Shown here piece by piece: positions 1-36,408 of a DNA stretch of 36,408 nucleotides. The stretch covers positions 1 through 36,408 of the forward strand of contig CAIMWD010000103.1 in assembly GCA_903845085.1 (NCBI GenBank), given 5' to 3'. Under the pieces are notes generated by a model. That model was not told the DNA's origin, did no database searches, and was given only the letters and a program-made list of their open reading frames with translations. How positions within the stretch are numbered: position 1 is the stretch's first letter; each line of letters starts with the position of its first letter. The translations under genes and the position numbers were made by a program. The DNA is from an uncultured Acidimicrobiaceae bacterium. Lineage in GTDB: Bacteria; Actinomycetota; Acidimicrobiia; Acidimicrobiales; Bog-793.

Positions 1-26
1 CATCTTGAGCGCGCAAGACCGGGCGA

Positions 27-44
27 AGGTGCGTAAGCGCACCT
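27..44 (-). terminator. possible terminator hairpin downstream of the SpoIID-like gene
   Basis: A 7-bp perfect stem (AGGTGCG / CGCACCT) with a TAAG loop lies 26 bases past the stop codon of the minus-strand SpoIID-like gene. No T-run follows on either strand, so intrinsic termination is doubtful; it may only be a 3' stabilising hairpin. Confidence 0.3.
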
Positions 45-69
45 CTGACTGACCCTCTTCGCTAGGGGA

Positions 70-1590
70 TCACGCGGGAATAGCGGAGACCACAGGTTGG
101 CCAGATCGCCGAAGTCCCGCAATCGCAAACCAATTTGACTGAAGTCCTAGCGCCGCCGCGAAGGCGTCACCGGAGATGACGAGTCGACCTTTCTTGCCAT
201 GGAGAAGCACGGTCAACGCGCGCCCACCGAGCGCGCCGAGGTGATTACGCGTCACGACGTGCATGCTGATGAGCGCGCCGATGGAACCAAAGTGACGTCG
301 CAACTCTGCTCCGGTCAGGGTGACCTGCCAGGTGTGCGAGGGATTGCACTCGGCCGGGACTGTCGGATCGATGCACGCATCGCCTCGGTCGCGGGTTGCG
401 GGAAAGGTCGAGGGAGCGCTGTATCCACCGGTAGAGGCAGAGAAGGTCGTCTGCACGGCGACCGAGGGGTTGGTCGCGAGCACCCGAATCTCTCCAGCGG
501 TCTGTGCCACCGCAAGGTCACTCATCGGAGATTCATAGTTTGCGCCGCTATAAACCTGACACGACGTGGTGTCGCAGATGTTCGCGTAGCCATTCCAGCC
601 GCCCGAAGATGCGTAACCCATCGCGTAGGAGCGCGAAGCAACGGCCTGAGCGAGTAACGCCTGGTATCCCCATGGCTCACCGCCAGAGGCTGTTGTCGTG
701 GTGCCAACCGTGCCCCATGAGGCAGAGACCTCAGAGGGCACAACGCCGCGGAGGTATGACTCCAGTGGCACCACATTCAGCGTGCGTTCGTAACCTTGAC
801 GGTCATATGCCTCGATGCCACCACGGAGCGACTCATCGACTCCATCGTGACGACAGAGTACTTCGAGTGATCCGAGTGGCGCCGTAGCGCTCACCGGTGA
901 TGCGATGATCGGGTTGACGAGACCAGTTGCAACGGGCGTCGATGCCGTCGAGACAGAGCCACAACTCGGACCCTCATAGGCGTTCCACGTTCCATTGGGT
1001 TCGAGGTGTAGGTCGATCGCTGTGCTCGCTGGAACGACAAAGCTCGTTGGCGTAACCACCCTGGTCGTTGTGGGAGAGATTGGCGAGGTCGTTGATGTCG
1101 AGGTTGTCGTCGAGGTTGTCGATGTAGTGGTCGTTGAGGTGGTTGGCACCGTCGGTACCCCGCCCTGAGAGGTGACCGCCAGTGTCGTCGCAGCGGTCAC
1201 GATCGGGTCATAACCGAAATTCGTGACGAGGTTGGTGTTCTCGTTTATGACTACGGTGACCGTCGGGTTTAATCCAGCTGGGGTTGCCGAGAGCGACCCT
1301 GACGAAGTTCCTCCGTAGTAATGGCCAAGGATCCGTTCATAGCCAAAGTGGTAGCGAACGGCATAGCCAAATGCTCCCCACTGACCCATTCCCGAGCCCG
1401 CGCCCCATCCATGACCGACCAGCGTGAGTGCAGTTATGCGTGCTAGGTGTGAGTTGCGCGAGGGTGTGGTTGCGGAGGCGACATTCGATATGAACGAGGT
1501 TCCCGCCATGCAAGCGATAACCACCGCAGCGGAGATCTTTTGCGCGCAAAGCGAGGTGCGGCCGTGAGAGCGACGCTGAGAAGGGTTCAC
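70..1590 (-). CDS. secreted SpoIID/LytB-domain protein
   Basis: 506 residues from a GTG start. The N-terminus has a basic stretch, a hydrophobic core (about residues 18-38) and a likely signal-peptidase site near ASA (38-40). A GHGWGAGSGMGQWGAFG motif at 59-75 matches the conserved GHG.G.GMSQ.GA segment of SpoIID proteins. A Thr/Ser-rich linker covers about 147-175. The C-terminal half holds the SpoIID core, including VVPLESYLRGVVPSEV and a run rich in AVASRSYA. SpoIID proteins are lytic transglycosylases acting on peptidoglycan glycan strands; outside spore formers the family is common in actinobacteria with unclear roles. It lies 47 bases downstream of a glycosyltransferase gene on the same strand, so it may be the last gene of the export operon. 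No clear Shine-Dalgarno precedes the GTG, so the start is the least certain part. Activity is inferred from the family only. Confidence 0.8.
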   Translation of the reverse strand: MNPSQRRSHGRTSLCAQKISAAVVIACMAGTSFISNVASATTPSRNSHLARITALTLVGHGWGAGSGMGQWGAFGYAVRYHFGYERILGHYYGGTSSGSLSATPAGLNPTVTVVINENTNLVTNFGYDPIVTAATTLAVTSQGGVPTVPTTSTTTTSTTSTTTSTSTTSPISPTTTRVVTPTSFVVPASTAIDLHLEPNGTWNAYEGPSCGSVSTASTPVATGLVNPIIASPVSATAPLGSLEVLCRHDGVDESLRGGIEAYDRQGYERTLNVVPLESYLRGVVPSEVSASWGTVGTTTTASGGEPWGYQALLAQAVASRSYAMGYASSGGWNGYANICDTTSCQVYSGANYESPMSDLAVAQTAGEIRVLATNPSVAVQTTFSASTGGYSAPSTFPATRDRGDACIDPTVPAECNPSHTWQVTLTGAELRRHFGSIGALISMHVVTRNHLGALGGRALTVLLHGKKGRLVISGDAFAAALGLQSNWFAIAGLRRSGQPVVSAIPA

Positions 1591-1637
1591 GAGTGAGAGA
1601 TGTTAGGGGTCGTCATCAAAAAATGGGGGTCGCGGAC

Positions 1638-2729
1638 CTATCCGTTCAGCGCGATCGCTCGAGTAATCGCTCCGCGGAGAGCATCCTCGGCCGCCGCGAG
1701 CGTAAGCGTTGCTGCTCGGCGACGGCCGCGGCGGCGTAGCTCTTCAGAGAGCGACCCGTCGAGCAGCAGCTCATGCACCACGCTCGCTACAAGATCGGGT
1801 GACTTATCCTGCAAAAGGACGGCACCATCGAGGACCGTTCCCGGTACCGCTGCGGCGGCATTGGCCACTACAAGCAGTCCGCGGCTCATCGCCTCGACCA
1901 GTGGTGCGCAAAATCCCTCGTGATCCGAGAGACAGACGAAGACGTCGGCGAGTTGGTAATAAGCAGCCAACTCAGCTGAGGAGACCGAGCCGGCAAGTGT
2001 GATGCAATCCTCAAGATGGAGATGATGTATGAGCCGCACCAAAGCAGCTCGATAGGCATTACCCATCTCACGACCCACGATATGCAACCGAGCGTTGGGA
2101 TCAAAGAGCGCCCGGTACCGCGAGAAGGCCATAATGAGATCATGCTGGGCCTTATGCGGAGCAATCTGGCCCACAAAGAGCCAGTCTGTGCCCTCTCGCT
2201 CAACGAAGCGTGCAAGGACCTCCCTATCGGGCGCCTCAATCAGATTTCCCTCAGCGATCAGTACCGAGACGACCTCGGCGTGTTGGTAACCAAGTTCTAC
2301 GAGCTCACTCGCGTTAAAGGCAGAGTCTGCGATCGCGAAGTGAACGATAGGTGCAAGCTCGGCGAGTTGACGCCGGCCGAGCCGTGTCTCCTCGCCGAGT
2401 GGAGGAAGCCAACGCTCCACAAGCTCTGCCGGTGTGATGTTGTGATAATCAAGCATCTTGTGCTGTGAATAAGCGGCAAAGATCTCTGCGGCTGGACTTC
2501 CAATTGAACATTGGTACATCACCCAGCGCCCGGAGTCGCCCTCGTCGATGAACTGTTCCAAGGGCTGGACTCGACCCTCGACACCGGGCCCTAACACCTG
2601 CGCGTAGATCGTGGAATCAAAGCCCATCTCCCTCAGGACGCGCTGGACTCCAAAGGTATGATTTGAGACCGCGTCATATTCAACGATGGAGGGGATGATC
2701 TGATCGATACGTCGTGGGCGCTCGCTCAT
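1638..2729 (-). CDS. GT4-family (GT-B) glycosyltransferase
   Basis: 363 residues. The C-terminal donor-binding half is clear: FVGQIAPHKAQHDLI (185-199) resembles the GT4 segment following the linker, RLHIVG (214-219) follows, and the E-x7-E motif is EGFCAPLVE (E271 and E279). The N-terminal acceptor half is more divergent, as usual. GT4 enzymes are retaining transferases using NDP-sugars at the cytoplasmic membrane face. The ATG start overlaps the stop of the upstream 95-residue gene as ATGA, which indicates translational coupling inside the wzm-wzt operon. The sugar and acceptor cannot be read from sequence; by context it helps build the polysaccharide exported by the neighbouring ABC transporter. 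The family call is firm, the substrate unknown. Confidence 0.88.
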   Translation of the reverse strand: MSERPRRIDQIIPSIVEYDAVSNHTFGVQRVLREMGFDSTIYAQVLGPGVEGRVQPLEQFIDEGDSGRWVMYQCSIGSPAAEIFAAYSQHKMLDYHNITPAELVERWLPPLGEETRLGRRQLAELAPIVHFAIADSAFNASELVELGYQHAEVVSVLIAEGNLIEAPDREVLARFVEREGTDWLFVGQIAPHKAQHDLIMAFSRYRALFDPNARLHIVGREMGNAYRAALVRLIHHLHLEDCITLAGSVSSAELAAYYQLADVFVCLSDHEGFCAPLVEAMSRGLLVVANAAAAVPGTVLDGAVLLQDKSPDLVASVVHELLLDGSLSEELRRRGRRRAATLTLAAAEDALRGAITRAIALNG

Positions 2730-3013
2730 CTGCGTGCACCTCCCCTACGAAGCGTGGCCAATACCAGCCGCTTCACCGTTGGTCGAAGCGCATGCGGCAC
2801 CAAAGTTCGCACAAGACGGCGGAGCATCATCGATCGCGCAATGGGATCAGGTCGTCGAAGTGCCGCGCGAGCACAGCGAGAGAAGAGAGAATCGAGATCC
2901 GCTTTGGTTGCATGCGCATGCGCCGTCACATCTGCATGACTTGCTACCCCTCTGATGGCTCGTGCCATAAGCGAATCGATCGCCCGCGCGAACTCATCGT
3001 CGGTGAACTCCAC
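2726..3013 (-). CDS. small protein of unknown function in the polysaccharide export operon
   Basis: 95 residues from a GTG start, placed 3 bases after the wzt stop and overlapping the next glycosyltransferase start as ATGA. This packing is the main reason to treat it as real. The N-terminal third is acidic (EFTDDEFARAID), the middle is Ala/His-rich, and the C-terminal 40 residues are strongly basic and amphipathic, with RRLVRTLV and VKRLVLATLRRG. There is no signal peptide, no hydrophobic transmembrane stretch and no recognised domain. The basic amphipathic tail could lie along the inner membrane surface. I do not recognise the family; a scaffold linking the glycosyltransferase to the exporter is only a guess from position. 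Confidence 0.65.
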   Translation of the reverse strand: MEFTDDEFARAIDSLMARAIRGVASHADVTAHAHATKADLDSLFSRCARAALRRPDPIARSMMLRRLVRTLVPHALRPTVKRLVLATLRRGGARR

Positions 3014-3016
3014 CGA

Positions 3017-4213
3017 CTACACGCCCTCCCCTGCCTCCATACGCATCGGCATGGAGAACAGTCCGGTCGATAGATCGGGGTTCATTACCTCAAAGGTGGT
3101 CCCTTGATAAGCCAACATGATGCCCTGCCCATCTCGAACGTCGATGTTCACGGTAAAGCGGCCATCAAGGAGTGGGATCGTGTCGAAGATAAAACTCACC
3201 CGATTCGGCCCTGCATCAAGGACGTCTCCGCCGGGCAATGCCTCACTGATCTGAGCCGAGACGACCTCGTTACGCTCCGAGAGCATGACGACGCCAAACC
3301 GCGCACCGGGGATCTCCTCACGCGCCGCAAGCTCAGCCGTAATCCTCAGCGGCTCTCCCGTAATCAGGTAGGGCCGCTCGCCAAAACCAGGATGGTCGAC
3401 CGTGAGACTGGTGAACTCCGCAAGGCGCTTCTCCAGCGCACTCGGCATTCCCTCGACCTCAGGCTCGGCGACCACAAGGCCTGCCGTGATGAGTGTCTCA
3501 CGGAAGGCACGTATGGCGGGTCCCGGCTCGTCTACAGCGACCACATGTCCATGGTCCATCACGATGATCTCATCGCAGAGCTGACGCAGGAGATCCGGCG
3601 CGTGCGACACCACGATGATGGTGCGTCCGTCACGCTGAAATTCTGCGACCTTGTCGAGACACTTTGCCTGAAACCGTTCGTCACCAACCGCGAGCACCTC
3701 GTCGACAAGCAGCACATCTGGCTCGACATTGACCGCCACCGCAAAACCGAGTCGCACATACATTCCCGAGGAGTAGTACTTCACCTGGTTATCGATGAAC
3801 TGCTCTAACTCTGCAAACTCGACAATTGCATCGAAACGTCGATCGATGTCGCGGCGTGAGAGGCCGAGAAGGGAGCCATTGAGATAGATATTGTCGCGAC
3901 CGGAGAGCTCGGGCTGCATCCCCGCGCCCAGCTCCAGCATCGCAGCGAGGTGCCCACGGACCACGACCTGTCCGGTGGTCGGCTGCAAGATACCCGCGAC
4001 ACATTTGAGCAGCGTCGATTTCCCGCAGCCGTTACGACCGAGGATTCCTACGGAGCCTCCCTCCGCGATCTCGAGATTGACCTCAGCGAGCGCCCAAAAG
4101 TCCTCATAGGGGACCTTGCCGGCGTGGAGAATGCGCTCCTTTAACGAGGTGTACTTCTGGTGGTAGAGCCGAAACCGTTTAGAGAGATCTTGCACCTCGA
4201 CCGCATTTGCCAT
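3017..4213 (-). CDS. wzt: polysaccharide ABC exporter ATPase with C-terminal Wzt-type domain
   Basis: 398 residues. The nucleotide-binding domain fills about 1-250: Walker A GRNGCGKST (59-67), signature YYSSGMYVRLGF (146-157) and Walker B LLVDEVLAVGD (168-178). The YSSGM signature and LAVGD ending typify the Wzt/TagH/RfbE polysaccharide exporters. Residues of about 260-390 form an extra beta-rich domain matching the position and length of the Wzt C-terminal carbohydrate-binding domain, which in E. coli O8/O9a recognises the modified non-reducing chain end. It drives export of a lipid-linked glycan across the inner membrane with the permease five bases upstream. The start is ATG, and the gene is followed closely by the 95-residue gene. 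The substrate is not identifiable; a role in teichoic-acid-like export is an alternative. Confidence 0.9.
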   Translation of the reverse strand: MANAVEVQDLSKRFRLYHQKYTSLKERILHAGKVPYEDFWALAEVNLEIAEGGSVGILGRNGCGKSTLLKCVAGILQPTTGQVVVRGHLAAMLELGAGMQPELSGRDNIYLNGSLLGLSRRDIDRRFDAIVEFAELEQFIDNQVKYYSSGMYVRLGFAVAVNVEPDVLLVDEVLAVGDERFQAKCLDKVAEFQRDGRTIIVVSHAPDLLRQLCDEIIVMDHGHVVAVDEPGPAIRAFRETLITAGLVVAEPEVEGMPSALEKRLAEFTSLTVDHPGFGERPYLITGEPLRITAELAAREEIPGARFGVVMLSERNEVVSAQISEALPGGDVLDAGPNRVSFIFDTIPLLDGRFTVNIDVRDGQGIMLAYQGTTFEVMNPDLSTGLFSMPMRMEAGEGV

Positions 4214-4218
4214 CGCGC

Positions 4219-5247
4219 TCAGAGCTCCTCGGCAAAATTGCCCTCAATACGCCCAAAGACGTAGAGAGCAAGCGCCAAGAGAACGAGAGCTCCAAAGAGC
4301 ACCCAACCGAGCATCGCGAGATAGAAGTGGTACGGGTAATTTGCAAGAACTGCGCCGGGGCAGACGCTCTGCACGCCCCTTATAACGACCGCCTTGCCGT
4401 GCTCTAGCACCACGCCACATCCCGCCGGGGCAACATTGCCGTAGATCGCCCGCTGAAAAGAGAGCACGAGTGGCGTGACTGGATCAGCCAGGAAGAGATA
4501 GCCCAGCCATTTTGCATGGTGGTACACCTTGTTGAAGCTGTAGATGATCGGCACTCCCCAGAACCAGACCGTCATTAACACCTGAATGAGGTGCTCAACA
4601 TCGCGCAGATAGACATTGATTGCAGAGAGCGCGATGGCGAGCGCCGTGGTCAAAATCACGAGATCGACAACAGCGAAGGGGATCAGCGGGAGATAGCTCC
4701 AATCGGGCGCGTAACGAAAGCCGAGGAGGAAGATCACGAGCACGATCAGCTGAAAACCGAGAAAGACCAGCGAAGTGCCCACCTGCGAGATGGCAAGGAT
4801 CTCTCGGGGGAAGGAGACCTTTTTCACGATTCCTGCATTTGCAACGACGGAGTTGGCCGAGGTGATCAGCGAGACGCTGAAAAAGTTCCAGACCAGCAGA
4901 CCACTAAAAAGGTAGATCGCGAACTGCGGAATTCCGCTCTTGAGAAAATAAGTGAAGACGAGCCAATAGACCACCAGCACGACCGCTGGATTGAGCATCG
5001 ACCAGAAAAAGCCAAGCACACTCCCCTTGTACTTAACCTTGAGCTCTTTGCGCACGAGAAAGAGAAGAAGTTCACGAGAGCGCCAAATTTCGCGCAGGCG
5101 AGGTCGTAGACGTACCCGCGCCGAGACCACCCGCGCGCTGTGGTCCCGATGGCGAACGACGGAACCCATCGCTGCATCATCGGCGCGCGAGAGGGCGCTC
5201 GCCGATCGCACCTCGCCAGTCTCACTGGCATTACTCACGGTGCTCAT
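4219..5247 (-). CDS. wzm: polysaccharide ABC exporter permease (ABC-2 type)
   Basis: 342 residues. A hydrophilic N-terminus of about 60 residues leads into LLLFLVRKELKVKYKGSVLG, the cytoplasmic amphipathic segment typical of Wzm/TagG permeases. About six transmembrane helices follow, for example the stretches near VVLVVYWLVFTYFL and LVFLGFQLIVLVIFLLGF. The protein is about 70-80 residues longer than E. coli Wzm, mainly because of the N-terminus and a Cys-containing periplasmic loop near the C-terminus (CGVVLEHGKAVVIRGVQSVC). It pairs with the ATPase 5 bases downstream and is the first gene of the operon. Its ATG faces the divergent coiled-coil/glycosyltransferase operon across 151 bases. An AAGGGG sequence about 10 bases upstream may serve as ribosome binding site. 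Confidence 0.9.
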   Translation of the reverse strand: MSTVSNASETGEVRSASALSRADDAAMGSVVRHRDHSARVVSARVRLRPRLREIWRSRELLLFLVRKELKVKYKGSVLGFFWSMLNPAVVLVVYWLVFTYFLKSGIPQFAIYLFSGLLVWNFFSVSLITSANSVVANAGIVKKVSFPREILAISQVGTSLVFLGFQLIVLVIFLLGFRYAPDWSYLPLIPFAVVDLVILTTALAIALSAINVYLRDVEHLIQVLMTVWFWGVPIIYSFNKVYHHAKWLGYLFLADPVTPLVLSFQRAIYGNVAPAGCGVVLEHGKAVVIRGVQSVCPGAVLANYPYHFYLAMLGWVLFGALVLLALALYVFGRIEGNFAEEL

Positions 5248-5280
5248 GCAGATGATGCCCCTTTGGTCACAGTGATCTCG

Positions 5281-5299
5281 CCGCCAAACGTCGTGGCGG
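5281..5299. promoter_or_regulatory. inverted repeat in the divergent promoter region of the polysaccharide locus
   Basis: CCGCCA and TGGCGG flank a 7-base spacer between the divergently transcribed wzm and coiled-coil genes. The position suits an operator or a 5' untranslated hairpin controlling either operon. GC-rich 6-bp arms can arise by chance, and no convincing -35/-10 pair was found here. Confidence 0.22.
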
Positions 5300-5363
5300 A
5301 GCGCGCGATCGATCCTAGCGGCGGGGGGTCAAAAGAATGGGCGCAGTGAGAAAGGTAGGTAGC

Positions 5364-5414
5364 ATGACGAACGGGAGCATCGAACCTCGGAGGATGGCGT
5401 GCCAGAGCGAGTAA
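5364..5414 (+). other. possible 16-residue leader ORF overlapping the coiled-coil gene start
   Basis: An ATG preceded by AAAGGTAGGT opens a 16-codon frame that stops (TAA) 13 bases inside the next gene, in another frame. Its translation would pass over the ribosome binding site of the coiled-coil gene, so it could couple or attenuate that gene. Frames this short are common by chance, so this is only a candidate. Confidence 0.15.
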
Positions 5415-5725
5415 AGCGACACCTACTTCGGCGTGCGCGCACCGCAGCATCACTGCCGGGTCGGGTCGTTGCGACAGAGGATCGTACCGATGCTATTGAG
5501 GCCCATGTCGTCGCCAAGATCGATGAGATGCGAGCCGAACTTGCGCAGCTGCGCATGCTGGTTGAGGCTCAACTTGAGGCCGATGCCGAGGCGACGGAGC
5601 TCATGGGGCGACTACTGCAAAGTACCGATGCCCGTATCCGTGCGCTCGAGGAGGAACCGGACTATCCCCCGGCGCGCACGCTCGGTCTCGGCGAGGTCGC
5701 GGAGACCCCCTCACTTGGTGCCTGA
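5399..5725 (+). CDS. small coiled-coil protein coupled to the tandem glycosyltransferase
   Basis: 108 residues from a GTG start with GGAGG five bases upstream. The first 24 residues are basic and amphipathic (VKRHLLRRARTAAS) and could bind membrane. Residues of about 32-83 form a predicted coiled coil; hydrophobic positions I41, M44, L48, L51, V55 follow 3-4 spacing. A short Pro-containing acidic tail follows (EEEPDYPPARTLG). There is no signal peptide and no catalytic motif. The last 8 bases overlap the GTG start of the tandem glycosyltransferase, so the two products are probably made together. Coiled-coil partners of chain-extending glycosyltransferases include the ruler region of WbdD in E. 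coli O8/O9a, which motivates a chain-length or scaffold hypothesis. Function is inferred from architecture and context; I do not recognise a family. Confidence 0.7.
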   Translation: MPERVKRHLLRRARTAASLPGRVVATEDRTDAIEAHVVAKIDEMRAELAQLRMLVEAQLEADAEATELMGRLLQSTDARIRALEEEPDYPPARTLGLGEVAETPSLGA

Positions 5726-8162
5726 TCGCCTCTCCGGAGGATGTGCGGAGGCTCCGGTCATCGTCGACCTCGCGGCGCTGCAGAGCGAGGAGACGCGGGG
5801 CCGAGGGATCGGTCGCTACGCGCTCGAATGGTGCATTGCGCTTGAACGGTATGCGCCGCATCTCGTGCAGGCCTATGAATTATCGACGCAACTGCCGCCG
5901 CCCGGCGCGCTACGCGAGCTTGCCGCGACTGGCAAGGTCCGATATCGAACCGGGACCTCGGACTCAGATGTACGGATCTTGCACCAACTTTCACCGTTTG
6001 ACCTCTCCCGATCGCTCACCGAACTCGCGCCACGATACCGATCTGGCCAGATTCGTAGCGACACCGTGTATGACCTGATTCCCGCCCACGACCTCGCGCG
6101 CGAGCTCATCGACCCGGTCGAACGCAGGCGCTACCGCGCGCGCATGGAACTCGTTCGCACAAACGATTTTCATCTTGTTCTCTCCGCGACGGTGGGGCGC
6201 GACCTTGTCGAACTCCTCGGTATCGATCCGGCCACGATTGGGTGCATCGGGGCGGCAGCGCAACCCATCTTCCAGCCAGCAGGGGACCTCGCCCAAGCCA
6301 CCGCGAAGGCGCTTGCGACGCTTGGTCACGTTGGACTCGATCGGTCCTATCTGCTCTACCCCAGCGGATCACATCCGAGAAAGAACAATGAACGACTGAT
6401 TCAGGCATTCGCTGCACTTCCCGCGATGGTGCGTGATCACTTTCAACTTGTGATCACCGGCCGATTCAACCCATCGACGGTGCATCACTTCCATCACCTC
6501 GCGGTCGAACTTGGTGTCGGTGACCAATTGATCGTGCCAGGGCACCTCGGCGATAACGACCTGCTTGCACTTGTGCAGGGAACGGCGTTACTTGTCTTCC
6601 CCTCCCTTGCCGAGGGATTCGGACTTCCCATCGTCGAGGCGCTCGCCTGCGGACGGCCCGTGATTGCCTCGAAGATTCCTGTGCATGAGGAGATCCTCCC
6701 GAACTCTGTGCTCTTTGATCCCCTTGACCGCGACGCGATTACAGAGATGATCCAAGAAAACCTCACGGACGATATCGCTGCGGCAACCCCTCACGATGCC
6801 CTTATTGATTGGAGGCAGGTCGCGGCGCGAAGCGAGGCAGCGTTCGTCGCCATGTTGCAGAGCAATCGTGTGCGACTCCTGCCCCCGCGTCACCTTCGTG
6901 CGCGACCACGCCTCGCAGTGGTCACTCCCCTGCCACCGGCGGCGACCGGCATCGCCCGATACAGCTACGAATTCTTACGTGCGCTCGTGGCAACAGAGAA
7001 GGTGGAGGTCACCGCATTCACCGATGGCCCGACCGAGGGACAGTTTGCCCCCGAGGGCGTCGAAACCTACCGCGCAGAGAGTCTCTTACCGGTTGAGCGA
7101 CTCCTCGGTCCCTTCGACCATGTTCTTTACGTGATCGGCAATAGCCATCATCACCTCGGCGCGCTCTCGCTCCTTCCGCTGCGTAGCGGAAGTGTTCTCA
7201 GTCACGACGTGCGACTCAATAACCTCTATCGGCATGCCCATGGTGACCCCGGACTCCTGCCCGGAGGGTTCGCGCGCGAGATCGCTGCGATGTACGACAA
7301 CCTATTGCCAGATGATCTTGGTAACGAGGGTTCTCTGCATCATGAGGACCTAGAGCGTTATGGCCTCTTAATGGCCCGCGACATTATCGCTACAGCCGAA
7401 CACCTCTTTGTCACCTCTTCCTCTGCGCGCGCGCTAGCAACTATCGATGCGCGCAAAGACGATGCCGGCAAGATCTCGATCCTCCCCTTTGCCATGGCGG
7501 AGCCAGCAGAGGAGTTGGACTTTGTAGAGGATCAACCTTCCATCGCACCAGCACTCTCGCGGCTTGGTGACGCACGAGTCGGTCTTGGTCCTCCCGACGA
7601 TGGGCGGCAATTTATCTCCCACTTTGGACTTGTAGATCCGATCAAAGCGCCGCACCTGCTCCTCTCTGCACTGGCCGCAACAGACAACCTCTCGCTTGCC
7701 TTTGTTGGTCCGATCTCTAGTTCGCTCGCAGAGGAGCTCGTGACGCTCGCAGAGGAGCTGGGAATTTGTGATCGGATCTGCTTCACCGGTCCGCTTCCTG
7801 CCGACCTCTACCGTGAATGGCTTGCCCGCACACTGGTCGCGGTTCAGCTACGGATCGCCTCCAATGGAGAGGCAAGCGCAGCCGTCGGCGAGTGCCTGGC
7901 CAGTGGTGTCACCACCATCGTCTCCGACCAAGGTTGGGCGAGCGAACTTCCAAAAGAGGTAGTGCTTCATCTGCCACCTCACGTTGAGTCGGCAGAGCTC
8001 GCAAACGCGATAACGCACCTCGTCACTAACGACGAAGAGCGACGCGCTCGAGGTCTGGCTGCGCGACAGTTTGCGCAGCGCAACAGTTTTTCACAGAGCG
8101 CGCGAGCACTACTTCTGGAGCTCGCCAACACAGCACTTCATCCCACCGGCGTAATGAGCTAA
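5718..8162 (+). CDS. tandem-domain glycosyltransferase (two GT4-like GT-B modules)
   Basis: 814 residues from a GTG overlapping the upstream stop. The frame stays open upstream to 5433, but that part is the out-of-frame shadow of the coiled-coil gene, and GGAG lies 13 bases before the chosen start. Module 1 (about 12-385) has a GT4 acceptor half, YPSGSHPRKNNERLI (214-228) and the E-x7-E motif EGFGLPIVE (E299, E307). Module 2 (about 397-810) begins RPRLAVVTPLPPAATGIARY and carries SNGEASAAVGECLASG (715-730), a variant in which the first Glu is shifted by one; related GETSAAV-type motifs occur in WbdA-like polymerases. Such two-domain enzymes extend repeat-unit glycans by alternating linkages. 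It presumably supplies the chain exported by the divergent Wzm/Wzt pair. The gene ends in a 4-base stop overlap with the convergent gene. Sugar specificity is unknown. Confidence 0.88.
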   Translation: MPDRLSGGCAEAPVIVDLAALQSEETRGRGIGRYALEWCIALERYAPHLVQAYELSTQLPPPGALRELAATGKVRYRTGTSDSDVRILHQLSPFDLSRSLTELAPRYRSGQIRSDTVYDLIPAHDLARELIDPVERRRYRARMELVRTNDFHLVLSATVGRDLVELLGIDPATIGCIGAAAQPIFQPAGDLAQATAKALATLGHVGLDRSYLLYPSGSHPRKNNERLIQAFAALPAMVRDHFQLVITGRFNPSTVHHFHHLAVELGVGDQLIVPGHLGDNDLLALVQGTALLVFPSLAEGFGLPIVEALACGRPVIASKIPVHEEILPNSVLFDPLDRDAITEMIQENLTDDIAAATPHDALIDWRQVAARSEAAFVAMLQSNRVRLLPPRHLRARPRLAVVTPLPPAATGIARYSYEFLRALVATEKVEVTAFTDGPTEGQFAPEGVETYRAESLLPVERLLGPFDHVLYVIGNSHHHLGALSLLPLRSGSVLSHDVRLNNLYRHAHGDPGLLPGGFAREIAAMYDNLLPDDLGNEGSLHHEDLERYGLLMARDIIATAEHLFVTSSSARALATIDARKDDAGKISILPFAMAEPAEELDFVEDQPSIAPALSRLGDARVGLGPPDDGRQFISHFGLVDPIKAPHLLLSALAATDNLSLAFVGPISSSLAEELVTLAEELGICDRICFTGPLPADLYREWLARTLVAVQLRIASNGEASAAVGECLASGVTTIVSDQGWASELPKEVVLHLPPHVESAELANAITHLVTNDEERRARGLAARQFAQRNSFSQSARALLLELANTALHPTGVMS

Positions 8163-8923
8163 CGACTCCGTCCTACGCGACGAGCAAAGCCGCGCAGCAC
8201 GCGACGAACGGATGCTTTGGTCATGACATAGAACGAGAGCTTTCCCGTCGGCACCGCGCCAAAGGGATTACCCGGACGTGGGCCTAGATCGAGTGCGCCG
8301 AGTTCAACACGTGCATCATTTGCGCGCCGTTCACCCTGCGCGCGGCGGCGGATCTCTGCCAGAACTCGCTCGCGAAGATCTGATTCATCGGCGCGCGGCC
8401 AGGATGCATCGCCTCTGCTGGTGACCACACCCGACATGGTATCCGCCACCTTCACACGATCTGCGACGACTCCGGGAGCGCGGAGCAGCTGTCGACGATC
8501 CGCCTCGGTGGCCACCACAAGCTGGGAGGCGCTACGCCAGAGCCTCGCGGTCGCACGCCCGCCAACCCCACCGGGAATCGGAATCGGTGAGTCAAGGCGA
8601 AGCGTGACCGTGCCGTAGCGCCCGGTCGCGACACCAAGTGCCGAGAGCGTCGCCGCTCTCATGAGACGTCCGGTTCGTTCTCCGAGCGGCATCTCCGTCG
8701 CGATGCGCAAAACAAGCGCGTCATAGCGTGGGGCAAGCCGGAGAAGACGTAGCGGAAGAGCGAGCGTCGATAGATGCCCGTGGAGGTGCGCTGCGCTGCG
8801 CGCATCAGGGGAGAGAACCTCGACCTCATCACCGAGTGCCCGAAGTCGGTTGACCTCACCTGCAAGTGCGATGGCAGAATCGCCTCCAGGCGGAGGAGTC
8901 GTACCGACGACGAGTACCCTCAA
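8159..8923 (-). CDS. GT4-like protein with only the N-terminal half of a GT-B fold
   Basis: 254 residues if started at the TTG whose last two bases form part of the upstream TGA stop (TTGA); an in-frame ATG at 8983 would add 20 Arg-rich residues overlapping the upstream gene. The N-terminus LRVLVVGTTPPPGGDS opens a Rossmann-like acceptor domain typical of GT4 proteins, and LVVATEADRRQLL matches the end of that half. No donor-binding half, no G-x-K/E-x7-E motif follows; instead there is an Arg/Glu-rich helix region (150-220) and a basic tail, KASVRRVLRGFARRV. It is coupled to a complete GT4 gene upstream, so it may act as a partner subunit or be a decayed enzyme. The open, in-register frame argues for a working gene. 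Confidence 0.65.
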   Translation of the reverse strand: MRVLVVGTTPPPGGDSAIALAGEVNRLRALGDEVEVLSPDARSAAHLHGHLSTLALPLRLLRLAPRYDALVLRIATEMPLGERTGRLMRAATLSALGVATGRYGTVTLRLDSPIPIPGGVGGRATARLWRSASQLVVATEADRRQLLRAPGVVADRVKVADTMSGVVTSRGDASWPRADESDLRERVLAEIRRRAQGERRANDARVELGALDLGPRPGNPFGAVPTGKLSFYVMTKASVRRVLRGFARRVGRSR

Positions 8924-10122
8924 CGCAGTCCGCCGGCGAGCTCTGCAAGCGAGTGCTCCATACGATCGAGCACTAACGGCCAAGTGTAATTCGCAAGGAC
9001 GTAATCACGACCCCGCGCGGCAAGCGCTCGGGCGCTCTCGGGCGCCTCGGCGAGAAAATGGAGGCACTGCGCGAACTCCAGCTCATCGGAGTAGGTAAGG
9101 CCGCCACCAGATCGCTCACAGTGCCAGGTGATGACCTCACCGCGAGCATTTGCAATCACCAGAGTTCCCGCGAGCCACGCCTCCATCATCGTGCGTGAGA
9201 AGCTCTCGTTGACACTCGGCTGCACCATGGCTGCGGCAGCTGCGAAAGCGTTCGGCAGCTCCTCCGTGGACATAAATCCAAGATCGATCACTCGATCTTT
9301 GATCCCCGAGGGCACCTGCGGAGCGCCGACTCCCACCGTCACAAGATCAAAGGGAAGATCATTCCCCACCAACGAGGCTGCGTATGCAGCGAGCAACTGG
9401 CGCCATCCCTTGCCGTCTTCGCGACGACCTGCATACAGGATAAAGGGACGTCGAAGGCCATGGCGCTCCCGAAATCCCGCAGGGTCATAACTACTCGGAA
9501 CGTCCACGGCTGCGCCGACGACCGGGTGGTGCGAACTCATTCCCGGCGCGATGCGATGGCCTAGCTGGTGCTCGGGCTCGGAGAGGAACCAGACGCCAGC
9601 AGCCGCTGAGATGGTCTTCTCCACCACTTTTAGATAGGCGTAGGACTCATCATGGAGGCAGGGCATGACGATGGTGCGCTCTGGCGCTACAGCTGCACCG
9701 TAGATCGTGGACCAAAAGAGATATGGCGAGAGCACGATTGCGTCAAAGCGTTCCGCGTTTGCCACCAGATGAAGGTAGAGATCTGGAACGCGAAGACGCC
9801 CATTCACCCATGCAATCTCCTCGGATTCGCTCAACCTCTCGGAGCGCTGCACCCGACGTTCGAGCTCGCCGGCAAGCACTCGAGAGATCGCGGAGACCGT
9901 CGGGAAACGATGGATCACGATTCCGTGGTCTTGTGTCTCGCCTGGGGGGAACTCGTTCTCCCAGGTAAAATGTGACCGCGCACAGGTCGTGAGCAGTTCA
10001 ACCGTGTGGCCACGCGCCGCAAGACCCCACGCCGCCTCCGCCATCACGGCCTCAGATCCACCGACCACGCCCTCGCCGTATCGCGGGGTGACAAAGGCGA
10101 TGCGGAGGGGTTGCACCTTCAC
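8920..10122 (-). CDS. GT4-family (GT-B) glycosyltransferase
   Basis: 400 residues from the GTG at 10122; a TTG one codon earlier is 8 bases from GGGGAG and equally plausible. RIAFVTPRYGEGVVGGSE (7-24) is the glycine-rich acceptor loop of GT4 enzymes. The donor half shows FILYAGRREDGKGWRQLL (227-244) and the E-x7-E motif ESFSRTMME (E306, E314). It is a cytoplasmic, membrane-associated NDP-sugar transferase by family knowledge. Its stop overlaps the start of the half-length GT-like gene, and the pair converges on the tandem glycosyltransferase, so both presumably serve the same glycan. The frame is open upstream to 10248, but that stretch lacks GT features. Donor and acceptor are unknown. Confidence 0.87.
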   Translation of the reverse strand: MKVQPLRIAFVTPRYGEGVVGGSEAVMAEAAWGLAARGHTVELLTTCARSHFTWENEFPPGETQDHGIVIHRFPTVSAISRVLAGELERRVQRSERLSESEEIAWVNGRLRVPDLYLHLVANAERFDAIVLSPYLFWSTIYGAAVAPERTIVMPCLHDESYAYLKVVEKTISAAAGVWFLSEPEHQLGHRIAPGMSSHHPVVGAAVDVPSSYDPAGFRERHGLRRPFILYAGRREDGKGWRQLLAAYAASLVGNDLPFDLVTVGVGAPQVPSGIKDRVIDLGFMSTEELPNAFAAAAAMVQPSVNESFSRTMMEAWLAGTLVIANARGEVITWHCERSGGGLTYSDELEFAQCLHFLAEAPESARALAARGRDYVLANYTWPLVLDRMEHSLAELAGGLR

Positions 10123-10322
10123 CAACTCGTCATCTCCCCGGTTCGATGCTTCTTCCTTGACGCAGCCTAGGTGAGTCACCACTTCCCAATGTGTCGCATG
10201 CAAAGGCGACGGGGGCGACAGACGCAGCAGAGGGGCATCTCCGTGCACCGAGCGACACCCGTTGCACCACTAGCCTGTCGACCTATCGGGTGTGCAATTT
10301 GCCACGTGCACGATCAAAATTA

Positions 10323-10330
10323 GGGGGGGG
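10323..10330 (+). repeat. G8 homopolymer tract before the beta-propeller gene
   Basis: Eight consecutive G lie in the 251-base region between the divergent GT4 gene and the secreted beta-propeller gene. The tract sits 4 bases before an in-frame TTG (10335) and 43 bases before the ATG (10374). It may serve as a Shine-Dalgarno region for the TTG, or be a slippage-prone site affecting promoter or start spacing. Apart from it I found no clear promoter in this gap. Confidence 0.4.
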
Positions 10331-10373
10331 AAAGTTGTTTACGCGAGGCGGCGAGAGAGCGCGAGCCCACCTG

Positions 10374-11873
10374 ATGCACCTCCGCACATGCCTCGTGCTT
10401 CTTCTCGCTTTTGCCGTCGCACTGCCGCTTTCGAGCGCTGGCACCGTTGCCGCCTCCGCACCCTTGTTCCCGCTCCCCACGTGGACTGACACTGTTGGAC
10501 CAGTGGCACTCAGCTCACCCACCGTCGCCACCATCGCAGGTACCCAAGTGGTCATGTTTGGCTCTCAAAATGGTGAACTCTATGTTGTCAACGCCGCAAC
10601 TGGCGTGCCCCTCCCCGGTTGGCCACAGCCAGTTGACATCACCCCGGGCACGCCTACCGCGGTCGAATCGACGCCAACACTGGCCTATGTGAATGGCCCA
10701 AATAGACCCCCGCTCATATTGGTTGGGGCAGGCTCTACCTATGTTCAGAAGCAGCAGGGAGGTCTCATCGCCTTCAGCATCACCGGACAGATCCGTTTTC
10801 GCTTCCATACCCTTGATATATTCAATGAGTGGAACGGTGGTGCCTCTCCCGATGGCTATTCGGAGGGAGTCTTTGCAACGCCGGTAGTTGGTGACGTCAC
10901 CGGATCTGGACAGAAAGACATTGTCTTTGGCTCGTGGGATCACCGCCTCTACGCGCTGACCCCCTCGGGCAGACTTGTACCCGGTTTTCCGATCGATACT
11001 CAGGACACCATCTGGTCATCTGCCGCTCTGGCCCACGTACGTGGAACCCGCCATCAGGTGGACATATTCGTCGGCGGCGATGCATCGGGGCTTAATCACT
11101 GCCACGGAGGGTTCATCTACGACATCTCCTATCGGAACCACACACCGGTGATCGAATGGCAACACTGTGAAAATCAGACCATCTGGTCGAGTCCTGCCGT
11201 GGGCACGCTGACGTCAGGAAACCGCCTCGATGTCGTCGTGGGTACGGGATTTGGCGAAACTCCTCCCTACAAGAGCGGCTCCTACCGACTTTTTGCCTTC
11301 CGCGCCGAAAGTGGCAGACCTCTCCCTGGCTGGCCAGTCAAGACAACTGGCCCTACCTTTGGATCGCCGGCGATCGCGGTACTTCCGGGTACCTCTCGTC
11401 CCGACGTAGTCGATGTCTCTTGGTGCATGAGCTGCGCGACGACGGGAGGGGGCACCTCCATCGTGCGAGCGTTTACGGGGACCGGTCATCTTCTGTGGTC
11501 GCAGAACCTCTCCGGGGAGAAGGACTTCGCCTCACCCGTGATCGCTGATCTGAATGGGAATGGACAAAATGACGTTCTCGTTGGATCGGCGGCAGGGCTC
11601 TATCCACTCAGCGGTCTCGACGGAAGCTTTCTCTTTGGTACCTCGATTACGAACACCCTGACGAGCTGTTCGATCCAAGATGCTCCAGCAATCGCCGACA
11701 TTGCAGGAACGGGTCCGGGCACGGGGTGGCGACTCTTTGTAATCTGCGGCGGCCCCCAGCAGCTCACCGCGAGTGCACGACTTCTCAGCTTTCCGTTGCC
11801 AGCAACGCCCTTACGAAACCCGCCGTGGCCAATGTGGCGAGGAAATATAGCTCATACCGGCACTGGTTCTTAG
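10374..11873 (+). CDS. secreted FG-GAP/VCBS-like beta-propeller protein
   Basis: 499 residues from the ATG. The N-terminus (HLRTCLVLLLAFAVALPL then SSAGTVAASA) is a signal peptide with cleavage near residue 28; a TTG at 10335 would only lengthen its basic region by 13 residues. The mature part is built of repeated blades with FG-GAP-like calcium-loop signatures: GDVTGSGQKDIVFGS, VGTLTSGNRLDVVVGTG and ADLNGNGQNDVLVGS. Each is followed by a strand naming content such as LYALTPSGRLVPGFP or LPGWPVK. Seven or so blades fit the length. Such proteins are exported, and many bind surfaces or ligands; no enzymatic residues are recognisable. It stands alone, divergent from the GT4 pair and convergent with clpP. 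Expression may depend on the G8 tract upstream. Function is unknown beyond the fold. Confidence 0.8.
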   Translation: MHLRTCLVLLLAFAVALPLSSAGTVAASAPLFPLPTWTDTVGPVALSSPTVATIAGTQVVMFGSQNGELYVVNAATGVPLPGWPQPVDITPGTPTAVESTPTLAYVNGPNRPPLILVGAGSTYVQKQQGGLIAFSITGQIRFRFHTLDIFNEWNGGASPDGYSEGVFATPVVGDVTGSGQKDIVFGSWDHRLYALTPSGRLVPGFPIDTQDTIWSSAALAHVRGTRHQVDIFVGGDASGLNHCHGGFIYDISYRNHTPVIEWQHCENQTIWSSPAVGTLTSGNRLDVVVGTGFGETPPYKSGSYRLFAFRAESGRPLPGWPVKTTGPTFGSPAIAVLPGTSRPDVVDVSWCMSCATTGGGTSIVRAFTGTGHLLWSQNLSGEKDFASPVIADLNGNGQNDVLVGSAAGLYPLSGLDGSFLFGTSITNTLTSCSIQDAPAIADIAGTGPGTGWRLFVICGGPQQLTASARLLSFPLPATPLRNPPWPMWRGNIAHTGTGS

Positions 11874-11882
11874 CGGCTGACT

Positions 11883-11902
11883 GCTGTGCATCTCTGCACA
11901 GC
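11883..11902. terminator. hairpin between convergent beta-propeller and clpP genes
   Basis: A perfect 8-bp stem (GCTGTGCA / TGCACAGC) with a TCTC loop fills the 40-base gap between two converging genes. The position suits a shared bidirectional 3' end, but no T-run follows on either strand. Confidence 0.5.
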
Positions 11903-11913
11903 CCGTCTACCTA

Positions 11914-12540
11914 TCATCCACGCTGCGTCGCCATCTCCGAACGCTCAATCACGCGATCGATGAAGCCATAGGCAAGCGCCTGCTCCGAGGTGAACCAGGT
12001 ATCGCGGTCAGAATCCGCCTCGATTCGCTCGACCGTCTGACCGGTGTGGAAGGCCGTCCGCTCAGCCATCATCTTCTTCAGATAGACAATCTGCTCCGCC
12101 TGAATCGCGATGTCAGCGGCCTGACCCTGCATCGATCCAGAGGGCTGATGCATGAGGATCCGTGAATGTGGAAGCGCGTAGCGCTTTCCAGGTGCGCCGG
12201 CCGAAAGCAAAAACTGACCCATAGATGCAGCAAGCCCCAAGCAGATCGTCGAGACATCACAGCTCACGTACTGCATCGTGTCGTAGATTCCGAGGCCATC
12301 GGTAACAGATCCACCGGGCGAGTTGATGTACAGCGAGATATCGCGCGTAGGATCTTCCGCCTCAAGCAGAAGCAGCTGCGCGCAGATCAAGTTGGCGCTG
12401 TTGTGGTCCACTTGGGTACCGAGAAAGATGATCCGCTCCTTCAGCAGCCGCTGGTAGACGTCAGGATTCCCGAGGTCGCCGCCGGAGAGCGCGTTGAGCA
12501 TGTTGGACTGAGCGGTATTGAGGTGAGCGGTCATGATCAC
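11914..12540 (-). CDS. clpP: ATP-dependent Clp protease proteolytic subunit
   Basis: 208 residues, close to the family length. The Ser-His-Asp triad is visible: S106 in GLAASMGQ, H131 in RILMHQPSG and D180 in SDRDTWF. The oxyanion strand [17 protein letters not shown] (71-87) and the C-terminal YGFID are typical. ClpP forms tetradecameric barrels that degrade proteins delivered by ClpX, ClpC or ClpA in the cytoplasm. The GTG start at 12540 has GAGAGG nine bases upstream; an ATG two codons later is the alternative. No tig, clpX or second clpP is adjacent in the window, although actinobacteria often have two ClpP subunits in tandem. The gene is divergent from tRNA-Leu and follows a region with overlapping hairpins. 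Confidence 0.95.
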
Positions 12541-12583
12541 AGGCTATCGCCTCTCTCTGCCTCCCCCACGGTGCTGCTGCAGC

Positions 12584-12609
12584 GAGCGCTAGCGCTCCCA
12601 CGGGGAGCG
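12584..12609. promoter_or_regulatory. two overlapping inverted repeats upstream of clpP
   Basis: A perfect 14-base palindrome, GAGCGCTAGCGCTC (12584-12597), overlaps a 7-bp hairpin, CGCTCCC ACG GGGAGCG (12593-12609). Both cannot form at once. They lie 44-69 bases before the clpP start and 78 bases before tRNA-Leu, so they could be an operator or a 5' leader structure. The arms are simple GC-rich strings, so chance is possible. Confidence 0.3.
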
Positions 12610-12686
12610 ATGGTATTCGACCTTCCGCCGCCACCGATCGTCTAACTGGAGAGAGTGCTCGCCTAAGGTAATTGACCAACAGATAC

Positions 12687-12772
12687 GTGGGCGTGGCGAA
12701 ATGGCAGACGCGCTGGGTTTAGGTCCCAGTCCCTTAACGGGGGTGGAGGTTCAAGTCCTCTCGCCCACACCA
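12687..12772 (+). tRNA. tRNA-Leu (anticodon UAG)
   Basis: An 86-base tRNA with 7-bp acceptor arms GTGGGCG and CGCCCAC, followed by A73 and an encoded CCA. The anticodon stem CTGGG/CCCAG encloses TTTAGGT, giving anticodon TAG for CUN leucine codons, chiefly CUA. A long variable arm (CCCTTAACGGGGG) marks class II Leu tRNA, and the T-loop reads TTCAAGT. It is divergent from clpP. No partial repeat of its 3' end was seen elsewhere in the window. Confidence 0.97.
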
Positions 12773-13231
12773 TCTTTGAGCTGGGAGTATGCGACTCTAT
12801 TGGCAGGTCTCGCAATTGCTAAGGGGAAAACCACGGCGTGACGTTTTCGAGGGCGTGGAACGCGGGTACCTCTGGAACGAGCTAAAACCAGACAAAGAGG
12901 GCATTTAGCGATCGAGTTCTCTCGGCGGATCTCTCGCTCGCCACGAGATAGCGGTCGCCGCTAACGAGATCTGCGACGAGGATCGTGAGGCACCGACCTC
13001 TCTCCTTCACAGCAGATAGTGGCACATTCGTGTAGAGCGAATAGTTACCAGCGACCAGATCAACGGTTCAGCCAATCTCATGGGAGCACCTTCGGCGATT
13101 GTCCGAGGCTAATGTCGTGGCCGACCTCTGTTGCCGTTGGGTTATCCGCTGCAACGCTCGAGAGCTCCACTCTGGCTCCGCTTCGCCTATCGCGTCAGGT
13201 GCCTCCCTGATCCGAAGATCATTTTCCGGTG
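12773..13231. other. 459-base gap without a convincing gene, downstream of tRNA-Leu
   Basis: No frame here shows a recognisable domain. A 39-codon frame at 12789-12908 (+), preceded by a weak GGGAG, encodes a plausible peptide containing VFEGVERGYLWNELKPDK; it could be a remnant or a small gene. A nested inverted repeat follows: outer GATCTC (12928-12933) with GAGATC (12966-12971), and inner TAGCGG TCG CCGCTA (12949-12963). That could be a terminator for the tRNA transcript without a T-run, or a structured RNA. The rest shows nothing I can name. The place, just past a tRNA 3' end, is where integrative elements insert, but no integrase or attachment repeat is visible. Confidence 0.35.
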
Positions 13232-13588
13232 TTAAAGATCCGCGCGCCCGAAATCATCGTCCAGGCGAATGATGTCATCCTCGCCGAAGTAATCACCGTA
13301 TTGAACCTCGACAAAGACAAGTTCATCGGGACCGGGGTTCTCGATCCGATGTTTTGCCTTTCGCGGAATATCGATGGCTTGGCCGGCGGATAGCGCATGG
13401 TTCTGCCCATCAAGTACCACCACCGCGTTGCCACTCGTGACAAACCAGTGCTCTGCACGAAACTGGTGGAATTGATAGCTCAAACGCTTTCCGGGTTCGA
13501 CCGAAATTCGCTTTACCTTGTGTCCTGGTTCATCATCAAGGACGAGGTAGGTCCCCCAGGGGCGCTCGCCGGTCTCTCCATAGGCCAT
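13232..13588 (-). CDS. single-domain type II mannose-6-phosphate isomerase cupin
   Basis: 118 residues from the ATG at 13588. RPWGTYLVLDDEPGHKVKRI opens the domain as in the C-terminal cupin of bifunctional GDP-mannose pyrophosphorylase/phosphomannose isomerases. SYQFHQFRAEHWFVTSGNA carries the metal-binding His/Glu cluster, KAKHRIENPG the later cupin His, and VEVQYGDYFGEDDIIRLDDD the signature end of this family. It would interconvert fructose-6-phosphate and mannose-6-phosphate with a bound metal in the cytoplasm, feeding GDP-mannose synthesis. The frame is open upstream to 13711 but without family similarity. The ribosome binding site is weak. It stands alone, divergent from an amidohydrolase. 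A role in supplying mannose to the polysaccharide locus is plausible but not shown. Confidence 0.82.
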   Translation of the reverse strand: MAYGETGERPWGTYLVLDDEPGHKVKRISVEPGKRLSYQFHQFRAEHWFVTSGNAVVVLDGQNHALSAGQAIDIPRKAKHRIENPGPDELVFVEVQYGDYFGEDDIIRLDDDFGRADL

Positions 13589-13839
13589 CTTTCCATTCTG
13601 CTCGCAAAAGCTGACCTTCGGTAGGCACAATGGTGCCCTCCAGCGGATTTTCTCGCTCCGTGATCTGTACCGAAGCGCTGACCTGCCAATTCTCGGACGA
13701 GCGCTTCGCACCCCCTTCTGAGCAAATACCCTGGGTCATGGTGGTGCTGGGCGATGGGCGTATAGAGAAAGTTATTAGTAGGCTCAAAAAGGCCAAAAAC
13801 GTGAGAGTTCACGATCTGGAGAACCTTGAAGGAGGGGCC

Positions 13840-14874
13840 GTGGCATTGATTGACGCGGATGCACACGTTGTTGAATGTGATGATACGTGGAAGTTTTTTG
13901 ATGATTTTGATGAGTCTGTCGCAAAATTCAAGCCAACTCGTGTAGACGTCGACAACGCAGGTCGCAATAAGCACTTTTGGTCGATCGATGGTCGCCTCGT
14001 CTCCACTGGCCCATTCAGCGAGACCGATGCGATCGCCGCTGTTCGCGAGATGCGTGACATGCCGGGGCGACTCACCCAGATGGACGAGATTGGCACCGAC
14101 ATTCAGATCATCTACCCCACAATCTTCCTTCGCCCGATTACGAAGCGCCCAAACCTTGAGGTCGCGATGTGCCGAAGCTATAACCGCTGGATGGCCGAGC
14201 GCTGTGCCGAGGGCGGTAGCCGTTTCTCATGGGTCGTCGTTCCGCCAACCATGATCATCGAGGAGGCGATAAAGGAGATCCGTTTTGGTCACGAGAATGG
14301 CGCCTGCGGCATCTTCTGGCGTGGATTTGAGAACGGTCGCCTGCCTACTGACCCCTATTTCACACCGATCTTCGAAGAGGCCAACCGTCTAGGAATGGCC
14401 ATCAATCTACACGCGGCAAACGGAACCTTTGAGATTCATGACCAGTTCCCAGATGACAATGGAATCTTTCGCTTCAAGGTTCCCGGGATCACGGCGTTCC
14501 ATAACATCTTGAGCTCTGACCTTGCGACGACCTACCCAAATATCCGTTGGGGCTTCGTAGAGTTCGCCTCGCAGTGGGTGCCCTATGCGATCCATGACTA
14601 CATGCGTCGTGGTGACCGTCGTAATCAAGGCATCGACCCTGCATCGCTTATGGCGGAGAACAATCTGTATGTTGCCTGTCAGACCGACGATGACCTCAAA
14701 TACGTGCACTCCTACGCGGGTGACTACAACCTTGTTGCTGGTACGGACTTTGGTCACGCAGATACGTCGTCTGAGCTACTGGGCCTCGTACGACTCAAGG
14801 AACAGGGTGCGATCGCTGCCCCAGCACTTGATCGCATCTTGGACGCGAACGCGCGGGCGCTCTACGCGCTCTAA
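13840..14874 (+). CDS. amidohydrolase-2 family metal-dependent TIM-barrel protein
   Basis: 344 residues from a GTG preceded by AAGGAGG with a 4-base gap. This start gives VALIDADAHVVE, the canonical N-terminus of the amidohydrolase-2 group in which D-x-H is followed by a Glu; frames upstream to 13630 are open but unrelated. Further landmarks are INLHAANG (likely metal-binding His), FVEFASQW, and GTDFGHADTSSE near the C-terminus with the catalytic Asp. Family members are hydrolases or decarboxylases of carboxylated aromatic or heterocyclic compounds, using one divalent metal. The substrate cannot be inferred, as the gene is monocistronic and closed by its own terminator. The first 100 codons look somewhat richer in A/T than neighbouring genes. 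Confidence 0.83.
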   Translation: MALIDADAHVVECDDTWKFFDDFDESVAKFKPTRVDVDNAGRNKHFWSIDGRLVSTGPFSETDAIAAVREMRDMPGRLTQMDEIGTDIQIIYPTIFLRPITKRPNLEVAMCRSYNRWMAERCAEGGSRFSWVVVPPTMIIEEAIKEIRFGHENGACGIFWRGFENGRLPTDPYFTPIFEEANRLGMAINLHAANGTFEIHDQFPDDNGIFRFKVPGITAFHNILSSDLATTYPNIRWGFVEFASQWVPYAIHDYMRRGDRRNQGIDPASLMAENNLYVACQTDDDLKYVHSYAGDYNLVAGTDFGHADTSSELLGLVRLKEQGAIAAPALDRILDANARALYAL

Positions 14875-14923
14875 ATCGGCCCACTGGTGACGTAACTCAC
14901 GTTGCCAGATCAACAGATCCTCA

Positions 14924-14967
14924 GGCGAGAGCCACGTCACTAAGTGATGTGGCTCTCGCCTCTTTTT
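14924..14967 (+). terminator. strong intrinsic terminator of the amidohydrolase gene
   Basis: A 17-bp stem with one G-T pair runs from GGCGAGAGCCAC to GTGGCTCTCGCC around a TAA loop, immediately followed by TCTTTTT. It lies 49 bases past the stop codon. The T-run is only on the plus strand, so it is oriented for this gene and not for the converging nucleotidyltransferase gene. Confidence 0.93.
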
Positions 14968-15048
14968 AACCTCTCGCGCACACATCCCACACCGTCATCA
15001 ACGCACCGCCCACCGGGACCTCGTGCCAGTATGAGTCAGGGATCGGCG

Positions 15049-15606
15049 CTAGATGTCCAAAAGATCCTCCACCGTATCGATATCTTTTGAGCGACCCTCG
15101 CAGACAACGACCTCCACCAGTTCAGGATGCGCACGCATCACAACCCTGGCACCCTCGTCGCCATCTCTTGGCAAGAGATCCCAGACGGAGCGATCTAATC
15201 GAACCGGTGGACAGCGCTGCCCCTCAAAACTTGCGGTCGCGATCGGCAAGGTCCCGACTCGAGCGACTCTGCGCCACGTGTCCGCACTCACGAACGGCTG
15301 ATCCCCCAGTCCGACCATGAGCACGTCGTGCCCATTTGCCTTTGCGAATTCGACAGCAACGGTGAGCGAAGTTGCCTGACCCTCTGCCCAGTTCGGATTC
15401 GCGAGGTGAGTGATTCCACTGGGAATCACCGCATCAAGGTCTACTGAGCCAGTAACGATGCCGATCTCATCGAAGCCTGCCTCCTCAAGCGCCGCGATCG
15501 CGTACGAGATCACCGGACGGCCGTGAAGCAGCGCGAGGAGCTTGTGAGAATCACCATGAAAACGCGTGCCCCCTCCAGCCGCAAGAAGAACGGCGAAGGT
15601 TGTCAT
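15049..15606 (-). CDS. MobA/MocA-like nucleotidyltransferase
   Basis: 185 residues. The N-terminal LLAAGGGTRFHGDSHKLLAL (7-26) is the nucleotide-binding loop of the MobA-like NTP transferase family, followed by GRPVISYAI. GLGDQPFVSADTW contains the metal-binding Asp, and DIDTVEDLLDI is the usual C-terminal signature. The set resembles molybdenum-cofactor cytidylyltransferases (MocA), which attach CMP to molybdopterin for xanthine-dehydrogenase-family enzymes. No such enzyme or other Mo-cofactor gene lies in the window, so another nucleotidyl acceptor is possible. Its ATG overlaps the upstream lipoprotein stop as ATGA, making it the last gene of a three-gene operon. Confidence 0.82.
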   Translation of the reverse strand: MTTFAVLLAAGGGTRFHGDSHKLLALLHGRPVISYAIAALEEAGFDEIGIVTGSVDLDAVIPSGITHLANPNWAEGQATSLTVAVEFAKANGHDVLMVGLGDQPFVSADTWRRVARVGTLPIATASFEGQRCPPVRLDRSVWDLLPRDGDEGARVVMRAHPELVEVVVCEGRSKDIDTVEDLLDI

Positions 15607-16694
15607 TTTGACAGAGTGGTCGTGGTCGTTGATACCGCGAGCGCACGCTCTCCGAGCGAAACGATCGCGTTCGTCAGCACCCCTTGATCGCTAAAGAGCG
15701 CACCATAACCCCCCGCCGGATCGATCAACAGAGTAGATCCGGCGATCACATGATGGAGCCACTGAGAATTCGCGGGCGGAACGACGAGGTCCTTACCACC
15801 AGTGAAGATCAACGTCGGCAGATGGATCAAAGGAGCAAAGCGTGCGATGTGCCCGTTTGCAAATGCTGCCCGCTCTGCGCCCGCCTGATGAGTGATTGCC
15901 GAGGCGATCACATCATCTGGTGTAACCAGCGCGGTGTCGGCAAGCCACGCTGCACGAGCAGTCGCGCCCAGAGAGTTTCCGGGAAACATCAACGAGGCAA
16001 GTTCCTGCACCGTTGCCATCGGATCGCCAAAGGCCGCCACGGCCGTGGGGCTCATGGGCGTAGCGGAAGAGCCGCCTGCGCTCGTATCGACAAGGACGAG
16101 CCCCGCGACCAATGGTGCGTGTCGTTCCGCGAGTGAGAGCGCTACCTGGCCGCCCATGCCCCACCCGCACACGGTTACCTGTGTCAGGCCAAGCGCAACT
16201 ATGAGTCCTGCAAGGAGATCGCCGTCGGTCTCGACGCTGGGCGGGCGCACCGTGGTTGCGGAGTAGCCCACCTCTGGTTCATCAAAGATAGTTACTCGGA
16301 AATGTTGTGCGAGAGCGTTCAACCAAAGCGGATCCCACCAGCTCATCGTGCCGTGCTCGCCCATCACCAGCACCAGATTCGGCCCGCTCCCGAACTGACG
16401 CAAGGCAATACGTACCGTACCTACCCCCGTTCGGATCGTGACAGGACGCGACGGGGCGGCGACCTCACCTCGGCCAAGGGGTGTCACGGCAACCCGTGAG
16501 ACACGACCCTCAAAAGCTGCGGCGCCGGTTGTTTCAGTTGCGAGTACCACTGAGGGAACAGGCAGTGTCGTAGTTGTCGTTGAGGTCGTAGGGCCGAGCG
16601 CGGCTGAACTTGTGCCGCAGGCAGCCAACGTCACTGCCGTGCAGATCGTTGCGACGAGCGAACCGATCGATCCCCTCCCCCAGTGTTGCCTCAC
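15603..16694 (-). CDS. lipoprotein with alpha/beta-hydrolase fold lacking catalytic Ser and His
   Basis: 363 residues from a GTG. The signal sequence ends in a lipobox, LAAC (23-26), so the mature protein should be anchored by Cys26 on the outer face of the membrane. A Thr-rich spacer (37-44) precedes an alpha/beta-hydrolase domain (about 85-350): LVLVMGEHG (oxyanion region), FDEPEVGYS, the nucleophile elbow and FTGGKDLVVPPANS with the acid D302. The elbow reads GWGMGG instead of G-x-S-x-G, so Gly179 replaces the serine. The segment aligned with the usual AGHG reads GGYG, putting Tyr330 where the catalytic His belongs. Both codons are unambiguous. It therefore looks like a non-hydrolytic binding protein. 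A second Thr run (356-360) ends the protein. It sits 13 bases after an aminotransferase gene and overlaps the next gene. Confidence 0.82.
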   Translation of the reverse strand: MRQHWGRGSIGSLVATICTAVTLAACGTSSAALGPTTSTTTTTLPVPSVVLATETTGAAAFEGRVSRVAVTPLGRGEVAAPSRPVTIRTGVGTVRIALRQFGSGPNLVLVMGEHGTMSWWDPLWLNALAQHFRVTIFDEPEVGYSATTVRPPSVETDGDLLAGLIVALGLTQVTVCGWGMGGQVALSLAERHAPLVAGLVLVDTSAGGSSATPMSPTAVAAFGDPMATVQELASLMFPGNSLGATARAAWLADTALVTPDDVIASAITHQAGAERAAFANGHIARFAPLIHLPTLIFTGGKDLVVPPANSQWLHHVIAGSTLLIDPAGGYGALFSDQGVLTNAIVSLGERALAVSTTTTTLSK

Positions 16695-16707
16695 GTCAGC
16701 GGAACCA

Positions 16708-18090
16708 CTAACTGCGCTGCAGCGAGGCTTTGACGAGCGTCTTGCCGAAGGAAAAGATCAGCGACGAGTTGCGGTGTGCGTCATTCAAAACGTCATCGAG
16801 TGCACTGATAAAGGAGTCGACCTCCTCCTGACCGCAGATAAGCGGAGGCAGAAGCTTCACTACATTCATCTCGTCTCCAGCCACCTGTGTCAATATGCCG
16901 TGGCGCTGGAAGAGTGGACCAACGATCAGCTGCGAGAAGAGCCCCTTGTGCGCCATCTCTAACAACTTGAACCGCGCGCGAAGGCGCATGGAGGTTGGCT
17001 CGCCGAAGACGAGTCCGATCATGAGGCCCTCGCCACGCACCTCATGGAGGAACTCATATCGTTCCACCAACGGAAGCAGGCCCCGCATGAAGGCCTCACC
17101 CGTCAACTTTGCACGTTCGACGAGGCCCTCGTCATCGATGACCGAGAGCGTTGCGAGACCTGCCACCATGGCGAGTTGATTGTTCTTAAAGGTCGACGAA
17201 TGCACCACCGCGCGCTCCATCGAGGAGTAGACAGCGTCAGAGATCGCCTTCGTTGAGATCATCGCGCCGACGGGAATGTAGCCACCAGAGAGCGCCTTGG
17301 AGGTCGTAATGATGTCGGGCTGAATGCCGTAGTGCTCATGGGCCCACATTTTTCCGGTTCGACCAAGACCCGTCTGCACCTCGTCGGCGATCATGAGCGT
17401 TCCATGTGAACGGCAGAGTTCCTGTGCACGCTGCCAGTAGCTCGCGGGGGCGATATTGACGCCCTTTCCCTGGATCGGCTCGAAGAGGAATGCTGCGACA
17501 TCACCGCGTCGCAATTCGTGTTCGAGTGCCGCAATGTCACCAAAGGGCACCTCCGCAAAGCCCGGTAGGTAAGGGCCAAAGCCCTTACGAAACTCACGAC
17601 CACCATTTGCAGAGAGCGGCCCATAGGTGAGTCCGTGAAAGGCATGGTCGAGAAAGATCACCCGTGGACGCTTCGTCGCGTACCGCGAAAATTTTAGGGC
17701 CGCTTCGACTGACTCCGCACCAGAGTTCGTGAAAAAGACACGACCCATATTCTCTTGACAGCGAGCAAGCAGCGCCTCTGCCAGAAGGCCCGGCAACAGA
17801 GCGGCATCGAGCTGAATGAGGTTTGGAAGGTCTGCATCGATCGCCTCGTGCAACGCCCTTTTGAGGACTGGGTGGCTCCGGCCCAGACCATAGACACCAA
17901 AACCGGCGAGGAAGTCAAGATAGCGCTTGCCATCTCGGTCAAAGAGATAGGCACCCTCGGCCCGAACATAAGGACGGTCGAATCCGATAGATCGCAGCAC
18001 GCGCACGAGCTGGGGGTTGATGTGCTCGCCATATAGCTTGAAGTTCTCGCCCTCCCGCTCGGCAAGCAGGGCATGCAGATCAAAACCCAT
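16708..18090 (-). CDS. class III PLP-dependent aminotransferase
   Basis: 460 residues from an ATG with AAGGAG four bases upstream. Family landmarks are in order: NSGAESVEAALKFSRYAT (122-139), DHAFHGLTYGPLSANG (148-163), FEPIQGKG (203-210), IADEVQTGLGRTGKMWA (234-250) with the PLP-binding D236, and TTSKALSGGYIPVGAM (262-277) with the Schiff-base K265. The overall pattern matches the acetylornithine/4-aminobutyrate/putrescine group, which moves an omega-amino group to 2-oxoglutarate or pyruvate in the cytoplasm. The exact substrate is not decidable. It is the first gene of a tight operon with the lipoprotein and the nucleotidyltransferase, an unusual grouping that gives no metabolic hint. The C-terminal 25 residues past the conserved domain are unremarkable. 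Confidence 0.9.
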   Translation of the reverse strand: MGFDLHALLAEREGENFKLYGEHINPQLVRVLRSIGFDRPYVRAEGAYLFDRDGKRYLDFLAGFGVYGLGRSHPVLKRALHEAIDADLPNLIQLDAALLPGLLAEALLARCQENMGRVFFTNSGAESVEAALKFSRYATKRPRVIFLDHAFHGLTYGPLSANGGREFRKGFGPYLPGFAEVPFGDIAALEHELRRGDVAAFLFEPIQGKGVNIAPASYWQRAQELCRSHGTLMIADEVQTGLGRTGKMWAHEHYGIQPDIITTSKALSGGYIPVGAMISTKAISDAVYSSMERAVVHSSTFKNNQLAMVAGLATLSVIDDEGLVERAKLTGEAFMRGLLPLVERYEFLHEVRGEGLMIGLVFGEPTSMRLRARFKLLEMAHKGLFSQLIVGPLFQRHGILTQVAGDEMNVVKLLPPLICGQEEVDSFISALDDVLNDAHRNSSLIFSFGKTLVKASLQRS

Positions 18091-18154
18091 GGTTCTCCTT
18101 GGTCAGTCGCTCCCAGCGTAGTGGCCCACACCTACCAAACCGGGTCGTCAAAGC

Positions 18155-19852
18155 CTAGTGAGGCAGCCGATAGGCAGGTCGCAGGTGGTACCACCTGCTG
18201 ATCGCCGCTGGTGAGATCTTGCGGTCCGGCACGATCGCCACGAAGGGGCTCACCTTGAAAGTCCGATAGCCAATATGCAGGCGAACAAGGTAGTGGGTGA
18301 GTTCGTGAGAGGTAAGGCAGCGATCGGACTTTGCCGCGCAGCTCGGATCCATCAGCGAGACACCGGTCAACGCTACGCCTAGGCGATACTTGCTCGGATC
18401 AAGCAGCAGCCATGCAGGAGCACTGCTCCGTGCGACTGAATCCAACAGGGCGGGACTTCGCACGTAGGAGATGTCGGAGGCGGTCAGGGTGCTGTTCGCT
18501 GCGAACATCAGCGGATAGGCGACCCAGTACCCCGCGTAGACATCGTGAATCCCATCAGCCTCCAGCCTGTTCGCCACGACATGAAACCCCGCCTCTGGAT
18601 CGCTCCGCCAAGAGGTCCAACTCGCGCTCCCTGTCGAGGCGACGCCGTTGGGATGGTACGGAGCGATCTGCGTTCCTGCCCAGAAAGTGAGGAGAAGGCC
18701 AACGAAGACAGCTCCGGCGGTGAGCTGGCGCTCTCCCAGAGTGACCCGTCGCAAACGGGCATACCTTTGCGCAATTCGAGGCAGATAGCGTGCACCCTCA
18801 CGGACACCAACGATGACCAGAAGCGATGTTGCTGGCGCGAGAAATAATCCGTAGCGACCATCGGACCAGTACCAGGTGAATGGCGAGATCACATAGACAA
18901 TTGGAGCGAGGAGACAGAAAAATACGAGAAGAACCGCCTCCCCTCGTCGGAGAAGGATAACCAAAAGGGCAATTGCGGCGAGGATCGCGATTGCGGTTAC
19001 GAAACTCCCCGTGGCGACCCCGAAGAGCCAAACGCCAGAGGCACGCAGTTGGATGCCGAGCAGGAGTGGCAGGGCGTGCTCTACGAGCGTTTTAAAATGC
19101 GAAAGAACTGAGTTGTCAGGCTGCACTCCCGCGCGCAACGAGGCCAGATGGGAGTGCACATTTGTCCAGATCCATACACCGGCACCGAGGACCGCGGAAA
19201 ACATTGCAATGGAGACGTCGCGAATTCGCAGGCGGAGTCGATCCCTCACCATTCGGTAGATAAGAAAACCCACGATCGGGAGTGCAAAGTACATGATCTC
19301 CGGCGAACCCCACCAGCCGGCTCCAAGGAAAAGTCCGAGTAGTGCAAACTCCCACCACCGGCGCGATGCCCGCTCATCGAGACATCGAAGTGCAAAGAGG
19401 AGAGCGGCAAGACCAAGGTCAAGCACGAACCACCGGAAGCCGTACTCAATTGTCGACTGCCAGATATAGACCTCAGGCCAGATCCAGAAGAGGAGCGCCG
19501 CGCAGATGCCAACCCAAGGACCAAAAAGGCGTCGGCCGATTCGCCAAAGAAGGAGCGCGGCGATGAGATCGAGCAACACAGGGGTAAGACCGAGAGAGAG
19601 CGTGGATCCACCAAAGATTGCAAACATGCCGGCAACGAGATAGGGCTCGCCACCACCGTAGTTCTGCCCCCAATAGAAGGCCGAGAGGTGGCCCTTTAGG
19701 ATCTGCTCGGCCATCAGACCCACAACCGCCTGGTCGGCATTTATCGATTGACGACCGATCGCGTAGAGCCGAATCGCGAAGCCAACGAGGATAAGCGCGC
19801 CGACAAGTAGTCCCAGAGTGCGTCGAGTCCACGGTCGTACGGGCACTTCCAT
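18155..19852 (-). CDS. polytopic membrane protein, probable GT-C (PMT/ArnT-like) glycosyltransferase
   Basis: 565 residues from the ATG at 19852, eight bases after AAGGAT; a GTG six codons upstream is less likely. About 9-11 hydrophobic helices span residues 10-400, followed by a soluble C-terminal domain of about 160 residues with four Cys. After the first helix, the loop RQSINADQAVVGLMAEQILK holds an Asp at the place of the catalytic D-x or D-E of GT-C enzymes, which use lipid-phosphate sugars outside the membrane. YWGQNYGGGEPYL and TIEYGFRW follow in later loops. Sugar donor and acceptor are unknown. It lies 64 bases downstream of no same-strand gene, and is divergent from the yhaO homologue; the aminotransferase operon begins just downstream of it on the same strand. 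Confidence 0.75.
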   Translation of the reverse strand: MEVPVRPWTRRTLGLLVGALILVGFAIRLYAIGRQSINADQAVVGLMAEQILKGHLSAFYWGQNYGGGEPYLVAGMFAIFGGSTLSLGLTPVLLDLIAALLLWRIGRRLFGPWVGICAALLFWIWPEVYIWQSTIEYGFRWFVLDLGLAALLFALRCLDERASRRWWEFALLGLFLGAGWWGSPEIMYFALPIVGFLIYRMVRDRLRLRIRDVSIAMFSAVLGAGVWIWTNVHSHLASLRAGVQPDNSVLSHFKTLVEHALPLLLGIQLRASGVWLFGVATGSFVTAIAILAAIALLVILLRRGEAVLLVFFCLLAPIVYVISPFTWYWSDGRYGLFLAPATSLLVIVGVREGARYLPRIAQRYARLRRVTLGERQLTAGAVFVGLLLTFWAGTQIAPYHPNGVASTGSASWTSWRSDPEAGFHVVANRLEADGIHDVYAGYWVAYPLMFAANSTLTASDISYVRSPALLDSVARSSAPAWLLLDPSKYRLGVALTGVSLMDPSCAAKSDRCLTSHELTHYLVRLHIGYRTFKVSPFVAIVPDRKISPAAISRWYHLRPAYRLPH

Positions 19853-19928
19853 AGCTATCGATCCTTGCACAACGACTATTGCGTTGAGCGCCTCACACTG
19901 CCATGGAGACCGGTGGTGAGTTCTCCCG

Positions 19929-21269
19929 ATGGTCCAGAGAGTGACACACCAGGCCGATAGGGTCTCATTGGTGGCACGGCCTCAAGGATCGCTCTCGTTC
20001 GTCCACGCGGCGGACCTACATCTCGACACCCCGTTCACGGGGGTGCAGGCCGACGTGCCCGTGGTTGCCTCGGTGCTCAGAGAGGCATCGCTGGAGACTC
20101 TGGATCGCATCATTGACCTTGCCATCGCCGAGTCTGTCGACTTTGTGCTCTTTGCCGGCGATATCTACGACGGGGCGGAGCGCGGTATCAGAGCACAATC
20201 ACGCCTGCGCGATGCCATGGTCCGCCTTGATCGTGTTGGCATCCAAGCATTTCTCGTGCATGGCAACCATGACCCGATCGAGACCGGCTGGAGCGCTATT
20301 GCGGAGAATTGGCCCGCAAACGTCACCATCTTTGGCAGCGATTCAGCTCAGGTTCGTGAGATATGGCGTGATGGCGAGCGAATCGCCACCGTGCAAGGAA
20401 TCAGTTATCGCGAGCCTGCGGTGACGGAGAATCTCAGCCTTCACCTCCACCGACCGAATGGCCCCGGCATCCATATCGGCCTACTCCACGCAAATGTTGA
20501 GGGCGGTCCGTCGGGCCACTCCAATTACAGTCCCTGCACCATCGCAGACCTCGTCGCGACAGAGCTCGATTATCTCGCATTAGGACATGTGCATGAGCGC
20601 CGGATCCTCCTCGAAGGCGACCGAATTGGGACGCCATGGATCGTCTATCCAGGCAATACCCAAGCCCGTTCGGCGATTGAGCAAGGCGCCCGTGGCGTCT
20701 ATCTGGTGCGTGCAGAGGGGGGAACAATTTTGCCGCCCACCTTTGTCGCTTGCGATGGTGTGCGCTTTGCCACGATCGAGGTCGACGCCACCCCTTCTAC
20801 CTCGCTACTCGAGATCGAAGATCTCTGCCGGGAGCGGGTGGATCATCTCCGCGAGGAGAACCCTCATCACCCGCTTATTATTCGTACCGTCTTACAGGGC
20901 CGGACCTCGCTGCATGAATCGCTGAGCGCGCCAGGGGTACTCGAGGAGATATTGGCGACGCTTCGACACAGGGGTGCGCAGTGGACCCCCTTCCTTTGGT
21001 GGGATCGTCTCGATAGCGCCACCCTCCCAGATCTCGATCTTGACGAGCTCGAATCGCGGGATGACTTTGTTGGCGCACTCTTGACCGCCGCGCGGTCACT
21101 TGCCGTTGATCCAGATCGCCATCTAGGACTCTCTCAGTTGCTCATTGCTGCGATTCCTCAACATCTCCGTCGAGAACTTCGCCAGCGCCTCGCCGACCGT
21201 GAGAGCCTCGAAATGGAGATCGCCTCGGCAAAACTCATCGCGCTCGACGCGTTGCTGGGTGAACGATGA
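19929..21269 (+). CDS. yhaO: SbcD/YhaO-like metallophosphoesterase (DNA exonuclease subunit)
   Basis: 446 residues from an ATG eight bases after GGTGAG; GTGs at 19941 and 19971 are in-frame alternatives because the family similarity begins at LSFVHAADLHLDTPF (22-36). Metal-binding motifs are complete: DLHLD (29-33), GDIYD (77-81), GNHDP (112-116), LLHANVEG with H187, and GHVHE (219-223). These place it in the Mre11/SbcD nuclease family, closest in layout to Bacillus YhaO. The remaining 200 residues form the partner-binding and accessory region. It should process DNA ends with the ATPase encoded next, whose ATG overlaps its TGA stop. No other repair gene is near. The activity of YhaO-type proteins is less well characterised than that of SbcCD. 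Confidence 0.88.
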   Translation: MVQRVTHQADRVSLVARPQGSLSFVHAADLHLDTPFTGVQADVPVVASVLREASLETLDRIIDLAIAESVDFVLFAGDIYDGAERGIRAQSRLRDAMVRLDRVGIQAFLVHGNHDPIETGWSAIAENWPANVTIFGSDSAQVREIWRDGERIATVQGISYREPAVTENLSLHLHRPNGPGIHIGLLHANVEGGPSGHSNYSPCTIADLVATELDYLALGHVHERRILLEGDRIGTPWIVYPGNTQARSAIEQGARGVYLVRAEGGTILPPTFVACDGVRFATIEVDATPSTSLLEIEDLCRERVDHLREENPHHPLIIRTVLQGRTSLHESLSAPGVLEEILATLRHRGAQWTPFLWWDRLDSATLPDLDLDELESRDDFVGALLTAARSLAVDPDRHLGLSQLLIAAIPQHLRRELRQRLADRESLEMEIASAKLIALDALLGER

Positions 21270-24034
21270 GGTTCGAGCGACTCTTTGTCGATGGCTACGG
21301 GCCCTTTGAAAAGTTCGAGATCAGTTCGTTTTCCCCCGGCCTCAATCTTGTGATTGGCGAAAATGAGGCAGGCAAATCGACCCTCCTCGATTTTGTCCGT
21401 GGTGTTTTGTATGGCTTCGCTGATGGACGTGCCGCGGGTCGACAGCATCTCCCTCTCTACGGCGGCCAACACGGTGGACGCCTCTGGCTGCGCGACGAAG
21501 ACGACATGCTCTGGACGATCGAACGTCTTGGTCGAAATCTTTCACTCGCATCTGAAAGAGGTGAGGAGGGAGGACAGACAAGGCTTACTCAGCTGCTCTC
21601 ACACACTGATGAACACGTCTTTGAGTCGATCTATGCATTTGGGCTCTCGGAACTCGAAGACGTACGGCGTCTTACCGACGACGAGCTTCGCGAATCGATC
21701 CTCTCTGCGACGGTCTTGGGAGGCGGACGATCGGCGACCCTTGCACTCCGCGCACTCGAGGTAGAGCGGACAGAGCTCACCCGATCGGGACGGAGTGTAG
21801 AGCGCCACGGCGTCCTCACGGCGCTCCTCTCTCGGCGTGAGGATCTCGAACATCAGCTCAACTCTGCTCAAGCCTCGGCGATCGGATACGCGGAGATGGA
21901 GCGCCATCTCGATGATCAACAAGGTGAGATCACTGCAAAGATTGATGCGCTTCGGATAAAGCGTGAACGGATCGAACGGCTCCACGCTCTCGAGCAGACG
22001 GAGCAATTTGTCGAGCAGGGTCGACAGCACGAATTAGCCGCGGCGGCACTTGGCGACCTCGATGATCGCGAACGCCAGCTTGCTCTTCGCGAGCGCGAGA
22101 TCTCTGAGGCCCTTACGCGCCTCGATCTTCACGACCGCCTTCGACGCGATATTGCCGTTCTGGCTGACCAGGTGCATGCGACCGAGGAGGAGATCGAACG
22201 GTCCTGCTCCTATCTCGGACTCACCCTGGCACAGTGTCGCAATCAACCAATTGACCTTGTCCGCCGCAGCGCCTCCTCACGGCTCATCAACCGCCATGAG
22301 GAGCTCTCCCGCGAGCTCGCACTTGCAACTGAGCGCGCGTTCACCGCTCGCAAGGAGGCCGATCTCACAGAGTTGGCTGTTACCTCACTCGAAGCCGTTG
22401 CACCGTCACCATCGCCGAGCGCACTCCTCGAGTCGCTTGTCACTCTTCGCGGCATGCTCCGCGAGCGAGAGCGAAAGAATCATGAGATTGAGCTAAGGCG
22501 GAGCCAGCTCGCCTCCGCTCCCCTTCCGGTAAGCGCAGCACTCCTTCCCATCTCACTGATCCTTCTCGGCCTTCTCGGCACGGGCATCACCATTGTCGCG
22601 TTGACAACTGGCACACGCCACCTCTCTCCAACAGGAGTGCTCGGACTCTGCGTGGCATTGATTGCGATGATCGGTGCACTGTTTACGTGGCGGACGATGC
22701 ATATCAGGGGTGAGTCCGCGCACGCGATCGACGGAGAGAATGAGCACCAAGACGAACTTTCACAACGAATTGCGGCAGTCGCGGAGCTTCTCTCCCTTGC
22801 GGCGCTGCCCACAGAGGCTGAGATCGTGCAACGCGAGAGCGCACTTCGCCGCGACGAGGAGCGAGAGCGAGAGCTCGCTGCGGCGCAGCGACGCTGCGCG
22901 AGCGCACGTGCCGATCTAGTCGAGCGTGAGGGCGAGGTCGCACACCTTGGAGCGGAGATCACACGCATCGAGGTCGCAGCCGCCGAGCTCGCAGAGCAGA
23001 TCGGTATTTCAGGAGTCTCCGATCCGCGCACTCTGCAGCAGATACTTGACACAATCGAAGCGGTCCAGCGAAACGATCGCGATCGCGCAGCGGGTTCGGA
23101 GCAGCTCTTGGCACGTGCAAGCGAACTTGCCGTAATGGATAACAAGATTGCGCTTTTACTCGAAGAATTTGGAGTTTCCATGCCCGATCAGGCAGATCTT
23201 CGAGCATTCCTACTCGAGCTCTCTGAACGTGCAGCAAAGGCTGCGATGTTCCTCCAAAGGCAGAGTGAGCTCGCAGGAGCGCAAGAGCAACAGCGCCTTC
23301 AGATCGAGGCGAGCCTGGATCGTTTTGACGATCGGTCGAAGTTGCTCGCGGAGCTCACCGAACGCAGCCCCGCCGAGCGGCGTGGAGAGAAGGAGCAGCT
23401 ACAACGTGAGATTGACCAGCTAAATGACCAGCTCGATGAGCTCACCATGGCACGCGGCGCCCTCCTCGCGGAGCGCGGTCGACGGGAGTACTCAGACGAG
23501 GTGATTGCGTTAGCGACCGAACTTGCCGCACTTGACACGCACCTCGAAAGCGCATTCGAGCGCTGGATCGTGGTCACGACGGCGACACAGCTCCTTCGTT
23601 CGACCTTGGAGCAATTTGAGCGTGAGCGACAGCCTGCGGTAATCGCGCGTGCTGCGGATCTCTTCGCGACAGTTACGGAGGGGCGCTACCGGATGCTCAT
23701 CTCTCGCGAAGACGCCAACGCTCGCCGCTCACTCGAAGTCGAACGTGAAGATGGCGCGCGTATCGAATCCACCCGGCTCTCGACCGGGACGCAGCAACAG
23801 CTCTACCTCTGTGTACGGCTCGCTCTCGCAGAGAGATCCCGCCAACTTCCCATGGTGCTCGATGACGTACTCGTGAACTTCGATCCGCGGCGCGCACGCA
23901 ACGTCGCGCGGGTGCTCGCAGAGGTGGCGGAGGAACTCCAACTGTTGCTCTTTAGCTGCCATCCCTCCGTCGTCGAGGTATTTGCTGCGGTCGGGGCAAC
24001 TCCCCATCTCATAGAGCTTCCCTCGCGTCGCTAG
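21266..24034 (+). CDS. yhaN: SbcC/Rad50-like coiled-coil ATPase with membrane hairpin, YhaN type
   Basis: 922 residues. The N-terminal ATPase half has Walker A GENEAGKST (31-39), and the C-terminal half has an ABC signature region STGTQQQLYLCVRLAL (about 837-852) and Walker B MVLDDVLVNFD. Between them lie two long coiled-coil arms rich in Glu/Arg. In place of a Rad50 zinc hook, a pair of hydrophobic helices stands at about 418-475 (LPISLILLGLLGTGITIVAL, then LGLCVALIAMIGALF), as in Bacillus YhaN, so the coiled-coil tip is probably membrane-anchored. It works with the upstream nuclease, to which it is coupled by an ATGA overlap, presumably on DNA ends or intermediates near the membrane. Its stop overlaps the convergent VKOR gene by 4 bases. 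Confidence 0.88.
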   Translation: MRFERLFVDGYGPFEKFEISSFSPGLNLVIGENEAGKSTLLDFVRGVLYGFADGRAAGRQHLPLYGGQHGGRLWLRDEDDMLWTIERLGRNLSLASERGEEGGQTRLTQLLSHTDEHVFESIYAFGLSELEDVRRLTDDELRESILSATVLGGGRSATLALRALEVERTELTRSGRSVERHGVLTALLSRREDLEHQLNSAQASAIGYAEMERHLDDQQGEITAKIDALRIKRERIERLHALEQTEQFVEQGRQHELAAAALGDLDDRERQLALREREISEALTRLDLHDRLRRDIAVLADQVHATEEEIERSCSYLGLTLAQCRNQPIDLVRRSASSRLINRHEELSRELALATERAFTARKEADLTELAVTSLEAVAPSPSPSALLESLVTLRGMLRERERKNHEIELRRSQLASAPLPVSAALLPISLILLGLLGTGITIVALTTGTRHLSPTGVLGLCVALIAMIGALFTWRTMHIRGESAHAIDGENEHQDELSQRIAAVAELLSLAALPTEAEIVQRESALRRDEERERELAAAQRRCASARADLVEREGEVAHLGAEITRIEVAAAELAEQIGISGVSDPRTLQQILDTIEAVQRNDRDRAAGSEQLLARASELAVMDNKIALLLEEFGVSMPDQADLRAFLLELSERAAKAAMFLQRQSELAGAQEQQRLQIEASLDRFDDRSKLLAELTERSPAERRGEKEQLQREIDQLNDQLDELTMARGALLAERGRREYSDEVIALATELAALDTHLESAFERWIVVTTATQLLRSTLEQFERERQPAVIARAADLFATVTEGRYRMLISREDANARRSLEVEREDGARIESTRLSTGTQQQLYLCVRLALAERSRQLPMVLDDVLVNFDPRRARNVARVLAEVAEELQLLLFSCHPSVVEVFAAVGATPHLIELPSRR

Positions 24035-24540
24035 CGGTTCTTCTCGGTAGCGCGCTCCTCTTCGGCGCCATCATGAAAGGGCGCGATCGCCTCATCCCAT
24101 CCTGTCACTACCAACACAAAGATCACCAGGGTGAGCAGATGCACTCCCGAACACCAAAGGCAGATCGAGTGGATGAGGTAGAGCTCGGCGTAGATGAGAT
24201 AGGAGATGAGCCCGACGGAGACGATCGTCGCTCCGACGCGCAGTGGTGCGACAAACCGATTCCGCGACCACCACGCCCAGGGAGAGAGCAGTGCCACCAT
24301 GGGCAGGTAGTAGGCGAGTCCGAGCACGGCGACGGGAATACCAAAGATCACCGATTGGGGGCTCGTCGTCACCTTTGCACAATCGACTACCCCGCCGCCA
24401 AGTGGGCATGCCAGCGAACTGTTACCGCTGTAGTGCTCGTAGGTGAGGTAGATCGAGATACCAAGCGCGAGGATTGACGCGACCCAGCTCGCTACGACGC
24501 GCGCAGTGAGGCGTGGTCTCACCCATTCAGCACCCATCAT
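24031..24540 (-). CDS. vitamin K epoxide reductase (VKOR) family membrane protein
   Basis: 169 residues from the ATG at 24540; an in-frame ATG at 24639 would overlap the upstream gene by 86 bases and adds an Arg/Gln-rich stretch. Four hydrophobic helices are visible. The bacterial VKOR cysteines are all present: loop pair C45 and C54 (ACPLGGGVVDC) and the active pair C127-LW-C130. VKOR reoxidises a thioredoxin-like partner, passing electrons to menaquinone or ubiquinone, and thus drives disulfide formation outside the membrane. The DUF929 gene ends 13 bases upstream on the same strand and is its likely partner. Convergent overlap with yhaN. Confidence 0.9.
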   Translation of the reverse strand: MMGAEWVRPRLTARVVASWVASILALGISIYLTYEHYSGNSSLACPLGGGVVDCAKVTTSPQSVIFGIPVAVLGLAYYLPMVALLSPWAWWSRNRFVAPLRVGATIVSVGLISYLIYAELYLIHSICLWCSGVHLLTLVIFVLVVTGWDEAIAPFHDGAEEERATEKNR

Positions 24541-24553
24541 GAGTAGGCGTCGA

Positions 24554-25576
24554 TCAACCGACGAGAGGTGCTGCTGCGATCGCTGTGGCCGCTGCACGGA
24601 CACCCGAGGTCGCACAGACCGAGGAGGGCTGCTGACCATCCACGTGACAGATCGCGGCGGAGAGATAGTTCGCCATCACGACGAACCCATCGGCCGCGAT
24701 GCCCTTGCCAACCGCAGAGTACGGATTATGAATCGCCTGAGCGATACCCGTGACGCCAAGGCCGCCGCCGTTGACCAGAGGTCCATTGTCCGCACCAAAG
24801 TAGGAGGAGAGGTAGGGCGGATCTCCCGACTCAACAAAGGCGTTTGCAAGGTCGAGGAAGGGGATGCCCGCACCTCCCGCAGAGAAGATGGTTCCCGTTC
24901 CCGCAGTTCCCGCGTCATAGGTCGTATAGAGCTTCGCAAGATCGCTCGGCACCGCCTGAAGCGGTCCCGCGCAGGCAGGGAGGCGGTTGCACTCCTCAAT
25001 CGGCGAGAAGACGAGGTACTTGCTCTTATAGGTCGAGCCAATGAAGCTAAAGGTTGGGATGTTGCCATCGGCGGGTGAGGAGGCCGACTGCTTCAATCCG
25101 GTGAAGGTACCAAATCGACTCAGCGCTGCCACCATCGACCAGCGCGCCGCCGCACAGTAGGGACAGTACTCGGCGCCGATATAGACAAGTCGTGGCAGAT
25201 GATTACTCGTGAGCGCCGGCTGGCTCTTCGTGACAACGAAGGGTACGGCCTGACCCGCGATACCTACCGCGTTATAGGTCGCGGTGCTGATAGAGGTCAC
25301 GGGATCCACCATCGATGCAGGTGCAAGTGGCGGATTGTTTCCCGTCACGGAGATGGTGCCGGGGCTCGCGGTGTTACTGGAGAAGAGCTTGGGCAGACCA
25401 ATCGCAAGCAACGCAACGATGACGATGCTGACCACAATCCAACCGGTGCGACGACTGTTATTCGACCGCTTCGCGCGCGCTTGACGTCGCTGAGCTCCAG
25501 AGGAGGTGCGCTGAGGTTGCTGCTGCGGACCGAGGCGGCGGGGAGCACCAGAGCCCTTGTTTGGCGTCGTTGCCAC
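24554..25576 (-). CDS. DUF929-family membrane-anchored thioredoxin-like protein
   Basis: 340 residues from a GTG eight bases after AAGGAA. A cytoplasmic Arg/Gln-rich N-terminus precedes one transmembrane helix (46-65, WIVVSIVIVALLAIGLPKLF). The external domain has LVYIGAEYCPYCAAARW (130-146), giving a C138-PY-C141 motif in thioredoxin-like context, and additional Cys pairs near ECNRLPAC and at the C-terminus. These features match DUF929, a family found in actinobacteria and archaea, often beside VKOR. It probably introduces disulfides into exported proteins and is reoxidised by the VKOR encoded 13 bases downstream. The catalytic role is inferred from motif and neighbour. It is divergent from the ABC permease across about 200 bases containing a palindrome. 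Confidence 0.83.
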   Translation of the reverse strand: MATTPNKGSGAPRRLGPQQQPQRTSSGAQRRQARAKRSNNSRRTGWIVVSIVIVALLAIGLPKLFSSNTASPGTISVTGNNPPLAPASMVDPVTSISTATYNAVGIAGQAVPFVVTKSQPALTSNHLPRLVYIGAEYCPYCAAARWSMVAALSRFGTFTGLKQSASSPADGNIPTFSFIGSTYKSKYLVFSPIEECNRLPACAGPLQAVPSDLAKLYTTYDAGTAGTGTIFSAGGAGIPFLDLANAFVESGDPPYLSSYFGADNGPLVNGGGLGVTGIAQAIHNPYSAVGKGIAADGFVVMANYLSAAICHVDGQQPSSVCATSGVRAAATAIAAAPLVG

Positions 25577-25659
25577 GTTGCGGGTTCCTTCCGTTGAGGG
25601 ATTCCACCAAGGTACCAGTGAGCGCGACGTCATCATCTCGCAAATTGTTTCACTGCTAA

Positions 25660-25680
25660 ATAGTTCACTGGGTGAACTAT
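25660..25680. promoter_or_regulatory. perfect 9-3-9 palindrome, probable repressor operator
   Basis: ATAGTTCAC and GTGAACTAT flank TGG between the divergent DUF929 gene and ABC permease gene. TTCACTG, the core of the left arm, also occurs 15 bases earlier at 25649-25655, suggesting a second half-site. Size and symmetry suit a dimeric TetR- or GntR-class repressor. No regulator gene is in the window. It lies 97 bases before the permease start and 83 bases before the DUF929 start. Confidence 0.65.
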
Positions 25681-25777
25681 CAGTTTGGACACAGCTTCGC
25701 CACAGTCGACCTGTTTACGGTGACGAGAGCTTTGGGGGCGAGATCAGTCGCCGCCGACCACCACCAGGAGGCAACAG

Positions 25778-27625
25778 TTGTTCTCGCTCAGCTACGTCAT
25801 CAACGAACTACGCCGCAGAATCGGACGAACGCTCGTCACCGCCTTGGGACTCGCCGCCGGCGTGGGTCTCGTCATGGGCATCATCGGCGTCTCCGAGGGA
25901 CTGAGTAACGCGCAGAACCGCGTCCTCTCTCCTCTCGGCTCCGTCGGCACGGATGTCATCGTGACCCGCACCGTGGCGCCCACGACCTCTACGGCCTCAA
26001 CCACCACGACTCTGCCAACGAGCGGATTTGGAGGAGGTGGCGGTTTTGCTGGCGGCGGCGGAGGCGGAGGCTTCTTTGCCGGCCGAGGTTCGACAGGACT
26101 CAACGCCGCCGACACTCAGACGCTCCTCAGTGCGAACTCGTCGATCATCACCGACCTCGCAAAGCTGGGAAAGCCCGGAACGCAGTTCACCCATGATTTC
26201 TTCGTTCCCGGCACGCTCATCACCTTCCCCACCGCGGCGCTAGCAGACGTGGCAAAGGTCAAGGGTGTCCAAAGCGCGGTCGGTGCGCTCTCGCTGCAGG
26301 CTCTGCACGAGACCGGCACCGTTCCCACCCAGGTCGCGACGGTCAAGACCGGTGGACAGACGATCTCGACCACGGTAAAGCCGCCCACACTTACCGCGGC
26401 GCAGAGGCTCGCCGAGCGGACCTGTATTCAGACGGCGATTACCAAGGAGTTTGGCTCAGCAACCAGCACCCCCGCAGCGGGTGCATCGGGTAACTCAGGT
26501 ACTGCAGGAACAGGACGGATCGGCGGAGGAGCCGGCGGAACGAGAGGTGGCGGCCTGAACTTCGGTGGTATCAGCTCCAACCCGGCGATCGCCGCCTGTC
26601 TGACCCCTGCGCAGAAGGCCTACCAACAGAATGTCGTTGTCCCTGAGCAGACCGTACGTCAGGTTCTCAATGCTCCAACGACGAACACCGCTACCTCGAC
26701 CTATACGGTCGCTGGTGTCAACATTGCGAACACGCAATCAGGGCTGGTGACGACCCAGCAGCTCACCAAGGGAAGCTGGCTCTCCTCGAACGCCGCAGTC
26801 GCAAAGACCGAGGTGCTCGTTAACACCGCCTACGCCACCCAAAAGGGTTACAAGGTTGGCGGATCGATCACCATCAACTCGGTGAAGTACTCGATCGTTG
26901 GACTGGTCAATCCAACACTGACGGGCAACACCGCAGACCTCTACTTCAGCCTCAACTACCTTCAGTCGATCTCATCGAGCACCGGTCGGATCAACGAGGT
27001 CCTCGTCAAGGTGGCCAATGCGAATGATGTGAACGCCGTCGCGAAGGCGATCAAAGCAGCACTTCCGGGCGCGACCGTGCTCACCTCAGCAAACCTTGCC
27101 GACCAGGTGACGGGAAGCCTCTCCAACGCACACAAACTCGCAAACGACCTCGGCGGCGCGCTCGCTGTGGTCGTCATCCTCGCTGCATTTCTCATCGCGG
27201 TCTTGCTCACGCTCTCTTCGGTCGCAAAGCGCGTCCGTGAGATCGGCTCGCTCCGTGCGATCGGTTGGTCGCGTGGACGTGTCGTGCGCCAGATCGTCGC
27301 AGAGACCGCCGGTATCGGCATCCTCGGTGGCCTTATCGGTATCGGTGTCGGTGCAATCATCTGTGTGATTATCGGTGCGGTTGGTCCCGCACTCTCGGTC
27401 ACGAGCTCTGGCCTCACCGTTGGTGCCTCGGCAGTGAGTGGCCTCATCGGGCAGTCGACGACGAGTGCGGTCTCAACGACGGTGCATCTCACCGCGCCGA
27501 TACATCTGCTGACGATCCTTATCGCCTTCGCCGGTGCCCTCATCGGTGGACTTATTGCCGGTGCAGCCGGTGGATGGCGCGCAGCACGACTCGCTCCCGC
27601 CTCTGCACTGCGCGATCTTGGCTGA
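25778..27625 (+). CDS. MacB/FtsX-type ABC transporter permease with Gly-rich inserts
   Basis: 615 residues from a TTG with AGGAGG exactly six bases upstream, a strong case for this start. An N-terminal helix (about 16-42) is followed by a long external domain and three C-terminal helices around LAVVVILAAFLIAVLL, ETAGIGILGGLIGIGVGAII and the last 40 residues, the FtsX/MacB layout. KRVREIGSLRAIGWSRG (about 487-503) is the family's cytoplasmic coupling segment. The external domain begins with a Thr-rich stretch and a run of mainly Gly at 84-107, and has a second Gly-rich segment around 235-265. Such permeases do not form channels but transmit ATP-driven motion to the outside. Substrate is unknown. 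The ATPase gene follows after 49 bases. Confidence 0.87.
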   Translation: MFSLSYVINELRRRIGRTLVTALGLAAGVGLVMGIIGVSEGLSNAQNRVLSPLGSVGTDVIVTRTVAPTTSTASTTTTLPTSGFGGGGGFAGGGGGGGFFAGRGSTGLNAADTQTLLSANSSIITDLAKLGKPGTQFTHDFFVPGTLITFPTAALADVAKVKGVQSAVGALSLQALHETGTVPTQVATVKTGGQTISTTVKPPTLTAAQRLAERTCIQTAITKEFGSATSTPAAGASGNSGTAGTGRIGGGAGGTRGGGLNFGGISSNPAIAACLTPAQKAYQQNVVVPEQTVRQVLNAPTTNTATSTYTVAGVNIANTQSGLVTTQQLTKGSWLSSNAAVAKTEVLVNTAYATQKGYKVGGSITINSVKYSIVGLVNPTLTGNTADLYFSLNYLQSISSSTGRINEVLVKVANANDVNAVAKAIKAALPGATVLTSANLADQVTGSLSNAHKLANDLGGALAVVVILAAFLIAVLLTLSSVAKRVREIGSLRAIGWSRGRVVRQIVAETAGIGILGGLIGIGVGAIICVIIGAVGPALSVTSSGLTVGASAVSGLIGQSTTSAVSTTVHLTAPIHLLTILIAFAGALIGGLIAGAAGGWRAARLAPASALRDLG

Positions 27626-27674
27626 GCCGACCCCACTGACCGACGAAACTACGAAGACGAAAGAGGAACGAACG

Positions 27675-28406
27675 ATGACAGTAACTACCACGATGTCGGC
27701 CACACCGACGGATGGATCCGGTGCACTCTATGAGCTCACCGGGATAACTCGGAGCTACTCCAAGGGTTCGGTGACGGTATCGGCGCTGCGTGGGATCGAT
27801 CTCGCCATTAACTCCGGGGAGATGGTCTCACTCGAAGGGCCAAGTGGCTCGGGTAAATCAACGCTGCTCCAGCTGCTGGGTGCGCTCGACACTCCGAGTA
27901 CCGGCACCATTCGCTTTGCCGGGCGCAACCTCGAGCACGAGTCCGATGCGGAGCTGACCGAGCTCCGTTCGGGAGAGATCGGCTTCATCTTTCAACAGTT
28001 CAATCTCATCCCCACGCTGAGCGCGACGGAGAACGTCGAGATCGCGCTCATCCCCCGTGAGCGTTCGCGTGAGCGTCGACAGGCGCGCGCGATAGAGCTC
28101 CTCACTCAGGTCGGCCTCGCGCACCGCCTCGATCACCTGCCCTCTCGGCTCTCTGGAGGTGAGCAGCAGCGGGTCGCAATCGCTCGCGCACTGGCAAAGG
28201 CTCCCCGCGTCGTGATCGCGGATGAGCCAACAGGAAACTTGGATACCGCGACCGCAACCGAGATCATGGGGCTCCTTCACGAGCTCCATGAGCGCGAGGG
28301 CGTCACGGTGATCATCGCCACACACGACGAGGAGATCGCCACCCAGACGACACGCCGTATCAAGCTGCGTGATGGGTCGATCATCTCCGACGAGAGGATC
28401 AGCTAA
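27675..28406 (+). CDS. MacB/LolD-type ABC transporter ATPase
   Basis: 243 residues from an ATG seven bases after AGAGGA; upstream open frame belongs to the permease shadow. Walker A is GPSGSGKST (55-63), the Q-loop [18 protein letters not shown], signature [15 protein letters not shown], Walker [13 protein letters not shown] and the H-switch [10 protein letters not shown]. The NLD after Walker B and the [11 protein letters not shown]-like Q-loop place it in the MacB/LolD/FtsE group. It powers the permease encoded just upstream, and both probably answer to the palindrome before that gene. The transported or signalled substrate is unknown. Confidence 0.93.
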
Positions 28407-28444
28407 AAAGTCACGCGCCCTTGCGTGGCGCTACCGTGAGCGCA

Positions 28445-28476
28445 AGAGGGGCACGGGAATCTCCCCGTGCCCCTCT
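28445..28476. terminator. strong hairpin between convergent ABC ATPase and ispG genes
   Basis: A perfect 13-bp stem, AGAGGGGCACGGG against CCCGTGCCCCTCT, with a 6-base loop, lies midway in the 108-base gap between two converging genes. No T-run follows on either strand. It is placed as a shared 3'-end element. Confidence 0.6.
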
Positions 28477-28514
28477 ACCTATCTCAGGCGACGACGCGTC
28501 GCTCCATCGATTGC

Positions 28515-29792
28515 CTATGAGGCTGAGGAATCTTCTCCCTCGCCCGTCTCATCACCATCTGCTGCTGCATCCTTCGCACGATTACGGATCCGGAGGATGA
28601 CCTCATTCGCGTTGTTTGCATCGGCACCCTTCTCCTCAAAGAGAAGTGCTCGATCGGCGGCGGCCTCTGCCTCCGCGTTCTCGTCGGCGGCGGCGAGACG
28701 GGCCTCGATCCCCTCCTCGGCGATCTTCTTCGCCTCGGCGACAAGCGCGGTCACCATCTCTCCCTCGGGCACCACTCGGACGATCTTGCCGCGGATGAAA
28801 AGGTGGCCCTTGTGGCGGCCCGAGGCGATACCGAGGTCGGCCTCGCGCGCCTCGCCAGGTCCATTCACCACGCAGCCCATAATGGCGACCTGCAGTGGAA
28901 TATTCAGATCACCCAGCGCCGCCTGAGCCTCGGAGGCAATCTTGATGACATCGACCTCTGCGCGGCCACAGGAGGGACAGGCGATGAGGTCGAGTCCCTT
29001 GCGCTCGCGCAGTCCCAGCGCCTCGAGGAGTTGACGGCCAGCGCGGGCCTCCTCCACCGGATCGGCGGTGAGCGAGTAACGCAGCGTGTCACCGATGCCC
29101 TCTGCGAGCAGTGCGGCGATGCCTGCAGTGCCTTTGATAAGACCTCCAGGCGGTGGACCGGCCTCGGTCACGCCCAGGTGCAGCGGGTAATCAAAGGTCT
29201 CTGACGCCAGGCGATAGGCCGCTATCATCGTTGGCACATTTGATGCCTTGACGGAGATCTTGATGTCATGGAAGTCAACCTCATCGAAGTAGGCGATCTC
29301 CATCCGCGCCGACTCGACGAGCGCCTCTGGGGTTGCGCCACCAAAACGCTTATAAAGATCGGGGTGCAACGAGCCAGCGTTCACTCCGATCCGAATCGGA
29401 ATTCCGCGATCCTTTGCCTCTGAGGCGACCAGTTTGATCTCCTCTGGCTTGCGAAGGTTGCCCGGGTTGAGACGCAGTCCCTGCACGCCGGCCTCGAGCG
29501 CCGCGAGCGCCATCTCTACATGGAAATGGATATCTGCCACGATCGGAATTGGGGAGCGAGGGATTATCTGCGCAAGCCCCTCAGCCGCCTCTTGCTCGTT
29601 ACAGGTGCAACGCACGACGTCGGCGCCCGCTGCAGCGATCGCGTAGATCTGCGCGAGTGTGCCCTCCACATCTGCAGTCTTCGTCGTGGTCATCGACTGC
29701 ACCGCAACCGGTGCGTCGCCGCCAATAGGAACCCTCCCGAGCATGATCTGTCGGGTCTTGCGTCGCTCTGCGATCTTGACGGCTGGAGCCAT
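28515..29792 (-). CDS. ispG: 4-hydroxy-3-methylbut-2-en-1-yl diphosphate synthase
   Basis: 425 residues, ATG ten bases after GGAGG. IspG (GcpE) converts methylerythritol cyclodiphosphate to HMBPP in the MEP isoprenoid pathway with a 4Fe-4S cluster. Cluster ligands are visible: C272 and C275 in ACPSCGR, C307 in MGCVVNGPGE and E314. The TIM-barrel half carries VGGDAPVAVQSM-like IGGDAPVAVQSM, RLNPGN and GVTEAGPP. The catalytic core ends near residue 365; about 60 additional residues form an Ala/Glu-rich acidic tail not needed in family members. It lies 98 bases downstream of rseP on the same strand, in the usual actinobacterial dxr-rseP-ispG order. Confidence 0.97.
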   Translation of the reverse strand: MAPAVKIAERRKTRQIMLGRVPIGGDAPVAVQSMTTTKTADVEGTLAQIYAIAAAGADVVRCTCNEQEAAEGLAQIIPRSPIPIVADIHFHVEMALAALEAGVQGLRLNPGNLRKPEEIKLVASEAKDRGIPIRIGVNAGSLHPDLYKRFGGATPEALVESARMEIAYFDEVDFHDIKISVKASNVPTMIAAYRLASETFDYPLHLGVTEAGPPPGGLIKGTAGIAALLAEGIGDTLRYSLTADPVEEARAGRQLLEALGLRERKGLDLIACPSCGRAEVDVIKIASEAQAALGDLNIPLQVAIMGCVVNGPGEAREADLGIASGRHKGHLFIRGKIVRVVPEGEMVTALVAEAKKIAEEGIEARLAAADENAEAEAAADRALLFEEKGADANNANEVILRIRNRAKDAAADGDETGEGEDSSAS

Positions 29793-29890
29793 CTGGAACT
29801 GACCTCCTCGGGGTCGCCACCATCGGCGCTCACACCCTCCATCCTAGGGCGAGAGCGTCTTGCCTCTGCGGCGCTCGGTGGATGTCACCA

Positions 29891-31222
29891 TTAGCGTCCC
29901 GGAAGCGAGACCGGCTGCACAATGTTTGCGTAGAGCGCCGCCACGCCCATGATCAGGATAAATGCGACAAAGAGTGCAATGACCGGGGTCAGTTTGGTGA
30001 CATCGGCGAAGTAGCGGTGGCCGCGACGTGAACGGATCCGCTCATAACAGGCGACGACGACGTGTCCGCCATCAAGTGGCAGCATCGGAAAGAGATTGAT
30101 GACTCCGACAAAGAGATTGATCGCGACGAGTAGCGCGATGAGGATCGCCACGTTCGTCTGCACCGCCTGCGCACCGATCACGACGGCTCCGTAGATAGAG
30201 AGCAGCTGGCCAGAATTCTGAGAGCCGATTTGACCAGCGGTCGCGCTGTGCTGCGTTCCGGCAACGCGAACGCTGTCAGCGAAGGAGAAGAGTCCGTGGA
30301 CAGAGAAGACGGTGCCGATCTGCGAGAAGGTCGCGCCCGTTAATGAGACGAGCGACGACCCGGAACGTTGGATGGCGATCAGGGGATTTGTGGGTGTGTT
30401 TTTCTGCAGGAAATTGACCTCGACACCGATAACTCCAGTGCGTGGTGCGGTCGCCGGCGCGAGTCGCTCGACGCCCTGTGGCGTGGCGACGCGGACCGTG
30501 CTCTTGAGCTGCGGACGAAGATGCAGGGTGAGATCGTGGCCCTGGCGCGATACCACCATCGCGATCATCACACCAGGGCGCGACTCGATATAGGTGAGAT
30601 AGCGCTCGGGGTTCGCGTAGCGATGGCCGTCTACCGAGACGATCACATCTCCGGCGTGCACACCTCCTTGAGCCGCCGGCGAACGCTGTCCGACAAATGA
30701 GCTCACGCTCGCAATTTGTGCACCAACATCCGTCGGTACGCCCACAAATCCAAAGAGCACGAAGAGCAGGATGAACGACATGACGATGTGCATGAGCGAG
30801 CCCGCGACAGCAACCAAAATGCGCCGAGGAAAGGTTGCGGCACGATAGCTTCGAGGCTCATCTTCGGCCGCGATCTCTTCGGCGCTGTTCATGCCGATAA
30901 TTCGTACGTAACCGCCCGCGGGGATCATCTTGATCCCATACTCGGTCTCGCCGCGACGGATCGACCAGAGCCGTGGACCAAAGCCCAGAAAGAACTCGGT
31001 CACCTTCATCCCTGAGGCCTTTGCGGTAACAAAGTGACCGAACTCGTGTCCCATCACCATGAGCAAGAGCGCAACAATCACGATCAAAACCGGGAAACCG
31101 TGAAGGATCCAGGCCAGTGCTACGGCAACGGTCACCAGTGCGACGAGCCGCACGAGCGCGATCCGATCGAGAGGTGTTGGAGCCAATGGCTCTTGCCGAA
31201 CAGGAATTGGAGACTCACTCAT
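29891..31222 (-). CDS. rseP: site-2 (RseP/RIP) zinc metalloprotease
   Basis: 443 residues if started at the ATG at 31222, nine bases after AGGAGG; an ATG at 31231 abuts that same sequence and is less likely. The zinc-binding HEFGH (59-63) lies in a hydrophobic helix, the distal NLFPMLPLDGGH motif near residue 380 supplies the third ligand, and a PDZ-like domain (VHAGDVIVSVDGHRYANPE) stands between. This is the M50 family that cleaves transmembrane substrates within the membrane, typically anti-sigma factors or signal-peptide remnants. The gene follows dxr by 20 bases, the standard actinobacterial order. The physiological substrate is not in the window. Confidence 0.95.
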   Translation of the reverse strand: MSESPIPVRQEPLAPTPLDRIALVRLVALVTVAVALAWILHGFPVLIVIVALLLMVMGHEFGHFVTAKASGMKVTEFFLGFGPRLWSIRRGETEYGIKMIPAGGYVRIIGMNSAEEIAAEDEPRSYRAATFPRRILVAVAGSLMHIVMSFILLFVLFGFVGVPTDVGAQIASVSSFVGQRSPAAQGGVHAGDVIVSVDGHRYANPERYLTYIESRPGVMIAMVVSRQGHDLTLHLRPQLKSTVRVATPQGVERLAPATAPRTGVIGVEVNFLQKNTPTNPLIAIQRSGSSLVSLTGATFSQIGTVFSVHGLFSFADSVRVAGTQHSATAGQIGSQNSGQLLSIYGAVVIGAQAVQTNVAILIALLVAINLFVGVINLFPMLPLDGGHVVVACYERIRSRRGHRYFADVTKLTPVIALFVAFILIMGVAALYANIVQPVSLPGR

Positions 31223-31241
31223 CAACGCCATCCTCCTCTCG

Positions 31242-32435
31242 TCAACCCACTACCGCGAGCGCGATATCTCGCGCGACCTCCCGAGCGCGTCGGTCGGCAT
31301 CCAGGACGTCCTCAACCTCGATGAGATCAGTCGGCTGATGATGCTGCATCGTCTCATCGACGATATCGGCGATCGTCGTCCAGGCAATCCCTCCGCCAAG
31401 AAACGCCTCTACCGCAACCTCATTGGCCGCAGAGAGCCACGCCGGTGCTGAACCGCCCTCACGACCCGCAGCGAAGGCGAGATCGAGGCAACGGAAGGTA
31501 GCGAGGTCGGGAGAGGAGAAATCAAGCGATCCGAGTGTGGTCCAATCGATCGCCCCAAACGGCTCCTGATAGCGATCTGGATAGGCCAGGGCGTAACCGA
31601 TGGGGAGACGCATGTCGGGATAGGAGAGCTGACAGATGGTTGCACCGTCGGACCATTCGACCATCGAGTGCACGATCGATTGCGGGTGTACGACGACCTC
31701 GATCTGGTCATAGTCAACGCCGAAGAGCTCGTGGGCCTCGATAACCTCCAGCCCCATATTCATGAGCGTGGAAGAGTCGATTGTGATCTTCGGTCCCATC
31801 TTCCACGTTGGATGTGCGAGGGCCTCATTCACAGTGACCTGACGCAGCTCGTTCAGTGAACGACCGCGAAAAGGTCCACCCGAGGCAGTCAACAACATAC
31901 GACGAAGTTGGCGTGGCGCCTGGTAGAACTCGTCAACAGAGGCCACGCCGGCGCGGTGGTGCTGCGGTCCGAGACACTGGTGGATTGCACAGTGCTCTGA
32001 GTCAACGGGAACGATCTCGGCGCCCTCGGTGGCGCGCGCGCGCTGTACGACCGGCGCCGCCGCGATCAGCGACTCTTTATTGGCGAGCGCGAGACGCCGC
32101 CCGGCACGAAGGGTTGCAACGGTCACGGAGAGCCCTGCAAATCCGACCACGCCGTTAACCGCGACGTCGGCGATCCCAGAGATCGCCGCAAAGGATTGCT
32201 CACCCACAATGAGCTCAGTACCTTCGGGAAGACGCCCCATAAGCTCCTCACGCCGACTCGGGTCACCGAGCGCAACGACCTCTGGATGGAGCTGATGCGC
32301 CTGCGCTGCGAGAAGATCAACCGACGAGTGTGCACCGATTGCCACGACTCGATACTCGTCGGGGTGGCGCATAACGACATCGACTGTCTGAGTACCGATG
32401 GATCCGGTGGAGCCGACGATGCTGACCGTTTTCAT
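31242..32435 (-). CDS. dxr: 1-deoxy-D-xylulose 5-phosphate reductoisomerase
   Basis: 397 residues. The NADPH-binding start VSIVGSTGSIGTQTVDVV, then LALANKESLIAA, VPVDSEHCAIHQCL (metal and substrate residues), ASGGPFRG and WKMGPKITIDSSTLMNMGLE are all present. Dxr makes methylerythritol 4-phosphate, the first committed MEP-pathway step, in the cytoplasm, and is the target of fosmidomycin. Length fits the family. It precedes rseP by 20 bases and follows cdsA after 153 bases in which I saw no gene. Confidence 0.97.
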   Translation of the reverse strand: MKTVSIVGSTGSIGTQTVDVVMRHPDEYRVVAIGAHSSVDLLAAQAHQLHPEVVALGDPSRREELMGRLPEGTELIVGEQSFAAISGIADVAVNGVVGFAGLSVTVATLRAGRRLALANKESLIAAAPVVQRARATEGAEIVPVDSEHCAIHQCLGPQHHRAGVASVDEFYQAPRQLRRMLLTASGGPFRGRSLNELRQVTVNEALAHPTWKMGPKITIDSSTLMNMGLEVIEAHELFGVDYDQIEVVVHPQSIVHSMVEWSDGATICQLSYPDMRLPIGYALAYPDRYQEPFGAIDWTTLGSLDFSSPDLATFRCLDLAFAAGREGGSAPAWLSAANEVAVEAFLGGGIAWTTIADIVDETMQHHQPTDLIEVEDVLDADRRAREVARDIALAVVG

Positions 32436-32588
32436 GCGATCAGCCTAACGACTGCGCTCTGCTTCGTTGGGGCGCCATCTCCGGCGTCGCGCCGTGTTCG
32501 AGCCCAACTCGCGGCGACATCAAGGGACAGACGCTCCTCGTGCACAGCCGGTGCACAGACAGCGGTGCGGCACAATAAAACGAGAGCC

Positions 32589-34100
32589 TTAGTGCAGCGA
32601 GAAGATGCGCACCACGAGGTAACAGATAGGCAGAACAAAGAGCATCGCGTCGATTCGATCAAAGATCCCCCCATGTGCGGGAAGTATCTTGCCCATGTCC
32701 TTGAGCCCTAGATCGCGCTTTGCCACCGATTCGAAGAGGTCGCCGATAGGCGCAAAGATCGCCACCCCGATTCCGAGTGCGATCGCACTTGTGAGTGTGA
32801 AGGGGTGCAGGTGCGCGACGAGTGCAACAGCAACGACAAGGGTAAAGAGGGCGCCGCCCGCAAGACCCTCTCGCGTCTTGCCCGGCGATACTCGGGGGGC
32901 GATGGGATGACGTCCAAAACGGTGACCGATGGCGAAGGAGCCCACATCATGGGCCACCGTCAGCGCGATCGCCCCGACAACGAAGGCGACCCCATGGCGA
33001 TGAGGATAGGAGGCGGGGCTCAATAGCAGGGAGGCGAAGGAGCCGAGCGTTCCCGTCCAGAGCACTACCAGAGCGGTCACCCCCAGATTGATAACCGGTT
33101 CGCGCAACGTGAGTCCGGCGATGCCCCAAAGGGCGAAGGAGACCATCAGCAACAAAATGGTGAAGGGCACCGCGATGGGCCCATGAAGATAGGTACCAAC
33201 CATCATCACGGGAATCGCGATCAGGCCCACCAGCGTGGCGGGACGATAGCCCGCGCGTTGGAGGGAGGAGAAGAGCTCTGCGGCGGCGAGGGTGACCGCG
33301 ACGACCGCGAGGGCGAGCGTGCTCGGCGCGCCAAGTTTGAAGCAGGCGACGGCCACGAGGCCGATCGCGAGACCAACACCGGTAGCGACGACGACGTTGC
33401 GCTCGGCAGCCCCCTGCGTCTCGCTCCCGTGGACCCGTCGTGGACGTCGGCGCCGAGCCGAACCCGCGAGGTGATGTGCACCGTGGGGTTCGTGAAGGTC
33501 GATGAGCTCGTGACCCCCCGCTAGCGACTCTGGCATCTCGCGATCGCCAAAGGCGGCGTCCCACTTTGCCTGCGCTTGCTCGTCAGCCGCGCTACCAGCT
33601 CCTTCCAGCTCCTCAAATCCCACTCCAAAGGGACTCTCCACTGGGGGTGCAATCTGTCCAGCGATCACCGGAGAATCTTCGTCCTCGTTTTCATCTATTA
33701 AAAATGCCAGATCGGCATCGTTGTCCCAATCCGATCCCGCCTCGTGCCAGCTGGGGCCACGGAGTCCTGACTCGACAAAGTCACCCTCAATTCCCACGAT
33801 CTCATCCTCATCGAGGAGCACCTTCGGCACGAGTCCTGTCGGAGGCTCTGTCCAATCGGGCAGAACGAAGGTTCCGGTCTTTGGCTCCTCTCCCGGCGGC
33901 TCCTGTGCCTGGGCGGCAAGACGTTCGGCGAGTGGGCGTGCGCGAAGACGTGGGGTGAACTCTTCCTCGTCTCGGTGCCGCGGCTCTCGAGCGACGGGAG
34001 ATGGGGTCGATGGTGCTCCCTCAGCCACGGAGGCAGCGGTAGGGATATGTATTTTGAGCTCGGGGGTTGGTGTCTCCCCCTCCACTGGCTCATCGTTCAT
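32589..34100 (-). CDS. cdsA: phosphatidate cytidylyltransferase with long acidic N-terminal extension
   Basis: 503 residues, ATG five bases after GAGGAG. The C-terminal 270 residues are the CdsA membrane domain with about eight helices and the family signature around SPGKTREGLAGG, IGDLFESVAKRDLGLKDMG and PAHGGIFDRID. It makes CDP-diacylglycerol from phosphatidate and CTP, the branch point of phospholipid synthesis. The N-terminal 230 residues are hydrophilic, rich in Pro, Glu and Asp (for example ENEDEDSPVIAG and LDEDEIVGIEG), with a basic stretch (RRRRPRRVH) just before the first helix. That extension almost doubles the protein and is likely disordered and cytoplasmic. It sits between frr and dxr as in other actinobacteria. 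Confidence 0.94.
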   Translation of the reverse strand: MNDEPVEGETPTPELKIHIPTAASVAEGAPSTPSPVAREPRHRDEEEFTPRLRARPLAERLAAQAQEPPGEEPKTGTFVLPDWTEPPTGLVPKVLLDEDEIVGIEGDFVESGLRGPSWHEAGSDWDNDADLAFLIDENEDEDSPVIAGQIAPPVESPFGVGFEELEGAGSAADEQAQAKWDAAFGDREMPESLAGGHELIDLHEPHGAHHLAGSARRRRPRRVHGSETQGAAERNVVVATGVGLAIGLVAVACFKLGAPSTLALAVVAVTLAAAELFSSLQRAGYRPATLVGLIAIPVMMVGTYLHGPIAVPFTILLLMVSFALWGIAGLTLREPVINLGVTALVVLWTGTLGSFASLLLSPASYPHRHGVAFVVGAIALTVAHDVGSFAIGHRFGRHPIAPRVSPGKTREGLAGGALFTLVVAVALVAHLHPFTLTSAIALGIGVAIFAPIGDLFESVAKRDLGLKDMGKILPAHGGIFDRIDAMLFVLPICYLVVRIFSLH

Positions 34101-34156
34101 GACGTCTCCTCTGAAGGAATGGCTGCGATCGGCTGGGTCGCCGTATTCGGGGGTGC

Positions 34157-34729
34157 TCAGACCTCGAGCAGTTCCTGTTCCTTGTGCGCCAACATCTTGT
34201 CGATCTCGCTGACAAACTCCTGTGTTACCCCATCAAGCTCTTTTTCGGCTCGCTCAAGGTCATCAGAGGAGATGTCCTTGTCCTTTTCGAGCGCCTCTAG
34301 GTCCTGTCGGGTGGCGCGACGGACGTTGCGGATACCAACGCGACCCTCCTCTGCCCGGTGACGCACGGCTTTTACAAGCTCCTTACGGCGCTCCTCATTC
34401 AACTGAGGAAAGATAATGCGCAGCACCTGTCCGTCATTGGAGGGATTCACTCCAAGATCGGAGGCCTGAATTGCCTTCTCGATCGCGGTAATTGCCCCCT
34501 TGTCATAGGGATTGATCACGAGGGTACGCGCCTCTGGAACGCTAAATCCGGCGATCTGCTGCAGAGGAACCTCCGTTCCGTAGTAATCGACACGTAGCTT
34601 CTCTACGAGAACGGGCGTTGCACGTCCGGTACGGATAGAGCCGAACTCGCCGCGCGTGTGCTCCACAACCTTCATCATCTTGTCGCGGGTGTCTTCAATC
34701 GCCGCCTGAACTAGTGATTCGTCGCTCAT
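34157..34729 (-). CDS. frr: ribosome recycling factor
   Basis: 190 residues, close to the 185-residue family norm. SIRTGRATPVLVEKL (31-45), VDYYGTEVPLQQIA, NPYDKGAITAIEKAI and the C-terminal helical repeat RRKELVKAVRHRAEEGRVGIRNVRR are diagnostic. RRF with EF-G splits post-termination ribosomes. Its ATG overlaps the pyrH stop as ATGA, the classic pyrH-frr coupling. Confidence 0.98.
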   Translation of the reverse strand: MSDESLVQAAIEDTRDKMMKVVEHTRGEFGSIRTGRATPVLVEKLRVDYYGTEVPLQQIAGFSVPEARTLVINPYDKGAITAIEKAIQASDLGVNPSNDGQVLRIIFPQLNEERRKELVKAVRHRAEEGRVGIRNVRRATRQDLEALEKDKDISSDDLERAEKELDGVTQEFVSEIDKMLAHKEQELLEV

Positions 34730-35502
34730 TGGATCAACGTTCCTATCTTCTCGCCAAGCAGTGCACTCCGGATATTTCCCGAGGTCATGACATCAAAGAC
34801 CAAGATCGGCAGATTGTTATCCTTACAGAAGGTAATCGCCGTGAGATCCATCACGCGAAGATCCTTGGCGACGACATCCATAAATGAGACCTCGTCGTAA
34901 CGGGTCGCGGCTGGATCCATACGTGGGTCTGCGCTGTACACGCCATCCACACCAGAGTGTGTTCCCTTCATCACAATCTCCGCCTCGATCTCCGCTGCGC
35001 GTAACGCAGCCGGCGTGTCGGTTGTGAAGAAGGGCCGGCCCATGCCCGCTGCGAAGACGACGACGCGACCCTTTTCGAGGTGTCGCACCGCGCGGCGGCG
35101 GATGTAGGGCTCGCAGACCTCGGACATCGCGATTGCGGACATTACCCGCGTGGGTTGGCCGAGACGTTCGAGCGCGTCTTGCAGCGCAAGCGCATTTATA
35201 ACCGTGCCGAGCATTCCCATGGTGTCAGAGGTCGCGCGATCCATTCCCTCACCAGCCCCGGTCTGACCCCGCCATATGTTTCCACCGCCGATCATCACCG
35301 AGACCTCCACACCAAGTTCGCTCGAGGCCTCCGCAATCTCTGCAGCTATGCGCTCAACGGTGTGTGCATCGATAGTGTCATCGGATGAGGAGGAGGCGAA
35401 AGCCTCCCCCGAAAGCTTGAGAACGACACGGTGCCAGCGAGGGGTGACCTCGCCCACACTGCGACGGTCGGATGCGCCGACCGCCTGACCGCGATCGGTC
35501 AC
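34726..35502 (-). CDS. pyrH: UMP kinase
   Basis: 258 residues from a GTG that overlaps the tsf stop as GTGA. The amino acid kinase fold is evident: RVVLKLSGEAF (25-35), SVMIGGGNIWRG, GMGRPFFTTDTPAALRA and KGTHSGVDGVYSADPR. PyrH phosphorylates UMP to UDP with ATP as a cytoplasmic hexamer and is allosterically controlled by GTP and UTP. The about 20-residue N-terminal leader before the first strand is a little longer than in E. coli; a later start such as the GTG near residue 16 would be possible. Flanked by tsf and frr. Confidence 0.97.
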   Translation of the reverse strand: MTDRGQAVGASDRRSVGEVTPRWHRVVLKLSGEAFASSSSDDTIDAHTVERIAAEIAEASSELGVEVSVMIGGGNIWRGQTGAGEGMDRATSDTMGMLGTVINALALQDALERLGQPTRVMSAIAMSEVCEPYIRRRAVRHLEKGRVVVFAAGMGRPFFTTDTPAALRAAEIEAEIVMKGTHSGVDGVYSADPRMDPAATRYDEVSFMDVVAKDLRVMDLTAITFCKDNNLPILVFDVMTSGNIRSALLGEKIGTLIQ

Positions 35503-36293
35503 GCCCCGACGACGACCTGGGCGAACCGCCGGATCGATGCCCCATCAAGAAGCTGGCTGATGGTCTTCTTTTCATCACGCGCGTACGACTGCTCCAGAAG
35601 CACTCGCTCTTTGAACCAGCCGTTGAGACGACCCTCAATAATCTTCTCAAGCTGGGCCTCTGGCTTCCCCTCCTTGAGGGCGATCGTCTTGATGGTCTCG
35701 CGCTCCGCCTCGATCGCAGATGCGGGAACCTGTTCACGCGTGAGGTAGTCCGGACGTGCGAATGCGATATGCACCGCGATGTCGTGTGCGAGCTCCGCGC
35801 TCCCACCGACGACCTCGATGAGCACGCCATTTACTCCGCGACCATTCTGCACGTGGAGGTAGCTCTCGAGCAGCGAGTCATCGCCAGCCACAAACTGCTC
35901 ATGGCGTCCAACGGCGATGTTCTCCTTTAGCGTGACCTTGATCTGATCGATCTCGGCAGCAAAACGCGCAATTCCCGCCTCGCCGAAGGTCGCGCAGGCA
36001 TCGGCGAGGTTGTCGACGAGGGCAACGAAGTCATTCGACTTGGCGACGAAATCGGTCTCACACTCAAGCGCGACAACGGCACCTTCTTTACCGTTGACGA
36101 CGACCGAGACTGCTCCCTCGGCACGCGTACGGTCGGCGCGCTTCGAGGCACCAGAGAGACCTTGTTCACGCAGCCACTTCGTCGCCGCCTCCAGATCTCC
36201 ACCATTCTCCTGCAGTGCCTTGCGGCAATCCAAGATGCCGGCGCCAGTTGCCTGACGAAGCGCTGCAACGTCTTTTGCGGTTACCTCTGCCAT
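35499..36293 (-). CDS. tsf: translation elongation factor Ts
   Basis: 264 residues from the ATG at 36293, nine bases after GGAGG; the frame is open upstream but that part overlaps rpsB. VAALRQATGAGILDCRKAL (9-27), ECETDFVAKSNDFVALV and the dimerisation/core domains up to LLEQSYARDEKKTISQLL are all present. EF-Ts exchanges GDP for GTP on EF-Tu. Its Shine-Dalgarno lies within the last codons of the upstream gene. The stop overlaps pyrH. Confidence 0.97.
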   Translation of the reverse strand: MAEVTAKDVAALRQATGAGILDCRKALQENGGDLEAATKWLREQGLSGASKRADRTRAEGAVSVVVNGKEGAVVALECETDFVAKSNDFVALVDNLADACATFGEAGIARFAAEIDQIKVTLKENIAVGRHEQFVAGDDSLLESYLHVQNGRGVNGVLIEVVGGSAELAHDIAVHIAFARPDYLTREQVPASAIEAERETIKTIALKEGKPEAQLEKIIEGRLNGWFKERVLLEQSYARDEKKTISQLLDGASIRRFAQVVVGA

Positions 36294-36297
36294 GGAA

Positions 36298-36408
36298 TTA
36301 CGCCTCCGAGGGGGATTCAGGAACGGTAGCGACCGCGACGGGCGCCTCGGGGGCGACTTCGGCAACGGGCGCGACGGTCTCGACCGGGGCAACAGGGGCC
36401 GGAGCGGC
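36298..36408 (-). CDS. rpsB: C-terminal end of 30S ribosomal protein S2 (partial)
   Basis: The last 36 codons and the TAA stop of a gene that runs off the window. They encode an Ala/Pro/Val/Glu-rich tail (for example APVAPVETVAPVAEVAPEAP) with no fold of its own. The call rests on synteny: rpsB precedes tsf in nearly all bacteria and actinobacterial S2 proteins often carry such low-complexity extensions. The ribosome binding site of tsf (36303-36307) is inside these codons. Confidence 0.78.
   Translation of the reverse strand, partial: AAPAPVAPVETVAPVAEVAPEAPVAVATVPESPSEA

Follow-up and report, generated by a model that had tools for sequence, protein, structure and literature searches.

The window, by which we mean the whole stretch of 36,408 bp that was analyzed, corresponds to contig 103 in the 1.75 Mb genome of an uncultured Acidimicrobiaceae bacterium. 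Genes encoding a SpoIID-like protein, a GT4 glycosyltransferase (GTa), a small basic protein (o95) and the two components of a glycan exporter, the ATPase Wzt and the permease Wzm, lie on the minus strand, and from these diverge on the plus strand a short gene for a stand-alone coiled-coil protein (CC) and a long gene for a tandem glycosyltransferase (GTT). The pair is followed by o274 and a second GT4 glycosyltransferase (GTb) on the minus strand, a gene for an FG-GAP protein on the plus strand and clpP (Table 1). The open reading frames of 108 and 814 residues proposed in the first-pass annotation were both confirmed, as was their overlap of exactly 8 bases (5718-5725) and their proximity to a Wzm/Wzt exporter, which adjoins the pair in divergent orientation. 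The FG-GAP/PQQ-like beta-propeller protein beside clpP (10191-11873) is present as tandem duplicates in several relatives (L064, L082, L085 and L089 in our numbering).

Table 1. Features of the glycan-assembly locus; positions refer to the window.
Feature	Position	Strand	Basis
Shine-Dalgarno-like GGAGG, 5 nt ahead of coil-gene start	5389..5393	+	read from sequence
Stand-alone coiled-coil protein (CC), 108 aa, GTG start	5399..5725	+	ORF, family alignment, AF2 helix
CC residues 1-24, RHLLRRARTAASLPGRVV: N-terminal segment, basic and amphipathic, presumed to anchor CC at the membrane	5399..5470	+	charge, hydrophobic moment; motif kept in most of the window's clade
CC coil core, residues 27-86	5477..5656	+	AF2 helix, heptad statistics
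CC residues 58-86, ...TELMGRLL.....RI..LEE: conserved block where the coil ends, possibly used for docking	5570..5656	+	alignment; long coils in another family have a related block
CC tail, residues 87-108, low-confidence, probably disordered	5657..5722	+	AF2 pLDDT
Tandem GT-B/GT4 enzyme (GTT), 814 aa, GTG start	5718..8162	+	Pfam, AF2, Foldseek PDB
GTT N-module EX7E motif EGFGLPIVE	6612..6638	+	alignment
GTT C-module motif NGEASAAVGE	7863..7892	+	alignment
Wzm, ABC-2 permease of glycan exporter	4219..5247	-	Pfam ABC2_membrane; NCBIfam galactan_ABC_perm under its cut-off
Wzt, ATPase with weak C-terminal Wzt_C	3017..4213	-	Pfam ABC_tran; Wzt_C 21.9 bits, under cut-off
o95, basic helical protein, 95 aa	2726..3013	-	homologous to N-terminus of 342-aa methyltransferase-like protein (HMM)
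GTa, GT4 glycosyltransferase	1638..2729	-	Pfam
o274, apparent lone N-terminal half of GT-B enzyme	8159..8983	-	resemblance to N-half of complete GT in L101
GTb, GT4 glycosyltransferase	8920..10248	-	Pfam

Relative to two congeners, CC is 66-67% identical versus 51-53% for GTT, and substitutions concentrate at third codon positions. The small frame is thus a real protein, selected more strongly than the adjacent enzyme. Among 34 genomes of the same family besides the window's own, the tandem GT was found in 29, and all 29 carry the small coil ORF, apparently immediately upstream (in G013 each of the two stands at the end of its own contig, and their adjacency is inferred). The five GT-less genomes (G007, G024, G025, G031 and G033), several of them incomplete assemblies (68-93% complete), contain nothing that convincingly matches the coil (E 0.06 or worse). 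The gene order of the whole locus is kept across the family. The gene pair, which the first-pass annotation proposed to seek in other actinobacteria, was found in most genomes of the family, with counterparts in further families of the order. Within the family the small frame is retained wherever the tandem GT is, so that the conservation test by which the first-pass proposal could have been refuted did not refute it. A chance ORF was ruled out by conservation, codon-position pattern and co-occurrence.

GTT contains two Glycos_transf_1 stretches in Pfam, its AlphaFold2 (AF2) model (pLDDT 87) matches GT-B folds, and its nearest solved structures in a Foldseek PDB search are GT4 enzymes such as MshA, the longest alignment among the matches listed being with 8qoy, a capsule-synthesis multienzyme. 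The division into two GT-B modules is thereby borne out and, with at least two GT4 modules on one chain, GTT has the multi-module build of WbdA-type polymerases. The GEASAAV variant previously noted in the second module is indeed present, within NGEASAAVGE (residues 716-725); K643, G717, E718 and S720 are invariant across 28 GT homologues, and the second acid, E725, varies between E, D and N. In the alignment, judged by eye, EX7E and/or RKN catalytic residues of the N-module are lost in L062, L095, L096 and L097 (genus g3) and in L063 and L066 (g18), and the first GT module of these members is probably inactive. In a search for E. coli WbdA at the DNA level, a proteobacterial GT homologue used as query gave no E. 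coli match.

The first-pass annotation described CC as a basic amphipathic N-terminus followed by about 50 residues of heptad pattern. The former holds: residues 7-24 carry a net charge of +5 and a hydrophobic moment of 0.66, a value reached by 2.8% of shuffles. A basic stretch, RRARTAASLPGRVV, recurs at the N-terminus across much of the window's clade in a 26-member alignment. In a few members (L086, L087, L090, L063 and L066) the N-terminus is neutral or acidic, and the putative anchor is accordingly not shared by all. Judging from its basic amphipathic character, the N-terminus presumably sits on the membrane. The heptad pattern was upheld more clearly for the family than for the window copy. 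As a single chain, CC is modeled by AF2 as one helix spanning residues 3-85, with pLDDT of about 95-99 across residues 21-80 and about 66-68 from residue 91 onward. By our own simplified heptad weights, the window copy exceeds 99.3% of whole-protein shuffles, but its score is reached by 8.6% of within-window shuffles and its own heptad signal is therefore modest, while the family signal is clear, most of the 26 members being matched by 0-1.6% of shuffles. Predicted helix and family-wide heptad signal together give CC the extended coil of WbdD-type terminators. Beyond the predicted helix and the tail, the 108 residues hold no family domain above cut-off and no catalytic terminator domain; a coil devoid of capping domains, with neither methyltransferase nor kinase, is an accurate description.

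G70 and R79 are invariant in the 26 aligned sequences, and the middle of the coil varies in length. From the N-terminal LPxR to the invariant glycine, most genera keep a spacing of exactly 51 residues (ten sequences, of different genera); genus g15 has 58, through a clean seven-residue insertion of one heptad, L088 has 101 and L090 has 139; in L086 and L087 the length from the start to the glycine is 135. As read from the alignment, such a pattern would be as for a spacer whose length counts more than its sequence, and the constant value of 51 would suit a spacer or ruler and also a fixed adaptor.

In other families of the order, surveyed with single-protein searches, the slot upstream of the tandem GT is filled in two main ways: by a stand-alone coil in 15-16 genomes and by a coil-SAM methyltransferase fusion in 9-10, these classes leaving out G314, G375, G099 and G063 as well as G064 and G271, which are at contig ends. 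The C-terminal methyltransferase is found in G095 (family f4), G047, G240 and G313 (f14), G051, G280 and G376 (f18) and G091 and G162 (f58), with a possible tenth case in G147 (f30), where the domain is short and degenerate-looking. Stand-alone coils occur in seven f16 genomes (up to 288 aa), four f20 genomes (99-120 aa), three f18 genomes (G170, G315 and G331; about 73-93 aa), G289 (f45) and perhaps G046 (f13). In G134 and G181 the order, classified by eye, is an FkbM-type methyltransferase, then coil, then basic tail. No coil was found before the tandem GT in at least two f16 genomes, G261 (L188) and G194 (L189), in which its place is taken by a gene that we read as PAC2-like. Among more distant GT homologues, the slot holds a coil plus methyltransferase in Nostoc, a coil plus FkbM-type methyltransferase in Ruminococcus, and a methyltransferase, coil and basic tail in Paraburkholderia, Marinobacterium and Pseudomonas. 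Methyltransferase domains were confirmed by Pfam in representative slot proteins. Several long coils are built of near-perfect tandem repeats, namely 26-residue units in L073 (288 aa), AREVATSARDEA-like units in L210 (270 aa) and LEQKIEQLSQ-like units in L138 from Nostoc, which suggests fast length change through repeat number.

Whether these are versions of one coil was addressed with an HMM built from five fusion proteins trimmed to their coils, methyltransferase removed, and searched against 19,848 ORFs. Its best non-fused matches were the methyltransferase-less f18 coils L197 (E 3.2e-12) and L211 (E 1.4e-7), followed by the window-family coil L063 (E 3.8e-6), and the weaker matches after it were likewise genes of the same slot. 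The same f18 coil thus exists with and without a methyltransferase, and domain loss or gain has taken place within that family. An HMM of the window-family CC matched the f16 coils L209, L073 and L187 (E 1.3e-6 to 4.7e-4), which share its end block, and gave nothing significant with the fused coil-methyltransferase proteins (E 0.3 or worse), that link being significant only in the reverse search. Coils attract coils and such matches may be spurious, so common descent is not rested on sequence evidence alone; from position together with this weaker evidence, the window-family and fused coils likely share descent. Likeness of the coil to PDB proteins by sequence was set aside because coil matches are unspecific, and a PDB sequence search with the fused methyltransferase L065, tried as a link to WbdD, gave no significant match. 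The proposal of a WbdD-like coil minus its capping domains is right as anatomy, since the same slot holds a coil with methyltransferase in relatives and f18 has both forms, and the comparison with WbdD finds support as one of gene position and of evolutionary relationship.

Like the WbdD-WbdA system of E. coli O8/O9a (Klebsiella O5/O3), the locus places a coil protein and a putative multi-module GT polymerase beside a Wzm/Wzt exporter, a likeness of layout; sequence homology to WbdD was not found. E. coli WbdD brings WbdA to the membrane through its own non-catalytic C-terminal region (PMC3482155). CC similarly combines a coil with a putative membrane-binding amphipathic segment, but it lacks the methyltransferase and kinase, its core coil is only about 50-60 residues long, and its putative anchor is N-terminal whereas that of E. 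coli WbdD is C-terminal, so that the orientation is reversed. Having no catalytic domain, CC is not a WbdD-type terminator; it holds the position of one and, by analogy, plausibly works like the non-catalytic half of WbdD. Nine fused proteins from other families of the order and from Nostoc (L065, L069, L100, L101, L138, L191, L195, L200 and L216) share with CC the slot, a basic N-terminus, a coil and a homologous tandem GT downstream, and differ from it by their C-terminal methyltransferase. Coiled-coil chain-length machinery with a modular distribution of GT and terminator is known from Klebsiella WbbB (O12), ORF6-O7 and ORF7-O4 (PMC11231755), each with a terminator domain, which CC does not have. 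In characterized rulers the terminator is carried on the coil protein, at the far end of the coil, and known systems may also divide polymerase and terminator among several proteins (PMC11231755). In Proteobacteria, L105, L112 and L113 are stand-alone anchor proteins of 116-127 aa that, like CC, are small, non-catalytic and upstream of a tandem GT; unlike CC they are coil-less and, by eye, resemble the C-terminal anchor or tail of methyltransferase-coil proteins.

With the terminator removed, the recruiting and spacing roles remain, and we therefore favor, with a probability of roughly 55%, the view that CC is the non-catalytic half of a WbdD-type partner, an oligomeric membrane adaptor that recruits and spaces the tandem GT polymerase. 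CC would form a helical, probably oligomeric rod with its basic amphipathic N-terminus on the inner membrane face, and its distal block (TEL.GRLL.....RL..LE) may dock the tandem GT4 polymerase or another member of the complex. The rod could in this way keep several polymerase copies in a set position and at a set spacing close to Wzm/Wzt. In this lineage CC is without the usual capping methyltransferase. Of the stripped-down length-control or membrane-tether device suggested by the first-pass annotation, the anatomy stands; length measuring is not supported yet and no terminator was found. Since known rulers have a terminator at their distal end and none was found here, a chain-length ruler is unproven.

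A true ruler with its terminator in trans, in which the coil would set the distance between polymerase and capping enzyme and coil length thereby polymer length, is possible but clearly less probable. The nearly fixed coil length, shifting by +7 or in large steps, would suit it, as would the separation of polymerase and terminator known elsewhere, even if known terminators lie on the coil protein itself (PMC11231755). The GT tree cleanly splits the window's clade from a sister clade, in which a separate protein of 342 aa, methyltransferase-like in one domain (1.2e-5 at best with Pfam Methyltransf_23, under the curated cut-off), lies between Wzt and GTa and could serve as such an enzyme. The weak Wzt_C domain kept on Wzt points the same way, Wzt_C-type domains being readers of caps in other systems. 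On the other hand, nothing in the window genome matches the 342-aa protein, nothing in the family genomes sampled matches the L100-type fused methyltransferase, and no capping enzyme was found at this locus in the window's genus. Moreover, three family genomes with neither coil nor tandem GT (G007, G024 and G025) have the 342-aa protein as well, and we therefore do not call it the terminator of the coil. At a probability of 41% and an E of 2.7e-4 in a profile comparison, it shares a fold class with the fused methyltransferases, and direct descent is not claimed.

In the window's clade only o95 lies between Wzt and GTa. An o95 HMM matches the N-terminus of the 342-aa proteins (E 1.8e-7 to 1.3e-5), so that o95 appears as a second protein of the locus without its catalytic domain (window; L062, L071, L093, L094, L095 and L097). 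The o274 protein, which is conserved across the family and has no Pfam match, looks like the N-terminal half of a GT-B enzyme standing alone; across 100 aa it shares 36% identity with the corresponding half of a complete homologous GT found in L101. As two more small proteins that lack an intact catalytic domain, o95 and o274 would, in a wholly syntenic locus, be consistent with a coil that acts on another of its members (Wzm/Wzt, GTa, GTb, o95 or o274), perhaps by scaffolding assembly in general, but the tandem GT is the constant neighbor of the coil across families and phyla and we consider such a role unlikely. Comparably doubtful is a ruler that needs no terminator, in which coil length alone would decide how long the exported glycan becomes, and individual lineages would tune it with added heptads (51, 58, 101 and 139 residues, with coils of up to 288 aa). 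That the coil is a remnant of little function left after methyltransferase loss would account for the fused methyltransferase of relatives and for the fused and methyltransferase-less forms within f18, but is very improbable given its strong conservation, its retention with the GT in 29 of 29 genomes, the fixed 51-residue spacing and the conserved end block.

In summary, the membrane adaptor remains the reading that we prefer for a conserved glycan-assembly locus situated beside clpP in uncultured Acidimicrobiales, a locus for which the literature searched gave no description. For ABC-exported glycans, the ruler model rests on a coil that bears at its tip the enzyme adding the cap. Here, a coil is retained under strong selection in dozens of species with no cap enzyme on the protein, and relatives carry the fusion. 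This amounts to a natural experiment that separates the two functions and asks whether the coil is mainly a polymerase tether or may control length alone.
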